A DNA stretch of 62,515 bases. Origin: Sphingosinicella sp. YJ22 (GTDB lineage: Bacteria > Pseudomonadota > Alphaproteobacteria > Sphingomonadales > Sphingomonadaceae). Under the pieces are notes generated by a model. That model was not told the DNA's origin, made no database searches, and saw nothing but the letters and a program-made list of their open reading frames with translations. The translations under genes and the position numbers were made by a program. Position 1 is the first letter of the stretch, and every line of letters begins with the position of its first letter. The DNA is taken from contig NZ_JAANPA010000014.1 in NCBI RefSeq assembly GCF_011320075.1, positions 1 through 62,515 on the forward strand. Reading direction: 5' to 3'. This document shows, piece after piece, positions 1 to 62,515 of the stretch.

Positions 1-293
1 GGATCGCCTCCGCCCGCACCGCCGCGGCAGGCGCCCCCGCGCGCACCGCGGCCGACGCCTTGCTCGGCCAGGGCCGGCATGCCGAGGCGGCCGAGCTCTA
101 CCGCCTCGCGCTGACCAAGACCGGCGAGGATGCCGATCTCGTCAACCTGAGGCTCGGCGAGGCGCTGGCGCTTGCCGGACAGACGGCGGAGGCGCAGGTG
201 GCGCTTCAGGCGGTCGGCGGGCAACGCGCCGAGCTGGCGCGGCTGTGGCTGGTCTGGCTCGCCCAGCGCCCCGCGGCGCCTGTCGCCGGCTGA
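1..293 (+). CDS. TPR-repeat protein, C-terminal fragment
   Basis: The reading frame is open from the left edge (codons from base 3) to a TGA at 291-293, so only the last ~96 residues of a longer protein are visible. The visible part has a helix-turn-helix TPR pattern (GRHAEAAELYRLAL, then DLVNLRLGEALALAGQ, then a third helix pair), followed by a short Ala/Pro-rich tail. TPR units mediate protein-protein contact; no enzymatic motif is visible. The full gene function cannot be inferred. About 140 bp of non-coding sequence separate it from the histidine kinase at 435. Confidence 0.7.
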   Translation, partial: IASARTAAAGAPARTAADALLGQGRHAEAAELYRLALTKTGEDADLVNLRLGEALALAGQTAEAQVALQAVGGQRAELARLWLVWLAQRPAAPVAG

Positions 294-434
294 CCGCGCG
301 AACTTTTCCCCAACAATCGCGGCAAATGCCGTCCCGAAACGGTGCGCGGCGGCACTCGGCGCTTGGACGCGCGACGATGGCGGGCTAGCCTCGTCCGAAT
401 GGCGATGTGCGCCTTCCTCAAGGGCTGACCGCGC

Positions 435-2102
435 GTGCGTTTCGACGACATGATTGCGACGGTGCTGGAGCGTCCTTCCGGGCGCCCGGACGAGCGCGCC
501 GCGCAATGGCGCCAGCTCGTCGACCTGCTCGCTCAGCGTCGCCAGGCGGCGGACGGCCCGGAGGTGGCGGCGGCCTATGCGTTCCTGCGCTCCCATCGCG
601 CCGAGATTCCGCTCCAGATGCGGGAGCGGACCGCCGTCGCGCTCGTCGGCCTGCGCGTCGCGCCGGAACTGGTCGCATTCTTCGCCGAGGATCAGCCCGT
701 GGTGGCGACCCCGCTGCTGCGCAGCGCCCGGCTCACGGGTCGCGAGTGGATCGACCTGCTGCCCGGCCTGTCGCCGACCGGGCGGGCGGTCCTGCGCCAC
801 CGCCGCGACCTCCCTCAGGATGTGCGGCAGGCGCTCGCCTCGTTCGGAAGCACCGATTTCGTGCTCGAATCCGACGGCGTCGCCGCGGCGGAGCAAGCCT
901 CGGCGACGCTGACCGATGAAGACGCGGAGTCCGCGCCGCCCGAGGAGCGCAGCCAGATCTGGGAGCTGGTCGAACGGATCGAGGCCTTCCAGCGCAATCG
1001 CGACAGCGCGGTCCCCGAGTCCGCCGAGACGGCCGAGGAGTTCCGCTGGGAAACCGGTCCCGAGGGCGTGATCATGTGGGTCGACGGCGCGCCGCGCGGG
1101 CCGCTCGTCGGCCAGAGCATCGCGACAATCGGCGAGCACGGCCATTACGGCGTCGACGGCCAGGCCGCCGGCGCCTTCCACAAGCGCGCGCCGTTCCGCG
1201 ATGCCCGCTTCAACGTCGCCGGCTATGGCGCCGCCTCGGGCGACTGGCGGATCTCGGGCGTTCCCTATTTCGACGTCCATCGCGGCAATTTCCTCGGCTA
1301 TCGCGGCACCGCGCGCCGCCCGCGCCTCGGCGAGGTCGCCGCCGTTCCGGACGAGTCCGGCCTGTTCGGAAGCAACCTGCCGGCCGAAGCGCTTCGCCAG
1401 CTCGTCCACGAGCTGAAGACCCCCTTGAACGCGATCATCGGCTTCGCCGAGCTGATCGAGGGCCAGTATATGGGCCCGGCCGGCTCGCAATATCGCGGCC
1501 GCGCGGGCGAGATCGTCGATCAGGCGCGGCGCCTGCTGGGCGCGGTCGACGACCTCGATACCGCCGCGCGGATCGAGACCGCCCGCCCCGCTCCGGGGCA
1601 GAGCGAGGTCGATGCCGCCGCTCTCCTCGCCCGCCTCCACGAGGCCTACGAGCAGGACGCCGCCCAGCACCGCGCCGCCGTCGCGATCCGCATCGACAAC
1701 GACCTGCCGCCCGCAGCCCTCGAGCCCGCCGCCGCCGAGCGCATGCTGTCGCGAATGCTCGCCGCCACCATCGGCCTCGCCGGCGAGGGCGAGACCATCC
1801 ATGGCGATTTCACTCTGGGCCGGCGCGGGCGCGACGCCATGCTGTGCCTCGCCATCGACCGGCCCTTGGCCATCCACGGGCTGGACGAGATGGCCTTGCT
1901 CCATCCCGGCTACAGCCCGGACGGCGACTGGCCCGGAGCGCCGTCGCTCGGGCTCGGCTTCGCGCTTCGTCTCGTCCGCAAGCTCGCCGAGGCCTCCGGA
2001 GGCGCGCTTGAGATCGGCGAGGAGCGGTTCAGGCTCTATCTGCCGGTCGCCGCCCACGAGGCGCCGGCCAGCGGCAGCAGCGGCGCCGGGGCCGAAGCCT
2101 GA
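435..2102 (+). CDS. Sensor histidine kinase-like protein with degenerate ATPase domain
   Basis: 555 residues from a GTG start. The N-terminal ~300 residues have no recognisable membrane segment, so the protein looks cytoplasmic. A clear HisKA H-box (VHELKTPLNAI) places the phospho-accepting His near residue 325. The following ~180 residues are in the position of a HATPase_c domain and end with a G2-like stretch (GLGFALRLVRKLAEASGG) and a final beta strand (RLYLPV). The canonical N-box Asn and the DxGxG G1 box are not visible, so autophosphorylation is doubtful; it may act as phosphatase, phosphotransfer protein or need a partner. No response regulator is adjacent. The tRNA at 2151 follows directly. 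Confidence 0.75.
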   Translation: MRFDDMIATVLERPSGRPDERAAQWRQLVDLLAQRRQAADGPEVAAAYAFLRSHRAEIPLQMRERTAVALVGLRVAPELVAFFAEDQPVVATPLLRSARLTGREWIDLLPGLSPTGRAVLRHRRDLPQDVRQALASFGSTDFVLESDGVAAAEQASATLTDEDAESAPPEERSQIWELVERIEAFQRNRDSAVPESAETAEEFRWETGPEGVIMWVDGAPRGPLVGQSIATIGEHGHYGVDGQAAGAFHKRAPFRDARFNVAGYGAASGDWRISGVPYFDVHRGNFLGYRGTARRPRLGEVAAVPDESGLFGSNLPAEALRQLVHELKTPLNAIIGFAELIEGQYMGPAGSQYRGRAGEIVDQARRLLGAVDDLDTAARIETARPAPGQSEVDAAALLARLHEAYEQDAAQHRAAVAIRIDNDLPPAALEPAAAERMLSRMLAATIGLAGEGETIHGDFTLGRRGRDAMLCLAIDRPLAIHGLDEMALLHPGYSPDGDWPGAPSLGLGFALRLVRKLAEASGGALEIGEERFRLYLPVAAHEAPASGSSGAGAEA

Positions 2103-2150
2103 CCGCCCACTGGCGCGCCGTCCACCGCTTCGCTATCGCTGAGGACGGCG

Positions 2151-2223
2151 GGGCCTGTAGCTCAACGGTTAGAGCTGGCCGCTCATAACGGCTAGGTTGG
2201 GGGTTCGAATCCCTCCGGGCCCA
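2151..2223 (+). tRNA. tRNA with CAU anticodon, probably tRNA-Ile2 (k2C/lysidine type)
   Basis: A 73-nt cloverleaf: 7-bp acceptor GGGCCTG/CGGGCCC (one G-U), D arm GCTC...GAGC, anticodon arm with loop CTCATAA (anticodon CAT at 2184-2186), T arm with TTCGAAT loop, discriminator A; CCA is not encoded. A second CAU tRNA with the features of elongator tRNA-Met lies at 46186-46262. The GGGCCTG acceptor resembles alphaproteobacterial tRNA-Ile(CAU), read as AUA after TilS modification. Assignment to Ile2 rather than Met is inference. Confidence 0.85.
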
Positions 2224-2339
2224 CGCCCCCGCTGCGCGCCGCCGCCCGGCCAACCCAGCGCGCGGCGATTCCGCTTGGAAGCGCGGGCGCTTAGCCGCAT
2301 GATGTCGCCGACATTCCTCTAGACCCGGGAGCGGCGGCG

Positions 2340-3293
2340 ATGATCGAGGCTGTGTTGATGGCGGTGGTCGCGACGGTGCTTCTGTACCTCGCCATGAGCG
2401 TCAAGATCGTCCGCCAAGGCTATCACTACACGATCGAGCATTTCGGCCGCTTCACCGCGGTCGCCCGCCCCGGCCTCAATTTCTACCCCGCGGTCTTCTA
2501 CCGCGTCGGCCGCCGAATCAACATGATGGAGCAGGTCCTCGACATCCCCGGCCAGGAGATCATCACCAAGGACAACGCGATGGTTTCGACGGATGGGGTG
2601 GTGTTCTTCCAGGTTCTGGATGCCGCGAAGGCGGCTTATGAGGTTTCGGATCTGTATGTGGCGATCCTCAACCTGGTGACCACCAATTTGCGCACGGTGA
2701 TGGGGTCGATGGACCTCGACGAGACATTGTCCAAGCGCGACGAGATCAACGCCCGGCTGCTCGACGTGATCGACCACGCGACGACTCCGTGGGGGGTCAA
2801 GATCACCCGCATCGAGATCAAGGACATCCGCCCGCCGACCGACATCGTCAACTCGATGGCGCGGCAGATGAAGGCCGAGCGCGAGAAGCGCGCCGCGATC
2901 CTCGAGGCCGAGGGCCTGCGCGCCGCCGCCATCCTCAAGGCCGAGGGCGAGAAGCAGTCGCGGATCCTCGAGGCCGAGGGCCGCCGCGAGGCCGCCTATC
3001 GCGACGCCGAGGCGCGCGAGCGCGAGGCCGAGGCCGAGGCCAAGGCGACCCAGGTGGTCAGCGACGCCATCGCCGGCGGCAACGCCCAGGCGATCAACTA
3101 TTTCATCGCCCAGAAATATGTCGAGGCGGTCGGCCAGTTCGCGACGTCGCCCAACGCCAAGACCATCCTGTTCCCGGTCGAGGCGACCCAGCTGATCGGA
3201 ACGCTCGGCGGGATCGGCGAGATCGCCAGGGAGGCGCTCGACAAGGCCGGCTCGCGGCCGGTCGGAATCGTCGCGATGCCGGAGCAGAGATGA
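2340..3293 (+). CDS. SPFH/Band 7 (stomatin/QmcA-like) membrane protein
   Basis: 317 residues. One N-terminal membrane anchor (residues ~3-20), then the SPFH beta domain with the typical [14 protein letters not shown] and [13 protein letters not shown] motifs, followed by a long charged alanine/glutamate coiled coil (~residues 180-240, [17 protein letters not shown] repeats) and a C-terminal helix. Members oligomerise at the inner membrane and work in membrane-domain organisation and protein quality control. Stop and the next start overlap as ATGA with an NfeD protein, the classic SPFH-NfeD operon. A GGGAG Shine-Dalgarno lies just before the ATG. Confidence 0.95.
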
Positions 3294-3751
3294 ACCTCGG
3301 CGAGGTCGACGCCGCCTGGCTCTGGCTGGTCGCCGCCGCGGCGCTGGCGGCGATCGAGCTGGTCACCCCCGGCTTCTTTCTGATCTGGGTGGCCGGCGCC
3401 GCCCTGCTGACCGGGATCACCGCCTTCCTGCTGCCGATCGGCCTGCCCTTCCAGCTCGTCCTGTTCGGCCTGTTCTCGATCCTGTCGGTGATCGTCGGCC
3501 GCCGCCATTACGAGCGCGCGGCGCGGGCCGGCGGCGGCGACCCGCTGCTCAACGACCGCACCGCCCAGCTCATCGGCCAGGTCGTCACGGTCGTCGTCGC
3601 CATCGAGAATGGCGAGGGCCGGGTCCGCGTCGGCGACAGCGTGTGGTCGGCGCGCGGCCCGGACGTCGCCGCCGGCAGCCGGGTTCGGATCCACGGCGCC
3701 GACGGCAATTGCCTCAAGGTGACGCCGCTGCCGGCGCTGGACGAGGGCTAG
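3290..3751 (+). CDS. NfeD family membrane protein (short form)
   Basis: 153 residues starting inside the SPFH stop codon (ATGA overlap). Two to three hydrophobic segments (residues ~9-70, including [16 protein letters not shown] and [15 protein letters not shown]) precede a C-terminal OB-fold-like domain (~residues 90-150, with [22 protein letters not shown]). This matches the short NfeD1b type that lacks the ClpP-like protease domain. NfeD partners are thought to support the stomatin-like oligomer. Its TAG stop shares the CTAG at 3748-3751 with the convergent gene. Confidence 0.93.
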
Positions 3752-4200
3752 GCGGTGGTCGCCGGCTGCGGGGTCGCCGCGGCGGTCGGACGGTTCTCCG
3801 GCTCGAACACGACGTCGACCTCGGTCTCGCCGCCGCGCGCGTCGGTCGCGCTGCCCTTGCGGCGGTTGTAGATCACCGCTCCGGCCGCGGCCGCTGCGCC
3901 GATGACGACCGCGCCGATCGCCGCCTTCTTCCACATCCCGCCCGAATCCATGATCGCTCCGCCGCCCTTCTCCTCCTCGAGCAGGATCGCGGCGTCGGCA
4001 TTGGCGGTCAGCCGCACCTTGTCGTTCTCGACCGCCGCGACGAGGCCGCCGGAAATATAATGGTGGTGGTGGCTGTGCGAGCCGCTGTCGAGCTTGATCA
4101 GCTTGATCCGGTCTCCATCGACCTTGTCGACGGTGCCGACATGGACTCCGTCGGCGCCGATGATCTCCATATGCTCGCGAACCTTGCTGAGATCGGCCAT
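3748..4200 (-). CDS. DUF2171 domain protein with C-terminal membrane helix
   Basis: 150 residues; the ATG at 4200 has a strong upstream GGAGGAG ribosome site, so the 77-residue upstream extension of the frame is unlikely. The N-terminal ~70 residues (VREHMEIIGADGVHVGTVDKVDGDRIKL, then a histidine cluster SHHHH) are a PRC-barrel-like DUF2171 domain. After a charged linker comes one hydrophobic helix (AIGAVVIGAAAAAGAVIY), a basic NRRKG stop-transfer and a disordered acidic/Thr tail. Function is unknown; relatives are often stress-associated in sphingomonads. Convergent with the NfeD gene, sharing CTAG. Confidence 0.85.
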   Translation of the reverse strand: MADLSKVREHMEIIGADGVHVGTVDKVDGDRIKLIKLDSGSHSHHHHYISGGLVAAVENDKVRLTANADAAILLEEEKGGGAIMDSGGMWKKAAIGAVVIGAAAAAGAVIYNRRKGSATDARGGETEVDVVFEPENRPTAAATPQPATTA

Positions 4201-4365
4201 CTGCTTTGCTCCTCCATCCTGGTTGGGTTTGCCGGTAGAACGTGCCGCGGCCGTCATGGATGCATGCGCCGGCCCGAAAGCCGGCACGCCCGGTCGGCCG
4301 CGGCCAAGCGGCGCGCGTAACCTATCCGGTAAAAACAACTTTCCTACAGCGTACCGTTTATGTTC

Positions 4366-4371
4366 TATACT
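4366..4371 (+). promoter_or_regulatory. -10-like TATACT immediately before terminase small subunit
   Basis: TATACT ends 5 nt before the ATG at 4377 and no Shine-Dalgarno lies between them. If this hexamer is used as a -10 box, transcription would start at about the A of the start codon, giving a leaderless mRNA. No good -35 is visible. Confidence 0.35.
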
Positions 4372-4376
4372 GCCGG

Positions 4377-5135
4377 ATGGGCGGGACTGATTCGGGGCGG
4401 CCGCAGCGGCGGCGGGTGGACGAGGCGGCAAAGGCGGGCTTCGTCGCCGCGCTGAGGAACGGGACGGCGCGGGACGAGGCGGCGGCGGCGCAGGGCTTCA
4501 CCGCGGAGGCCTTCTATTACCTACGCAAGCGCGACGCCGTGTTCCGGCTCGCCTGGATCTGGGCGATCGACCTGTCGGCCCGCGACCAGCGCGAGGCGCA
4601 GCGGGCGGCGTCGCTCGCGCGGGAGGCCGAGGGCGACCCGATCGAGAGCAACAACAGGCGGATGCTTCAGCGGCGGCGGGCGCGCGGCATCCGCTTCACC
4701 GACAGCCGCAAGCAGGTCTATCTCGACCATTTCGCCGGCACCGCCGACCTCCAGGCCTCCGCCGACGCGGCCGGCGTTCACATGTCGACCGTGTACAAGC
4801 ATCTGCGCATCGACCCGGTGTTCGCCGAGGGCAATGAGGACGCGCTTCGCCGCGCCTATGCGCTGCTCGAGGCGGAGGCGGTGCGCCAGCGGCTCGAGGC
4901 CCTTCGGCGGGCGCCGTTCGAGCCGCAGCCGATCGGCGAAGGCGCCAAGGAGTTCGAGCGGGTGATCCAGCTGCTTGCGCGGCTGGAGCGGCGCGACGGC
5001 CGCATCGGCATGCGCCAGCGCGGCCAGGGCGCGCTCAAGCGCTGGACCTTCGAGGAGTCGATGGCCCTGCTCGACAAGAAGCTCCGCGCCCTCGGCGCCC
5101 GCCGCCTCCCGCCGCCTTCGGAGCCCGTGGAATGA
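4377..5135 (+). CDS. Terminase small subunit-like protein (GTA/phage DNA packaging)
   Basis: 252 residues from the ATG at 4377; the longer open frame upstream starts inside the opposite gene's promoter region. Two helix-turn-helix-like segments are visible: residues ~15-50 (FVAALRNGTARDEAAAAQGFTAEAFYYLRKRD) and ~110-145 (TADLQASADAAGVHMSTVYKHLRIDPVF), both of the kind used by small terminases to bind DNA. The C-terminal part is helical and basic. It sits 21 bp before the large terminase, the normal TerS-TerL order of alphaproteobacterial gene transfer agents. The family call depends mainly on this context. Confidence 0.75.
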   Translation: MGGTDSGRPQRRRVDEAAKAGFVAALRNGTARDEAAAAQGFTAEAFYYLRKRDAVFRLAWIWAIDLSARDQREAQRAASLAREAEGDPIESNNRRMLQRRRARGIRFTDSRKQVYLDHFAGTADLQASADAAGVHMSTVYKHLRIDPVFAEGNEDALRRAYALLEAEAVRQRLEALRRAPFEPQPIGEGAKEFERVIQLLARLERRDGRIGMRQRGQGALKRWTFEESMALLDKKLRALGARRLPPPSEPVE

Positions 5136-5156
5136 AGAAGCGCGTGAGGCCCTGAC

Positions 5157-6593
5157 ATGAACCGCGCCGAGCTGCTCGCCATATTGATCGACCTTCGCGC
5201 GCTGCCGCCGGAGCAGCGGCGAAAGGTGTGGATGGCGCTGCCCGATCCGGCGCAGCGGGCGATCCTGGAGGAATGGTGGTGGCAGGCGCATGGCGGCCAG
5301 GCCGAGCCCGACTGCGGGCCGAACGGCGATCCCTGGCGGGTGTGGGCGATCGTCGCCGGGCGCGGCTTCGGCAAGACCCGGGCCGGCGCCGAATGGGTGT
5401 GGGCGCGCGCTCGGGAGAATGAGGCGGCGCGCATCGCCCTCGTCGCCGCGACCCTGGACGAGGTCGAGCGGGTGATGATCCGCGGCGAGAGCGGCCTGCT
5501 CGCGCTCGCCCGCTGCGACGAGCGCCCGCGCTGGATCGCCAGCCGCCGAGTGCTGGAATTCCCGACCGGCGCGGAAGGCCATGCCTTCTCGGCCGAGGTG
5601 CCGGACAAGCTGCGCGGGCCGCAGCACCACCATGCCTGGTGCGACGAGCTCGCCAAATGGCCGAACGCCGACGCGACCTGGGACAATCTCATGCTCGGCC
5701 TCAGGCTCGGCGAGCGCCCGCGCACCATCGTCACCACGACGCCCAAGCCGGCGGCGCTCTTGAAGCGGATCCTCGCGCTCGATTTCACCGCGCGGACCGA
5801 AGGCCGCACCGCCGACAACCCCCATTTGCCGGCCGACTTCCGCGACGCGGTGACGGCGATGTACGGCGGCACCCGCCTCGGCCGGCAGGAGCTGGAGGGC
5901 GAGCTCCTCGAGGACCACGAACGCGCCCTGTGGAGCCGCACCCTGATCGACAAGGCGCGTGGGATCCTCCCCGGAGCGGGGAGGTGGCTCGGCGAAGCCG
6001 AGACGGAGGGGGCCCCGGGACTCGCGCTGACGGAGGGCCCCCTCCACCACGACGCTTCGCGTCGCGGTCCCCCTCCCCGTTCCGGGGAGGATTTTCGGCG
6101 GGTCGTCATCGGGCTCGATCCTCCGGCCTCGACCGGCGGCGATAGCTGCGGGATCGTGGTGTGCGGCCGGGACGCGGACGGCGTCGCCTGGGTGCTCGCC
6201 GATCTCAGCGCCGGCGGCCTGTCGCCCGAGGCGTGGGCGCGGCGGGTCGCCGAGGCGGCGGCGCAATATGGCGCGGGCCGGGTGGTCGCCGAGAAGAACC
6301 AGGGCGGCGACATGATCGCCAGCGTGCTTCGCGCGGTCGACGCCGACCTTCCCGTCCGCCTCGTCGCCGCGACCAAGAGCAAGGCCGCCCGCGCCGAGCC
6401 GATCGCGCTTCGCTTCGAGACCGGCCGCGCCCGCCTCGCCGGCCGCTTCCCCGAGCTCGAGGACCAGCTCTGCGCCCTCACCTGGAACGGCTACCAGGCC
6501 GCCGGCAGCCCCGACCGCGCCGACGCGATGGTGTGGGCGATGACCGAGCTGTTCGACAAGGAGCGCGGAAGGCCGAGTGTTCGGGCGTTGTAG
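5157..6593 (+). CDS. Terminase large subunit, RcGTA type (DNA-packaging ATPase/nuclease)
   Basis: 478 residues. The N-terminal packaging ATPase has the atypical Walker A GRGFGKTR (residues 68-75), Walker B ending W-C-D-E (~161-164) and a coupling TTTPKP segment. The C-terminal RNase H-like nuclease has IGLDPP, VVAEKNQGGDM and DRADAMVWAM acidic motifs. Residues ~270-312, between the two domains, are not terminase sequence: they are encoded by a 129-bp palindromic repeat inserted in frame. Portal, protease and capsid genes that normally follow in a GTA or prophage are absent, so this pair is an orphan. Whether the protein is still active is unknown. Confidence 0.9.
   Translation: MNRAELLAILIDLRALPPEQRRKVWMALPDPAQRAILEEWWWQAHGGQAEPDCGPNGDPWRVWAIVAGRGFGKTRAGAEWVWARARENEAARIALVAATLDEVERVMIRGESGLLALARCDERPRWIASRRVLEFPTGAEGHAFSAEVPDKLRGPQHHHAWCDELAKWPNADATWDNLMLGLRLGERPRTIVTTTPKPAALLKRILALDFTARTEGRTADNPHLPADFRDAVTAMYGGTRLGRQELEGELLEDHERALWSRTLIDKARGILPGAGRWLGEAETEGAPGLALTEGPLHHDASRRGPPPRSGEDFRRVVIGLDPPASTGGDSCGIVVCGRDADGVAWVLADLSAGGLSPEAWARRVAEAAAQYGAGRVVAEKNQGGDMIASVLRAVDADLPVRLVAATKSKAARAEPIALRFETGRARLAGRFPELEDQLCALTWNGYQAAGSPDRADAMVWAMTELFDKERGRPSVRAL
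5964..6092 (+). repeat. Palindromic repeat element inserted in-frame inside terminase large subunit
   Basis: 129 bp (exactly 43 codons) bounded by inverted ends ATCCTCCCCGG / CCGGGGAGGAT. It contains nested hairpins: CTCCCCggagcGGGGAG, CTCGGcgaaGCCGAG and GACGCttcGCGTC. The 3' half has the module CCCTCCACCA - hairpin - GGTCCCCCTCCCC - hairpin - GGGAGGAT, which recurs in the intergenic copy at 21266-21427. It keeps the terminase frame open, adding a Gly/Pro/Arg-rich linker. Confidence 0.85.
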
Positions 6594-6607
6594 GCAGTTC
6601 GCTCAAC

Positions 6608-6631
6608 GTCCGCTTTTGACCCATCGCGGAC
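6608..6631. terminator. Hairpin downstream of terminase large subunit
   Basis: GTCCGC ... GCGGAC, 6-bp arms with a 12-nt loop, 14 bp after the terminase stop. No T-run follows. It could be a weak terminator or a processing hairpin. A -10-like TATACT at 6653-6658 follows and may serve the secreted-protein pair. Confidence 0.35.
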
Positions 6632-6725
6632 ATTCTCCAATGGCGTTGCAGCTATACTCGGGGGATGGGGTAGTCTACGTGCGGAAGCCTGCGCGGAGTT
6701 CCTTTCGCGCACACCGGGGGATTCC

Positions 6726-7082
6726 ATGAAAAAAGTCTTTGCGCTTGCCGCCTGCGCGGCAGCCCTGATCTCGATCAGCGCCTCCGCGGCTGCCGCGGAT
6801 GAGAATGATCGACGCGTGCAGGTCCAGAACCGCAGCGATCAGGCGATCCACTATCTGTACGCCTCCCCGGTCACGAGCAACAATTGGGAGGAGGATCTTC
6901 TCGGCCAGGGCACCGTCGCCGCCGGTGCCAGCGTGACCGCGAACATCGATAACGGCACCACTGAATGCAATTACGACTTCAAGGTCGTGATGGCGAACGG
7001 GCGCGAGCACATTACCCGCCGAGTCAACGTGTGCGTGGTTTCGCGTCTTGTCGTGACCAATTCGGGTGCCGCGGCACAATAA
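6726..7082 (+). CDS. Small secreted protein, tandem paralogue 1
   Basis: 118 residues with a clear Sec signal peptide (MKK, hydrophobic core VFALAACAAALISIS, cleavage near ASA-AAA, residues ~22-24). The mature part is one small domain with VQNRSDQAIHYLYASP, NNWEEDLLGQG, a central TECNYDFKV and an HITRRVNVC segment; the two Cys (~79 and ~102) could form a disulphide. The next gene encodes the same pattern, so the two are tandem paralogues in one operon (30-bp gap). The family is known from alphaproteobacteria as small secreted proteins without an assigned role. Confidence 0.85.
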   Translation: MKKVFALAACAAALISISASAAAADENDRRVQVQNRSDQAIHYLYASPVTSNNWEEDLLGQGTVAAGASVTANIDNGTTECNYDFKVVMANGREHITRRVNVCVVSRLVVTNSGAAAQ

Positions 7083-7112
7083 CCAGAACAGCATCTAAAG
7101 AGGGGGAAGAGC

Positions 7113-7550
7113 ATGAAATCGATTTTGTACGCTGGGGCCATGCTGGCCGCGTCCATGACACTCGCGTCCTGTGGTCAGGACGGCGCCGACCGGAACACCG
7201 GAGCGGCCGCCAATCAGTCCGCGCCCGCTGGCGGGACTTCCAGCAACGCCAGCGGCGAGGCAGCCGATGGCGCTCTCCAGGGCGGCGCTGCCCAGCAGGA
7301 TTTCTCGGTGGTCAACAATACCGGTCATGTCGTGATGACCCTGAACGTCTCGCCCTCCAACGAGAACGAGTGGGGCCCGGACATTCTTGGCACCGATACG
7401 CTCGCCAATGGTGAAACGGCCGAGGTCACTTTCCAGCGTGGAAGCGACCAGTGCCTCTGGGACATCCGCGTCACCTACGATGACGGCGATACCGGCGACA
7501 TGCGCGGCGTGAACCTTTGTGAGGTAGCGACGGTCACTTTGACGCCCTGA
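7113..7550 (+). CDS. Small secreted lipoprotein, tandem paralogue 2
   Basis: 145 residues preceded by a good AGAGGGGGAAG ribosome site. The signal sequence ends in a lipobox (LASCG, Cys ~22), so the protein should be lipid-anchored, followed by a Gly/Ala/Asn/Ser linker to residue ~65. The C-terminal domain repeats the pattern of the upstream gene: VVNNTGHVVMTLNVSP, NEWGPDILGTDTLANGE, DQCLWDIRVTYDDG, then a second Cys in VNLCEV. Function is unknown; the domain probably forms a small beta sandwich with one disulphide. Confidence 0.85.
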   Translation: MKSILYAGAMLAASMTLASCGQDGADRNTGAAANQSAPAGGTSSNASGEAADGALQGGAAQQDFSVVNNTGHVVMTLNVSPSNENEWGPDILGTDTLANGETAEVTFQRGSDQCLWDIRVTYDDGDTGDMRGVNLCEVATVTLTP

Positions 7551-7557
7551 TCCTGAT

Positions 7558-7587
7558 CCGTCCTGCCGTTTTCGGGCGGCAGGACGG
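7558..7587 (+). terminator. Hairpin terminator after the secreted-protein pair
   Basis: CCGTCCTGCCG / CGGCAGGACGG, an 11-bp perfect stem with an 8-nt loop, starting 7 bp after the stop at 7550. There is no long T-run. It is placed to end the 6726-7550 operon. Confidence 0.65.
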
Positions 7588-7910
7588 ACGCCTATTAGCC
7601 AGCATTGCTCGCCGCCTCGGTGGGCGCAGCGATAGAAACCGGACATCGTCTGATCGAGAAGGGTCTCAAAGCAGCACGCGAGAAAAAGGGCGCTCAACCA
7701 GGGAAAGAATTGAGCGCCCGTCTCGTCGTCGGAGCCCGGTGAAAGAGGATGAAAACCGGGTGCCGGCACAACCCGTTAACCATCTCTAGGTTCCCGGTGT
7801 GTAGCTACATCATCGGACTCACGGTTCCGTCCGCTTCCGGCCAGAAGCAGACTCCAGCCCCCGCGGGGTTGGCGGATTTCCACCCCGAGCAGACGTCGAG
7901 GGTTAGCGCC
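7588..7910. other. Intergenic stretch without a recognisable protein gene
   Basis: I see no convincing coding region here on either strand; the open frame beginning at 7749 on the plus strand has no ribosome site, an implausible composition, and runs antisense to the small gene at 7911-8057. The stretch does contain a strong minus-strand terminator (7688-7719), which suggests a long 3' UTR or a small RNA on the minus strand. Confidence 0.5.
7688..7719 (-). terminator. Rho-independent terminator, minus strand
   Basis: GGGCGCTCAA / TTGAGCGCCC, a 10-bp perfect stem with a 12-nt loop. Read on the minus strand it is followed by TTTTT (plus-strand AAAAA at 7683-7687). It would terminate a transcript coming from the 8057-7911 miniprotein gene or from the toxin-antitoxin operon further upstream. 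Confidence 0.75.
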
Positions 7911-8057
7911 TCACCCCCGCCGGTTCGCGGTCGCGAAGCCGTAGGCGCCGCCGACCACGGCGCCGACGATCGGGCCCACGAAGGGCAGCGGGATCGCGAT
8001 CAGGGCGCCGATCCCGGCCGCGATCGCCGTTCGTTTCGCCACGGGATTGTCGAGCAT
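7911..8057 (-). CDS. Glycine-zipper membrane miniprotein
   Basis: 48 residues, beginning MLDNPVAKRT, then one long hydrophobic segment rich in Gly/Ala/Ile (GALIAIPLPFVGPIVGAVV) and ending ATANRRG. A strong AAGGAAGG ribosome site lies 5-6 nt before the ATG at 8057, and a TATAAT-like -10 lies within the inverted repeat just upstream. It should be a single-pass or hairpin inner-membrane peptide; the role is unknown. It is too short for routine gene callers but has its own start signals and a downstream terminator. Confidence 0.75.
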   Translation of the reverse strand: MLDNPVAKRTAIAAGIGALIAIPLPFVGPIVGAVVGGAYGFATANRRG

Positions 8058-8079
8058 GACACCTTCCTTTCGTGAAGGT

Positions 8080-8097
8080 GTATTATAGGAATAATAC
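8080..8097 (-). promoter_or_regulatory. Promoter/operator palindrome upstream of miniprotein
   Basis: GTATTAT-AGGA-ATAATAC is a perfect inverted repeat with 7-bp arms. On the minus strand it contains CTATAATAC, a good -10 box, 24-40 bp before the miniprotein start. A regulator binding the palindrome would block this promoter. Confidence 0.5.
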
Positions 8098-8122
8098 GGC
8101 TCGGCGCAAGGACCAGGACAGC

Positions 8123-8389
8123 CTAACGATAGACGTCCCGGCGATGGGCCACCCGCACGACCAGGATGGTGATGCGTGAATCCTCGATCCGCGCCACCAC
8201 GCGGTAGTCGCCGATACGCCAGCGCCAGAAGCCGCCATGCTCTCCCTTGAGCGCCGCGCCGAGGCTGCGCGGATCGTCGAGCGGGGCGATGCGCGTCTCG
8301 AGCGTCCTGACGATGCGTGCCGCAACCGCGCGGTCGAGCTTTTTCAGCTCCTTGGCGGCGTCCGGGTGAAATTCAATCGTCCAGGCCAA
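8123..8389 (-). CDS. RelE/ParE family toxin
   Basis: 88 residues with the compact RelE/ParE layout: an N-terminal strand (WTIEFHPDAAKELKKLD), two helices, then the core strands FWRWRIGDYRVVARIED and ITILVVRVAHRRDVY. The conserved Arg/Tyr/His near the C-terminus are those associated with mRNA cleavage at the ribosome in RelE-like toxins; ParE-type gyrase toxins share the fold, so the target is not certain. It overlaps the antitoxin's 3' end by 17 bp, the usual translational coupling. Confidence 0.9.
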   Translation of the reverse strand: MAWTIEFHPDAAKELKKLDRAVAARIVRTLETRIAPLDDPRSLGAALKGEHGGFWRWRIGDYRVVARIEDSRITILVVRVAHRRDVYR

Positions 8390-8591
8390 GCTCGGTCTTC
8401 AGCTGCTCCAGCGGGATGGCGTCCCCCTCACGGAAACCGCGCATCCGCTCCTCGGCCAGGTAGAAATCCTCCAGATCGTCGAGATGGGTCTCGATCGCCT
8501 CGCGCGCGTAGAAGGTCTTGGTGCGTCCGGTCCTCGCGGCCAGCACTTCCAGCCGTCTCTCGGTTGCCTCGTCAAGTCGTACCGCAAGCAT
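8373..8591 (-). CDS. RHH-type antitoxin (RelB/CopG-like)
   Basis: 72 residues from the ATG at 8591, which has an AGGAG site 7 nt upstream; the longer frame starting at 8654 would run through the promoter and is not preferred. N-terminal ribbon-helix-helix (MLAVRLDEATERRLEVLAARTGRTKTFYARE) for DNA binding, then a helical C-terminal tail (EERMRGFREGDAIPLEQLKTELGL) that should wrap the toxin. It should autoregulate the operon through the palindrome at 8606-8617. Confidence 0.9.
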   Translation of the reverse strand: MLAVRLDEATERRLEVLAARTGRTKTFYAREAIETHLDDLEDFYLAEERMRGFREGDAIPLEQLKTELGLDD

Positions 8592-8604
8592 GGCGCGTCT
8601 CCTG

Positions 8605-9084
8605 CTATACATGTATATCATTGGGTGAGTCACGGCAAGGCGCCAGACGCGCAAGATCCGGCTCGACCCAGCCCAGCCGCGCCTGCGGCGAAAAGAGGAG
8701 GTCGCGGCTGTAGAAGCGAAGCGGCCAGTCGCGGCGGCCTTCGGGCTCGCTCAGGAGCGCGTTGACCCGGTCGGCGAGGCCCCTGCCCGCGCTTCGCGCC
8801 AGGGCGGCGCGGACGCCCGCGATGTAAACCTGGGTGATCGTCTCGTGATAGCCTTCGCTGTCGCTGTTCACGCCGCCGACGCTCTCATTGTAGCGGCGGA
8901 TGAGGGTCGGCAGGTCGCGCTCGGGGGCGATGTCCGGGCGCTCGAGGATCAGCCAGGCGCAGGTCGCGAGATGGGCCTCGTGGGTCCATTCCGCCTTGGC
9001 CAGGGTACAGGCGATCATGCCCTCGCCCACCCGGCGGATGCTCGCATCGTCCGCGAACAGGCGCGGCTCGTGTTCGGTCGTCAT
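8605..9084 (-). CDS. Conserved hypothetical protein (all-helical, no named family)
   Basis: 159 residues, cytoplasmic, no signal or membrane segment. Motifs: CTLAKAEWTHEAHLATCAWLIL, a YNESVGGVNSDSEGYHETIT block and a C-terminal PLRFYSRDLLFSPQAR. I recognise this as a small conserved family in alphaproteobacteria whose WTHxAH and GYHETIT signatures contain possible metal or acid-base residues, but no function is assigned. Its last codons extend into the antitoxin promoter, so transcription may read through into the toxin-antitoxin pair. Confidence 0.75.
   Translation of the reverse strand: MTTEHEPRLFADDASIRRVGEGMIACTLAKAEWTHEAHLATCAWLILERPDIAPERDLPTLIRRYNESVGGVNSDSEGYHETITQVYIAGVRAALARSAGRGLADRVNALLSEPEGRRDWPLRFYSRDLLFSPQARLGWVEPDLARLAPCRDSPNDIHV
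8606..8617. promoter_or_regulatory. Toxin-antitoxin operator palindrome
   Basis: TATACATGTATA is a perfect 12-bp palindrome 15 bp upstream of the antitoxin start. This is the expected place for an RHH antitoxin-toxin complex to bind. It also overlaps the stop region of the gene ending at 8605. Confidence 0.6.
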
Positions 9085-9145
9085 GCGTGTCTCCCCAAAA
9101 AGAAAGGGAGCGCGCCGGCCCTCGCCGACACGCTCCCTGTAAATG

Positions 9146-9171
9146 CTCCCCTCCCGCCTGCGGGAGGGGAG
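9146..9171 (-). terminator. Hairpin terminator downstream of pckA
   Basis: CTCCCCTCCCG / CGGGAGGGGAG, an 11-bp perfect stem with a 4-nt loop, 8 bp past the pckA stop. No T-run. It resembles half of the palindromic repeat family found at 5964-6092 and 21266-21427. Confidence 0.55.
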
Positions 9172-9178
9172 GTTCGCG

Positions 9179-10810
<1,632 letters not shown>

Positions 10811-10988
10811 CTGGATACTCCCTGCAATAGCCAATGCGAGCGTTGGGCCATGGTTTTGCCCCGCTCGTTCATGGCCCGGCCCCATATCGAAAGGGGGCCG
10901 ATCCGTCAAAGGCTGGCAGGACGGGTAGCCTTGGGCCTACGCCACCGCTAAACCCGCCCGTTCCGGAACGAAGGGCCTGGTTTCGCGC

Positions 10989-11696
10989 ATGGCGATCACG
11001 ATCGCGCTCGTCGACGACGACCGCAACATCCTCACCTCGCTGTCGGTGGCCCTGCAGTCGGAAGGGTTCGTCACGCGCCTCTACAGCGACGGCGAGAGCG
11101 CGCTGAAGGCGCTCAGCGACAATCCGCCCGATCTCGCCGTGCTCGACGTGAAGATGCCGCGGATGGACGGCATGGAATTGCTCCGTCGCCTGCGCGAGAA
11201 GAGCGCGATTCCCGTCATCTTCCTCACCTCCAAGGACGACGAGCTCGACGAGGCCCTCGGCCTCGCCATGGGCGCCGACGACTATATCGCCAAGCCCTTC
11301 TCTCAGCGGCTTTTGATCGCCCGAATCCGCGCGGTGCTGCGACGGACCGAGATGCGCGCTCAGCCCGAGGGCAGCGGCGCGGAGGCCGAGGCGAGCGAGA
11401 TCGAGCGCGGGCGCCTAAGCATGGATCCGGCCCGCCACCGCGTGCGCTGGGACGGCAAGGAAGTCGCCCTCACCGTCACCGAGTTCCTGATCCTGGAAGC
11501 GCTTGCGCAGCGGCCGGGCGTGGTGAAGAACCGCAACCAGCTGATGGACGTCGCCTATCAGGACGACATCTATGTCGACGACCGCACCATCGACAGCCAC
11601 ATCAAGCGGATGCGCCGCAAGTTCCGAGTCGTCGATTCCGAATTCAAGGCGATCGAGACGCTCTACGGCATCGGGTATCGCTTTGCCGAGGAGTGA
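10989..11696 (+). CDS. chvI: Response regulator ChvI (OmpR family)
   Basis: 235 residues. Receiver domain with acidic pocket DDD (9-11), phospho-acceptor Asp53 in [11 protein letters not shown] and the AKPF lysine near residue 103. C-terminal winged-helix DNA-binding domain (residues ~135-233, [37 protein letters not shown]). Partner of the kinase that starts inside its 3' end. ChvI-type regulators control envelope, acid-stress and central carbon genes in alphaproteobacteria. Confidence 0.96.
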
Positions 11697-13236
11697 CCCG
11701 CAGGAGCTCTCGGTCAACTGGACCCGGCGGGTCTCGCTCCGCCACCGAATCCTCGCGGTCAACATCTTCGCCATCGCGATCCTCGCCGGATCGATCCTCT
11801 ATCTCGACAGCTTCCGCAGCCGTCTCACCCAGGCGCGCGTCGAGCAGGCCGCGACCGAAGTGACGATGATCGCCCGCTCGCTGAGCCAGGTGCCCGATCC
11901 CCTCCACCAGCCCCTGCTGGTCCGCCTCGGCCGCGATAGCGGCGCCCGGCTGCGCATCTACAGCCCGGACGGAACCAAGCAGGCCGATAGCTGGTCTGAC
12001 GCCGAGCCGACCTACCAGCTTCCCGACCCCGCCGACGAGCCGTGGCCGCGCTGGTTCGCGCGCGCTCTCGACAACGGCTTCGACGCGATCGTCGGCGCTC
12101 CGCAGCCGCCCTTGCTCGAGCTGCCGGAGGACGACCGCCTGCAGAGCTGGCCGGAAGCGATGGAAGCCCACGACCGGACGACCACGACGACGGCGCTTCG
12201 CCGCGCGCCGGAAGGCACCGCCTTCGTCACCGCGGCCGCGCCGATCGAAAGCGACGGGCGGGCGGTGCTGCTTCTCAGCGACAATGCCACCGAGATCCGC
12301 CGGGTGGTTCGCGCCGAGCGGCTGACCCTCGTCATCATCCTGGTCGCGACGATTACCGTATCGGTGCTTCTGTCCCGCTTCCTCGCCCGAACGGTGGCGG
12401 GCCCGCTGCGGCGGCTGGCGCTGGCCGCGCACCGGGTCCGGCTCGGCCGCTCGCGCGAGGTCGACGTGCCGCGACTTCCCGAGCGGCGCGACGAGATCGG
12501 CCTGCTCGCCCGAGCGCTCCACGACATGACGCAATCCTTGCGTCACCGCATCGACGCCACCGAGGCGTTCGCGGCCGACGTCACCCATGAACTCAAGAAC
12601 CCCCTCGCTTCGCTTCGCTCGGCCGTCGACAGCCTGGAACGGACGCAGGACCCGGCACTCCAGGCGCAATTGCTCGACATCGTCCGCCAGGACGTCAACC
12701 GGCTCGACCGGCTCGTCGTCGACATCGCAGACACCTCGCGGGTCGACGCGGAGCTGTCACGCGCGCGCTTCGAGCCGGTCGATCTCGGCGCGCTGATCGA
12801 CGTCATGCTGCCCGGCTGGGAACAGCGCGCGCAGGACGGGCAGCGAGTCGCCTTCGCCCGCCCGCAGGGCGGCAGCGCGGTGGTCATGGGGGATGAATCG
12901 CGCCTCGCCCGGCTCATCGACAACCTCGTCGACAACGCCCTGTCCTTCTCGCCCTCCGGCGGCCTGGTGACGATCCGCATCCTGCGCCAGCAGCACGACA
13001 TGCTGGTCAGCGTCGAGGACGAGGGACCGGGCGTGCCCGCCGACCAGCGCGAGGCGATCTTCGGCCGCTTCCACAGCGTCCGCCCGGACGAGGATTTCGG
13101 CCGCCATTCCGGCCTCGGCCTCGCCATCGCCAAGGCGATCGCCCAGGGCCATGGCGGCAGCATCGAAGTCGGCGACCGTCCCGACGGACGGCCCGGCGCC
13201 TGGTTCCAGCTGCGCATACCGGTGGGGCAATCATGA
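11683..13236 (+). CDS. chvG: Sensor histidine kinase ChvG
   Basis: 517 residues from a TTG at 11683 overlapping chvI by 14 bp; the GAGGAG that overlaps this start makes it somewhat uncertain. TM1 (~residues 24-45), periplasmic sensor region, TM2 ([17 protein letters not shown]), HAMP, then HisKA with His302 in [13 protein letters not shown], and a complete HATPase_c with N-box ([10 protein letters not shown]), G1 (EDEGPGVP) and G2 ([12 protein letters not shown]). It phosphorylates ChvI. HPr kinase begins in its stop codon (ATGA), so envelope signalling and PTS control are co-transcribed. Confidence 0.94.
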
Positions 13237-13664
13237 GCGAGACGGTTCACGCGACTTGCGTTTCGATCGGCGGGCGGGCGGTGCTGATCTTCGGCCGCTC
13301 GGGCGCGGGCAAATCCGACCTCGCGCTGCGCCTGATCGACCGCGGCGCCACGCTCGTCAGCGACGACTACACGATCGTCGCGGCGCGGGGCGGCGCCCTT
13401 GTCACGTCCCCGCCGGCGACGATCGCCGGCAAGATGGAGCTTCGGGGTGTCGGCATCATCGACCTGGCGCATGACAGCGGCGTGCCCGCCGCACTGATCG
13501 TCGATCTCGACCACGATCCGGACCGCTTGCCGGAACCGGGCACCCGTGACATCGCCGGAGTCGCCATCCCCGTAATAACCCTGCACGGCCTTGAGCCGTC
13601 GGCACCCATCAAGGTAGAGAAAGCGCTCCTCCTTCACGGACTCGGCTCCTCTTGCCCGCCCTAG
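13233..13664 (+). CDS. hprK: HPr kinase/phosphorylase, short alphaproteobacterial form
   Basis: 143 residues, consisting only of the catalytic domain; the N-terminal domain of the Firmicutes enzyme is absent, as is normal in alphaproteobacteria. P-loop GRSGAGKSD (21-29), SDDY metal-binding motif and the signature stretch GKMELRGVGIID. It phosphorylates the regulatory Ser of HPr, here Ser48 of the gene at 15015. Overlaps chvG by 4 bp and the next gene by 13 bp. Confidence 0.93.
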   Translation: MSETVHATCVSIGGRAVLIFGRSGAGKSDLALRLIDRGATLVSDDYTIVAARGGALVTSPPATIAGKMELRGVGIIDLAHDSGVPAALIVDLDHDPDRLPEPGTRDIAGVAIPVITLHGLEPSAPIKVEKALLLHGLGSSCPP

Positions 13665-14614
13665 CCCATCCTCAGCGCCTCCTGCTCGTCACCGGCCTGT
13701 CCGGCGCCGGCAAGTCGACCGTGCTTCGGACCCTCGAGGACGTGGGCTGGGAAGTCGTCGACAACCTGCCCCTGTCACTGCTCAATCACCTGCTCGCGAC
13801 GCCGCCGGGATCGGGCGGCGGCGAGCAGAGGCCGCTGGCGATCGGTCTCGACACCCGCACCCGCGGTTTCGACGCCGAGCGGATCGTGCGGCAGGTCAAG
13901 AAGCTCGCCAGCGACGACCGCTACCCGGTCGAGCTGCTCTATCTCGACTGCGCCGGAACCGAGCTGCTGCGCCGCTATTCGGAGACGCGCCGCCGCCATC
14001 CGCTGGCTCCGGACCGCCCCGCGACCGACGGCATCGCCGAGGAGCGCGAGCTGATGGCGCCGCTCCGACGCTGGGCCGATCATGTCATCGACACGACCGA
14101 CACCGACTCGAACGCTCTGCGCCAGGCGATCCGCACCCGCTTCGCCGGCGGCGGCGACATTCCGCATCTGTCGGTGGTATCGTTCGGCTTCGCGCGCAGC
14201 GTGCCGCGCAACGCCGACCTCGTGTTCGACATGCGCTTCCTCAGGAACCCGCATTGGGACGAGGCGCTGAGGCCGCTGACCGGCACCGACGCCGCTGTCC
14301 GCGACTATGTCGCGGCCGACGAGGCCTACGACTCCGCGCTCGCGAAGATCGAGGACCTGCTCGTCACCCTGCTGCCGCGCTACCGGGCGGAAGGAAAATC
14401 CTACGTGACGGTGGCTTTCGGCTGCACCGGAGGGAGACACCGCTCGGTCCATGTCGCCGAACGGGTCGCCGCACGGTTGCGCGAGGCGGGTTTTTCGCCC
14501 ACGGTCGAACATCGTGATCTCGCGCTCCCGCCCCGCGACCAGCTGGAGGGCGGCGGCGAGACCGAGATGGCGGCCCGGGGGCGAGCCGCCGAACTGTCCA
14601 AGGTGAGTGAATGA
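13652..14614 (+). CDS. rapZ: RNase adapter / nucleotide-binding protein RapZ
   Basis: 320 residues from a TTG at 13652. P-loop GLSGAGKST (residues 15-23), a second nucleotide motif around residues 65-70 (GLDTRTRG), the LDCAGTELLRRYSETRRRHPL segment and the C-terminal GCTGGRHRSVHVAERVA metabolite-sensing motif are diagnostic. In E. coli RapZ senses GlcN6P and directs RNase E to GlmZ. In alphaproteobacteria it is encoded with HprK and PTS proteins, as here, and the role there is less well defined. Confidence 0.95.
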   Translation: MPALAHPQRLLLVTGLSGAGKSTVLRTLEDVGWEVVDNLPLSLLNHLLATPPGSGGGEQRPLAIGLDTRTRGFDAERIVRQVKKLASDDRYPVELLYLDCAGTELLRRYSETRRRHPLAPDRPATDGIAEERELMAPLRRWADHVIDTTDTDSNALRQAIRTRFAGGGDIPHLSVVSFGFARSVPRNADLVFDMRFLRNPHWDEALRPLTGTDAAVRDYVAADEAYDSALAKIEDLLVTLLPRYRAEGKSYVTVAFGCTGGRHRSVHVAERVAARLREAGFSPTVEHRDLALPPRDQLEGGGETEMAARGRAAELSKVSE

Positions 14615-15018
14615 TTGGTCTGGTTCTGGTGACGCATGGGCAGCTTGCCCGCGAGTTCATCGTCGCCATGGAGCATGTGGTGGGGCCGCAGGAACGAATC
14701 CTGCCGGTCTGCATCGGTCCCGAGGACGACATGGAGGCTCGCCGCGACGACATCGCCAAGGCGATCGCCGCGGTCAACGAGGGCAACGGAGTCGTCATCC
14801 TCACCGACCTGTTCGGGGGGACCCCGTCGAACCTCGCCATCTCGCTGATGAAGTCGGCCGAGATCGAGGTGATCGCCGGCGTCAACCTGCCGATGCTGAT
14901 CCGCCTCGAAGGTGCGCGCAAGACGATGGACGTCCGCGCCGCCGTCGCCGCAGCGCGCGAGGCGGGCCGCAAATATATCTCCGTCGCTTCCGAGGTGCTC
15001 GGGGAGACGGCGGGTTGA
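14611..15018 (+). CDS. PTS EIIA component, mannose family (EIIA-Man/AraC-type regulatory)
   Basis: 135 residues starting in the rapZ stop (ATGA). Active-site His9 in LVLVTHGQLA, then the conserved LTDLFGGTPSNLA and GVNLPMLIRL motifs of the mannose-family EIIA fold. No EIIB, EIIC or EIID gene is linked, so it should be the terminal phosphate acceptor of a regulatory (non-transport) phosphorelay fed by HPr. Confidence 0.93.
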   Translation: MIGLVLVTHGQLAREFIVAMEHVVGPQERILPVCIGPEDDMEARRDDIAKAIAAVNEGNGVVILTDLFGGTPSNLAISLMKSAEIEVIAGVNLPMLIRLEGARKTMDVRAAVAAAREAGRKYISVASEVLGETAG

Positions 15019-15287
15019 GCTCGGCCTCGCGGACCGTCGCGGTCACCAACAAGCGCGGCCTGCACGCGCGGGCGAGCGCCAAGTTCGTGACCCTGGCCGC
15101 CTCGCTACCCGCCCAGATCGAGGTCGAGAAGGACGGGTCGAAAGTGTGCGGCACCTCGATCATGGGCCTGATGATGCTGGGCGCCGCCAAGGGCGACACG
15201 ATCGTGATCAGCGCGGCGGGCGACGGCGCCGAGGCGGCGCTCGACGCGCTCGCCGAGCTGGTCGAGGCCCGCTTCGGCGAGGAATGA
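15015..15287 (+). CDS. ptsH: Phosphocarrier protein HPr
   Basis: 90 residues from a TTG that overlaps the EIIA stop (TTGA). Histidine phosphorylation site His17 in KRGLHARAS and regulatory Ser48 in the GTSIMGLMML helix, the target of HprK two genes upstream. It passes phosphate from EI (encoded elsewhere) to EIIA. Confidence 0.95.
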   Translation: MSSASRTVAVTNKRGLHARASAKFVTLAASLPAQIEVEKDGSKVCGTSIMGLMMLGAAKGDTIVISAAGDGAEAALDALAELVEARFGEE

Positions 15288-15297
15288 GCGGGCGCGC

Positions 15298-16113
15298 ATG
15301 ACCCGCCAGATCACCGCTTTCTCAAACCCGCTGATCAAGCAGGTCCGCGGCCTTCGCGAGAAAAAGAACAGGCGCGCCGAGGGGCTTTTCCTCGCCGAGG
15401 GGCTTCGCATCCTGACGGAAGCGCGCGAGGCCGGCCGGCTTCCGGAGGTGCTGCTGTTCGCGAGCGGGCATCGCCACCCGCTTCTCGACGCGCTGATCGA
15501 GGCGACCGCGGCGGCCGGCGGCGACGTCGTCGAGACCAATGCCGAGATCATCGGCAAGATCACCGCCAAGGACAATCCGCAGACCGTGATCGGCGCCTAC
15601 CGAATGTTCGGGGGCAGGCTAACGGATCTCGACCGCGGCGCGGCACCGTTGTGGGTCGTCGCCCAGGCGCTGCGCGACCCCGGCAATATCGGCACCATCC
15701 TGCGCACGGGTGATGCGGTCGGCGCGGGCGGGCTGATCCTGATTGACGACTGCGCCGATCCCTTCTCGGTCGAGGCGGTGCGGGCGTCGATGGGGGCGAT
15801 CTTCACCCAGAAGGTCGCGGCGGCGCCCTGGCCGGACTTCGTGCGCTGGCTTCGCGAGGGGCCGGGCACGCTGGTCGGCACCAGCCTTAAGGCGACCCAC
15901 GATTATCAGGAGCCGCGCTATCCGGCGCCGACCTTCATCCTCGTCGGCAACGAACAGGCAGGGCTTCCCGAGGCCTATGAGCAGGAGTGCGACCTGCTCG
16001 TCAAAATGCCGATGCTGGGCAAGGCGGACAGCCTCAACGCCGCGGTGGCGACCGCGGTGATGGCCTATGAGGTGATCAACCAGCGGCGCCACACCGGGAA
16101 ATCCCCAGATTGA
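15298..16113 (+). CDS. TrmH/SpoU family RNA 2'-O-methyltransferase
   Basis: 271 residues. N-terminal substrate-binding domain (residues ~10-95, KKNRRAEGLFLAEGLRIL) and C-terminal SPOUT knot methylase with the three motifs: ALRDPGNIGTILRT (motif 1), LVGNEQAGLP (motif 2) and MPMLGKADSLNAAVATAV (motif 3). It methylates ribose in rRNA or tRNA with SAM; the exact site cannot be read from sequence. It lies 10 bp after HPr, possibly in the same transcript. Confidence 0.92.
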   Translation: MTRQITAFSNPLIKQVRGLREKKNRRAEGLFLAEGLRILTEAREAGRLPEVLLFASGHRHPLLDALIEATAAAGGDVVETNAEIIGKITAKDNPQTVIGAYRMFGGRLTDLDRGAAPLWVVAQALRDPGNIGTILRTGDAVGAGGLILIDDCADPFSVEAVRASMGAIFTQKVAAAPWPDFVRWLREGPGTLVGTSLKATHDYQEPRYPAPTFILVGNEQAGLPEAYEQECDLLVKMPMLGKADSLNAAVATAVMAYEVINQRRHTGKSPD

Positions 16114-16192
16114 CGTAACCCCCTGTAAAGCTCTTGTGGATCAATGTGCTGGCGCGGGAACTCCGCCGGCGATCGGGGACTTCGGGGGCGTG

Positions 16193-16363
16193 ATGGACGG
16201 GGACGGTTCAACCAAGGTGACCATGCCGAAATGGCCGGCATGGATCATGCTCGCGGTGATGGCGGCGAGCGCCTATCCGGCACTGACCGCGAGCGCCCCA
16301 AGCGCGGCCGCGGCCGAGAAGCCGGCGCCGGCGCAAGGCCAGGCCCTCAAGCTCGCCAACTGA
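16193..16363 (+). CDS. Hypothetical small single-helix protein
   Basis: 56 residues from ATG 16193 (an internal ATG at 16223 would give 46). A hydrophobic segment (WPAWIMLAVMAASAYPAL) followed by an Ala/Pro-rich tail looks like a signal peptide or anchor. There is no strong Shine-Dalgarno and no family I recognise. It could be a real small exported protein or a chance frame. Confidence 0.35.
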   Translation: MDGDGSTKVTMPKWPAWIMLAVMAASAYPALTASAPSAAAAEKPAPAQGQALKLAN

Positions 16364-16420
16364 GCTTCGCGCCGCTGCCGGTCAGCAGAACTTCATCTGA
16401 CAGCCCTCATTGGACCGGAT

Positions 16421-17143
16421 GTGAAACATCATCCGCTCCTCGCTCTTTGCGCACTCGCCCCGCTTGCGGCCTGCACCGCGCCGATCATCGATAGCCCCGT
16501 CGCACCCGCGGTTCCCGCAGCCCCTGACCGAACCACCTACCGAGCGCTCGGCACCGAGCCTTTCTGGAACGTCACCATCGTGGACGGACGGATGGTCTAC
16601 CAGGATGCGGAGCAGCGGGTGATTAACGTGCCCACGCCCGAGCCGCGGCCGAGCTTCAACGGGCGGCGCTACGTTAGCCAGCGCCTGACGATCGACATCA
16701 CGCACGGCCGCTGCAGCGACGGGATGAGCGACCGCGTCTATGCCGACACCGTGCTGGTCCTTGCCGACGGCCGCGAGCTGCGCGGCTGCGGCGGCGCGAT
16801 CCTGCCGCCGGCGACGCTTGACGACACGAGCTGGCGGATCGTCGCGATCGACGGCGCCGACGTGTCGCGCGAGGACGGCTACGAGATTCAGTTCGAGGCG
16901 AACCGGCTGAGCGGCCGCGCCGGCTGCAACCGCTTCGGCGGTTCCTATCGGGTGAGCAGCGACGGCTTCCAGGCCGGGCCGCTGGCGATGACCCGGATGG
17001 CCTGCCCCGGTGCTCGGATGGCACATGAGCAGGCCGTGGCGCGGCTCCTCGCGGGGCGGGTGCGGCTCTATTATCCCGACGGCGACACGCTGATCATGCG
17101 CGGGGTCGCCGGCGGCGAGATCCGGCTAAGGCGGTCGATCTAG
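16421..17143 (+). CDS. META-domain (HslJ-like) lipoprotein
   Basis: 240 residues from GTG 16421. Signal peptide with lipobox LAAC (Cys ~18). The first domain (residues ~35-125, ALGTEPFWNVTI) is a DUF/COG3650-type region; the second (residues ~135-235) is a META domain with the signature ANRLSGRAGCNRFGGSY. META proteins such as HslJ are associated with motility or antibiotic tolerance in enterics; the role here is unknown. Convergent with rmuC, with a single base between the two stop codons. Confidence 0.88.
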   Translation: MKHHPLLALCALAPLAACTAPIIDSPVAPAVPAAPDRTTYRALGTEPFWNVTIVDGRMVYQDAEQRVINVPTPEPRPSFNGRRYVSQRLTIDITHGRCSDGMSDRVYADTVLVLADGRELRGCGGAILPPATLDDTSWRIVAIDGADVSREDGYEIQFEANRLSGRAGCNRFGGSYRVSSDGFQAGPLAMTRMACPGARMAHEQAVARLLAGRVRLYYPDGDTLIMRGVAGGEIRLRRSI

Positions 17144-17144
17144 G

Positions 17145-18578
17145 CTATTCGGCCGCGGGCGGAAGCTCGGCCAGCTTGGTGAGCGGGCGCGGGCTGACCT
17201 CGACCACCGGCAGCGGCTCGATCTCCTTGGCGCCGCTCGCGACCTCGAGGGCCTCGAACCGCTTGGCCTGGCTCATCACCTGGCTCTCGAGGCTTCCGAC
17301 GAAGGCATTGTAGGCGTTGGTCGCCAGACCGAGATTGCGGCCGACCTTCTCGACATGGCTGCCCATCGTGGCGATGCGGGAATGAAGCTCCTTGCCGAGG
17401 CGGGCGATCTCAGCGGCCTGCTCGGCGAGATTCTCCTTGCGCCACTCCATCGCGATGGTGCGGGCGAGGCCGATGAGGTTGATCGGCGTCGCCAGCAGCA
17501 CCCGCCGCTCGAACGACCAGTCCCACAGCCGCTCGTCCTGCTCGAGCGCCGCGGTGAGGAAATGCTCGCCGGGAATGTACATGACGACATAGTCGGCGGC
17601 GTCGCCGAAGCGGTCCCAGTAATTCTTCGAGCCGAGCTGCTCGGCATGGCGGCGGATCGAGGCGGCATGCGCCTTGAGGTGCGTTTTGCGGGCATCGTCG
17701 TCGGCCGACTCATTGGCGTCGAGGAAGGCGTTCAGCGAGCATTTGGCGTCGATGATCAGCTTGCGCCCGCCGGGCAGGCGGACGATCACGTCGGGGCGCA
17801 GGCGGCCGTCGTCGGTGTCGACCGACACCTCGGTCTGGAAATCGGCGAAGGGCGACAGGCCGGCCTGCTCGAGCACGTTCTTGAGGCTCTGCTCGCCCCA
17901 GCGGCCGCGCGCCTTGGGGCTGGCACGCAGCGCGTGGACGAGGTTGCGGGTCTCGTCGCGGACCTGGGCGTGGCCCTCGTGGAGCATCTTCACCGCGGCC
18001 TGGAGCTCGCCATAGCTGGCGTTGCGCGACTTCTCGATCTGGTCGAGCTTCTCGTCATAGCGCTTCAGAGTGGTCTCGACCGGCTGGAGAAGCGCCTTCA
18101 ATTTCTCCTCGCTCTGCTTCTCGGCATGGCCGAAGCGCTCGGCGGCCTGCTTAAGGAACTTGTCATGGGCGCCGTCGACCGCCTTCGAGGCGAGATCGGC
18201 GAAGCGCGCCTCGACCTTAGTCTCCAGCTCCTTGAGCTGGGCGAGCTGGGCGTCATGGGCGCGCTGGCGCTCCGCCTCGCCGCGCTGGAAGGCGGCGACC
18301 TGCTCGCCGAGCGTGCGGCTGCGCTCGCGCTCGCCGGCAAGCTGCGCCTCGACATCGCCGAGACGCTTCACCTTCTCGGCTTCCGCGGCGAGGTTGACGA
18401 CGGCCTCGTTGAACTTGCCGCGCCAAGTCTCGCCCTCGGCGCGAAGCGCGTCGCGCTCGGTCCGCGCCTCGTCCCGCTCCTTCTGAGCAGCGACGGCCGA
18501 GCGGCTGCCTAGCCACCAGCCGAGAAGGACACCCGCCGCCATCGCGACCGCCACAACGATAATATCTAGTAGTTCCAT
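17145..18578 (-). CDS. rmuC: DNA recombination protein RmuC
   Basis: 477 residues from ATG 18578. One N-terminal membrane helix (IIVVAVAMAAGVLLGWWLG), a long coiled coil (~residues 25-165), then the RmuC nuclease-like domain with GRWGEQSLKNVLEQAGL, LRPDVIVRLPGGRKLIIDAK and YVVMYIPGEHFLTAAL. RmuC limits inversions at short inverted repeats in E. coli and is predicted to be a restriction-like endonuclease. It stands alone here. Confidence 0.95.
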   Translation of the reverse strand: MELLDIIVVAVAMAAGVLLGWWLGSRSAVAAQKERDEARTERDALRAEGETWRGKFNEAVVNLAAEAEKVKRLGDVEAQLAGERERSRTLGEQVAAFQRGEAERQRAHDAQLAQLKELETKVEARFADLASKAVDGAHDKFLKQAAERFGHAEKQSEEKLKALLQPVETTLKRYDEKLDQIEKSRNASYGELQAAVKMLHEGHAQVRDETRNLVHALRASPKARGRWGEQSLKNVLEQAGLSPFADFQTEVSVDTDDGRLRPDVIVRLPGGRKLIIDAKCSLNAFLDANESADDDARKTHLKAHAASIRRHAEQLGSKNYWDRFGDAADYVVMYIPGEHFLTAALEQDERLWDWSFERRVLLATPINLIGLARTIAMEWRKENLAEQAAEIARLGKELHSRIATMGSHVEKVGRNLGLATNAYNAFVGSLESQVMSQAKRFEALEVASGAKEIEPLPVVEVSPRPLTKLAELPPAAE

Positions 18579-18641
18579 TGCCGCCCTTCCTAAGGTGGGC
18601 GGCCGGAGCCGCCCCACCACAAGCGCCTGATTAAGCCTCGG

Positions 18642-18803
18642 CTACGGTGCCTTCGGTTTGGAGAGCACCTTCACCGCTTGCTCAGCCTCCGCCAAACTAA
18701 AGTAAGGCGGTGACAAAGGGACAAGGTTGCCGTCAGCGTCCCGAACGACGGCGCGCCAAGAGAAATCCCTGTCCAAATGCGGGAAAATTGGTGGTTCATC
18801 CAT
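18642..18803 (-). CDS. Hypothetical small protein
   Basis: 53 residues from ATG 18803, preferred over an upstream in-frame start because GGGAGG lies 6 nt upstream. Sequence begins MDEPPIFPHLDRDFSWRAVV and ends in a helix LAEAEQAVKVLSKPKAP; cytoplasmic, no motif recognised. Composition is less GC-rich than surrounding genes, hinting at transfer. Confidence 0.5.
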   Translation of the reverse strand: MDEPPIFPHLDRDFSWRAVVRDADGNLVPLSPPYFSLAEAEQAVKVLSKPKAP

Positions 18804-19188
18804 TCTCGCCTCCCTCACTCTCGCAAGGTTGCGGGGATCGCCGGACCTGAGGTGAAGGCCGCTAGGGATGAGATGAGGCTCCACGCCAACCAGGGGCAAT
18901 GGTCTCACTTAAACGCCTGCGGGGGCTCGCAACAAGCACAGCGGATTGGATGCTTCGATCGGCTGATTAGGGACCCATGCGCTGCCTCCCTTAATCGTCG
19001 AGCTCAGGCGCTCGCATCGCAATCCTACTTCATTCCCGCGCAGGAACAAGACGTGAACCGATCAAACCTGTGGATAGCGTCGATCCCTGAGCGTCCCGTT
19101 ATGGTTAACCCGCGGTTGACTCTGCGGGGTGGCAGGCCCAGCCTCCTTGCCGCTCCGCAGGGCAAGCCTGCCAGCAGAGGGGGACAGC
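18804..19188. other. Intergenic region before hypothetical gene at 19189
   Basis: No protein or RNA gene is recognised in these ~385 bp. The last 60 bp hold a nested hairpin: GGCAGG (19131-19136) with CCTGCC (19167-19172) enclosing CTTGCC (19146-19151) with GGCAAG (19161-19166). It ends a few bases before the ribosome site of the next gene. Confidence 0.5.
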
Positions 19189-19956
19189 ATGCCGATCAGC
19201 AGTTCGATTGCGGTCGATTTCCCGGGCCGCGGCTACGAGAATCACAAGGGCAAGGGCGTCGGCCACCAGAAGCGCGCCGAAGAGGAAATGGCCGACGGCC
19301 ATTACACGATCCGGGTCACCGGCGTGGACCACGACAATCCGACCGCGGTGAGCCAGACCTCCACGCCGACCACGCTGGCCGACGGCAGCAGCGTCATCAC
19401 CGAAGTGCGCCAGGGCTCGATCTCGACCGGCGCGGACGGCCTCACGCTCGAGACCGACAACAACAACGGCCGCCTGCGCTACCACACGGTGCTGGACAGC
19501 GATCAGCAGGTCACGCTGGGCGATCTCGACGCGCTCAACTTCGACTATATCGTGCACAGCTCAGACCGCAGCGACGTCATCCCGGTGATCCGGCTGGTCA
19601 TCGACGCGGACGGCAACCTCGCCACAACCCACGACCGCGGCGAGCTGGTGTTCGAATGGGCCTATCAGGGCTTCGGCGCGGTGACCCAGGGCAGCCTTCA
19701 GCATGCCGATCTGGTCGGCGGCGACTGGGTCGCCTGGCAGCGCTCGAACGGCCAGAACTGGGACCAGATCGCCAACATGACCGAGTTCAGCGATTGGGCG
19801 GACGCCGACGGCCACACCGTGGTCGGTGGGCTCACGTTCAACGAGGACAGCCTCGTGCTCGGCTGGAGCATCGCGCTCGGCTCGGGCAACGGCACCGGCA
19901 CGATGTCGATCGACAACGTCCAGTTCGCCGGTGTCACCACCGACTTCTACGGATAG
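19189..19956 (+). CDS. Hypothetical acidic beta-rich protein
   Basis: 255 residues from ATG 19189 with GAGGGGGA upstream. No signal peptide or membrane segment. The sequence is rich in Asp, Gly, Thr and Asn, with alternating strands (GLTLETDNNNGRLRYHTVL, LVIDADGNLATTHDRGELVFEWAY, NGTGTMSIDNVQFAGVTTDFYG) typical of secreted beta-sandwich or calcium-binding proteins. No family recognised. The lack of a signal peptide suggests either a cytoplasmic carbohydrate-binding-like protein or type I/other export. A hairpin precedes the ribosome site. Confidence 0.75.
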   Translation: MPISSSIAVDFPGRGYENHKGKGVGHQKRAEEEMADGHYTIRVTGVDHDNPTAVSQTSTPTTLADGSSVITEVRQGSISTGADGLTLETDNNNGRLRYHTVLDSDQQVTLGDLDALNFDYIVHSSDRSDVIPVIRLVIDADGNLATTHDRGELVFEWAYQGFGAVTQGSLQHADLVGGDWVAWQRSNGQNWDQIANMTEFSDWADADGHTVVGGLTFNEDSLVLGWSIALGSGNGTGTMSIDNVQFAGVTTDFYG

Positions 19957-20007
19957 GGGGGACGAGGCGGTCGGGCCCGATGGTCCGGCCGCCTCGTGTC
20001 GGCAGGC

Positions 20008-20547
20008 TCAGGCGGCCTTCTTGCCCTGCTCGCGGCGCAGCTTGGCGAGCTTCTTCAGGAGCATCTCGCGCTTCAGGCGCGACAGATGGTCGATGAAGAG
20101 AATGCCGTTCAAATGGTCCATCTCGTGTTGGAGGCATACGGCGAGCAGGCCGGTGATCTCCTCCTCGCGCTGCGTGCCGTCGCGGTCGAGCCAGCGCGCG
20201 CGGATTCGGTCCGGGCGATCGACCTCGGCATACATTTCCGGTACCGACAGGCAGCCCTCGTTATAGGGCACGTCATGGTCGGAGGTGGAGAGGATCTCGG
20301 GATTGACGAAGACGCGCGGGTCGCGGACCGGCTCGCCCTCCTCCGTCTCCTGCTCCTGGAGGTCGATAACCAGCACGCGCTTGGGAACGCCGACCTGGAT
20401 TGCGGCGAGGCCGATTCCGGGGGCGGCGTACATCGTCTCGAACATGTCGTCGATCAGCCGGCGCAGGTCGTCGTCGACCTGGTCAACAGGCTTGGAAATC
20501 TGCCGCAGACGCGGATCCGGAACTTCGACGATGGGGAGGATGGCCAT
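20008..20547 (-). CDS. def: Peptide deformylase
   Basis: 179 residues. All three metal-site motifs are present: [10 protein letters not shown] (44-53), EGCLSVP with Cys99, and HEMDH with His141 and His145 coordinating Fe2+. It removes the formyl group from nascent N-termini, the partner reaction to Fmt, which is encoded 0.9 kb away on the opposite strand. Upstream recR is in the same orientation, 89 bp away. Confidence 0.98.
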
Positions 20548-20636
20548 GCGCGGAAAATAAGGTTTGGGGCTGCGGGAATCAAGGAAATGCGAGGCTCAAA
20601 CCCTTCGCTCGGGACGAGCGAGGGGTTTTGCGATCA

Positions 20637-21233
20637 CTACGAAACCGGCCGTCTCGCTCGCAAGGCCTGCGCCAGGGTGCCCTCGTCGAGATAGTCGAGC
20701 TCGCCGCCGACCGGGAGGCCGTGGGCCAGCTGGGTCAGGCGCACCGGCATCCGCTCCAAGCGATCGGCAAGATAGTGGGCCGTGGTCTGGCCCTCGAGGG
20801 TGGCGTTCATGGCGAGTACGACCTCGTCGATACCGCCGGCGGCGACGCGGGAGACGAGGCTGTCGATGGCGAGGTCCTCGGGACGCACGCCTTCGAGGGC
20901 CGAGAGGCGGCCGCCGAGGACGTGGAAGCGGCCGGGGAACAGGCGCGAGCGGTCAAGCGCCCATAGGTCGGAGACCCCCTCGACCACGCACAGCAATTTG
21001 GCGTCGCGGCGCGGATCGGAGCAGACGCCGCAGGGATCGCGCGTGTCGACATTGCCGCAGGTCGAGCAGACCGACAGCCGGTCGGCGACATTGGTGAGCG
21101 CGGCGAGCAGCGGGCGAAGCGCGGTCTCGCGCTTCTTGATGAGATGAAGGACGGCGCGGCGGGCGGAGCGCGGGCCAAGGCCGGGCAGCCGCGCCAGCGC
21201 CTGGGTCAGCGCGTCGAGTTCGGGGGACGACAT
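20637..21233 (-). CDS. recR: Recombination mediator RecR
   Basis: 198 residues from ATG 21233 (the frame continues further upstream through the repeat but the family start is here). Helix-hairpin-helix region ([19 protein letters not shown]), zinc finger Cys56-Cys59-Cys68-Cys71, and a Toprim domain ([34 protein letters not shown]). It works with RecF/RecO to load RecA on gapped DNA. Confidence 0.97.
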
Positions 21234-21265
21234 GGGGAGGAGGTAGAGTGCAGGGGCGGCTCCAG

Positions 21266-21427
21266 CAATCCTCCCTGCGAGGCGCAGCCTCGTGGGGAGG
21301 GGGACCGTCCGCCGCAGCGCAGCGAAGGCGGATGGTGGAGGGGCTTTGTTCGGGCTTCGCGCAAAGCCCCTCCACCATGCTGCGCATGGTCCCCCTCCCC
21401 ATCCGCTACGCGGACAGGGAGGATAGA
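21266..21427. repeat. Palindromic repeat element, intergenic copy
   Basis: About 160 bp between recR and fmt. Ends TCCTCCCT ... AGGGAGGAT. Internal long hairpin pairs GGTGGAGGGGC (21331-21341) with its complement in GCCCCTCCACCA. The 3' half repeats the module of the copy inside the terminase gene: CCCTCCACCA, a short hairpin ending TGCGCATGG, GGTCCCCCTCCCC, a hairpin (tCCGCtacGCGGa), GGGAGGAT. Confidence 0.8.
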
Positions 21428-21458
21428 TAAGGCCGAGCCGCGCCGCTAAGCGGGGCCC

Positions 21459-22367
21459 ATGCGCCTTGCCTTTATGGGAACTCCGGAATTCGCCGTGCCG
21501 ACGCTCGACGCCCTGCTCGAGGCGGGGCATGACGTCGTTGCCGTCTACACGCAGCCGCCGCGGCCGGGCGGGCGGCGGGGCAAGGAGCTGACCCCCTCCC
21601 CCGTCCACAAACGCGCCGAGGCGGCGGGGATCGAGGTGCGCACGCCCGAGCGGCTGCGTGGGCCCGAGGAGCAGCCGGCGTTCGCTTCGCTCGACCTCGA
21701 TGCGGCGGTGGTCGCGGCCTACGGGCTGATCCTTCCCGAGCCGATCCTTCAGGCGCCGCGCCACGGCTGTCTCAACGTCCACGCCTCGCTGCTGCCGCGC
21801 TGGCGGGGGGCGGCGCCGATCCAGCGCGCGATCCTCGCCGGCGACGAGTCGACGGGCGTGTGCATCATGGGCATGGAGAAGGGCCTCGACACCGGGCCGG
21901 TCTATGCGTGCCGGGAAACGGAGATCGGCGGGAAGACGGCGGGCGAGCTGACCGCGGAGCTGGCCGGCATGGGCGGTGCGCTGATGGCCGACGTGCTGAG
22001 CCGCCTGCGCGACCTCGTCCCCGAACCGCAGCCGGATGACGGCGTCACCTATGCCCACAAGATCGACAAGGCCGAGGCGCGGATCGATTTCGCTCGCTCC
22101 GCCGAGGAGGTCGAGCGGCAGGTGCGTGCCTTCAATCCGGTGCCGGGCGCCTATTTCGAGCATCAGGGCGAGCGCGTGAAGGTGCTCGCCGCGCGCGCCA
22201 TTCCCGGCGATCACGAGCCTGGCACGGTTCTAGACGAGCATTTCGCCATTGCTTGCGGCACCGGAGTTCTGCTGCCGACGCTGGTCCAGCGCGCCGGCAA
22301 GGGCGCGATGACTGCGGACGAGCTGCTGCGCGGCTTCGCCATCCCGGCAGGGACGCGCCTCGGATGA
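21459..22367 (+). CDS. fmt: Methionyl-tRNA formyltransferase
   Basis: 302 residues. N-terminal formyltransferase Rossmann domain with [12 protein letters not shown] and the catalytic block around Asn106/His108 ([18 protein letters not shown]), followed by the C-terminal OB-like tRNA-binding domain. It formylates initiator Met-tRNA with 10-formyl-THF. The truA ATG overlaps its stop (ATGA). Confidence 0.98.
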
Positions 22368-23122
22368 CCCGTTTCCGCCTGACCATCGAGTTTGACGGCC
22401 GCGACTATATGGGCTGGCAACGGCAGGACCATGGCCCGTCGATCCAGCAGGCGATCGAGCGGGCGATGGCCGAGGTGGTGCGCGAGAAGGTCGTGCTCCA
22501 CGCCGCAGGACGGACCGATGCCGGAGTCCATGCCTATGCGATGACCGCCCATGTCGATGTCGAGCGGGAGATCAGCGCCTTCCGGCTGATGGAGGGGACC
22601 AACGCCAAGCTTCGGCCGCAGCCGATCGCCATCCTACACAGCGAGGAAGCACCCGCGGACTGGCACGCCCGCTTTAGCTGCGTCGGGCGGCGCTACATCT
22701 ACCGGATCGCCAACCGGCGCGCGCCGCTGGCGCTCGACCAGGGGCGAGCATGGCGAGTGCCGGTGACTCTCTATGCGGATGAAATGAACAAAGCGGCGCA
22801 AGTGCTTGTGGGGCGCCACGATTTCACCACGTTCCGATCGGCTCATTGCCAGTCGGACAGCCCGGTGAAGACATTGGACCGGCTGACCGTCCGGCGGCTC
22901 GGACCGATCATCGAGGTCGAGGCGGCGGCGCGGTCGTTCCTCCACCACCAGGTGCGGTCGATGGTCGGCTGCCTGCAGCTGGTCGGGCGCGGCAAGTGGA
23001 GCGCGAAGGATCTCAAGGCGGCCCTGGAGGCACGCAACCGCGCCGCACTCGGCCTCCACGCGCCGCCAGACGGACTGTATTTCGTCGAGGCTCTGTATGA
23101 TGGGGCGCTGCAGGGGCGGTGA
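22364..23122 (+). CDS. truA: tRNA pseudouridine(38-40) synthase TruA
   Basis: 252 residues. Catalytic Asp52 in [10 protein letters not shown], the early [12 protein letters not shown] motif and the C-terminal [11 protein letters not shown] motif are all present. It makes pseudouridine in the anticodon arm of many tRNAs. Translationally coupled to fmt. Its last 110 bp overlap, on the opposite strand, the 3' end of the XrtA amidotransferase gene. Confidence 0.98.
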
Positions 23123-25001
23123 GCCGGCAAAGCGAGCGCTCCAGCATGAGCAGCTGCCACAACAGGCGGCCGTGATCCGAGCGGCCGCGGCGGTGATCGT
23201 CGGCGAGGCGCGCGATTGCGGCGGGGTCGAACCAGCCGAGGGTCGCCAAGGCCGAGCCCTGCGGGATGGCGGCCGCCTCGGCGGCCAACGGCCCGCGCAG
23301 CCATTCGCTGACCGGGGTCACGAAGCCCTGCTTGGGCCGGTAGAGGATGTCGCGCGGGAGGCGGCCCTCGAGCGACTTCTTGAGGAGATATTTGCCCTGG
23401 CCGCGGCGCAGGCGCAGCCGCGGCGGAAGCTTGGCGGCGAATTCGACGAGGCGGTGGTCGAGCAAGGGCTCGCGTGCCTCGAGGCTGACCGCCATGCTGG
23501 TGCGGTCGACCTTGGTCAGGATGTCGCCGGGCAGCCAGATCTTGAGATCGGCATATTGGGCGCGGCCCAGCGCGTCGCGCGCCGGCGCCTCGGCCATCGC
23601 CTTCACGTAGCGGTCCTCGGCGCGGTGGCCTTGGAGAGCTCGCCTGAAATCCTCGCCGTAAAGCATTGATCTTATAGCCGGTGGCGTCGCGCCCACGGCC
23701 TCCGCATAAGCCTCGCCGCTGTCCTTGCCGATGGCCTGAAGCGTGGTCTTGGCGCGCAGCGGCCGCGGCGCCCAGTCGAGCTTCGGGCAGGCGTCGCCGA
23801 GGCGGCCAATCCCCCTGCGCAGGCCCTGCGGCAGATGGCCCCTCACCTGCTCCTCGGCCATGAACATCCGGTAGCGGCGGTAGCCGGCAAAAGCCTCGTC
23901 GGCGCCGTCGCCGCTGAGCGCGACCTTCACGCGATCCCGGGCGAGCTCGCACACCCGGTAGGTGGCGAGCGCCGAGGCGTCGGCGAAAGGTTCGTCGAAG
24001 GCGGCGGCGAGCGTGTCGATCAGGCCGAAATCGTCGGCGTCGACGGTCCGGGTGCGGTGATCGGTGGCGAAGCGCTCGGCGATCTCGGCGGCATAGCGGG
24101 TCTCGTCGTGATCGGCCCGGTCGAAGCCGATCGAGCAGGTGCGGATCGCCTGCTTGCTCGCCTCGGCCATGAAGGCGACGACGGCGGAGCTGTCGACTCC
24201 GCCGGAGAGGAAGGCGGCGAGCGGGACGTCGGCGACCATTCTCGAGCGCACCGCCTGGCGCAGGCGCTCGACCAGCTCCTCCTGAAGGTCCGCTTCCCTG
24301 GCGGCGGAGGGCGTGGAGAAATCGATATCCCACCAGGTGACCGGCTGCGCCAGGGGGTGGCCACGGCGCAGATGGAGGTAGGTGCCGGCGGGGAGCTTGC
24401 AAACGCCTTCGAGGATCGAGGCGTCGTCGGGGACGTAGCCGAAGGCGAGATAGTCCTCGACCGCCTGCGGGCTGATCTCGGGGCGGAAGCGCGGGTGGAC
24501 GAGCAAGGCCTTCAGCTCGGAGGCGAACAGGAGGGTGCCGTCGCCGAGCTCGGCGTAGAAAAGCGGCTTCACGCCGAGGCGGTCGCGGGCGAGGAAGAGG
24601 CTGTCGCTGCGCGCGTCGTAGATGGCGAAGGCGAACATGCCGTTGAGGCGCGCGAGGCAGTCGGGGCCCCATTCGCGGTACGCGGCGAGGAGGGTCTCGG
24701 TGTCGCCGGCGGTGAGGAAATGGTGGCCCTTCGCCTCCAGCGAGTCGCGGACCTCACGGTAATTGTAGATCTCGCCGTTGAAGGTGATGACCGCGCGCTG
24801 GTCGGGCGACAGCATCGGCTGGACGCCGCCTTCGAGGTCGATGATGGCGAGGCGGCGGTGGCCGAGGCCGACGCCGCGCGCGGTCCACACGCCGCTGCCG
24901 TCGGGGCCGCGATGGGCGAGCGTGTCGGCCATCGCTCCGACCCGCTCGGGGTCGACGGGCTTGGGCACGTCGAGATGGAAGATGCCGGCGATTCCGCACA
25001 T
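23013..25001 (-). CDS. XrtA-associated amidotransferase (asparagine synthase-like)
   Basis: 662 residues starting MCGIAG, with Cys2 as the Ntn glutaminase nucleophile. Glutaminase domain (1-210, [16 protein letters not shown]) then asparagine-synthase ATP-pyrophosphatase domain with the PP-loop FLSGGVDSS and [15 protein letters not shown]. This is the exosortase A locus 'amidotransferase 1' family, presumed to amidate a sugar or peptide in the exopolysaccharide pathway. The last ~35 residues (after [11 protein letters not shown]) look like a non-conserved extension read from the antisense of truA. Start overlaps the exosortase stop by one base. Confidence 0.93.
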
Positions 25002-26521
25002 CAGCGCGGCGTTCCGTCGGCGAGCCGATCGAGCGGGCCCAGGGCGGCGATGAAGCGGTCGATGGCCGGGCGCGGGCTTGCCCCGGTCGCCGCCTCGGGC
25101 GCGGAGACGAGGATCGCCGCCGCGCGCTGCGGTCCGCCGAGGAGGCGCACCTTCATCATCTCGAGCTTCGCCCCCAGCATGTCGCCGGTGAGGATATTCC
25201 CTACCGCGTAGAAGCTGGCAACCTCGCGCACCTCGCCATGGCTGACGATCCGTTCGGCCCGTCCGTTCGGCGGCGCCGGGGCGTCGGCGGTCCACGCCCA
25301 GCCGGGGCCGGCGGCGCCCTGGCCGAAGCCGAACAGCTCGCGGCCCTCCTCCTGGCGGGCGAAGACGGCGACGGCGAGGTCGACCTCCCTGCCCTCGTGA
25401 TCGCGGTAGCGGGCGACCTCGAGACGGTCGGCGCCGGCGAAGGTTGGCTGCCAGGGGCGGCCGGTGGCGGGGATGCGGGTCCAGCCGGGGACTTCGGGCA
25501 TCGCGAGGCGCGGGGCCTGATGCGTCCCGCTTGCTGCCACCGCGGAGCCCCAAAGCAGAGGGGCGCAGGCGATGGCGGCGGCGACGCCGGCGGTCCGCCA
25601 CAGGCGGGCCGGCGGGTCGGCGGCGACCGGGCCTGGCTGGATGCGCTCCGGGTCGAACCAAGGCTCGCTGACATTGCGGTCGAAGAAGGGCCAGGCGGCG
25701 CCGAGGATCAGGGCGATGACGATGGCGAAGAAGATGCCGCCATAGACGACATGGTCGAAGCCGGCGGCGAAGGCGATCCCGGCGCTGTCGGCGACATAGA
25801 TGGTGGCGAAGGCGCGGACGCCGTTGGCGAGGACCGGAACGACGATCGCGGCGGCCATGAACAGCGCGCGGCGCTGCCACCAGCGGAAGCAGAGATTGGC
25901 GACGAGCGCTCCCAATGCGACCATGGCGATGAGGAATTTGACGCCCGCGCAGGCTTCGGCGACCTCGAAATAGCCGGCGGCGGTGGTGATGAAAACGCCT
26001 TCGAGATGCGCCGGCATGCCGGCGGCGTCGAGCAGGGCCATGGCGATCTCGGCGGTGACGGTCTGCATCGCCGGCACCGCCTCGTCGCCGAACGGGACCA
26101 GGAACAAAGCGTAGGCGAGCGGGAACAGCAGGCCGCGGCTGACCGCCTTGCCGAGCAGGGTAACGACTGCGCCCTCGAGCATGATGACGAGGCCGGCATG
26201 GCGCGCGACTCCGACGCTGGCGGCATGGCCGAGCAGCCAGGCGGAGGCGCCGAGCGCGACGAGGACGAGGCCCGGGAGCCAGACCTGCGGCGTCAGGCGC
26301 AGCAGCTCGGGGCGGCGCTGCCACACCAGCCAGGCGATCAGCGGCCCGATGAGCAGGCAGTGATTGTAGGTCGAGCTGTTCCACCAGATTCCCACCATGT
26401 CGGCGGCGTCGCGGGCGAACAGCAGCAGGATCGCGGCGGCGACGGCGGCAAGGGCGGCGAGGTGGCGGAGCCAGGCGCTCGGCACAGCGCCGGACGCGGC
26501 CGCGGTGAAGGCCGTGCTCAT
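25001..26521 (-). CDS. xrtA: Exosortase A fused to EpsI domain
   Basis: 506 residues. Residues 1-290 are a polytopic exosortase with catalytic Cys191 (EACAGVKFL), Arg236 (NGVRAFATI) and His257 (FDHVVYGG). Residues ~310-500 are a periplasmic EpsI-like domain (MPEVPGWTRI, FYAVGNILTGDMLGAKLEMMKVRLLG). It is predicted to cleave and transfer PEP-CTERM-tagged proteins at the inner membrane; EpsI is required for exopolysaccharide in Methylobacillus. No PEP-CTERM substrate gene is in this window. Confidence 0.95.
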   Translation of the reverse strand: MSTAFTAAASGAVPSAWLRHLAALAAVAAAILLLFARDAADMVGIWWNSSTYNHCLLIGPLIAWLVWQRRPELLRLTPQVWLPGLVLVALGASAWLLGHAASVGVARHAGLVIMLEGAVVTLLGKAVSRGLLFPLAYALFLVPFGDEAVPAMQTVTAEIAMALLDAAGMPAHLEGVFITTAAGYFEVAEACAGVKFLIAMVALGALVANLCFRWWQRRALFMAAAIVVPVLANGVRAFATIYVADSAGIAFAAGFDHVVYGGIFFAIVIALILGAAWPFFDRNVSEPWFDPERIQPGPVAADPPARLWRTAGVAAAIACAPLLWGSAVAASGTHQAPRLAMPEVPGWTRIPATGRPWQPTFAGADRLEVARYRDHEGREVDLAVAVFARQEEGRELFGFGQGAAGPGWAWTADAPAPPNGRAERIVSHGEVREVASFYAVGNILTGDMLGAKLEMMKVRLLGGPQRAAAILVSAPEAATGASPRPAIDRFIAALGPLDRLADGTPR

Positions 26522-27735
26522 GCCGCTTCCCGCTTGGCGGCGGCCGGGAAGATGAGACCGTCGAGGGGGGCAAGCCGTGCGTCCCAACCGTAGCGGGCGA
26601 CGACCAGCCGGCGGCCCGCCGCGCCGAGCGAGGCGGCGCGGTCGGGCGACGCGAGCAGACCTTCGATCTCGCGGGCCATCGCCTCCGCGCCGTCGGCGAC
26701 GATGAGGTCGCGGCCCGGCTCGGCCTCGATTCCTTCGAAGGCAGCCGGAGTGGCGACGACCGGGCGCGCCATCGCCATCGCTTCAAGGACCTTGTTCTGG
26801 ATTCCTCGGGCGATGCGCAGTGGCGCGACGACGACATCCGCGGCGGCGAGCCAGGAGCGCATGTCGCGCACCGCGCCCGTCACGGTGATGCGATCGCCGC
26901 CGAGCGCCTTCACCTCCGACGTGGCACTGCGGCCGGCGATGACGAAGCGGGCCTCCGGCAGGCGCGGCAGGACCTCGGCGGCGAACCAGCGGACCGCGTC
27001 GACATTGGGGCGATAGTCCATCTGGCCGGTGAACAGCAGGACGGGCTCCTCCCCACGCTCGCCCGCGGTCAGCCGCGGGAAAGCGGCGGCGGGGTCGAAG
27101 CGGACGGAATCGATGCCGTTGGCGAGAGCATGGACGTTGGCGGCACCGGCGCGGCCGCGAAACAGCGCGGCCTCGGCTTCGCTGACGAACAGGCTCGCGT
27201 CGGCGCGGGCGGCGACCTCGCGCTCGAACGCGAACAGGCGTTCGGCCTCGCGGGCATGGACTCGGGACAGCAGGCCGCCCGCCTTCGCATAGGCCTCGAA
27301 CTTGGCCGAATCCATGTCGACGAAGTCCATGATGAAGCGCTGGCGGGCGTTGGCCGGAACGAATTGCGCCATCTGGCCGGAGAAGGCGTAGATCGCGGCG
27401 ACCCGCGGGTCGGCCAGCCGCGCCGCGACGAACGCCCGCATCCGGGCCGAATCGAACAGGGTCAGCGACACCGGCTTGCCGGTCGCGAACGCTCGCGCGG
27501 CGGCCATCGCCCTGCCGGTGCGCCGAACCTCGACATGGATCTCGCCGAGCCGGTCGCCGAGCGCTCGGCGCAGGCCGTCGATGTGAGCGGCGTCTGCTGC
27601 GTCGTCGGCGAAACAGGCGAGATGGACCCGGGCGAGCCCCGACAGATGCTTCAGCACGTGCCACGAGCGGATCTTGTCGCCCCGGTCCGGCGGGAACGGG
27701 ATTCGGTGGGCGAGGAAAAGGATCTCGCCCGTCAC
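26518..27735 (-). CDS. XrtA-associated sugar transferase (GT4 family)
   Basis: 405 residues from GTG 27735, inside the end of the FemAB-like gene. GT-B glycosyltransferase with N-terminal IPFPPDRGDKIRSWHVLKHL and C-terminal nucleotide-sugar site (LLFTGQMDYRPNVDAVRWF, GIQNKVLEAMAMARPVVAT, AFEGIEAEPGRDLIVAD). Corresponds to the PEP-CTERM/EpsH1-linked sugar transferase family. ATGA overlap with the exosortase start. Confidence 0.94.
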   Translation of the reverse strand: MTGEILFLAHRIPFPPDRGDKIRSWHVLKHLSGLARVHLACFADDAADAAHIDGLRRALGDRLGEIHVEVRRTGRAMAAARAFATGKPVSLTLFDSARMRAFVAARLADPRVAAIYAFSGQMAQFVPANARQRFIMDFVDMDSAKFEAYAKAGGLLSRVHAREAERLFAFEREVAARADASLFVSEAEAALFRGRAGAANVHALANGIDSVRFDPAAAFPRLTAGERGEEPVLLFTGQMDYRPNVDAVRWFAAEVLPRLPEARFVIAGRSATSEVKALGGDRITVTGAVRDMRSWLAAADVVVAPLRIARGIQNKVLEAMAMARPVVATPAAFEGIEAEPGRDLIVADGAEAMAREIEGLLASPDRAASLGAAGRRLVVARYGWDARLAPLDGLIFPAAAKREAA

Positions 27736-28778
27736 GCCAGCCCCCGCGCGATCGGCGGTCCGATCAGGTTGGCCGCCCACAGCGGCAGGCGCTTCCACGC
27801 GGCGACCTTGCGGGCGTAGCGCGGATCGAGCGGGTTGGTGTCGCGCGCCTCGCCCCAGCTGGCATAGGTCAGCGGGGTCGGGTCGAAGCCCCAATTCTTC
27901 TTGAACGCATAAGCGCCGGTGCCGAGCTTCGAGCGGCCGAAGTCGAAGCGGGTGCAGCCGCGCGCGGCGGCGTGCTTCATCAGCTCGAAATAGAGGAGCT
28001 CGTTGGCCCGGGCCGAGCGGGCGGCGAACGTGCCGCCGCCCCAATAGGGATAGACCGTCCCGTTCATGTAGAGGCTGAGCACCGCCGACAGCGGCTTTCC
28101 GCCGCTACGCACCACCAGGATATCGGCATCCTCCCCGAACGCGTCGAGCATCGCTTCGAACAGGCGACGCGGAAAGACCGGCGTACCGAGATTGTGGACG
28201 CTCTCGGCGTAGACCCGATAATGGTCGGTAAGGTCGGCATCGATCGCGACCGAGAGGTCGTTGCCGAAAGCTCGGCGCACTTCGGCGCGCTGCTTGCGCG
28301 GAATCGACGACAGGATCGCCGAATCATCCTGAGGCAGCGACCGGGCGAAGTCGGCATAGACACCCTGATGTCGGTGCCAGCCGTGTGGGAGTGTACCCCC
28401 GCGAAGCTCGATACCGGCGCAGCCGTTCTCCTCGGCCAGCGCCCGCGCAGCCTCGGCGAGCGCCGCCTCGGCCTCGGCGCCAAGCGCGAGGATGCCGCCG
28501 CCGACGCCGAAGCCGACCGACACCAGGGCCCTGCCGAACAGCAAGGAGCGGACTTCGGTGAGCGGCAGCACGCCGACGAGCGCCGGCCCCTGTTCGGCGA
28601 CCAGATAGTGGGAAGCATGGCCGGCACCCGCGGTGACGGCGCGGCTCCACTGCGGCAGATGGAACGGCGTGCCGCCGCCATGGCCGCGCACGAACGCCTC
28701 GACCCGATCGGCGACGATCGAATCGCCGAGATCCACCGAGCGGACGGCGACCCGGGCGATATGGGCGGGCGCGTTCAT
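27732..28778 (-). CDS. XrtA-associated FemAB-like GNAT protein
   Basis: 348 residues from ATG 28778, overlapping the deacetylase stop (ATGA). Two GNAT-like halves: residues ~10-160 and ~165-330, the latter with PRKQRAEVRRAFGNDLSV and GCTRFDFGRSKLGTGAYAFKKNWGF, typical of FemAB-type aminoacyl/acyl transferases. Belongs to the PEP-CTERM system FemAB-related family. It probably N-acylates an amino sugar or a peptide group of the polymer. Confidence 0.92.
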   Translation of the reverse strand: MNAPAHIARVAVRSVDLGDSIVADRVEAFVRGHGGGTPFHLPQWSRAVTAGAGHASHYLVAEQGPALVGVLPLTEVRSLLFGRALVSVGFGVGGGILALGAEAEAALAEAARALAEENGCAGIELRGGTLPHGWHRHQGVYADFARSLPQDDSAILSSIPRKQRAEVRRAFGNDLSVAIDADLTDHYRVYAESVHNLGTPVFPRRLFEAMLDAFGEDADILVVRSGGKPLSAVLSLYMNGTVYPYWGGGTFAARSARANELLYFELMKHAAARGCTRFDFGRSKLGTGAYAFKKNWGFDPTPLTYASWGEARDTNPLDPRYARKVAAWKRLPLWAANLIGPPIARGLA

Positions 28779-29620
28779 AACAGCCGAGCACGCTCGCGCT
28801 CGACCACCTGGTCGGTGCGGCCCCACGGGAAGGCGCCCAGCAATTTGAGGAGCTTGGGCTCCATCCTGGACAGGTTGGTGTAATGGCGAAGGCGCGACTT
28901 CAATGGCGCGCCGGCGACCCGCGGCTGGCCGGGATCGATCTCCCACGGGTGGAAATAGAAGATCGCCGGGCGGGCATCGCGGCGGTTCACGCGGTCGATC
29001 GCCCAGCGCGAGAATCCGTAGGGCAGCAGGCGAAAGAAGCCGCCTCCCCCCGCGGCCGCGCGACGTCCGGCGAGCTCGACCGTGGTGACCGGAAGCTCGA
29101 TGAGATCGCTGCCGGCGAGCGGACGGAAGGCGAAGCGGGGCGCCGCGCGCCAGCCATAATGGTCGTGCGCGATCGGCGCGATGCTGGAGGAATAAGCATA
29201 GCCCTCCTCCGCCAGCACCGGGTGCGCCCAGGGCGTGCGCTGGTCGATCGAGAAACTGGGGGCGCGGTAGCCGGTCACGGCGACGCCGGCGGCCTGCTCG
29301 ATGGCGGCGCGGGCGCGGTGGAGATCGGCGCGGAAAGCGGCGGCGTCCATGGTGAAGACGCGCTGGTGGTCCCAGCCGTGGCTGGCGACCTCATGGCCTT
29401 CGTCGGCGATCCGGCGGATCAGGGCGGGGAAACGCTCGGCGACCCAGCCCAGGGTGAAGAACGTCGCCTTGACCTGCGCCTTGTCGAACAGCGCCAGAAC
29501 CGCATCGGCATTGCGCTCGACCCGGACCGGAAGGCGGTCCCAGTCGGCGCGGTCGATCACGCCCTCGAAGGCGCCGACCTGGAACCAGTCCTCGACGTCG
29601 ACCGAGAGAGCGTTGAGCAT
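28775..29620 (-). CDS. XrtA-associated polysaccharide deacetylase
   Basis: 281 residues from ATG 29620, chosen because GGAG lies 7-10 nt upstream; ATG 29632 is possible. NodB-type carbohydrate esterase 4: catalytic Asp in LSVDVEDWFQV, metal His in SHGWDHQRVF, then GYRAPSFSI and the C-terminal FYFHPWEIDPGQPR. It would N-deacetylate hexosamines of the exopolysaccharide. Confidence 0.94.
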   Translation of the reverse strand: MLNALSVDVEDWFQVGAFEGVIDRADWDRLPVRVERNADAVLALFDKAQVKATFFTLGWVAERFPALIRRIADEGHEVASHGWDHQRVFTMDAAAFRADLHRARAAIEQAAGVAVTGYRAPSFSIDQRTPWAHPVLAEEGYAYSSSIAPIAHDHYGWRAAPRFAFRPLAGSDLIELPVTTVELAGRRAAAGGGGFFRLLPYGFSRWAIDRVNRRDARPAIFYFHPWEIDPGQPRVAGAPLKSRLRHYTNLSRMEPKLLKLLGAFPWGRTDQVVERERARLL

Positions 29621-29642
29621 CCGCGGCTCCATGGCCGCACCA

Positions 29643-30731
29643 TCAGACAGCGTGGAAGCGCCGGTCGGCCGGGCGCTGGGGGACTCGGTCCTGCTCGGCC
29701 CAGTCGACGAGCAGCGCCAGGACCCGGCGGATCGCCGCATCCTGCTCGTCGAGCCGCGCCTCGAGCGCCGCGATCCGCGCCTCGGCGGCCGCGGACGCGC
29801 CCGCCGCCGGCTGGACCGACTGCACGGGCTGCACCGCCTGGACAGGCTCGGCCGGCTCGGGCTCGGCAATGCGCGCGGCGGCGCGCAGCGGCAGGACCTG
29901 CGCCTTCTCCTCGACCGGCGCGGCGTCGCCCTCGAGCTCGGCCGAGACCGAGTCGAGCGCGGCTGCGTCGATCCGATCGAGCCGCTCGACGGCGCCGTGG
30001 AGAAGCAGGCGGCCGAGCAGCTGGTTGAGGCGGCGCGGAATGCCCCCGCTCGACCGGTACAGCCCGTCGAACAGGTCGGGCGCGAATTCCGGGCGACCGC
30101 TCCAGCCGGCGACGGTCATTCGGTGACGCACATAAGCCTCGATCTCATCGGGGCCCATCGGGTCGAGATGGTGGCTGGCGATGACCCGCTGGCGCAGCTG
30201 CTCGAGGCCGGGCGCAGCGAGGCGCTCGCGGAACTCGGGCTGGGCGAGAAGCACGGTCTGGAGGAGGGCGCGGCCGCCGAGCTGGAAGTTGGACAGCATG
30301 CGCAGCTCCTCCAATGAGGAGGTCGGCAGGTTCTGCGCTTCGTCGACGACGATCAGGGTGCGCTTGCCGGCGCGATATTCCTCCTCGAGGCGCTGCTCGA
30401 CCCGCTCGATCAGGCCGGCCTTGGACGCGCCCTCGGCGGGAAGGCCGAGGCCCTGCGCGACGAGGCGGAGCATGTCGTCGCCCTCGACCTGGGTCGAGAC
30501 GATGTGGATGGCGTTGAGGCGGGCGCGGTCGATCCGCGCCATCAGATGGGCGACCAGGGTCGACTTGCCGGCGCCGATCTCCCCGGTGATGGCGATGAAG
30601 CCCTCGCCCTGGGCAAGGCCGTAGCCGAGATAGGCCATCGCCTTGCGGTGGGTGCGGCTCTCGAACCAGAAGCGCGCGTCGGGCGTCAGCTGGAAGGGAG
30701 GTCCCGAGAGGCCATAATGGTCGGTGTACAT
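29643..30731 (-). CDS. XrtA-associated ATPase (GspA/ExeA-like AAA)
   Basis: 362 residues starting MYTDHYGLSGPPFQLTPDARF, the signature of the PEP-CTERM-linked ATPase related to ExeA. Walker A GEIGAGKST (50-58) and Walker B TLIVVDEAQNL, then a winged-helix lid ending ~residue 265, a Pro/Val-rich linker of QPVQ-type repeats and a C-terminal coiled coil (~315-350). Its role in the exosortase locus is not established; it may act as an assembly or export ATPase. Confidence 0.93.
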   Translation of the reverse strand: MYTDHYGLSGPPFQLTPDARFWFESRTHRKAMAYLGYGLAQGEGFIAITGEIGAGKSTLVAHLMARIDRARLNAIHIVSTQVEGDDMLRLVAQGLGLPAEGASKAGLIERVEQRLEEEYRAGKRTLIVVDEAQNLPTSSLEELRMLSNFQLGGRALLQTVLLAQPEFRERLAAPGLEQLRQRVIASHHLDPMGPDEIEAYVRHRMTVAGWSGRPEFAPDLFDGLYRSSGGIPRRLNQLLGRLLLHGAVERLDRIDAAALDSVSAELEGDAAPVEEKAQVLPLRAAARIAEPEPAEPVQAVQPVQSVQPAAGASAAAEARIAALEARLDEQDAAIRRVLALLVDWAEQDRVPQRPADRRFHAV

Positions 30732-30742
30732 TCGCCTACCCT

Positions 30743-32527
30743 TCAGAACACGTAACGGACGCCGACGAGACCGTCGGCGATGAGGCTGTCGTCGCCGCGC
30801 AGCGTCGAATAGTTGATGCCCAGGCTCAGCAGCAGCTGCAGGCGGTTGGACAGGAAGGAGCGGCTCAGCCCGAACGAGGTGCCGGTGCTGAAGCCGTCGC
30901 CGAAGCCGCCAAGGCCGCCGAGACCCAGGCCGAAGTCGAGATCGTTGTCGTAGAAGCTCAAGAACGGATTGAGCGTGAGCGTGACGTCGCGGGTCAGGCG
31001 GCGGCTCACATGGAGGAAGGCGGTGAGATCCTCGTCCTCGCGCGCGAACACGCTGGCGAACAGAGGATCATCGGGAAGATAGAAGCTGCGGTGCGTGTAG
31101 GAGACGCCGGCGCCGATATTCCACAGCCGGCCAGTGCTGGTGAAGACGAGGCTGCCGCCGCGGGCGCGGAAGGCGATGCTGCTGATCGACTGGAGCGAGC
31201 TGGCGAGGCAGGTGCCCTGCCCGGGCTCCTCGCCGAATACACAGTCACCGAAGCGGCGCTCGCGCAGAGGATCAGGCGCAATGTTAAAGGCCGCGGGCAA
31301 ACGCCTCAGACCGCTGATGATTCCCTGACCGAAGCTGGTATCGTGGTCGAACACCATCGCGGAGATGCCCGAGCGGCGGCCGACCTGCACGGTGGCGCTG
31401 CCCATGACCAGCGTGTCGCCATCGTCGTCCTGGCCGGCGCGCAGCTGGACCTCGGCGCGCGGCGTGGGCCGCCAGATGAAGCCTGCGTCCCAATAGACGC
31501 CGTCGGTGTCGAGCGTGGTCAGGCGCGGTGCGGCCGGGTTGGGGATGAGCCGGCCATTGGCGTCGCGAAGCGGAACGCCACCCGGGCCGCGCTGGACGTC
31601 TTGCTGGCTGACCTCGGTCTGCGAATAGCCGACGCCGCCGGTGACGGCGAAGGTCGGGCTGAGCGGGACTACGACGTCGCCACGGACGAAGCGACCCTCG
31701 AAGCGGTTGTCGAGCGCACCCGAATCCTCGCGGACATAGCCGGCGCTGGCGGTCACGCCGATCGGCAGCGGCCCGCCCGGCGCGATTCCGACGCTGGCGC
31801 TGGCGACATGGACGGTGGAGTCGAAATCGTCGGTCGGCGCCGCGGCGCCGGCGAGGCTGTCGTCGTCGACATGGACATAGCCGAGCCGATAGGCGGCGTT
31901 GATCGTCACCGGGCCGGCGCGGGTCGTCAGGGTCGGGCCGGCATAGGCGCTGTAGATTTCGGTGCCGGCCTCGCGGTCGCTGACTCCGGCGGCGCGGCCG
32001 GTGCCGCCGGTGCGCGCGGCAAGACCGCCGGCGTCGACGCTGACGCGGCCGGGAACCAGCTCGGCATGGACCTGGGCGATGCCGCTATGGACGTCCTCGT
32101 CGGGAAGATCCTCGGTCCAGCCGAGGCGGCGCTCGTAGCGATAGGCGCCGCTGGCGGTGACCCGGCGGGTGCGGACCTGGCCTTCGACTCCGGCGGCGAC
32201 GGCGGTGTAGGTGACGACGTCGTCGCCTGGACCGTTGCCGGCGAGCTCGACGGAGACGCCCTGGTTGAGTTCGACATAGGCGCCAACGTCGACGCGCAGG
32301 CGGGGCCGCGGCGCATCGGGCGCCGGAGCGAAGGCCGGTTCCTGCACCGGGATCGCGCCTTCCGGCACGACTCCCGGACCGGCGGCTGCGAGCGGCAGGG
32401 GCGGCGCCTCGGCCGGTTCGACGAAGTCGACGGGCGGCGGCTCATAGCTGACGCCGGCCTGGCCAAAAGCCGACGATGCTCCAAGAAGCGCAGCGGCGGC
32501 AAAAAAGGTTTTGAGGATCAACCGCAT
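30743..32527 (-). CDS. XrtA-locus outer-membrane beta-barrel protein
   Basis: 594 residues with a signal peptide (cleavage after SSAFGQA, ~residue 23) and a barrel-like series of amphipathic strands ending in GLVGVRYVF, a C-terminal Phe typical of outer-membrane proteins. It matches the uncharacterised PEP-CTERM-system-associated barrel family. It is the likely outer-membrane conduit or anchor of the system. Its ATG overlaps the autokinase stop (TGATG). Confidence 0.9.
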   Translation of the reverse strand: MRLILKTFFAAAALLGASSAFGQAGVSYEPPPVDFVEPAEAPPLPLAAAGPGVVPEGAIPVQEPAFAPAPDAPRPRLRVDVGAYVELNQGVSVELAGNGPGDDVVTYTAVAAGVEGQVRTRRVTASGAYRYERRLGWTEDLPDEDVHSGIAQVHAELVPGRVSVDAGGLAARTGGTGRAAGVSDREAGTEIYSAYAGPTLTTRAGPVTINAAYRLGYVHVDDDSLAGAAAPTDDFDSTVHVASASVGIAPGGPLPIGVTASAGYVREDSGALDNRFEGRFVRGDVVVPLSPTFAVTGGVGYSQTEVSQQDVQRGPGGVPLRDANGRLIPNPAAPRLTTLDTDGVYWDAGFIWRPTPRAEVQLRAGQDDDGDTLVMGSATVQVGRRSGISAMVFDHDTSFGQGIISGLRRLPAAFNIAPDPLRERRFGDCVFGEEPGQGTCLASSLQSISSIAFRARGGSLVFTSTGRLWNIGAGVSYTHRSFYLPDDPLFASVFAREDEDLTAFLHVSRRLTRDVTLTLNPFLSFYDNDLDFGLGLGGLGGFGDGFSTGTSFGLSRSFLSNRLQLLLSLGINYSTLRGDDSLIADGLVGVRYVF

Positions 32528-33435
32528 CAGCGACTTTCCTCATATTGGCCGAAACGGCGACCGCCGGTCGAGAGCGACGCGCTGTTCAGCACCAGCGACA
32601 GTCGCGCGGGGCCACCGAGCATGCCGACCGTTTCCTTGAGGTCGGCTTCACTGGTGGTGTCGGCGCGGACGACGACGAGGGTCTGGCCGGCATGGCCGGC
32701 GAGAACCGACGCGGTGGACGCGGCAAGCGCCGGCGGCGAATCGATCAGGATGATGCGCTGCGGATCGGCCGCGAGCAGGCGCTCGAGCACCTCCTCCGTG
32801 CGCGCCGAGGCGAGCAGCTCCGGAACGTTGCGCTCGCGGCGGCCGGCGGGAAGGATCGACAGGCCGTCGATGTCGGTGTCGATGACGAGGCTCTCGGGAT
32901 CGACGTCGCGGTCGGCGAGCGCGTCGACCAGGCCGGCGTCGGGGTCGATGCCGAGGCGGCCGGCAATCTCCGGCTGCGATGTGTCGCCGTCGATGAGCAG
33001 GACGGCGCGCTCGTGCTCGCCGGCGATCGACAAAGCGAGGTTGAGCGCGAGGAAGGTCTTCCCCTCCCCCGGCTGACCCGACGCGATCAGGGCGACGCGG
33101 GCGCGCGGATCGCGCTCGGCGCGGTCGTCGATGGCCTTGATGAGGCGGCGCTTGATGATCCGGGTCTCTTCGGCGAGCGCCGAGGACGATGCGTCGGGGA
33201 GCAAATAGCCGCCCGCTTCCAGAGCGGCGAGGTCGATCTCCGCGCTCCGGCGGGTAACGGTGCGGGCGGGCCGCGGCGCGGCTTTCGTCTGCCGGACGGC
33301 AGGCTGAACCGGTTCGACCGGCTCGGGGCGCGGTTCGGCCGGCGGCGCCTCGTGCGGCAGCGGGTCGACCCGAAGGCCGGATTCGAAATCGTAGATCTCG
33401 GCGGCGCGCTCGAACAGGGAGGGGCGTGCGGTCAT
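32527..33435 (-). CDS. XrtA-associated tyrosine autokinase (BY-kinase)
   Basis: 302 residues. Pro/Glu-rich N-terminus (1-60), then the Walker A GQPGEGKT (120-127), Walker A' LLIDGD and Walker B ILIDSPP of bacterial tyrosine kinases. The usual C-terminal tyrosine cluster is reduced to one Tyr (GQYEESR), so the autophosphorylation-driven cycle may be simplified. It should act with the chain-length protein 10 bp upstream to control polymer length. Confidence 0.93.
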   Translation of the reverse strand: MTARPSLFERAAEIYDFESGLRVDPLPHEAPPAEPRPEPVEPVQPAVRQTKAAPRPARTVTRRSAEIDLAALEAGGYLLPDASSSALAEETRIIKRRLIKAIDDRAERDPRARVALIASGQPGEGKTFLALNLALSIAGEHERAVLLIDGDTSQPEIAGRLGIDPDAGLVDALADRDVDPESLVIDTDIDGLSILPAGRRERNVPELLASARTEEVLERLLAADPQRIILIDSPPALAASTASVLAGHAGQTLVVVRADTTSEADLKETVGMLGGPARLSLVLNSASLSTGGRRFGQYEESR

Positions 33436-33445
33436 TTCTCGTTCC

Positions 33446-34990
33446 TCACGCCACCGGCCCGCGCTGAAGCATCTCGGCCGCCATCAGCAGGGCGTAGCTG
33501 GCAGCCAAGGCGCCGCCGCTTCCGGCGAGCCAGACCAGGCGCTGGCGGCGGCGGGTGCGCTCGGCCCGGCCGACCACCTCGCCGACCGCGCCCAGCACCG
33601 GCAGGCCCGTCACCGCGGCGAGGCGGGTGGCGGTCGGGAAGGTCGTCTGGAGCTGGCCCTTGAGGAAGGCGGCGGCGATTCCGGCACCGACCGCGAGGAC
33701 CAGCACGATGGTGAGGAACAGCGGCCGGTTCGGGCTGGTCGGTCCGCTCGGTGCGCGCGGCGCTTCGACGACGCGGACGACCATGGCGCTCGCCTGGGTC
33801 TGCATGTCGGAGCGCAGGCGGAGCTGCTCGCGGTCGGCGAGGAGCCGGTCATATTGCTGGCGAAGCACGTCATAGTCGCGGGTCAGGCGCGCCTGCTCGG
33901 CGGCGGCGCCGGGCTGGGCCGAGTCGCGCTGGCCCAATTGGGCGAGATCGGCCTGGAGCTGGGCGCGGCGGGATTCGGCGGCGGCGAGCTGGGCCTCGCG
34001 CTCCGACATCATCGCGCGCAGCGAGACGTGGCTGGGATTGGGGATTCCGTTGCCGCCGGCCGAGCCGCGGCTGCGCTCCTGAGCCGCCTGCGGGCCGAGG
34101 CGCGCGATCTGCGAGCGAAGCGAGATGACGTCGGGATGCTGCTCGGTGAAGCCGCGACCGAGATACTGGTTGAGCTGGACCTCGAGCCCGGCGACCTGGC
34201 CGCTGGCGGTGCCTCCATAGGCGTTCTCGGCGCCGGGGATCGGCACTGTCGCTGGAGTCGCGGCGAGCTGGCCGCGCATCGCGTTCACGGCGCTCCGGGC
34301 GGCGACGATGGTCTGCTCGAGCTGGGCGAGCTCGGTGCGCGCGGCGGACATTCGGTCGGCGACCGAGCCGGTGCCGGGGAGCATGCCCATATAACGCTGC
34401 TCGAACTCCATGCGGCGCTGCTCGGCCTCCTGAAGCTGCTGCTCGCGGCGGCGCAGTTCCTCGTCGAGGAAGGTCAGCGACTGCTGCGTGCGCTGGGGGT
34501 CGCCGGCGATCTCGCCGCTGGTGAATATCTCGACCAGCTGCTGGGCGATCGCGGCCGAGGTACGGGCATTTTCGGCATTGGACAGGCCAGCGAAGCTCGA
34601 CGTCGCGGTGATCTCGAACAGGCTGTCGGGCTGGGCGACGATGGCGATGCGCTGGCGAAGGCCGGCGACGACCCCGCCGAGCGCCGCGTCGCTGGTGACG
34701 AGCTTGTTGAGATCGGTGCGGCGGACGACGCGGGTCAGATTCTCGTTCGAGGTCAGCGTCTGCTTGAGGCGGAGGATGTCGTTCTGGGGGTTCTGCGACG
34801 CGGCGGCGGCGGTCGGCACCATATTGTCGAAGGCGACGAACAGCTTGGCCTTGGCCTGGTAGCTGTTGGGGATGAGCGCGATCACGACCCAGCCGGAGAA
34901 GGCGACGCACCACGCCACCGCCATGGCAAGCCAGCGGCGCTGCCACACCTGGTGCAGAGCGATCCGGAACTGTTCGTAAAGTCCGTCCAT
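33446..34990 (-). CDS. XrtA-associated chain-length determinant (Wzz/PCP family)
   Basis: 514 residues. N-terminal TM helix (LAMAVAWCVAFSGWVVIALIP) after a short cytoplasmic start, a large periplasmic coiled-coil region (~residues 165-400, EEELRRREQQLQEAEQRRMEFEQRYMG-like heptads), and a second TM helix (LFLTIVLVLAVGAGIAAAFL). Regulates exopolysaccharide chain length together with the autokinase. Confidence 0.93.
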   Translation of the reverse strand: MDGLYEQFRIALHQVWQRRWLAMAVAWCVAFSGWVVIALIPNSYQAKAKLFVAFDNMVPTAAAASQNPQNDILRLKQTLTSNENLTRVVRRTDLNKLVTSDAALGGVVAGLRQRIAIVAQPDSLFEITATSSFAGLSNAENARTSAAIAQQLVEIFTSGEIAGDPQRTQQSLTFLDEELRRREQQLQEAEQRRMEFEQRYMGMLPGTGSVADRMSAARTELAQLEQTIVAARSAVNAMRGQLAATPATVPIPGAENAYGGTASGQVAGLEVQLNQYLGRGFTEQHPDVISLRSQIARLGPQAAQERSRGSAGGNGIPNPSHVSLRAMMSEREAQLAAAESRRAQLQADLAQLGQRDSAQPGAAAEQARLTRDYDVLRQQYDRLLADREQLRLRSDMQTQASAMVVRVVEAPRAPSGPTSPNRPLFLTIVLVLAVGAGIAAAFLKGQLQTTFPTATRLAAVTGLPVLGAVGEVVGRAERTRRRQRLVWLAGSGGALAASYALLMAAEMLQRGPVA

Positions 34991-35028
34991 CCGGGCGGGA
35001 TTCCTTCAACGCGTGAGTGCGGGGCTCC

Positions 35029-35670
35029 TCAGAACATGCTCTCAGGAATGATGATCACGTCGCCCGGCTCGAGCCGGACGTTGGCGCTGACGTCGCCGCG
35101 GCGAAGCAGGCTGGCGATGCGAAGGTCGTACTGGCGCTGATTGCCGGTCTCGCGGTCAGTGCGGACGAGGCGGGCGCGGTCGCCGGCGGCGAATTCGTTG
35201 AGCCCGCCGACCGCGATCATCGCGTCGAGCAGGGTCATGTTGGCGCGGTACGGCAGGGCCGCGGGGCGCGCGGTCGCGCCGACGATTCGGATCTGCTGCG
35301 AGAAGGTGCCGTTGGGACGCTCGACCATCACCGAGACGATCGGGTCCTGGATGTAGCGATTGAGGACCTGGCGGATGTCGTCGGCGAGCTGGGCCGGGGT
35401 CTTGCCGACCGCGACCATGTCGCTGATCAGCGGCGTGGTGATGCGCCCGTCGGGGCGGACCGCGATGCGGGTCGACAGCTCGGGGTTGCGCCAGACGTAG
35501 ATGCTGAGCTCGTCCGAGGCGCCGATCAGATAATTCTCGCCGACCGCGTCGGAGCCTCCGACGAAGCTGGCCGGTGGAAGCACGTTGCCGGTGCGGCCGG
35601 TCGCGCAGCCGCCGAGCGCCGCCGCGGCCAGCACCACCGCGAGAGCGCTTCGGGAGTTGAGAAGCCTCAT
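35029..35670 (-). CDS. XrtA-associated polysaccharide export lipoprotein (Wza family)
   Basis: 213 residues. Signal peptide and lipobox LGGC (Cys ~22). Poly_export domain with YLIGASDELSIYVWRNPELS and PDGRITTPLI, and two SLBB-type repeats (VNRYIQDPIVSVMVERP, LLDAMIAVGGLNEF). Forms the outer-membrane channel for the polymer. First gene of the transport half of the locus; ~155 bp without a gene separate it from the decarboxylase. Confidence 0.95.
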   Translation of the reverse strand: MRLLNSRSALAVVLAAAALGGCATGRTGNVLPPASFVGGSDAVGENYLIGASDELSIYVWRNPELSTRIAVRPDGRITTPLISDMVAVGKTPAQLADDIRQVLNRYIQDPIVSVMVERPNGTFSQQIRIVGATARPAALPYRANMTLLDAMIAVGGLNEFAAGDRARLVRTDRETGNQRQYDLRIASLLRRGDVSANVRLEPGDVIIIPESMF

Positions 35671-35824
35671 GTGAACCCAGTCCCTTGCTTCGAAGCCGCC
35701 GGTGCGCCCCGGAGCGGGACGCGTGCCTTTAAGCTTCCCCTATGGGAGCAAAGGGTAAAATTACGGTTAGGCGCTAGGGGCTTGTCGGCCGCGTCCCGGC
35801 GCGGGACTGGCGGCGGGGCAGCCG

Positions 35825-37066
35825 TTAAACGGCCGGGTTAACGACCACTTCACCAGCCGGATGCTGGCTCAGGAACGCCTGCGGGCTGGCGGTGAGGCCG
35901 TAGGCTCCGGCGAGGAAGACCGCGACGAGATCGCCGACGTCGGCGCATGGCATCATGACGTCATCGGCCAGGATATCGAGCGGCGTGCACAGGCAGCCGA
36001 CGATCGACACCTGCTCCTCCGCCGGGGTGCCGAAGCGGGTGGCGATGGCGACCGGATAGTTGCGGCGGATGACCTGGCCGAAATTGCCCGAGGCGGCGAG
36101 CTGGTGGTGCATGCCGCCGTCGACGACGAGGAAGGTCTTGCCCTGGCTGTATTTGCGGTCGAGCACTCGGGTCAGATAGACACCGCATTCGCCGACCAGC
36201 CAGCGGCCGAGCTCGATAGCGAATTGGCTTCTGGCAAGAGCTTGCGGCCGATTGCCGATATTTTGTGTGAGCTCCTCCCCAATCGGGGCGATGTCCAGGG
36301 GCTGGTCGCCATGGACATAGGGGATGCCGAAACCGCCGCCCAGATTGACCAGCGGCGGCTCGGCGCCGGCCTTCTCGGCGAGATCGGCCGCGAGGGCGAC
36401 GCTCGCGCGCTGGGCCTCGATCAGGGCGTCGGGCGACAGGGCCTGCGAGCCGGCGAAGATGTGGAAGCCGCGCCATTCGGCGCCGGCTTCAACGAGGCGG
36501 CGGACCAGGGCGGGAACACGGGAGGCATCGAGCCCGAACGGCTTGGCGCCGCCGCCCATGCGCATGCCGGAGCCCTTAAGCTCGAAATCCGGGTTCACCC
36601 GAACGGCGAGGCGCGGCATGACGCCACGGCGCTCGGCGATGAGGAGCGCCCGGCCCGCCTCGCCTTCCGATTCCAGATTGATGGTGACGCCGGCAGCGAT
36701 CGCCGCCTCGAGCTCGCTGTCGCGCTTGCCGGGTCCGGCGAAGCTCATCCGGCGCGGGTCGCCGCCGGCGGCGATGGCGGTGCGCATCTCGCCGCCGGAG
36801 GCGAGGTCGATGCCGTCGACCTGGGCCAGCATGTGGCGCAGCACGCCCGGATGCGGGTTGGCCTTCATCGCATAATGGAGGTCGACCCCCGGGAAAGCGG
36901 CGCGGAAACGGGCGACCCGGCGATCAACCAGCGCCATGTCGTAGACGAAGAGCGGCGTGTCGCCGGCCTCGGCGGCAAGGTCGTCGGCGCGGCGGCCGCC
37001 GATCAGCAGCATATAATCGCGGTCCGAGGCGAAGCCGTCGGGAATTGGGCCGGTCGGCTTGGTCAT
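35825..37066 (-). CDS. XrtA-associated PLP-dependent decarboxylase
   Basis: 413 residues from ATG 37066, overlapping the ligase stop (ATGA). Fold-type III (LysA/ornithine decarboxylase-like) enzyme: PLP lysine Lys68 in YAMKANPH, glycine loop LGGGFGIPY and the cysteine region CTPLDILADD that completes the dimer active site. Belongs to the exosortase-A-system decarboxylase family. The substrate is unknown, probably a diamino acid that supplies an amine for the neighbouring ligase/ACP/GNAT chemistry. Confidence 0.94.
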   Translation of the reverse strand: MTKPTGPIPDGFASDRDYMLLIGGRRADDLAAEAGDTPLFVYDMALVDRRVARFRAAFPGVDLHYAMKANPHPGVLRHMLAQVDGIDLASGGEMRTAIAAGGDPRRMSFAGPGKRDSELEAAIAAGVTINLESEGEAGRALLIAERRGVMPRLAVRVNPDFELKGSGMRMGGGAKPFGLDASRVPALVRRLVEAGAEWRGFHIFAGSQALSPDALIEAQRASVALAADLAEKAGAEPPLVNLGGGFGIPYVHGDQPLDIAPIGEELTQNIGNRPQALARSQFAIELGRWLVGECGVYLTRVLDRKYSQGKTFLVVDGGMHHQLAASGNFGQVIRRNYPVAIATRFGTPAEEQVSIVGCLCTPLDILADDVMMPCADVGDLVAVFLAGAYGLTASPQAFLSQHPAGEVVVNPAV

Positions 37067-38583
37067 GACGTCAGTTCCGCTTCGAGCGCGTTGCGGTCGA
37101 TCTTGCCATTGGGGCTGCGCGGCAGCTCGGGCCTCCACAGGATCACGCCGGGTTGCATGAAATTGGGCAAGAGGCGCTTCAGATGGGCGCGCAGCTTGTC
37201 CTCGGCAGCCTCCTCGACAGGGCGGACGATGAGGGCGATGCCCTGCCCCAGCAAAGGATCGGGATAGCCGAGCGCCACCGCCTCGGTCGCGAGCCCGGAG
37301 GCGATCGCCGCTTCCTCGATCTCGGTCGGGCTGATGCGGTTGCCGGCGGACTTGATCATGCCGTCGGCGCGGCCGACGAAGTAGAGCAGCCCCTCCTCGT
37401 CGCGGCGCGCGCGGTCGCCCGACCACACGGCGGTACCGCCGTAACGCGAGCCCGGCGGCGCCGGCTTGAAGCGGACGGCGGTCCGCTCCGGATCGTTCCA
37501 ATAGCCCTGGGCGACGAGCGGACCGGCATGGACGAGCTCGCCCTCCTCGCCGGGCGCGGTCTCGCTGCCGTCGTCGCGGACGATCAGGATCTCGGCGAAG
37601 GGAATCGCCTTACCGATCGAGTCGATATGAATGTCGAGCAGGGCCGGCTCGAGATAGGTGGAGCGGAACGCCTCGGTTAGGCCGTACATCGAATAGATGT
37701 CGGCTGCGGGGAACAGCTCGCGAAGGCGCCGGGTGACCGAGGGCGGCAGCTTGCCGCCGCTGTTGGTCAGGCGCCTGAGGCTGAGCGCCGCTTCCGGCGG
37801 CCACGGCGCCTCGATCAGCTGGACCCAGAGCGGCGGAACGCCGGCCAGGGTGGTGATCCCGTGCGCCGCCACCGCGCGAATGACGTCACGCGGCGCAAGG
37901 AAGTCGAGCGGCACCACCGAGGCGCCCGCCGCCCAGGCGGAGAGCAGCTGGTTCTGGCCATAGTCGAAGCTATAGGGCAGCACCGCGAGCACCCGATCCT
38001 GCGGGCTGAGGCGGGTGTAATGGGCGACGCTGATCGCGCCGAGCCACATGTTGGCGTGGCTCAGCATCACGCCCTTGGGCCGGCCGGTCGATCCGGACGT
38101 GTAGAGCAAGGCCGCGAGGTCGTCGGGGTCGGCGGTGGACGGCGGCAGCGGCTCTCTTTCGAACAGCGCCCTGCCCGCTTCCTCGTTCAATGTTTCGCAG
38201 CCGGCGGGAACATCGCCCGACTCGAGCGAGTCGAGGCGAACCTGCCCGGAAATGAGGAGCTTGGCACCGCTGTCTAAGAGAATATGCGAGACCTGGAGGC
38301 GCTTCAGCAGGGGGTTGATCGGCACATGGACGAGGCCGGCGCGGGCGCAGGCGAGCGGCAGCAGGCTGGTCATCCGGGTCTTGGGCAGCCAGCTCGCGAC
38401 GCGCGCGCCTTTGGGAAGGCCGCGGGCGGCGAGGCCGGCAGCGAGAGCCCCGACCGCGGCCTCCAGGCCGGCATAATCGAGACGCCCGTCGCGATCGGTG
38501 AGGGCGACGTCGCCCCGCGCGCCGCACAGCGGCAAATGATCGAGCGGGCGCGGAGTGGGATCGGGCGCGCTCGGTTCAACCAC
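37063..38583 (-). CDS. XrtA-associated acyl-CoA ligase (AMP-forming)
   Basis: 506 residues from GTG 38583, preferred because AGGAG is ~10 nt upstream; GTG 38595 overlaps that site. ANL-superfamily adenylase with LLYTSGSTGRPKGVMLSH (P-loop), YSMYGLTEAF, WSGDRARRDEEGLLYFVGR and a C-terminal Lys in NGKIDRNAL. Matches the exosortase-A-system ligase family. It may load the acyl carrier protein encoded on the divergent strand (39679). Divergent from the GNAT gene across ~65 bp. Confidence 0.94.
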   Translation of the reverse strand: MVEPSAPDPTPRPLDHLPLCGARGDVALTDRDGRLDYAGLEAAVGALAAGLAARGLPKGARVASWLPKTRMTSLLPLACARAGLVHVPINPLLKRLQVSHILLDSGAKLLISGQVRLDSLESGDVPAGCETLNEEAGRALFEREPLPPSTADPDDLAALLYTSGSTGRPKGVMLSHANMWLGAISVAHYTRLSPQDRVLAVLPYSFDYGQNQLLSAWAAGASVVPLDFLAPRDVIRAVAAHGITTLAGVPPLWVQLIEAPWPPEAALSLRRLTNSGGKLPPSVTRRLRELFPAADIYSMYGLTEAFRSTYLEPALLDIHIDSIGKAIPFAEILIVRDDGSETAPGEEGELVHAGPLVAQGYWNDPERTAVRFKPAPPGSRYGGTAVWSGDRARRDEEGLLYFVGRADGMIKSAGNRISPTEIEEAAIASGLATEAVALGYPDPLLGQGIALIVRPVEEAAEDKLRAHLKRLLPNFMQPGVILWRPELPRSPNGKIDRNALEAELTS

Positions 38584-38648
38584 GGACAGCTTCACTCCTG
38601 CTTAAAGCGGTCATGCTAAGGGGCTCTGAGCGGCGGAGATAGCGTGCA

Positions 38649-39641
38649 ATGGTTAACGTGACACTGTTCGACGACCTCGATGCGGTCGAACAGGATGCAA
38701 GGGGCGCCCTGGATCGGGCGAACCAACCTTGCCTGCACGACCGCCTGAGCTGGTTTCGCCTGCTCGAGCCCCATTGCCCGCCGAAGGGGAAGCTGCAGGC
38801 CGTGCGCGCCGAGCAGGACGGCCGCCGGGCCTGGCTGTTTCTCGCCGCCGACAGACGCAGCGCCGACGCCTATGCCGCCTGGTACAGCCTGCGCTTCGGC
38901 CTCATCGGCGATCGGAGCCTCGCGCCCGAGATTGCCGAATTTCTGAGGGGTAAGGGTCTGGCCAAGGTCGAAATGGCTCCGGTCGATGAGCCCGAGACGC
39001 TTGCGGCGGCCTTTCGCAGCGCCGGCTGGTCCGTGGTCGTCGAGCCGGCCTTCGGCAATTGGATCGCGCGCACCGAGAAGGACTTCGACGATTACTGGAG
39101 CAGGCGACCCGGGCAATTGCGCAGCACCGCCAAGCGCAAGGCCAAGGCGGCCGATCTCGACATCGTCATTCACGACCGTTTCGACGCCGCGGCCTGGGCC
39201 GATTACGAATCCGTGTATCGATCGAGCTGGAAACCGGAGGAAGGCTCCTTCCCTTTCCTCCGCGCGCTCGCCGAGCAGGAAGGTGCGGCCGGAACGCTGC
39301 GCCTGGGTCTCGCTTATCATCGAGGCCGTCCGGTCGCCGCGCAGCTGTGGCTGGTCGAGGGCGGCGTCGCGACGATCCACAAGCTCGCTTATGCCGAGGA
39401 GGCCAAGGCGATGTCGCCGGGCACCGTGCTCGGCGAGGCGATGTTCCGCCGAGCGATCGACCAGGATGGCGTGGCGCTGATCGATTATGGGACGGGCGAC
39501 GACGCCTATAAGCGCGACTGGATGGACGAAAGGCGCCAATTGTGGCGGATCATCGCGCGCAATCCCCGCAGCTTGCGGGGCCTGGCCGGCATTGCCCGGC
39601 AGCGGATCAGGGCGCTTGTCCGCGCAAAAGCGAGCCGCTAG
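38649..39641 (+). CDS. GNAT/BioF2-like acetyltransferase, XrtA locus
   Basis: 330 residues. Two GNAT-like domains; the second (residues ~160-300) has the acetyltransferase_6 pattern (RSTAKRKAKAADLDIVIHD, YRSSWKPEEGSFPFLRAL, ALIDYGTGDDAYKRDWM). No signal or membrane segment. First gene of the plus-strand arm; it should use an acyl-ACP or acyl-CoA donor from the neighbouring genes. Confidence 0.88.
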   Translation: MVNVTLFDDLDAVEQDARGALDRANQPCLHDRLSWFRLLEPHCPPKGKLQAVRAEQDGRRAWLFLAADRRSADAYAAWYSLRFGLIGDRSLAPEIAEFLRGKGLAKVEMAPVDEPETLAAAFRSAGWSVVVEPAFGNWIARTEKDFDDYWSRRPGQLRSTAKRKAKAADLDIVIHDRFDAAAWADYESVYRSSWKPEEGSFPFLRALAEQEGAAGTLRLGLAYHRGRPVAAQLWLVEGGVATIHKLAYAEEAKAMSPGTVLGEAMFRRAIDQDGVALIDYGTGDDAYKRDWMDERRQLWRIIARNPRSLRGLAGIARQRIRALVRAKASR

Positions 39642-39678
39642 GGCGCGCTTTCTGTACGGTCGCGCAACGGAGGCGGAT

Positions 39679-39951
39679 TTGGCGCTCGACGACGCCACGG
39701 AGGTTGAAGACACGCTGCGGGCGGTGCTCGCCGACGTGCTGGGGCTCGATCCCGCACGGGTCGCGACCTTCACCGAGGCAACGCCCTTGTTCGGCGCCCT
39801 GCCCGAATTCGACTCCCTCGCGGTCGCCGGCCTCCTCACCGAGCTCGAGGAACGGCTCGGGATCCTCATCGAGGACCATGAGGTCGACGCCGACATGATG
39901 GAGAGCTTCGGCGCTCTGCTGACCTTCGCGCGGGCCAAGGCGCTTCGGTGA
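39679..39951 (+). CDS. Acyl carrier protein, XrtA locus
   Basis: 90 residues from TTG 39679 (GGAGG 8 nt upstream). Acidic four-helix carrier with the phosphopantetheine site EFDSLAVAGLL, Ser46. GTG of hydrolase 2 overlaps its stop by 4 bp. A dedicated carrier next to an AMP-ligase and GNAT implies thioester-bound intermediates. Confidence 0.9.
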   Translation: MALDDATEVEDTLRAVLADVLGLDPARVATFTEATPLFGALPEFDSLAVAGLLTELEERLGILIEDHEVDADMMESFGALLTFARAKALR

Positions 39952-40625
39952 GCGGCGGCGCTCTTTCCTATGAGCGCTTCTACAATGGACGGACCAATGA
40001 GTGGCTGCTGCGCCTGGGCGACCCGCGCACGCCGCCGATCCTGTTCGTCCCGCCTTTGTTCGAGGAGCTGAACCGCACCCGCGCGCTGATCGTCGCGGTG
40101 ATGCGGCGCGTGGCGGCGGAGGGCAATGGCTGCTGGCTGCCCGACCTGCGCGGCACCGGTGAAAGCCTGCTCGCTGTCGAGGAGGTGACCTGGGACGACT
40201 GGCGTCATGACGTCAGCGCCGCGGCCGGGCACATCGCCAAGGAGAGCGGCAAGCGGCCGGTCATGGCGTCACTGCGCGGCGGCGCCCTGATCGACGACGG
40301 CGTCGAGGCCATCGGCTGGTGGCGCTTCGCCCCGGCGACGGGGGCGGCCCTGGCGCGCGACCTCGACCGGGCATCGCTGACCGGCGGGGCGGAATGGGCC
40401 GGCTATCCCGCCTCCCCTGGCCTTCGGGATGCTCTGCGCGCCTCAATTGCGGCCGACGTCACGCCGTTGCGCACGGTTCGGCTCGAAACGGACGCCGGCG
40501 CGGCCGACCACAAGGTGGCGGGGCCGGCGCTGTGGCGGCGCTCGGAGCCGGGCACGTCCGCAGAGCTGGCCGAGGCGCTCGCCGACGACCTCATCAAGTG
40601 GAGCCGGACATGCGCCGCCTCCTGA
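39948..40625 (+). CDS. XrtA-associated alpha/beta hydrolase 2
   Basis: 225 residues from GTG 39948. Alpha/beta-hydrolase core with PPILFVPPLFEELNRTRAL and LPDLRGTGES. At the nucleophile elbow the sequence is ASLRGG: Arg110 sits where Ser is expected, as in other members of this exosortase-linked family, so it may not be a classical hydrolase. Sits between the ACP and hydrolase 1 with overlapping ends. Confidence 0.88.
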   Translation: MSGGALSYERFYNGRTNEWLLRLGDPRTPPILFVPPLFEELNRTRALIVAVMRRVAAEGNGCWLPDLRGTGESLLAVEEVTWDDWRHDVSAAAGHIAKESGKRPVMASLRGGALIDDGVEAIGWWRFAPATGAALARDLDRASLTGGAEWAGYPASPGLRDALRASIAADVTPLRTVRLETDAGAADHKVAGPALWRRSEPGTSAELAEALADDLIKWSRTCAAS

Positions 40626-41401
40626 CCTTCGACTGCGAAGGCGCGCAACTCTGCGCCAGCCTCGACGAGGCGGACGGCGCGACCGGCATCCTCATGGTCA
40701 CCGGCGGTAGCCAGACCCGGATCGGTTCGCACCGTCTCTACGAACGACTCGCCAACTCATTGGCAAAGCGAGGCTTTCCGTGCTTCCGTTTCGACCGGCG
40801 CGGAGTCGGCGACAGCGCCGGCGACGATCCCGGCTATCGCGGCTCGGCGGCGGACCTCGCTGCGGCGGCCGCCCGCTTCCGCGCCGAGCGGCCCAACCTC
40901 CGCCACGTCGTCGGGATCGGACTGTGCGACGGCGCGACAGCGCTGGCGCTCTACGGCGCCGAGGCCGGCATCGACGGCGTCGTCATGATCAACCCCTGGC
41001 TGGTCGAGGCCGAGGCCGACGCGCCGCCGCCCGCGGCGATCCGCCGGCACTATCGCGAGCAGCTTCTCAGCCTCTCCGGATGGAAGAGATTCTTCCGCGG
41101 ATCAGTGTCTTATCGCAAGTTGCTGAGAGGCGTCACCAAGGCCGCCAAGCCGATCGAGGGATCGGAACTCGCCGCTGAAGTCGCGCACGCGCTGCGCAAC
41201 AGCCGTGAGCCAGCCGTGCTCATCCTTGCGACGGGAGACGCGACCGCGATTGCCGCGGCTCGGGAAATGCGGGCGCGATCGTTCCAAGGCCTCGCCAGGA
41301 CCGAAGAAATCGCCACCGACTCGCATACCTTCGCGAAGCCGGGAGACATCGAGGCGCTGACGTCGGCGATCCTCGACGCCCTCCCGTCGTCGCGCGGCTG
41401 A
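40610..41401 (+). CDS. XrtA-associated alpha/beta hydrolase 1
   Basis: 263 residues from ATG 40610, overlapping hydrolase 2 by 16 bp. Motifs: LMVTGGSQTRIGSHRLYERLA, FDRRGVGDS, and nucleophile elbow GLCDGAT with Cys106 rather than Ser; catalytic His is likely in TDSHTF near the C-terminus. A Cys nucleophile suggests thioesterase or acyltransferase chemistry on the ACP-bound intermediate. Last gene of the XrtA plus-strand arm. Confidence 0.9.
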   Translation: MRRLLTFDCEGAQLCASLDEADGATGILMVTGGSQTRIGSHRLYERLANSLAKRGFPCFRFDRRGVGDSAGDDPGYRGSAADLAAAAARFRAERPNLRHVVGIGLCDGATALALYGAEAGIDGVVMINPWLVEAEADAPPPAAIRRHYREQLLSLSGWKRFFRGSVSYRKLLRGVTKAAKPIEGSELAAEVAHALRNSREPAVLILATGDATAIAAAREMRARSFQGLARTEEIATDSHTFAKPGDIEALTSAILDALPSSRG

Positions 41402-41409
41402 CGAGCGGA

Positions 41410-42399
41410 TCAGCCGACCGCGGCTTCCCTGACCGGCTCGTGGTGGGCGGCCTCGAAGTCGGCCTCGGCGAGGAACTTCTCGGCGTCCAGCGCGGACATG
41501 CAGCCGGTGCCGGCGGCGGTCACCGCCTGGCGGTAGATCTTGTCCATGACGTCACCGCAGGCGAACACGCCGGGGACGCTGGTGCGGGTCGTGCCCGGCT
41601 CGACTGCGATATAGCCGTCCGAGTCGAGCTCAAGATGGCCACGGAACAGCTCGGTCGCGGGGGCGTGGCCGATCGCGACGAAGGCGCCGTCGACCTCGAT
41701 CCGCTCGGCGGGCGCGCCATTCTCGTCGACGAGGTCGAGGGCGACCAGCTTCTCGGGCTCGCCGCCGGCGACGAAGGTGCCGACCGAGCGGTTCCACATC
41801 ACGCGGATGTTCGGGTGGGCGAACAGCCGCTCCTGGAGGATCTTCTCGGAGCGAAGCTTGTCGCGGCGGTGGATGAGGATGACGTCATCGCTGTGGTTGG
41901 TCATGTACAGCGCTTCCTCGACCGCGGTGTTGCCGCCGCCGATCACCACGACCTTCTTGCCGCGGTAGAAGAAGCCGTCGCAGGTGGCGCAGGCGCTGAC
42001 CCCCCTGCCCTTGAGATGCTCCTCGCTCGGGAGGTTCAGCCATTTGGCCTGGGCGCCGGTGGCGATGACGAGCGTGTCGCCTTCATAGACGGTGCCGCCG
42101 TCGCCCTTGAGGACGAACGGGCGCCGCGAGAAATCGACCTCGACGATCTGGTCCCACTCCATGCGCGCGCCGACATGCTCGGCCTGGGCCTGCATCTCCT
42201 CCATCAGCCACGGGCCCTGGATGGTGTCGCGGAAGCCCGGATAATTCTCGACGTCGGTGGTGATGGTGAGCTGGCCGCCCGGCTGCATGCCCTGGACGAC
42301 GATCGGCTTGAGGCCGGCACGGGCCGCGTAGATTGCGGCGGTGAGGCCGGCGGGGCCGGAGCCGAGGATCAGCATGCGCGATTTGTGGGTGACGGTCAC
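41410..42399 (-). CDS. trxB: Thioredoxin-disulfide reductase
   Basis: 329 residues from GTG 42399 (AAAGGA upstream). FAD motif GSGPAGLTAAIYAARAG, NADPH motif GGGNTAVEEALY, redox CATC (Cys137, Cys140) and C-terminal FACGDVMDKIYRQAVTAAGTG. Reduces thioredoxin with NADPH. Convergent with hydrolase 1. Confidence 0.97.
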   Translation of the reverse strand: MTVTHKSRMLILGSGPAGLTAAIYAARAGLKPIVVQGMQPGGQLTITTDVENYPGFRDTIQGPWLMEEMQAQAEHVGARMEWDQIVEVDFSRRPFVLKGDGGTVYEGDTLVIATGAQAKWLNLPSEEHLKGRGVSACATCDGFFYRGKKVVVIGGGNTAVEEALYMTNHSDDVILIHRRDKLRSEKILQERLFAHPNIRVMWNRSVGTFVAGGEPEKLVALDLVDENGAPAERIEVDGAFVAIGHAPATELFRGHLELDSDGYIAVEPGTTRTSVPGVFACGDVMDKIYRQAVTAAGTGCMSALDAEKFLAEADFEAAHHEPVREAAVG

Positions 42400-42517
42400 G
42401 AAAGGTCCTTTCTTCGAGACCGAGTTAGGGGGCGCCCGGCCCCCACGCAAGCGAGGGAAAGGGACTTGACCACAGGCGCGTGAAGCCGTCCTTCTGGACG
42501 AAGAGGGAGTGAGGGAA

Positions 42518-43741
42518 ATGGCGACGACGGTTCGTGGTGTCGAGACGGCCGGGGGGCCCGTGCCGCACTGGTCCGAGGACCCGCTCGGCTTCCTGATCGC
42601 CCCGGTCACCAGCGAGGAATTCTTCGAACGCTATTTCGAGCGGGCGCCGCTGCTCACCGCCCGCGGCAAGCCCGATCTCTATGCCGACATGCTGACGCTG
42701 GAGACGCTCGATTCGTTCATCAACAGCGCCGACCTCCGCCAGGGCATGCTCGACCTCGCCAACCAGGCGAACCGGATCGAGGCCAACAGCTACATCAACG
42801 AAGGCGGGCGGATCATCACCCCGGTCGTCGCCGAGAAATATCTCGAGGGCGCGACGATCATCCTTCCCCACCTCCACGAATCGATGGCCGAGCTCGGCGA
42901 GTTCGCGCGTGCGCTGGAGGGGGTCTTCTCCTGCCACGTCCAGACCAATGTCTATCTCACTCCGGCCAGCGCCCAGGGCTTTCCGATCCATTATGACAAT
43001 CACGACGTGTTCGTGATGCAGATCTCCGGCGCCAAGCAGTGGAGCTTCTACGGCGCTCCGGTGACCACCCCCTATCGCGGCGAGGGCTTCGAGATGGGCC
43101 GCCACGAGCCGGGCCCGGTGACCGAGAGCTTCACGCTGACTCCGGGCGACTGCGTCTATGTCCCGCGCGGCGTGATGCACGCGGCGCCCAACGCGGGCGA
43201 CGCGCCGTCGCTTCACATAACAGTCGGCCTCATAACCAAGACCTGGGCCGACCTCATCCTCGAATCGGTGTCGGAGCTGGCGCTGAGCGAGCCCGCTTTC
43301 CGCCGCTCGCTCCCCGCCGGCTATGCCCGCCAGGAGTTCGACCGTGAAGAAGCGCGCCGCCATTTCGAGACTCTGACCGCGCTGATCGCCGAGAAAGCGA
43401 GCATGGACAGCGCCTTCGACCTGATGGCCGACGAGTTCCTGCGCCTGCGGCGGCCCAATCTCGCCGGCGTGATCGCCGGGACGCCCGACGTGCCGCGCGA
43501 AGGCGACCGCTTCCGCAAGCGCGCGCTCGTGCCGTGGCAGGTCGCGGACGATGACGGCAAGCTGGCGCTGATCGGTCCGGGCGGCGACATCTTCTTCGAC
43601 GACGACGACGGCGATGCCCTCGACGTCGCCCTATCCGGCAAGCCGTTCGGAGTCGCCGACCTGCCCTGCAAAGACCCCAGGCGCGTGCTGCGCAAGCTGT
43701 GGGCCAACGGCTATCTCGAGCGGATTCCGGCGAAGCTCTGA
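42518..43741 (+). CDS. Cupin_4/JmjC-domain 2-oxoglutarate oxygenase-like protein
   Basis: 407 residues from ATG 42518 (GAGGGAA upstream; GTG 42509 is in frame but too close to its own site). The JmjC-type beta barrel has the Fe triad His158-x-Asp160 (FPIHYDNHD) and distal His221 (RGVMHAAPN). Similar to bacterial ribosomal oxygenase/RoxA-like proteins that hydroxylate ribosomal protein L16. The C-terminal region (~270-400) is a winged-helix-like dimerisation domain. Substrate is inferred only by family. Confidence 0.88.
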   Translation: MATTVRGVETAGGPVPHWSEDPLGFLIAPVTSEEFFERYFERAPLLTARGKPDLYADMLTLETLDSFINSADLRQGMLDLANQANRIEANSYINEGGRIITPVVAEKYLEGATIILPHLHESMAELGEFARALEGVFSCHVQTNVYLTPASAQGFPIHYDNHDVFVMQISGAKQWSFYGAPVTTPYRGEGFEMGRHEPGPVTESFTLTPGDCVYVPRGVMHAAPNAGDAPSLHITVGLITKTWADLILESVSELALSEPAFRRSLPAGYARQEFDREEARRHFETLTALIAEKASMDSAFDLMADEFLRLRRPNLAGVIAGTPDVPREGDRFRKRALVPWQVADDDGKLALIGPGGDIFFDDDDGDALDVALSGKPFGVADLPCKDPRRVLRKLWANGYLERIPAKL

Positions 43742-43860
43742 GCCGACTGTTGCGCGGCGGAAACAGTCGCGATTTTCCGCCCCTTTGGCGCAACCAACTC
43801 GGCCCGAAGGCGTTGAGCGAGGACATTGCAGATTAATCTGAATCAATCTTTGGTTGCTAA

Positions 43861-44028
43861 ATGTCTGAAAAGTCTGAGCCGGGGCAGAGTGGGGAAATGG
43901 AGACGCAGCAGGCGCTCCTTCGCCACACGATCGATCTCAACAGCGAATTGATCGCGCAGGCCGATCGCCTCATCACCGCGTCGCGGGGTCAGCGAGCGGC
44001 CGCGGCCGACACGAATCCCGGCGACTGA
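43861..44028 (+). CDS. Small hypothetical protein
   Basis: 55 residues (MSEKSEPGQSGEME..., ending ADTNPGD). An amphipathic central helix (ALLRHTIDLNSELIAQADRL) and hydrophilic ends; no signal or TM. No clear Shine-Dalgarno. Not recognised, but the helix pattern and codon use look gene-like. Confidence 0.45.
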   Translation: MSEKSEPGQSGEMETQQALLRHTIDLNSELIAQADRLITASRGQRAAAADTNPGD

Positions 44029-44126
44029 TCCGCCGCTCGGCCCGGTGAGCCCGTGCCCGGGCTTCATCCTTCATCAACCCTTTCGGCGCACGCCCGTGCT
44101 AATGATTGCGCGTGTGGGAGCGCGAC

Positions 44127-44801
44127 ATGACTCGCCCTGGTTCCCGATTGCCGCCGCGGCTGCGCCGCGGGCTGGCCGCCTTCGCGGCGCTGGCCCTGCT
44201 CGCGGGCTGCGCGACGGGGCGAGGACAGGCGAACCGAGCGGTCGTCGAGCAACCCGAGCCGGGCTGGCGCGACATCCTCAGCCCCGCTGACCAGGCGCGG
44301 CTCGACGGTCTCGATTCCTCCTGGACGACGGCGCTGGAGGAAGCGCGGCGCGGCGGCTTCACGCGGCGCGTCGCCAACGAGGGCGCGCTGCTCGACCCCG
44401 CCGGCGCTCTGCCGCGCGCGGCGCCGGCGCCGGGCTCCTATCGCTGCCGGCTGATCCGAATCCGCCCCGGCAGCCGCCGCGTCCGCGCCTTCACGTCGAG
44501 CGTTCCCTATTTCTGCGATGTCGGGGCCGCAGCCGAGATGCTGTCGCTGACCCAGCAGAGCGGCCCGGAGCGGCCAGGCGGCTATCTGTGGGCGGACGGC
44601 GACGGCCGGATGATCTTCATCGGCGCCGCTGCGCGCGGGCGCGAGAGCGGACCGCCGGCCTATGGCGACAGCGGCGAGCGCAACGTCGTCGGAATCCTCG
44701 AGCGGGTCGGCCAGTTCCGCTATCGCCTGGTCATGCCCGCGCCGGCCAACGGCGCGACGCTGGAGATCCTCGAGCTGATCCCGGCGCTGACCTCGCGATG
44801 A
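44127..44801 (+). CDS. DUF4893 domain lipoprotein
   Basis: 224 residues from ATG 44127 (GGGAG 7 nt upstream; GTG 44106 is an alternative). Signal peptide with lipobox LLAGC (Cys ~28). The body (WRDILSPADQARLDGLDSSWTTAL, YRCRLIRI, PYFCDV, YLWADGDGRMIFIGA, ILERVGQFRYRLVMP) is the sphingomonad DUF4893 family. Function unknown. Confidence 0.9.
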   Translation: MTRPGSRLPPRLRRGLAAFAALALLAGCATGRGQANRAVVEQPEPGWRDILSPADQARLDGLDSSWTTALEEARRGGFTRRVANEGALLDPAGALPRAAPAPGSYRCRLIRIRPGSRRVRAFTSSVPYFCDVGAAAEMLSLTQQSGPERPGGYLWADGDGRMIFIGAAARGRESGPPAYGDSGERNVVGILERVGQFRYRLVMPAPANGATLEILELIPALTSR

Positions 44802-44900
44802 AAGGTGGTAGCGCAGGTCCGAGTTCATCAAGCTCCCTGACGCGCCGCCCCCCTTCGATTAACCAGCACGGGGTGATTTCGTCGCCTGTCACGCCGATCG

Positions 44901-45317
44901 CTAGACCCGCGACGGCGCGGCTTCTGCGGACGAAGGCGCCGCTCGCTCGGCGGCTTCGATCAGCGGCTTGAAATCCTGCGGCAGTTGCACCCGCATCTGG
45001 GCGAACTCCTCGTCGCCGATCACGGCGAACAGCGCCGCGAGCACGGCGGCGGCGGTTCGTCCGGCCGTCGCCCGATCGACGTGGAGCTCCTCGGCGACGC
45101 GCCGAATGAACCGGTCGAGATCGAACTTCTCGATCCGCTCGCCGAGCGGGATGCACTGGCCGAGCGGATGCGGCAGCAAGGCCGCGATGTCCCTGCGTTC
45201 CCCCCGGTTGATCCGGCTCGTTATCCTGCGCAGGACCAGGCAGGCGGCCTGCTTGGCGACACTGTGGGTCAGCCCGCTGCGGTCCTCGACGAACCCGACG
45301 AATTCCCGATAGTCCAC
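44901..45317 (-). CDS. DUF2267 domain protein
   Basis: 138 residues from GTG 45317 (GGGAG upstream). Helical DUF2267 domain: two similar helical halves, DYREFVGFVEDRSGLTHSVAKQAACLVLRRITSRI and FDLDRFIRRVAEELHVDRATAGRTAAAVLAALFAVIGDEEF, ending in an Ala/Ser tail. Function unknown; often found near stress genes. Divergent from the hemerythrin gene. Confidence 0.85.
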   Translation of the reverse strand: MDYREFVGFVEDRSGLTHSVAKQAACLVLRRITSRINRGERRDIAALLPHPLGQCIPLGERIEKFDLDRFIRRVAEELHVDRATAGRTAAAVLAALFAVIGDEEFAQMRVQLPQDFKPLIEAAERAAPSSAEAAPSRV

Positions 45318-45539
45318 GGCGATTTCTCCCTGCCTGCCGGGCGGCGCCGGTCGGCACCGGCGATCGGCGCGGTCGCCGGCGCGCGGCGCCCTCGATCGAG
45401 GCGCCGCCCCGTCCTGCCCGTCATCGGCGCGCTCGGCATTGACGACGGTCAGCGCGGCGCAAGCGCGGGACGGGCTATGCGTCGGGCGCAACTGGGACGG
45501 CCGCGGCGGTCGATGCGTGACGGGAAGAGAGGGCCAGAG

Positions 45540-46137
45540 ATGAGCAACTATGCAGCGCGCGGCCGGACACCGCCCCACGCCATCATGGGCGATGATCCGC
45601 CGTCGATCGTTCTGATCAAGGAAGAGCATCAGCTGTTCCGGGAGCTCTTCGACCGGGTCGAGGCCGCCGAAGGTGACGCGCTGATCGCGCTGGCCGGAGA
45701 GATCGGCGCCCGGCTCCTCATCCATATGAAGATCGAGGAGGACATCCTCTATCCGGCGCTGAAGGAGGCCATCGGTGTCGAGGAAGTGGACGAGGGCATC
45801 GTCGAGCATCAGGTGGCGGGGGCCCTCATCCTCGACATCGCCGGCATGACCGGCCGCGAGGAGTTGTTCAAATCGAAGGTCCACGTGCTGGGCGAAGAGA
45901 CTATGCACCACATCGACGAGGAGGATTCCAAGCTCTTCGAGCCACGCCAAGGAGGCATGGAAGCAGGGCAGGATCGATCTCGTGGGCCTCGGCCAGCAAC
46001 TGCGCGCGCGCCGCGAGGAGCTCTACGATCGCCTCGATTCCACGGGGCGTGACAGGGATCAACTCGAGATGGAAGTGCCCGTCGGCGACGATATCGAGGA
46101 ATTGCCCGCAAGCGTTTCTGAGCGAGCCGCCGACTAG
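45540..46137 (+). pseudogene. Hemerythrin-domain protein with C-terminal frameshift
   Basis: From ATG 45540 the frame encodes a complete hemerythrin four-helix domain with ligand residues His30, His62, Glu66, His90, His123/124 and Glu127. After Glu134 (45939-45941) the original frame gives a Pro/Arg-rich tail stopping at 46052 (170 residues total). The +1 frame instead continues with a well-formed helix (HAKEAWKQGRIDLVGLGQQLRARREELYDRLD) and acidic tail to TAG 46135-46137, in keeping with the upstream protein. One extra base in CC at 45942-45943 explains this. The O2/iron-binding domain is intact either way. It may be a real frameshift or a sequencing error. Confidence 0.8.
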
Positions 46138-46160
46138 CGTCTGTACTCACCTTTCCACGG

Positions 46161-46182
46161 CCACCCTTGTCGACGAGGGTGG
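46161..46182. terminator. Near-palindromic hairpin between hemerythrin gene and tRNA-Met
   Basis: CCACCCT-tGTCGACg-AGGGTGG is an almost perfect 22-bp inverted repeat, 24 bp past the hemerythrin stop and 3 bp past the 3' end of the opposing tRNA. It could end transcription in both directions; there is no T-run. Confidence 0.5.
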
Positions 46183-46185
46183 CAA

Positions 46186-46262
46186 TGGTAGCGGAGGAGG
46201 GACTTGAACCCCCGACACGCGGATTATGATTCCGCTGCTCTAACCAGCTGAGCTACTCCGCC
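46186..46262 (-). tRNA. tRNA-Met(CAT), elongator
   Basis: 77 nt including encoded CCA (46186-46188). Acceptor GGCGGAG/CTCCGCT, D arm GCTC...GAGC, anticodon stem GCGGA/TCCGC around loop ATCATAA (anticodon CAT), T loop TTCAAGT, discriminator A. The GGC-type acceptor and the anticodon arm without GGG/CCC runs exclude initiator tRNA. Confidence 0.93.
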
Positions 46263-46397
46263 CCGTTCGGCGAGCCGGCGCTATAGAAAGCGCCGCCCGG
46301 CCGGTCAACTGGCGAGAGCGCGTCACGAAATCAAGGCCGGAACCCGCCGCACCCCCTGTCGTTTCGGGAGGCACAGCTCAATCGGAGAACAGGGCAG

Positions 46398-46826
46398 ATG
46401 GACCTGCTGACGCCGCTCGAAACCTATTGCCGCCTGATCCTTCGCGCCCGCGAGATGGAAGCGCAGGTGCCGGCCGAGGATCCCGACGAGGATCCGGACA
46501 ATGTCGACGACACGTCGGACGACGACGAGGATCCGGCGCAGGTGCTGTCGGTGCTCAACGACGAAATGAACAGCGTCGAAGAGGAAATCGCAGCGGCGCT
46601 CGACGACCTTGCCGAGGACCAGCTCGCCGAGGTGCTGGCACTTGCCTGGGTCGGCGTCGGGACGTTCGATTCGACCGAATGGGAGGACGCCTGCGCCGAG
46701 GCCAACGACCTCGACGCCGACGAGCGGATCGACGAGCTGATGAACATGCCGACGCTGGCGGGCAATCTCGAGAGCGGCCTCGCCGCGTTCGATTACAGCT
46801 GCGACGACGTGGGGCAGCTGGACTAG
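46398..46826 (+). CDS. DUF3775 domain protein
   Basis: 142 residues, strongly acidic, with a run of Asp/Glu (residues ~27-50, DPDEDPDNVDDTSDDDEDP) that separates an N-terminal helix from the DUF3775 core (ELAEVLALAWVGVGTFDSTEWEDACAEA-type pattern). Cytoplasmic, function unknown. Its TAG stop shares CTAG (46823-46826) with the convergent phosphoesterase. Confidence 0.85.
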   Translation: MDLLTPLETYCRLILRAREMEAQVPAEDPDEDPDNVDDTSDDDEDPAQVLSVLNDEMNSVEEEIAAALDDLAEDQLAEVLALAWVGVGTFDSTEWEDACAEANDLDADERIDELMNMPTLAGNLESGLAAFDYSCDDVGQLD

Positions 46827-47326
46827 CCCCGGAACGGATAGGCCCTGACCGGCTCCCACGGGCCGTCCATGTAGCGCCACGACGCCAGTCCGCGGATGGC
46901 CAGCGGCTTCGGGAAGATTCCCGCCTGAAGCTCCTTCTGCAGCGCGATCGCGTCGCGTCGGACAACCTTGTTCTGGACGGTGACGTGCGGGCGCCACGGT
47001 GCCTGGTCCTGCGGCATCAGCAGGCCGCGAAACGCCTCGGCGAGATCGAGGCGGATGTCATCGAGCTCGTCGCTCGCGACACGGAAGGCGGTCCCCTCCC
47101 CCAGGTCCATGACGTCGACGATGCGCGCCCGCGGGGGCGCCGCGGCGGCAAGATGCCCGAGCCGCTGGCCGAGCTCGCGCTCGGTCGAGGGCGGCAGGTG
47201 ATGGAACAGGGTGAGGTGGACCGGGACCCGGTTGAGTTCGGCCGGATAATGGGCGCGGCGCAGGCCCTCGAGCCAGGCATGGTCGTCGATGCCGAAGGTC
47301 GCGGTGACGATGAGCGGGCCGCTCAA
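46823..47326 (-). CDS. 2H phosphoesterase (2'-5' RNA ligase family)
   Basis: 167 residues from TTG 47326, which overlaps the kup stop (TTGA). The two HxT/S catalytic motifs of the 2H superfamily are present: HLTLFHHL (HLT) and PHVTVQNK (HVT). Acts on RNA 2'-phosphates or cyclic phosphodiesters; the substrate is unclear. Coupled to kup translation. Confidence 0.9.
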
Positions 47327-49260
47327 ATCTCCACCTGGCTGCCGAGCTCGACGACGCGGTTGGTGGGCAGCTTGAAGAATTGCATCGCGCTTTCTGCGTT
47401 GCGCAGCATCCAGGCGAACAGGCCCTCGCGCCACAGCGCCATGCCCGGCCGCGACGAGGCGATCAGGGTCTGGCGGGCGAGGAAGAAGCTGGTGTCCATC
47501 ATCTTGAACTGCGGCCCGCAGCTCTCGACCTTCGCCAGCGCCGCCGGAACATCTGTCTCCTCCATGAAGCCGTAACGCAGGATGAGGCGATAAAAGCCGC
47601 TGCCCAGCTCCTTGAGGTCGATCCTCTTCTCGGGATCGACGAAGGGCACGTCCTCGATCTTCACGGTGAGCAGCAACACGCGCTCGTGAAGCACCTTGTT
47701 GTGCTTGAGATTGTGCAGCAACGCGTGCGGGATGCCGTCCGGCGTGGTGGTCATGAACACGGCCGTGCCGGGGACGCGGGCGGCGCTCGCCGCGGCCGAC
47801 TTGATGAAGATCGACACCGGCATGGTGCCTTCGTTCATGCGCTCGATCATCAGCCGCCGGCCCTTCGCCCAGGTCGTCAGCATGGTGAAGACGACGAGGC
47901 CGACCAGCAGCGGGAACCAGCCGCCGGCGGGCACCTTGGTGAGGTTGGCGGTGAAATAGGCGATGTCGACGAGGAAGAAGAGCGCCAGCAGCGGCACCGC
48001 GAACCACGGCTTCCACTTCCACAGCGAGAAAAGGACGACGGTGAGCAGGCAGGTGTCGATGAACATCGCGCCGGTCACCGCGATGCCATAGGCGGCGGCG
48101 AGGTTGCTCGAGCTGCGGAAGAACAGGACGAGCAGGATCACCATCACCATCAGCGCCCAATTGACGATCGGGATGTAGATCTGACCGGCGGCCGAGGCGC
48201 TGGTGTGGAGGATCCTGAGGCGCGGGATGAAGCCGAGCTGCATCGCCTGCTGGGTCACCGAGAAGGCGCCGGAGATGACCGCCTGGCTGGCGATGATCGT
48301 CGCGAGCGTCGCGAGGATGACGAGCGGCAAGCGATAGGCCTCGGACGCGAGGAAGAAGAAGGGATTGCGGATCGTCTCGGCTGCGGCGGCGGCATCGAGC
48401 GACAGGATCATCGCCCCCTGCCCCATATAGTTGAGCATCAGCGCCGGCATGGCGAAGCACAGCCACGACAGGCCGATCGGCTTGCGGCCGAAATGGCCCA
48501 TGTCGGCGTAGAGCGCTTCGGCGCCGGTCACCGCAAGCACCACCGAGCCGAGCGCAAGGAAGGCGCGCCACTGGTCGGTGATGAAGAACTGGATCGCGTT
48601 CCAGGGATTGAGCGTGGCCAGGATGATGCTCGGGTCCTTGGCGATGTGGAAGATGCCGAGCGCCGCCAGCACCGCGAAATAGACCAGCATGATCGGGCCG
48701 AACAAAGCGCCCACCCTGGCCGTGCCGCGCGACTGGATGGCGAACAGCCCCACCAGGATCGCCACCGCGATCGGAATCACGAAGGGTTCGAAGGCGCTTT
48801 GAACCGTAGTCAGGCCCTCCACCGCCGACAGCACGGAGATGGCCGGCGTTATCATCGAATCGCCGTAGAAAAGCGCGCAGGCGAACACGCCGAGCAGGAC
48901 GATGCCCGATGTCTTCAACCGCATCGTCGCGCCCGAGCGCCGGCTGATCAGCGCCAGCAGCGCGAGGCTGCCGCCTTCCCCCTTGTTGTCGGCGCGCATG
49001 ATGATCGAGACATATTTGAACGACACCACGATCATCATCGACCAGAAGATCAGGCTGAGGACGCCGTGGATGTGAAGCGCGTCGGGAGCGAGCGGATGGT
49101 GGCCGGCGAAGGTCTCGCGGAAGGCGTAGATCGGGCTGGTGCCGATGTCGCCGAAGACGATGCCGATCGCCCCGATCGACAGCTTGAGAAGGCCGGAATC
49201 GGAGTGGTGGTGCCCGGCGGAATATTCCGCGGGCGCGGCAGGTGCGGCGCTGTCGCTCAT
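47323..49260 (-). CDS. kup: Low-affinity potassium transport protein Kup
   Basis: 645 residues from ATG 49260 (no strong ribosome site; the open frame continues upstream). About 12 TM helices with the Kup signatures [16 protein letters not shown] and a hydrophilic C-terminal domain (~residues 490-645). K+/H+ symporter of the inner membrane. A short His-rich N-terminus (GHHHSDSG) precedes TM1. Confidence 0.95.
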
Positions 49261-49430
49261 CGAGGGGACGTGTCCAAACCTGCCTTCATCAAAAGCCGCC
49301 TCGGCCTGCCGAAGCGGGCGGCGCATTAACATTCCCTTATGGGGGGTGCAACAAGGGGCACAGGCGACAAGGCCGAAGTGCGTCGCTATAGGGCACCGCA
49401 ATTTCCACAGAATCAGCGGGAGCAACAACG

Positions 49431-50531
49431 ATGCGCGTCGGCGTGCCGAAGGAGATCAAGGTTCACGAATATCGGGTCGGCCTGACCCCGGCGTCGGTCG
49501 CCGAGCTGACCGCGGCGGGCCATGAGGTCGTCGTCGAGACCAATGCCGGGACCGGAATCGACTTCAGCGACCAGGATTATGTGAATGTCGGCGCGCGGAT
49601 CGTGGGGACCGCGGACGAGGTGTTCGCCCAGTCCGACATGATCGTGAAGGTGAAGGAGCCGCAGGCGGTCGAGATCGCCCGGCTCGAGGCGCGCCACACC
49701 CTGTTCACCTATCTCCATTTGGCGCCCGATCCCGATCAGGCGCACGGTCTGATCAAGTCGGGCGCGACCTGCATCGCCTATGAGACGGTGACGTCGCGCT
49801 CCGGCGTTCTGCCGCTCCTCAAGCCGATGAGCGAAGTCGCCGGCCGCATGTCGATCCAGGTCGCCGCCCATTATCTCGAGAAGGAGCAGGGCGGCCGCGG
49901 CGTTCTGCTCGGCGGCGTCCCCGGAGTCGCGCCGGCCAAGATCGCCATCCTCGGCGGCGGCGTGTCGGGCATCAACGCCGCGCAGATGGCGACCGGTCTT
50001 CGTGCCGACGTCACCATTTACGACATCAACAACGACCGCCTCGCCGAGCTCGACATGCATTTCGGCAGCCAGATCAAGACCGCCTACGCCTCCAAGGCCG
50101 CCATCGCCGACGCGGTGAAGCATGCCGAGGTGGTGATCGGCGCGGTGCTGATCCCCGGCGCGGCGGCGCCCAAGCTCGTCACCCGCGACATGCTCAAGAC
50201 CATGAAGCGCGGCTCGGTGCTGGTCGACATCTCGATCGACCAGGGCGGCTGCTTCGAGACCTCGCGCCCGACCACCCACAGCGACCCGGTCTACGAGATC
50301 GACGGAATCATCCATTATTGCGTGGCGAACATGCCGGGCGCGGTGGCGCGGACCTCGGCCTTCGCGCTCAACAACGCGACCCTGCCGTTCGTGCTTCGGC
50401 TTGCGAACATGGGCGCCGAGGCGGCGATGGCGGCCGACCCGCACCTCGCCGAGGGCCTCAACGTGTCGGGCGGCAAGATCCGCCACCAGGCCGTCGCCGA
50501 GGCGCTCGGCCTGCCCTACGAAGCGGCTTAA
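49431..50531 (+). CDS. ald: Alanine dehydrogenase
   Basis: 366 residues. AlaDH/PNT family: N-terminal [20 protein letters not shown], substrate residues in VKVKEPQ (Lys) and LFTYLHLA (His), NAD-binding [25 protein letters not shown] and the C-terminal [26 protein letters not shown]. Interconverts L-alanine and pyruvate with NAD+. Preceded by a purine-rich ribosome site. Confidence 0.97.
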
Positions 50532-50541
50532 GCGCGCGGGG

Positions 50542-50654
50542 TCATTCCCGGCGAAGGCGGGAATCCATGAACACGGGGGTCGGAGTCATCGCTCCGGCCC
50601 CCGATTTCAATTCCAGACACGGGTTCGTGGGTCCCGACTTTCCGCCGGGATGAC
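50542..50654. repeat. Interspersed palindromic repeat (GTCATTCCCGGCG type)
   Basis: 113 bp between ald and ccmI. Outer arms GTCATTCCCGGCG and CGCCGGGATGAC; inner pairs GGCGAAGGCGGGAATCCAT with related sequence, and the CGGGGGTCGGAG...CTCCGGCCCCCG hairpin. This matches the widespread alphaproteobacterial element family with ATTCCCGCGAAGGCGGGAATCC cores. No direct repeats flank it. Confidence 0.75.
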
Positions 50655-50657
50655 GCT

Positions 50658-51326
50658 CTAGGGCGCGGGCGCCGGCGCGGGTGCCGCCGACGGCGGGATG
50701 CGTCCGGACGCCCGCGCCTGCGCGAGCGCGTCGAGCTGCTCCTGGATCGCGCCGCGCCAGTTGGCGCTGGGCGGGGCGGAGGCGAGAAGCTCGCGCCACA
50801 CCTGCTCGGCCTCGTCGAAGCGGCCGCCCTGGGCGAGGGCGATTCCGTAGAAGAAGCGCGGGCCGGGATGGTCGGGAGCGATCTGCAGGGCGCGGTCGAA
50901 GGCCAATTCGGCCGCCGGGGTCATCAACCCGCCCGCATGCTGGACCAGCGCGTTGCCGAGGCCGACCCACAGATCGGCATTGTCGGGCGTGCGGCGAAGC
51001 GCGTTCTGGATGATCTCGACGCCTTCCTTGGTGTTGCCGGTGCGCTGGTAGCTCTCCGCCAGGCTCAGCCAGTGGGCGGCGTTGTTGAACTGGCCCATCA
51101 GGTCCGGGCGCATCTCGGCGAAGGCGCTGTCGGGCAATTGCTGCGCCGGCGCGGGCGGGGCCTTGGGCGCTCCCGCCATGGTCGGTCGGCCCTGCCAGGC
51201 ATAGCCGGCGAGCGCGAGCAGCAGGGCCGCGCCGAGGAACTGCACGAGCCCCACGTCGCCGCGCATCCACCGCCACAGGCCGGCGGCGACCAGCACAGCG
51301 AGAACCAGCATGACGACCCAGCCCAT
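50658..51326 (-). CDS. ccmI: Cytochrome c biogenesis protein CcmI/CycH (TPR)
   Basis: 222 residues. Two N-terminal TM helices ([33 protein letters not shown]) then TPR repeats ([26 protein letters not shown] and following). It presents apocytochrome c to CcmF/CcmH. Starts within the ccmH stop (TGATG) and ends the ccm operon. Confidence 0.9.
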
Positions 51327-51763
51327 CACGCCTTCTTCTTCCTCCGCTTGAACTGGCCGCGCATCAGGAACAGGCCGGCGCCGAGAAGGACGATCGGCGC
51401 GAACCACAAGGGCCAGGTCAGCGGCTCGACCGGCGGATCATAGGTCACCCAATTGCCGTAGCGCTGGATGAGCCAGGCGCGGATCTGCTGCGGGCTCTCG
51501 CCGGCGGCGATGCGTCGGCGGATGTTGTTGCGCATGTCGCCGGCCATGTCGGCGTCGCTGTCGGCGATCGACTGGCCCTGGCAGACGAGGCAGCGCACCT
51601 CGTGCATCAGCTCGCGCGCTGCCGCCTCCTGGCGCGGATCGGCGAGCTGCTTGTTGGCATATTCGGTCGGCGGAAGCAGCGAATCGGCGAGCGCCGGGCT
51701 GGCGGCCGCGAGGGCCAGCGCGATCATGAAGAGCCGGTCAGGACGGGACACGGGCGGCCTCAT
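51326..51763 (-). CDS. ccmH: Cytochrome c maturation protein CcmH
   Basis: 145 residues. Signal peptide, periplasmic RCLVCQG motif (Cys58/Cys61) and one C-terminal TM (WPLWFAPIVLLGAGLFLM). Reduces apocytochrome c CXXCH before heme ligation. Overlaps ccmG by 26 bp. Confidence 0.96.
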   Translation of the reverse strand: MRPPVSRPDRLFMIALALAAASPALADSLLPPTEYANKQLADPRQEAAARELMHEVRCLVCQGQSIADSDADMAGDMRNNIRRRIAAGESPQQIRAWLIQRYGNWVTYDPPVEPLTWPLWFAPIVLLGAGLFLMRGQFKRRKKKA

Positions 51764-52274
51764 ATTCCTGGATCAGCCGGGCCATGTCGGCGTCGGTGAT
51801 CGGGCCGATATGCTGGAAGCGGATGGTCCCGCTGCCGTCGATGACGAAGGTCTCGGGTACGCCCGACGAGCCGATCGACAGCTGCAGGCTGCTGTCGGCG
51901 TCCAGCGCGACGTTGCGATAGGGATCCCCCCAGCGGCTGAGGAACATCTGGATGTCCTGCGGCCGGTCGCGGATGGCGACCGCGTCGATCGGGATTCCGC
52001 GGCGCGCCATCGCCATCAACTGGGGCGCCTCGGCGATGCACGGCACGCACCAACTGGCGAAGATGTTGAGGATTCGCGGCTCGCCGGCATAATCGGCGCG
52101 GCTCACGGTCGCCCGGCCCGGCAAGGCCGCGGGCAGCACGAACGCCGGCAGCGGCTGGCCGACGAGGCGCGAATGGATGAGCCGGTCGGACGGCGAATAG
52201 AGGTTCCAGGCGGCGACGGCGCCGATCGCCAGGAAGACGACAAGCGGCACCCACAGGACGAGGCCCCGCTTCAT
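51738..52274 (-). CDS. ccmG: Thiol:disulfide interchange protein CcmG/DsbE
   Basis: 178 residues. N-terminal TM anchor and periplasmic thioredoxin fold with WCVPC (Cys76/Cys79) and GVPETFVID (cis-Pro). Start overlaps the ccmF stop (ATGA). Confidence 0.96.
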   Translation of the reverse strand: MKRGLVLWVPLVVFLAIGAVAAWNLYSPSDRLIHSRLVGQPLPAFVLPAALPGRATVSRADYAGEPRILNIFASWCVPCIAEAPQLMAMARRGIPIDAVAIRDRPQDIQMFLSRWGDPYRNVALDADSSLQLSIGSSGVPETFVIDGSGTIRFQHIGPITDADMARLIQEYEAARVPS

Positions 52275-54235
52275 GCCAGCGCCTCGCGGCCGGGCTCGAA
52301 CGCGGGAGTCGGCTCGGCTTCGTCCTGGCGCTTGGTGCGGCGCGCGCGGCGAAGGCGGCCGATCAGGGACAGGAAGCCGCCGAAGGCGACGAGGCCGCCG
52401 CCATACCAGATCAGGGTGACGGCGGGCTTCCACCACAGGCGCAGCTGCCAGCGCCCCTGCCCGTCAGGCTCGCCGATCACGGTGTAGAGCTGGCCGTCGA
52501 GGCGGGTTAGGATGGCGGCCTCGCTGGTCGGAGTCGGCGGCGAGCTGAACATGCGCGCCTGCGGGCGCAGCAGAAGCTCGCGGCCGTCGCCGCGGCGGAC
52601 GACGAGGCGCGCGGCGATCGCGGTCCAGTTCGGGCCGGCGACTGGCTCGACGCCTTCGAAGCGGATGGTCCACGGGCCGACGCTGGTCTGCTGGCCGACC
52701 CGGGCGGCGATCAGGGTCTCCTTGGTGAACGCGCTCTCAGCCGCCATGCCGGCCATGCTGACGGCGATTCCGAGATGGGCAATGACCATGCCCCAGGTGA
52801 TCAGCGGCGTGCGGCGCAGGTTGCGGCCCCACAAGGGCGCGAGGCTCGCCACCGCCACCGCCGGCGCGAGCGCGAGGCCGAGCAGCGGCAGAAGCCCGAT
52901 TCCGGGGGCGAGCAGGACGACGAGCAGAAGCGAGACGGCGGCGGCAAGGATCGGCACGGCCATGCGCTGGGCGAGCGCCTTCGCGCTGTCGCGGCGCCAG
53001 CGCAGCAGCGGCCCCGCCCCCATCAAGGCGACGAGGACGAGAGCGACCGGGCCGGCGGCCTTGTTGAAATAAGGCGGGCCGACCGACAGCTTCTCGCCGG
53101 TCACCGCCTCGACCCCGAGCGGATAGAGGGTTCCGACCATCACGATTCCGAGGATGATCGAGAGCAACAGGTTGTTGACGACCAGCATGCCCTCGCGGCT
53201 CACCGGATCGAATGCCGCGCCTTCCTTCACCGTGCCGACGCGGGCGCCGAACAAAGCGAGCGCGCCGCCGATATAGACGCACAGCAGCATCAGGATGAAG
53301 GCGCCGCGTTGCGGGTCGACCGCGAAGGCATGGACGCTCGTGAGGATTCCCGAGCGGACCAGGAAGGTGCCGATCATCGACATCGAGAAGGCGATCACCG
53401 CGAGCATCACCGTCCAGGCGCGAAGCCCGTCGCGGGTCGCGAGCACGGTGACGCTGTGGAGAAGAGCGGTGGCGGCGAGCCACGGCATCAGCGAGGCATT
53501 CTCGACCGGGTCCCAGAACCACCAGCCGCCCCAGCCCAATTCGTAATAAGCCCAGTAGCTGCCGGCGACGATGCCGAGCGTGAGGAAGATCCAGGCCGCG
53601 AGCACCCAGGGCCGCATCGCGCGGGCGAAAGCGGGACCGACGTCGCGGGTAACGAGCGCGCCGACCGCGAAGGAGAAGGCGACCGAGACGCCCACATAGC
53701 CGAAATAGAGGGTCGGCGGGTGGAAGGCGAGGCCGGGGTCCTGGAGCAAGGGGTTGAGGCCGTTCCCGTCCATGGGGATCGGGAAGATGCGAGTGAACGG
53801 ATTCGAGGCGAACAAGAGGAAGCCGTAGAAGCCGAGCGAGATGGTCGCCTGCGCCGCGAGAGTCGCGACATGGGTGTCCTGCCTCAGCTTGCGCTCGAAC
53901 AGGGCGACGCCGGCGCCGGCGACCGCGAGCACGGTCACCCACAAAAGCATCGAGCCTTCGTGATTCCCCCACGCGCCGGCCAATTTGTAGATCCACGGCT
54001 TGGCGGAGTGGCTGTTGGCGACGACGAGCTGGACCGACAGGTCGGTGCGCAGGAACAGACACAGCAGCATCACGAAGGAAAAGGCGGCGAGCGCGCCCTG
54101 CGCCACGGCGAGCGGGCGGACGAAGCGAAGCATCGCCTCCTGCCCCGGGCGCACCGACGCCCAGCCGAGGAACATCTGCAGCAGCGACAGCGAAGCCGCG
54201 AGCCACAATGCGGCGAGGCCGGCTTCGGCGATCAT
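52271..54235 (-). CDS. ccmF: Heme lyase CcmF
   Basis: 654 residues, ~15 TM helices, with the WWD-type loop GWGGWWFWDPVENASLMPW and periplasmic heme-handling His residues. Joins heme from CcmE to apocytochrome c with CcmH/CcmI. Overlaps ccmE by 4 bp. Confidence 0.97.
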   Translation of the reverse strand: MIAEAGLAALWLAASLSLLQMFLGWASVRPGQEAMLRFVRPLAVAQGALAAFSFVMLLCLFLRTDLSVQLVVANSHSAKPWIYKLAGAWGNHEGSMLLWVTVLAVAGAGVALFERKLRQDTHVATLAAQATISLGFYGFLLFASNPFTRIFPIPMDGNGLNPLLQDPGLAFHPPTLYFGYVGVSVAFSFAVGALVTRDVGPAFARAMRPWVLAAWIFLTLGIVAGSYWAYYELGWGGWWFWDPVENASLMPWLAATALLHSVTVLATRDGLRAWTVMLAVIAFSMSMIGTFLVRSGILTSVHAFAVDPQRGAFILMLLCVYIGGALALFGARVGTVKEGAAFDPVSREGMLVVNNLLLSIILGIVMVGTLYPLGVEAVTGEKLSVGPPYFNKAAGPVALVLVALMGAGPLLRWRRDSAKALAQRMAVPILAAAVSLLLVVLLAPGIGLLPLLGLALAPAVAVASLAPLWGRNLRRTPLITWGMVIAHLGIAVSMAGMAAESAFTKETLIAARVGQQTSVGPWTIRFEGVEPVAGPNWTAIAARLVVRRGDGRELLLRPQARMFSSPPTPTSEAAILTRLDGQLYTVIGEPDGQGRWQLRLWWKPAVTLIWYGGGLVAFGGFLSLIGRLRRARRTKRQDEAEPTPAFEPGREALA

Positions 54236-54684
54236 TCGATCGTCTCCGTCTTGTGGAGGCCGCGGTCGGACAGCTCGGGCGGCATGTAATTCTCGTCATG
54301 CTTGGCGAGGATCTCGCTGGCGACGAAGCGGCCGTCGGGCTGGAAGCGCCCTTCCGCGACCACTCCGGAGCCTTCGCGGAACAGATTGGGGACGATTCCG
54401 GTGAAGGTGACCGGGATGGTGTGCTCGGTCTCGTCGTGGACGATGAAGTCGATGGTCACTCCGTCGTCATGGCGGCGGAGCGAGCCTTCCTTGACCATGC
54501 CGCCGACCCGCACGGGGCGGTCGAGCGGGAGGCCGAGGCGCTGGACGTCGGCGGGCGCGTAGAAGAAGGCGGCCTGCTCGCGCATCGCCGACATGGCGAG
54601 CAGCACCGCGACGCCCAGGGCGATCACCGCCAAGCTGACGAGGATGAGCCGCTGGCTCTTGGGCTTCATGTCGCGCGCGCTCAT
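54232..54684 (-). CDS. ccmE: Heme chaperone CcmE
   Basis: 150 residues. One N-terminal TM, OB-fold, and C-terminal HDENY motif with the covalent heme-binding His129 and Tyr133. Overlaps ccmD by 4 bp. Confidence 0.97.
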   Translation of the reverse strand: MSARDMKPKSQRLILVSLAVIALGVAVLLAMSAMREQAAFFYAPADVQRLGLPLDRPVRVGGMVKEGSLRRHDDGVTIDFIVHDETEHTIPVTFTGIVPNLFREGSGVVAEGRFQPDGRFVASEILAKHDENYMPPELSDRGLHKTETIE

Positions 54685-54809
54685 TTTCGGCGAAGCTCCG
54701 CGGCCTCGCGCTCGGCCTTGCGCATGGCGAGATAGCTCGCGGCGAAGAGGCCGGCGACGCCGACGATGGCGACGGCATAGGCGCCGATCACGAACGGCCA
54801 GGGGTTCAT
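54681..54809 (-). CDS. ccmD: Heme exporter protein CcmD
   Basis: 42 residues. One TM (FVIGAYAVAIVGVAGLFAASYLAM) and a basic/acidic C-terminal tail (RKAEREAAELRRK). Bridges CcmC and CcmE. Start within the ccmC stop region. Confidence 0.93.
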   Translation of the reverse strand: MNPWPFVIGAYAVAIVGVAGLFAASYLAMRKAEREAAELRRK

Positions 54810-55528
54810 GCTTCGGCCATCCTTCTGAGGCGCGCCTCGACCTTGGTGCGGGCGAGGTCGGCGCGCATCCTCATCATGACGATGGCGCCGAAGAAGAGAG
54901 AGAAGCCGACCGCCGAGACAAGCAAAGGCCACAGCATCTCGCCGGCGATGGCCGACTGGCCGCGGACGATGTCGATGCTCTGGGTCTGGTGGAGCGAGCG
55001 CCACCACACGACGGAATAATGGATGATCGGCAGATTCACCGTGCCGGCGAGGCCGAAGATCGCGGTCAGCCGCCCCTCCCCGCCTTTCTCCTTCTCGGCC
55101 GAGGCGAGCGCGATGTAGCCGAAATAGAGGAAGAGGAGGACGAGCATCGAGGTCATTCGCCCGTCCCATTCCCAATAGGTGCCCCAGGCCGGTCGGCCCC
55201 ACAGCGAGCCGCTGACCAGGCAGATGGCGGTGAACAACGCGCCCGGCACGGCGAGAGCGCGCCCCGCCACGGCGGCGAGCGGGTGGCGCCAGACCAGCTG
55301 CATGAAGCTGGCGACCGCAATTCCGGTCCATCCGCCCATGCCGAGCCAGGCGGCGGGCACGTGGAGATAGATGATGCGCACGCTGTCGCCCTGATAGCGC
55401 TCCGGCGGCGCGACGAGGAGGCCGTAGCCGACTCCGATCGCGATCAGAAGCAGCCCGCCCCACCCCAGCCAGGGAGTGAGGGCGCGCGCGATTTTGAGGA
55501 AGCGGGCGGGATTCGCGTAGGCGTGCAT
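54806..55528 (-). CDS. ccmC: Heme exporter protein CcmC
   Basis: 240 residues, six TM helices, tryptophan-rich WWD loop GRPAWGTYWEWDGRM and periplasmic His residues (YLHVPAAW, IHYSVVWWRSLHQ). Loads heme onto CcmE. First gene of the minus-strand ccm run; ccmA and ccmB are not in the window. Confidence 0.97.
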   Translation of the reverse strand: MHAYANPARFLKIARALTPWLGWGGLLLIAIGVGYGLLVAPPERYQGDSVRIIYLHVPAAWLGMGGWTGIAVASFMQLVWRHPLAAVAGRALAVPGALFTAICLVSGSLWGRPAWGTYWEWDGRMTSMLVLLFLYFGYIALASAEKEKGGEGRLTAIFGLAGTVNLPIIHYSVVWWRSLHQTQSIDIVRGQSAIAGEMLWPLLVSAVGFSLFFGAIVMMRMRADLARTKVEARLRRMAEA

Positions 55529-55628
55529 GGTGTCAGCACGCTTCTTAGCCGGGCAGTGACGCGCGCGGAAGGCCCCCGACGGTCGCAAGCTTGCCCCGCG
55601 GCGGGGCATCGCCCAAGTGAGCGGGCCG

Positions 55629-56546
55629 ATGTCCGCCACCCGCGCCGATCCCCTGCCCCCGCTTCGACACGACCGAGTGAAGGGCGTCGCCATGCGCCTC
55701 GCCGCGATCACCGGTTTCGCGGTGATGGCCGCAACGATCAAGCTCGCCTACGCCCATGGCGCGAGCACTCCGGAGACGGTGTTCTACCGCTGCCTGTTCG
55801 GACTGCCGCCCTTGTTCGGCTGGATCGCCTGGTGCCGGGACTGGGGCGTGTGGCGGACCCGGCGGCCGATGGCACATGTGCTACGCGGTGGCCTCGGCCT
55901 CGCGTCGATGACAATGGGCTTCACCGCGCTCGGCCTGCTGCCGCTCGCCGAGGCGAGCACCATTTCCTTTGTCGCGCCCTTGTTCGCGCTCGCGCTGTCG
56001 GCGCCGATCCTCGCCGAGCGGGTGGGCGCGCGCAGCTGGATTGCGGTCGCGGTGGGCTTCACCGGCGTGATCATCGTCATGCGGCCGGGCGGCACGCTGC
56101 CTCTCGATGGCACCATGGTGGCGCTTGGAGCGGCGTTCGGAGTCGCGTGCGTGACGGTGGCGCTTCGCTCCATCTCGCGGACCGAGAGCACGCGGACCAT
56201 CGTCTTCTGGTTCACGATCTTCTGCACGATCGCATCGTGCGCGCTGATGCCCTGGTTCGGCCAGGCGCATGACGGCTTCGCCTGGGCGTTGCTGGTGCTG
56301 ATCGGCCTGTCGGGTGGGATCGGCCAGCTCTTCCTGACCGCCTCGCTTCGCTACGCGCCGATCTCGGCGCTGGCGCCGATCGACTATCTGCAGCTCGTCT
56401 ATGCGGTGCTGTTCGGCTGGCTCTTGTTCGGCGACCAGCCGGCCTGGACGACCTCGGCCGGCGCCGCGCTGATCATCGTCAGCGTGCTGTCGACGATGGG
56501 GCGGCGGCCGGTGAAGGAAACGCCGCCCTCGTCGCTGGAAGCCTAG
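55629..56546 (+). CDS. EamA/DMT-family transporter
   Basis: 305 residues from ATG 55629 (GTG 55617 is in frame). Ten hydrophobic segments forming two EamA repeats (e.g. LRGGLGLASMTMGFTALGLLPLAEAS, and LLFGDQPAWTTSAGAALIIVSVL at the end of the second). Exports or imports small metabolites; substrate unknown. Its TAG stop shares CTAG (56543-56546) with the convergent dehydrogenase. Confidence 0.92.
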   Translation: MSATRADPLPPLRHDRVKGVAMRLAAITGFAVMAATIKLAYAHGASTPETVFYRCLFGLPPLFGWIAWCRDWGVWRTRRPMAHVLRGGLGLASMTMGFTALGLLPLAEASTISFVAPLFALALSAPILAERVGARSWIAVAVGFTGVIIVMRPGGTLPLDGTMVALGAAFGVACVTVALRSISRTESTRTIVFWFTIFCTIASCALMPWFGQAHDGFAWALLVLIGLSGGIGQLFLTASLRYAPISALAPIDYLQLVYAVLFGWLLFGDQPAWTTSAGAALIIVSVLSTMGRRPVKETPPSSLEA

Positions 56547-57592
56547 GCTCGGCCGATCAGGCGCTGTGCCATCGCGTCGGCGACCGCCGCGGGGTTGCGG
56601 CCGGTGGCGGCGCTCTCCGCCCAGATCTCTTCGAGCCGGTGCGGAATCCGCTCGATCCGGCGGCGGACCTCGTCCTTGTCGCCGTCCTTCAGATATTCGG
56701 TGGCGACATTGATGATGCCACCGGCGTTGATGACATAATCGGGCGCGTAGAGGATTCCGCGGGCGTGAAGGCGGTCGCCGTCCTCGGGCCGCGCAAGCTG
56801 GTTGTTGGCGCCGCCGGCGACCACCGGCACGCGAAGGGCCGGGATCGACTGCTCGTTGAGGATCGCACCCAGCGCGTTCGGGCTGAAGATGTCGGCCTCG
56901 AGGGTCATGATTTCGTCGGGAGAGACGGCGATGCCACCCACTTCATCCGCGACCTTCTGAGCCCGGGCCTGATCGATGTCGGCGATGCTGATGCGGGCGC
57001 CATCCTTGGCCGCGAGTCGGGCGACTCCGCCGGCGACGCTGCCGGCGCCCTGAATCGCGATGTGGAGACCGTCAAGGCTGTCCTTGCCGAGAGCGCGCTT
57101 CGCCGCGGCGCGCACGCCCAGATAGACGCCATAGCTGGTGTGCGGCCCAGGATCGCCGCCGACTGCGCCCTCGGTGACGGGCAAACCGGACACATATTTC
57201 GTCTGCTGCGCGATCGCGACGATGTCGGCGACGGTGATGCCGACATCCTCGGCCGTCACATAATTGCCTCCCAGCCGGTCGACCGCGTTTCCGAACGCGG
57301 CGAGCATCTCGGGCGTCTTGATGCGGTCGGGGCCGGCGAGGATCACCGCCTTGCCACCACCGAGGTTCAGCCCGGCCATGGCGTTCTTGTAGCTCATGCC
57401 GCGCGACAGGCGCAGAACGTCGGCGACCGCCTGGTTGGGATCAGGATAATGCCAGAAGCGCGTGCCGCCCGCCGCCGGACCGAGCGCGGTCGAGTGCATG
57501 GCGATGATCGCCTTGAGGCCGGAGTCCCGGTCGGTGACGAAATGCACGGCTTCGTGATCGTCGAAATCGGGGAGGTCCCAGAGCGACTGCAT
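56543..57592 (-). CDS. Leucine/Glu/Phe-type amino acid dehydrogenase
   Basis: 349 residues. ELFV dehydrogenase: catalytic Lys in LNLGGGKAVI, dinucleotide fold AIQGAGSVAGGVARLAAKDGARISIADID, and CDS-wide similarity to leucine dehydrogenase (SNAL in SPNALGAIL, NNQL). Oxidative deamination of branched amino acids with NAD+. tRNA-His lies 28 bp upstream on the same strand. Confidence 0.94.
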   Translation of the reverse strand: MQSLWDLPDFDDHEAVHFVTDRDSGLKAIIAMHSTALGPAAGGTRFWHYPDPNQAVADVLRLSRGMSYKNAMAGLNLGGGKAVILAGPDRIKTPEMLAAFGNAVDRLGGNYVTAEDVGITVADIVAIAQQTKYVSGLPVTEGAVGGDPGPHTSYGVYLGVRAAAKRALGKDSLDGLHIAIQGAGSVAGGVARLAAKDGARISIADIDQARAQKVADEVGGIAVSPDEIMTLEADIFSPNALGAILNEQSIPALRVPVVAGGANNQLARPEDGDRLHARGILYAPDYVINAGGIINVATEYLKDGDKDEVRRRIERIPHRLEEIWAESAATGRNPAAVADAMAQRLIGRA

Positions 57593-57620
57593 CTGAATTT
57601 ATCCTGTGATCAGAATTAGA

Positions 57621-57698
57621 TGGGGCGACCGACGGGACTTGAACCCGCGACCCTCGGTACCACAAACCGATGCTCTAACCAGCTGAGCTACGGTCGCC
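57621..57698 (-). tRNA. tRNA-His(GTG)
   Basis: 78 nt including CCA (57621-57623) and encoded G-1 (57698) opposite C73, the histidine identity pair. Anticodon loop TTGTGGT gives GTG. Other arms pair fully. Confidence 0.95.
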
Positions 57699-57801
57699 AT
57701 AAATCTAAGGGTGGCGGCACATAGGGTCGGGTTGGGGGCAAGGTCAAGGGACGGCGGGCGCGCTTGTGCGGCCGATGCCGCGTGGATAAGCCGGCGCCGA
57801 A

Positions 57802-58737
57802 ATGACGGACCGCCCCTTCCCCCACCGCAACCTCATCGGCATCGACCAGCTCGGCGACGAGGATATCGCGCAGATCCTCGCCGAGGCGGAGCATTGGGCG
57901 GCCTTCAACCAAGCGCCGCGCCGCGCCGACGAGCGGCTTGCGGGGCTGACCCAGGTCAATCTGTTCTTCGAGAATTCGACTCGCACCCTGCTGTCGTTCG
58001 AGATCGCCGGACGCCGGCTCGGAGCGCAGGTCGCGGCGGTGCCGGTCGGCCAGTCGAGCGTGAAGAAGGGCGAGACCCTGCTCGACACGGCGCACACGAT
58101 CGACGCGATGGGAGCCGACCTCCTCGTCCTGCGCCATCCCGACGCCGGCGCCGCCGCCGCGGTCGCCGACGCGGTGGGCTGCTGCGTGGTCAATGGCGGC
58201 GACGGCGCCAACGAGCACCCGACCCAGGCGCTTCTCGACGCCTTCACAATTCGCCAGCGCCTGGGCCGGATCAAGGGACTGACCGTCGCGATCTGCGGCG
58301 ACATCCGCCACAGCCGGGTCGCCCATTCCAACCGCCGGCTGCTGCCGAGGCTGGGCGCCGACGTGCGGCTGGTCGCGCCGCGCGGGCTTCTCCCGGACGA
58401 GACCGGCGGCCTGCCGGTTTTCGACAATCTCGACGAGGGGATCGAGGGCGCCGACGTGGTCATGATGCTGCGCATCCAGCGCGAGCGGATGGAGGACGCG
58501 CTGACCGGCCTGCTCGGCGACTTCCACGCCGCCTTCGGCCTCAACGCCGATCGGTTGAAGCGCGCCGCGCCGGGCGCCATCGTCATGCATCCCGGGCCGA
58601 TGAACCGCGGAATCGAGATTTCGGGAGAGGTCGCCGACGATCCGGCCCGTTCGGTGATCCAGGATCAGGTGACCAACGGAGTCGCGGTGCGGATGGCGGT
58701 GCTCGACCTCATCACACGCGTGCGGCGCGGCGCCTGA
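57802..58737 (+). CDS. pyrB: Aspartate carbamoyltransferase
   Basis: 311 residues. Carbamoyl-phosphate motif FFENSTRT (residues 56-62), [11 protein letters not shown] and the C-terminal [10 protein letters not shown]. Second step of pyrimidine synthesis. No pyrC follows; a strong terminator hairpin comes directly after. Confidence 0.97.
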
Positions 58738-58743
58738 ATCGAA

Positions 58744-58769
58744 ACGGCCGGCACCGAAGTGCCGGCCGT
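58744..58769. terminator. Terminator hairpin after pyrB
   Basis: ACGGCCGGCAC-CGAA-GTGCCGGCCGT, an 11-bp perfect stem with a tetraloop, 7 bp after pyrB and 26 bp from the end of the convergent gene. No T-run; it may act in both directions. Confidence 0.7.
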
Positions 58770-58794
58770 CCCACCAAGGAAGTCGGAAAGGGTT

Positions 58795-60219
58795 TTAGGC
58801 GTTGCGGCCGTAGCGCGAGGCCCAGCGGATGACCGCGTCGCCGGCATTGCCGCGGACGAAGCACTCGCCGCCGCGCGCGCGGATGCTGGTGCACTGGCGA
58901 TTGGCGTCGGAGCGGCTGGTGAAACCGGAAATGGCGACACGGTGGAACAGCCGGCCATTATGGTCGAAGGTCATCGTCACCGGCTGCTCGCTGGCGAGGC
59001 CGAAGCGGCGCTCCGCCTCCTGCCAGGCGCGCTCGGCATTGGCGGCATTGCTGTAGGCGCCGATCTGGACGACGTAGCGGCCGCTGCCCGAACGGACCGG
59101 CTCGGCGATCCGCGGAGTCGCCACCGCCTCGACGATTCGGCCGGAGCGGCGCACCGGGCGCTGCGCCACCGGCATCACGACAGGGTCGGGGCGAACCAGG
59201 GCCTCCGCCGCGGCGGCATATTGGACTCGCGCCGGGACCTGCTCGGCCTCGGGCGCGGGAACCGCGGCTGGAAGCTGGACCGCGCCGCGCGAATCGATGC
59301 CCCATTCGGGCTGCTCGAGCTCGGCATAAGCGGGCGCCGCGACGGGAGTCGCCGCAGGCACCGGGATGACGACAGGCGCGGATTCGGGCGCCGCGACCGG
59401 CTCGACCGGCGGGAGCACGATCGGCGCGGCGGCGGCCATCTGCACGGGCGCGGAGACAGGCGCCGACGGCGCGTTAAGGGCGAGGCGGACCGGCTGGCCG
59501 GCATCGGCCACCGGATTGACGCCGAGCACGGTCACCACCGGATTGTTCGAGCCGGGCTGCGACGCCATCGACGCCCATTCGGTCATGCGCTGACTGAGCT
59601 CGGCCGGCGACACGTCCTGCGACGCGATCATTCGGGCGCGCGACCAGTCGCCGCCAAGGGCGTAGGCGAGCGCCAAATTCTGGCGGATTCGGGCAGTCGC
59701 CCCCATCGAACGGGCGGCGGGCTCGAGGATCTCAACCGCACGCTGCGGCGAGCCGGCGAGCGCATAGGCCAAGCCGAGATCGCTCGCCTGCGCCTGGCCC
59801 TGGAGCGAATCGAGCTGCGCGAGTGCGTCCTGCGAGCGGCCGTTGGCGGCCTGCATCAGCGCCAGCGCGATCCCGGCGCGCGGGCGCGAGGGATCGAGTT
59901 CGAGAACGTCGCGATAGGTCGCCTCGGCCGATTCGAGACGGCCGGAGCGCATGTAGATGTCGGCGAGGGTCAGCCGGTAGCCGGCATCGCGCGGCGACAG
60001 CGCCACCGCCTGCTCCATCGCATCCAGCGCCCGGGCGAGATCGCCGCGCGCCAGCGCTTCGCCGGCCTCACGGCTCAGTCGACCCGCCTCGCCGTCGCCG
60101 CGCGCCTGGCTGGCGAAAGCGGTGGCTGCGCCGAAGCTGACGCCCTGGACCTGGCAGCCGACGACGGCCATGCTCAGCGCGACGCTCGACGCGGCGAATT
60201 TGAACGCGATGCTCTTCAT
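58795..60219 (-). CDS. TPR-SPOR outer-membrane lipoprotein
   Basis: 474 residues from ATG 60219. Lipobox VVGC (Cys22), TPR array (residues ~45-200, e.g. LTLADIYMRSGRLESAEATYRDVLELDPS), Pro/Val/Ala-rich linker, and a C-terminal SPOR domain (residues ~395-470, RYVVQIGAYSNAANAERAWQEAERRF) that binds denuded peptidoglycan. Third gene of a ParA-RHH-SPOR operon; it may couple an ATPase-positioned system to the septum. Confidence 0.92.
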   Translation of the reverse strand: MKSIAFKFAASSVALSMAVVGCQVQGVSFGAATAFASQARGDGEAGRLSREAGEALARGDLARALDAMEQAVALSPRDAGYRLTLADIYMRSGRLESAEATYRDVLELDPSRPRAGIALALMQAANGRSQDALAQLDSLQGQAQASDLGLAYALAGSPQRAVEILEPAARSMGATARIRQNLALAYALGGDWSRARMIASQDVSPAELSQRMTEWASMASQPGSNNPVVTVLGVNPVADAGQPVRLALNAPSAPVSAPVQMAAAAPIVLPPVEPVAAPESAPVVIPVPAATPVAAPAYAELEQPEWGIDSRGAVQLPAAVPAPEAEQVPARVQYAAAAEALVRPDPVVMPVAQRPVRRSGRIVEAVATPRIAEPVRSGSGRYVVQIGAYSNAANAERAWQEAERRFGLASEQPVTMTFDHNGRLFHRVAISGFTSRSDANRQCTSIRARGGECFVRGNAGDAVIRWASRYGRNA

Positions 60220-60235
60220 GCCCCTTAACTCCGGT

Positions 60236-60865
60236 TCAGCTTCGCTTGGCGCTCGGCAATTGCTCCGCGAGGTTGCCGACTTCAGGCAGCGATTCGATGA
60301 ATTGATCGAGCGCCGCGGTGACGAGCTGCTGGGCGGAGCGGCCGGTGACCGCCGTCGCCAGGCGCAGCCGCAGGTGCCGCGACGAATCGAGACGAAGCGT
60401 GAAGGCGGCCTTGCGCACGTCCGCCTGAATCTGTGCCTTCGCGGCTGCCTTGGCGCGCGGCTGGGCCGGACGCTTGGGCATGCGCACGATTTCGGCGGGC
60501 TGTTCGGCCGCAATGGCCTCTTCGGCCAGCTCTTCGTCCGGCTCGGGGAACTGATCGGCGAGCGCGCGCTGCTGCTCGACGACCGGAACCTGCGCCTGAG
60601 GCTCCTCGACCGGCTCGTGCGCCTGCTGCTCCTCGATCCAAACCGGCGCTTCCTGCTCCTCCTGCGCCACCCGGGGCGCGGGGGTCAGGGCCGAGATGGA
60701 GCTTGGGACATGTTCGGACGGCGCTTCGGCGCCATAGCCCATGTCGTTCCAGCCGAGATCGTCGAGCATCGCGCCGGTGATGTGGCGCGGGCGCATGGCC
60801 GGCTTGGCGCCGCCCTTGCGGGCGAGCAGGCTACCGGAAAGCGACGCGTACCTGGACTCAGTCAT
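60236..60865 (-). CDS. Hypothetical protein with C-terminal ribbon-helix-helix
   Basis: 209 residues from ATG 60865, 11 bp after the ParA-like gene. Residues ~1-155 look disordered, with an early MRPRHITGAMLDDLGW segment and a Gln/Glu/Pro-rich middle. Residues ~165-200 (AAFTLRLDSSRHLRLRLATAVTGRSAQQL then VTAALDQFIESL) form an RHH fold. This is the arrangement of a ParA adaptor or of a ParG-like DNA-binding partner. Between parA-like and SPOR genes, in one operon. Confidence 0.8.
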   Translation of the reverse strand: MTESRYASLSGSLLARKGGAKPAMRPRHITGAMLDDLGWNDMGYGAEAPSEHVPSSISALTPAPRVAQEEQEAPVWIEEQQAHEPVEEPQAQVPVVEQQRALADQFPEPDEELAEEAIAAEQPAEIVRMPKRPAQPRAKAAAKAQIQADVRKAAFTLRLDSSRHLRLRLATAVTGRSAQQLVTAALDQFIESLPEVGNLAEQLPSAKRS

Positions 60866-60876
60866 GAACGCCGCTC

Positions 60877-61599
60877 CTACTGGCCAACCACGCGACGGCC
60901 GAAGCCGCCGGTGACCCCGGGACGGGGCATTGCAGAGGGGGCGATGGCGCCCGGCGCGGTGAACACGGTGCGGCGGAAGTTCCGCTCGAGCCGATCGCTG
61001 ATATAGGACCACAGCTCCTCGACCTCGCGGGCCGACTTGCCGTTGGGATCGGTCTCCATGACCGTCCGGCCGTCGATCATCGACGCCGCGAAATCGGTGC
61101 GGTGGTGGATCGTGACCGGGGCGACCGTGCCGTGCTGCGACAGCGCGATTGCGGCCTCGAAGGTGATCTTCGCCTTCGGAGTCGCTGCGTTGACCACGAA
61201 GATCAGCGGCTTGCCGGCGCGCTCGCAGATATCGACCGTGGCGCCGACGGCGCGAAGGTCGTGCGGTGACGGGCGGGTCGGGATGACGATCAGCTCGGCG
61301 ACCTGGATGACGCTCTGGATCGCCATCGTGATCGCCGGCGGGGTGTCGATCACCGCGAGCTTGAAGCCCTGCTGACGAAGCACCTCGAGGTCGGCGGCGA
61401 GCCGGGCGACCGTGGTCTGCGCGAACGCGGGCATCTCGTTCTCGCGCTCGTTCCACCAGTCGGCGAGCGAGCCCTGCGGGTCGATGTCGATGAGGCAGAC
61501 AGGTCCGCATCCGGCGCGCTGCGCCTGAACGGCAAGGTGACCGGACAAGGTGGTCTTGCCGGATCCGCCCTTCTGCGATGATAAAGCGAGAACGCGCAT
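60877..61599 (-). CDS. ParA/MinD-like partition ATPase
   Basis: 240 residues from ATG 61599. Deviant Walker A KGGSGKTT with signature Lys10, Walker A' DIDPQGS, Walker B VIDTPP. No ParB lies next to it. The downstream RHH-tailed protein may be its partner, giving a type Ib-like pair. It probably positions a protein complex or DNA locus rather than doing chromosome partition. Confidence 0.88.
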   Translation of the reverse strand: MRVLALSSQKGGSGKTTLSGHLAVQAQRAGCGPVCLIDIDPQGSLADWWNERENEMPAFAQTTVARLAADLEVLRQQGFKLAVIDTPPAITMAIQSVIQVAELIVIPTRPSPHDLRAVGATVDICERAGKPLIFVVNAATPKAKITFEAAIALSQHGTVAPVTIHHRTDFAASMIDGRTVMETDPNGKSAREVEELWSYISDRLERNFRRTVFTAPGAIAPSAMPRPGVTGGFGRRVVGQ

Positions 61600-61802
61600 C
61601 AATATTCCTCGGCTGGCATTGCTCGAGGTCGGGATGCACCGCCCCACCCTAAAATCCGGTTAACTTTGACGGCAAGGTTGCGCCGTGCGGATGACGTCAC
61701 GACGCCGCCCGCATGACGTCGAAAATTGTGCTAACATGGGCTTAACCATTCCCGGTTAAGTGCCTGCGTTTGAAACGATCCCACGCGAAAGGTCTTCGCA
61801 CG

Positions 61803-62515
61803 ATGACGCGGACTCATTGGTTTCTTGCAGCGACCGCCTTCCTCGCTCTCGCCGGCGCCGAGACGGCCGCAGCGGACGTGCCGGCCGGCATCGCTGCCTG
61901 GCAGGCGGGCGATTATGCGCGGGCCGTCGCCGAATGGCGGCCGCTCGCCGAAGCCGGCGATGCCGACGCGCAGTTCAATCTCGGCCAGGCCTATCGGCTC
62001 GGCCGCGGCGTGCCGCAGGATTTGCGCCTCGCCGAGCAATGGTTCGAGCGCGCCGCGCGCCAGCGCCACGAGCAGGCCGGCGCGAATCTCGGTCTGCTGC
62101 TGTTCCAGAACGGGCGCGCGCGCGAGGCGATGCCGTGGATCCAGGCAGCCGCGATGCGTGGCGATCCCCGCGCTCAATATGTCTTCGGCACCGCTCTGTT
62201 CAACGGCGACGTCGTGCGCCGCGACTTGCCCCGCGCTTATGCTCTGATGAGCCGAGCCGCCGCCCAGGGCTTTCCGCAGGCGGCCGAGCAGCTGCGCCAG
62301 ATGGAACCGTTCCTCAGCGACGCGGACCGCCGCGCCGGCACCGCGCTCGCAGCCCAAATGGCTGGCCCACAGCCGCCGCGCCAGATGGCCGAGGCCGAAC
62401 CGCGCCCGGTGCCGGTGCCCGCGGTGACCGGGCGTCCGGGCACAGGGGCCGGGGTCAGCTACGCCGCGCCCGGCACCGCCTCGCCGCCGCGCGGCCGGCC
62501 CGAAGAGCATACGTT
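61803..62515 (+). CDS. Sel1-repeat secreted protein, truncated by window end
   Basis: Frame open from ATG 61803 to the right edge (237 residues visible). Signal peptide (LAATAFLALAGAETAAA), then Sel1-like repeats (AWQAGDYARAVAEWRPLAEAGDADAQFNLGQAYRLGRGV and two more). After ~residue 185 a Pro-rich linker begins; SPOR domains often follow at this point in relatives. Divergent from the ParA-like operon across ~200 bp. Confidence 0.85.
   Translation, partial: MTRTHWFLAATAFLALAGAETAAADVPAGIAAWQAGDYARAVAEWRPLAEAGDADAQFNLGQAYRLGRGVPQDLRLAEQWFERAARQRHEQAGANLGLLLFQNGRAREAMPWIQAAAMRGDPRAQYVFGTALFNGDVVRRDLPRAYALMSRAAAQGFPQAAEQLRQMEPFLSDADRRAGTALAAQMAGPQPPRQMAEAEPRPVPVPAVTGRPGTGAGVSYAAPGTASPPRGRPEEHT

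Follow-up and report, generated by a model that had tools for sequence, protein, structure and literature searches.

The window (the whole stretch of DNA that we analysed, 62,515 nucleotides from Sphingosinicella sp. YJ22) carries a 478-codon gene for a terminase large subunit (TerL), and a palindromic DNA element lies inside this gene (Table 1). Its termini (ATCCTCC...GGAGGAT) fall exactly at 5964-6092, and it starts on a codon boundary, at codon 270 of the ORF at 5157-6593. Pfam places Terminase_6N at residues 65-264 of TerL and Terminase_6C at residues 318-463, one on either side of the element. A preliminary description of this DNA had proposed a 129-bp palindrome with inverted ends and hairpins that sits between the ATPase and nuclease domains and keeps the frame for 43 codons, and each of these points was confirmed, down to the exact coordinates.

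The element consists of two inverted arms around a spacer. Both arms contain two hairpins, one terminal and one inner. When positions 5955-6105 are folded as single-stranded RNA, the predicted energy is -111 kcal/mol (z -6.4; 0 of 200 shuffled sequences equalled it). The preliminary description also mentioned a related intergenic copy at 21266-21427. We found that there is a real intergenic element, at 21268-21424, with the same plan as the terL element and a fold z of -8.7, but its arms are of another subfamily. That is, it is a sister element and not a close copy. (The names of the genes on either side of it, recR-like and fmt-like, were read from their translations.)

Table 1. Genes and palindromic elements in the window.
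Feature	Position	Strand	Details
Terminase small subunit-like (TerS-like) gene	4242..5135	+	phrog_4044, E 9.4e-15; no Pfam match
terL (terminase large subunit gene)	5157..6593	+	Pfam PF03237 and PF17289, PHROGs; element between ATPase and nuclease domains
Palindromic element, 129 bp	5964..6092	+	Codons 270-312 of terL, in-frame; peptide ILPGAGRWLGEAETEGAPGLALTEGPLHHDASRRGPPPRSGED
Left arm	5964..6015	+	Terminal hairpin, connector GGTGGC, inner hairpin (GAA loop), GACGGAGGGGGCCC
Left terminal hairpin CCTCCCCGGAGCGGGGAGG	5966..5984	+	Read from sequence
Left inner hairpin CTCGGCGAAGCCGAG, C-GAA-G triloop	5988..6002	+	Sequence and fold
Central spacer, 19 nt	6016..6034	+	Place of the DUF559 ORF in gene-bearing elements
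Right arm	6035..6092	+	GGGCCCCCTCCACC, inner hairpin, GGTCCCCCTCCCC, terminal hairpin, GGAT
Right inner hairpin CGACGCTTCGCGTCG, GAA loop on inward reading	6050..6064	+	Sequence and fold
Right terminal hairpin CCTCCCCGTTCCGGGGAGG	6072..6090	+	Read from sequence
Second element, ATCCTCCC...GGGAGGAT, sister subfamily	21268..21424	+	Gap between recR-like (-) and fmt-like (+) genes

terL is preceded by the TerS-like gene. We recognised no structural phage gene near 4242-6593, and the TerS-like and TerL pair stands alone. Two small ORFs downstream of terL, the only two that we scanned, did not match any phage families. A gene-transfer-agent setting had been suggested for this TerL, but it was not supported: no gene-transfer-agent cluster is visible, and the long ORFs downstream look like pckA and a two-component system (as read from their translations).

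We compared TerL to its relatives. The 43 residues are absent from all 28 aligned loci, which comprise 15 of 15 order-level loci (16 genomes were searched and one had no TerL match) and 13 loci from the same genus. (We aligned one locus per genome and left out other TerL paralogues; L066, which matched the element only, was dropped.) In the order-level proteins, a short linker lies between a helix with LIxxxR or a similar motif and the nuclease strand, which reads RIVVAVDPP or similar. Within the genus, the linker is short in six of the 13 loci. In five others (L038, L039, L040, L043, and L046), it contains other palindromes, which score 42-63 against the arms of the DUF559 genes that are described below (shuffled maximum 24-28). 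The linkers of L041 and L042 contain other repeats. The linker in L041 is made of direct and inverted repeats of the GGGACAGTCACTTTCACGC type (several DSHFHA units) that are unrelated to DUF559 arms.

The element has other copies. In the genome of Sphingosinicella sp. YJ22 (G000), at least eight copies are near full length, and at least three of these lie in-frame in genes: the TerL of the window, a second TerL (G000:C8), and TruB. All three use one reading frame (ILPGxGRW...GPPP). In the second TerL, the element is at the homologous linker, and in TruB it lies between the TruB_N and TruB_C_2 domains. Several other copies begin directly 3' of a stop codon. Seven of the eight copies that we checked have at least five of their six frames free of stop codons, which partly explains why insertions are tolerated. 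So, the clean insertion into TerL and the further genomic copies that the preliminary description anticipated were both found. Across the genus, the element is present in 22 of 26 genomes (E 1e-6). As a side observation, the right arm in the second TerL (L006) is replaced or invaded by an extra in-frame stretch that is rich in hairpins.

The TruB linker varies within the genus. Among 19 genomes of the genus (including the element's own), nine have the window element type in this linker (one is doubtful), five have other palindromes (one is doubtful), and five have no insert. The insert is absent from 11 of 11 order-level loci (12 genomes were searched and one had no match). On the TruB tree, insert type is not clustered (9 changes, versus a mean of 8.7 if shuffled). 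Judging from these sequences, turnover at this site looks high, with gains and losses not separable. We also noticed that one of the five insert-free linkers keeps an apparent bare terminal hairpin, and that L110 has several nested palindromes in its linker. In L110, the open frame is just 261 codons long and the VSKGTY motif is missing from it, so this gene may be broken at the linker.

A third host is a MurD-like Mur ligase, whose middle and C-terminal domains score above the Pfam cut-offs and whose N-terminal domain scores below. We read this gene in 12 genomes from the genus. It contains an in-frame element of the window type in four (G009, G010, G011, and G024), palindromes like other DUF559 arms in three (the element's own genome, G007, and G016, which was only partly readable), another palindrome in G001, and a bare terminal hairpin in G021. 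The linker is short in the other three (G002, G006, and G017). In the element's own genome, the palindrome in the MurD-like gene (L429, G000:C59) lies in-frame and is of the CCCTCTCCCC type; it resembles the arms of the C56 DUF559 cassette.

Overall, the palindromic families in the linkers of TerL, TruB, and the MurD-like protein differ between species. These inter-domain linkers (L105, L106, L107, and L110 for TruB; L038-L043 and L046 for TerL; and L429-L439 for the MurD-like protein) are hotspots for unrelated families of palindromes. The empty linkers differ in sequence and length in all three proteins, and no exact insertion boundary was obtained from them.

Some versions of the element carry a gene. 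Two half-elements in G000 (C1:37681 and C1:38095) are the two arms around one DUF559 gene (PF04480, a Vsr-like nuclease). This genome has six DUF559 genes, and all six lie between inverted hairpin arms: four of these cassettes have the plan of the terL element and two have other palindrome families. The left arm of the terL element is of the type that forms the left arm of the cassette at G000:C43:14360. Its right arm resembles both arms of the cassette at G000:C1:37681-38158, with identities of 84% and 87%. The left and right arms of the C43 cassette also differ in the way that those of the terL element do, with GGTGGC..GACGGAGG on the left and CCTCCACC..GGTCCCCC on the right.

A search with the core motif GGGGAGGKGGMMC gave the same picture. 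The motif occurs 66 times in G000 (the reversed control occurs twice). Within 3 kb, neighbouring motifs that point inward form 21 pairs. Of these pairs, 18 are 69-94 bp apart. The other three are 401-430 bp apart, and all three of these intervals hold DUF559; there is no other gene-sized interval. In particular, we found no parent element in G000 with a transposase between the same ends. The partner genes meet the curated cut-off for PF04480.

We then asked how general this arrangement is. PF04480 has 119 matches in 25 of the 26 genomes from the genus. We left out four short fragments (leaving 115 loci) and five loci without enough flanking sequence (leaving 110). We compared the 300 bp on the left of each gene to the reverse complement of the 300 bp on the right, and we considered the arms to be paired if the score was at least 37. 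By this test, inverted arms flank 96 of the 110 genes, whereas none of 170 control windows that we took from these loci passed (maximum score 36). A caveat is that the threshold was set after the first 35 loci, and the expression for the window-type motif was also chosen with the first loci already known. The other 14 genes have no arm pair at this threshold, but about five of them keep arm fragments (by eye). Five of the 14 are nearest to the clade of the window type that is described below (L206, L222, L224, L232, and L234).

Outside the genus, among the best-scoring loci that we fetched, arms were found at 2 of 2 loci from the family and at 22 of 41 from the class (19 of the 41 miss; 0 of 123 controls). 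In other Pseudomonadota, 6 of 11 loci had arms, but 2 of 35 controls also reached the threshold, so this set is weak. Two records with other genus names, L302 (QDFQ01000001.1, "Arthrobacter") and L304 (JAGSNX010000002.1, "Microvirga"), have DUF559 cassettes or arms of the sphingomonad type; these genus names may be wrong.

The arms follow the phylogeny of the DUF559 proteins. Of the 96 proteins with arms, we excluded one with a stop codon and two that were short. Among the remaining 93, arms of the window element's type (W type) were found at 32 loci (the motif was in both arms at 30 loci and in one arm at two). These 32 proteins form one side of a single branch of the tree (SH-aLRT 99), which implies 1 change, versus a mean of 26.6 for shuffled types. 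More broadly, loci with similar proteins tend to have similar arms (Mantel rho 0.55, which none of 999 permutations reached). This also holds for pairs with a relative score under 0.6 (rho 0.52).

As a further test, we chose 80 loci from named genera (Sphingomonas, Novosphingobium, Sphingobium, Sphingopyxis, Erythrobacter, and others) by their similarity to the proteins of the W clade. Four of these were loci from the genus that had already been counted. At the 74 further loci with enough flanking sequence, we found paired arms at 62 and the W motif at 69 (in both flanks at 48 and in one flank at the others). In control windows for the 80 loci, these rates were just 2 of 546 for paired arms and 5 of 546 for the motif. 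The elements and the genes also tend to be found together: the window-type element is present in 21 of the 22 genomes from the genus that have a W-clade protein, versus 1 of 4 that do not (Fisher p 0.006, ignoring phylogeny). The two exceptions are G041, which has copies of the element without a DUF559 of the matching clade, and G023, which has a protein of this clade (at a contig edge) without copies.

The hairpins appear to be under selection. We compared 140 different inner stems: opposed positions can pair in 86% of cases, versus 34% if shuffled, which implies that the sequence of the stem changes while the pairing stays. Also, on the strand that reads inward, the loop is C-GNA-G in 105 of the 130 stems of odd length. 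Triloops of this kind are exceptionally stable in DNA. Together, the conserved pairing and the loops point to recognition of the hairpin as single-stranded DNA.

Could DUF559 cut these hairpins? When compared to the PDB, the DUF559 profile matches 3hrl (endonuclease-like; 8.8e-22) and PvuRts1I (3e-5). Five residues (E15, D43, E54, D56, and H60) are invariant in 26 of 26 sequences. These acidic residues and the histidine are what is expected in a candidate PD-(D/E)XK site. In Caulobacter, the SOS response upon loss of a methyltransferase depends on a DUF559 protein, according to the passages cited here (PMC12907096). This is consistent with DNA cutting in the cell. In the same passages, this protein (VsrA), which shares the Pfam family PF04480 with our partner nuclease, is interpreted as a mismatch-repair nuclease and not as an enzyme of transposition, and it is not linked to palindromic repeats.

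The 93 cassette loci correspond to at most 52 orthologous sites (for the W type, 32 loci at 22 sites; sites that match on just one flank were not merged), so the DUF559 gene is often kept in place, as RAYTs are. At a presumed mccB-mccA junction (these names are from translations), 9 of 24 genomes from the genus have a cassette, although for one of the 24 the upstream sequence was just 62 bp long. Three of these nine cassettes are in the inverted orientation, and G009 and G012 have a bare junction of 8-13 bp. Opposite orientations at the same orthologous site in different species were seen for L204 and L228 versus L034, L205, L207, L214, and L217, and for L192 versus L170 and L183. It is as if the cassettes flip between their own inverted arms.

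We propose that the terL element is probably a non-autonomous mobile palindrome whose arms are tied to a cognate DUF559 cassette. This would be a two-part system like that of REPINs, with a Vsr-like nuclease in the role of the RAYT. The genomic association of the element with DUF559 is observed, and from here on we infer that DUF559 mobilises it. Each subfamily would be paired with a cassette, in which similar arms surround a small gene for a DUF559 nuclease (Vsr-like, of the PD-(D/E)XK type). The cassettes are present at low copy and are often at one site across species; some orthologous sites lack them, and at others they are inverted. The short versions without the gene would have multiplied and scattered. 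The DUF559 protein would recognise the arms, probably in the form of single-stranded hairpins with C-GNA-G loops, and would cut or nick them. Each DUF559 lineage would act on its own arms. The short elements would be moved in trans, without a target-site duplication, as RAYTs are thought to move REPINs. If a copy's length is divisible by three and it lands in a flexible linker (as in TerL, TruB, or the MurD-like protein), then it could survive as a spliced-in peptide. One observation against mobilisation by DUF559 is that the cassettes tend to stay at conserved sites rather than multiplying.

A broader proposal is that these are a class of mobile element with a Vsr-fold PD-(D/E)XK nuclease in place of a transposase or HUH enzyme. 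The nuclease would move palindromes in trans via single-stranded C-GNA-G hairpins, and arms and nucleases would diverge together and recur across Pseudomonadota. We consider this to be quite possible, but we offer it more tentatively. If it holds, then similar nucleases would be candidates for the enzyme behind protein-coding palindromes elsewhere.

The main alternative is that a homing-type DUF559 nuclease gene invaded the loop of existing palindromes that were spread by something else. The DUF559 profile does have a weak match to a "Mobile intron protein" (3r3p, E 0.0029), and a homing gene might well be central between two arms, at low copy, and often kept at one site, as these genes are. 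The co-segregation of arm types with DUF559 clades would also fit a nuclease that is specific for a palindrome. Nevertheless, we think that homing is unlikely, given that every gene-sized inward interval in G000 holds DUF559, that this genome has no RAYT, and that the arm-gene-arm layout recurs with many arm families, both in the genus and in the class.

Another alternative is that these are ordinary MITEs or REPINs that are moved by a DDE or Y1 (RAYT) transposase, with DUF559 as passive cargo. The elements do resemble MITEs or REPINs in their size, their inverted ends, and their scattered copies, and 11 of the 26 genomes from the genus have a Y1_Tnp gene. But the other 15 genomes do not, although the element is present in 11 of them. 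G000 is among the 15 (it has no PF01797 matches or candidates), which excludes mobilisation by a RAYT in this genome.

The ends of the elements also bear on this alternative. They prefer the sequence (A/G)A|TCCTCC...GGAGGA|T(T/C), and target-site duplications of at least 3 bp are no more frequent than expected by chance: matches of 3 bp flank 1 of 58 short elements and 0 of 75 gene-bearing elements. Of 20 two-bp matches, 18 are AT or GC, that is, extensions of the inverted repeat. The two 14-nt flanks share a 5-mer in 11 of the 58 short elements, as compared to a mean of 5.1 and a maximum of 11 for shuffled flanks. This weak excess is a point in favour of a transposase, and short elements may have a weak or offset duplication. 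We rejected DDE-type MITEs because there is no clear target-site duplication. As arm type also follows the phylogeny of DUF559, we consider passive cargo to be very unlikely.

Finally, it is hardly conceivable that the 43 residues are a native, immobile linker of TerL with hairpins that are incidental to GC-rich coding sequence: although the length of this linker varies between species, the same DNA is found at five other loci at 83-88% identity (including TruB and the second TerL), which refutes this idea, and the order-level homologues lack the residues and the fold is far from random (z -6.4).

How does this system compare to those that are already known? The preliminary description likened the terL element to the RPEs of Rickettsia. 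In the passages of the reviews cited here, RPEs are palindromes of 105-150 bp that lie in-frame in unrelated conserved protein genes and also between genes, and that encode a recurrent peptide; target-site duplication is listed as uncertain, and no enzyme is named (PMC2229807, PMC10969869). The comparison is supported at the level of function. At 129 bp, with inverted ends, the terL element is within this size range, and its family is found in-frame in several unrelated genes (two for TerL and one for TruB, and the MurD-like gene in relatives) as well as in intergenic regions. Unlike RPEs, it occurs in another taxon and has a candidate partner nuclease gene with the same kind of arms. (This comparison is with published descriptions of RPEs.) Beyond the preliminary description, our analysis adds the second TerL, TruB, and the MurD-like protein as hosts, the differing families in their linkers, and the versions that bear DUF559.

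REPIN-RAYT systems are similar in another way. In the passages cited, each REPIN has two inverted hairpin repeats, and the partner gene is flanked by repeats and is single-copy per lineage; the RAYT phylogeny is largely congruent with that of the species, and each RAYT is tied to its own repeat family (PMC3116915). Here too, we see inverted hairpin repeats and a low-copy partner gene (DUF559) that is flanked by its own repeat family and lies at orthologous sites. But this partner is a DUF559/Vsr-like nuclease and not a Y1 HUH transposase, each arm has two hairpins, and the copies that we checked begin with (A)TCCTCC and have no GTAG tag.

The CIR elements of Caulobacter are also alphaproteobacterial hairpin repeats with two stem-loops joined by a linker. 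As described in the passages cited, they are about 110 bp, have a conserved GANTC, and are strictly intergenic (PMC2229807, PMC10969869). In contrast, just two of the eight copies of our element that we checked contain GANTC (those in the window and in C8), and our copies are also found within genes.

In short, Rickettsia already provides examples of palindromes that lie in-frame, and REPIN-RAYT systems provide examples of paired inverted hairpins with a dedicated partner gene. A link between DUF559 and palindromic repeats was not found in the open-licence part of PubMed Central, which is no proof of novelty.

Bacterial genomes commonly contain small palindromic repeats, and some of these, such as RPEs, lie in-frame in conserved proteins. 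Here, three protein linkers (in TerL, TruB, and the MurD-like protein) have repeatedly acquired differing palindromic elements within one genus. The layout of the cassettes, the co-phylogeny of arms and proteins, and the further named genomes make DUF559 a specific and testable candidate for the enzyme of a large repeat family. If this is correct, then a widespread Pfam family that is still listed as having unknown function would gain a biological role.
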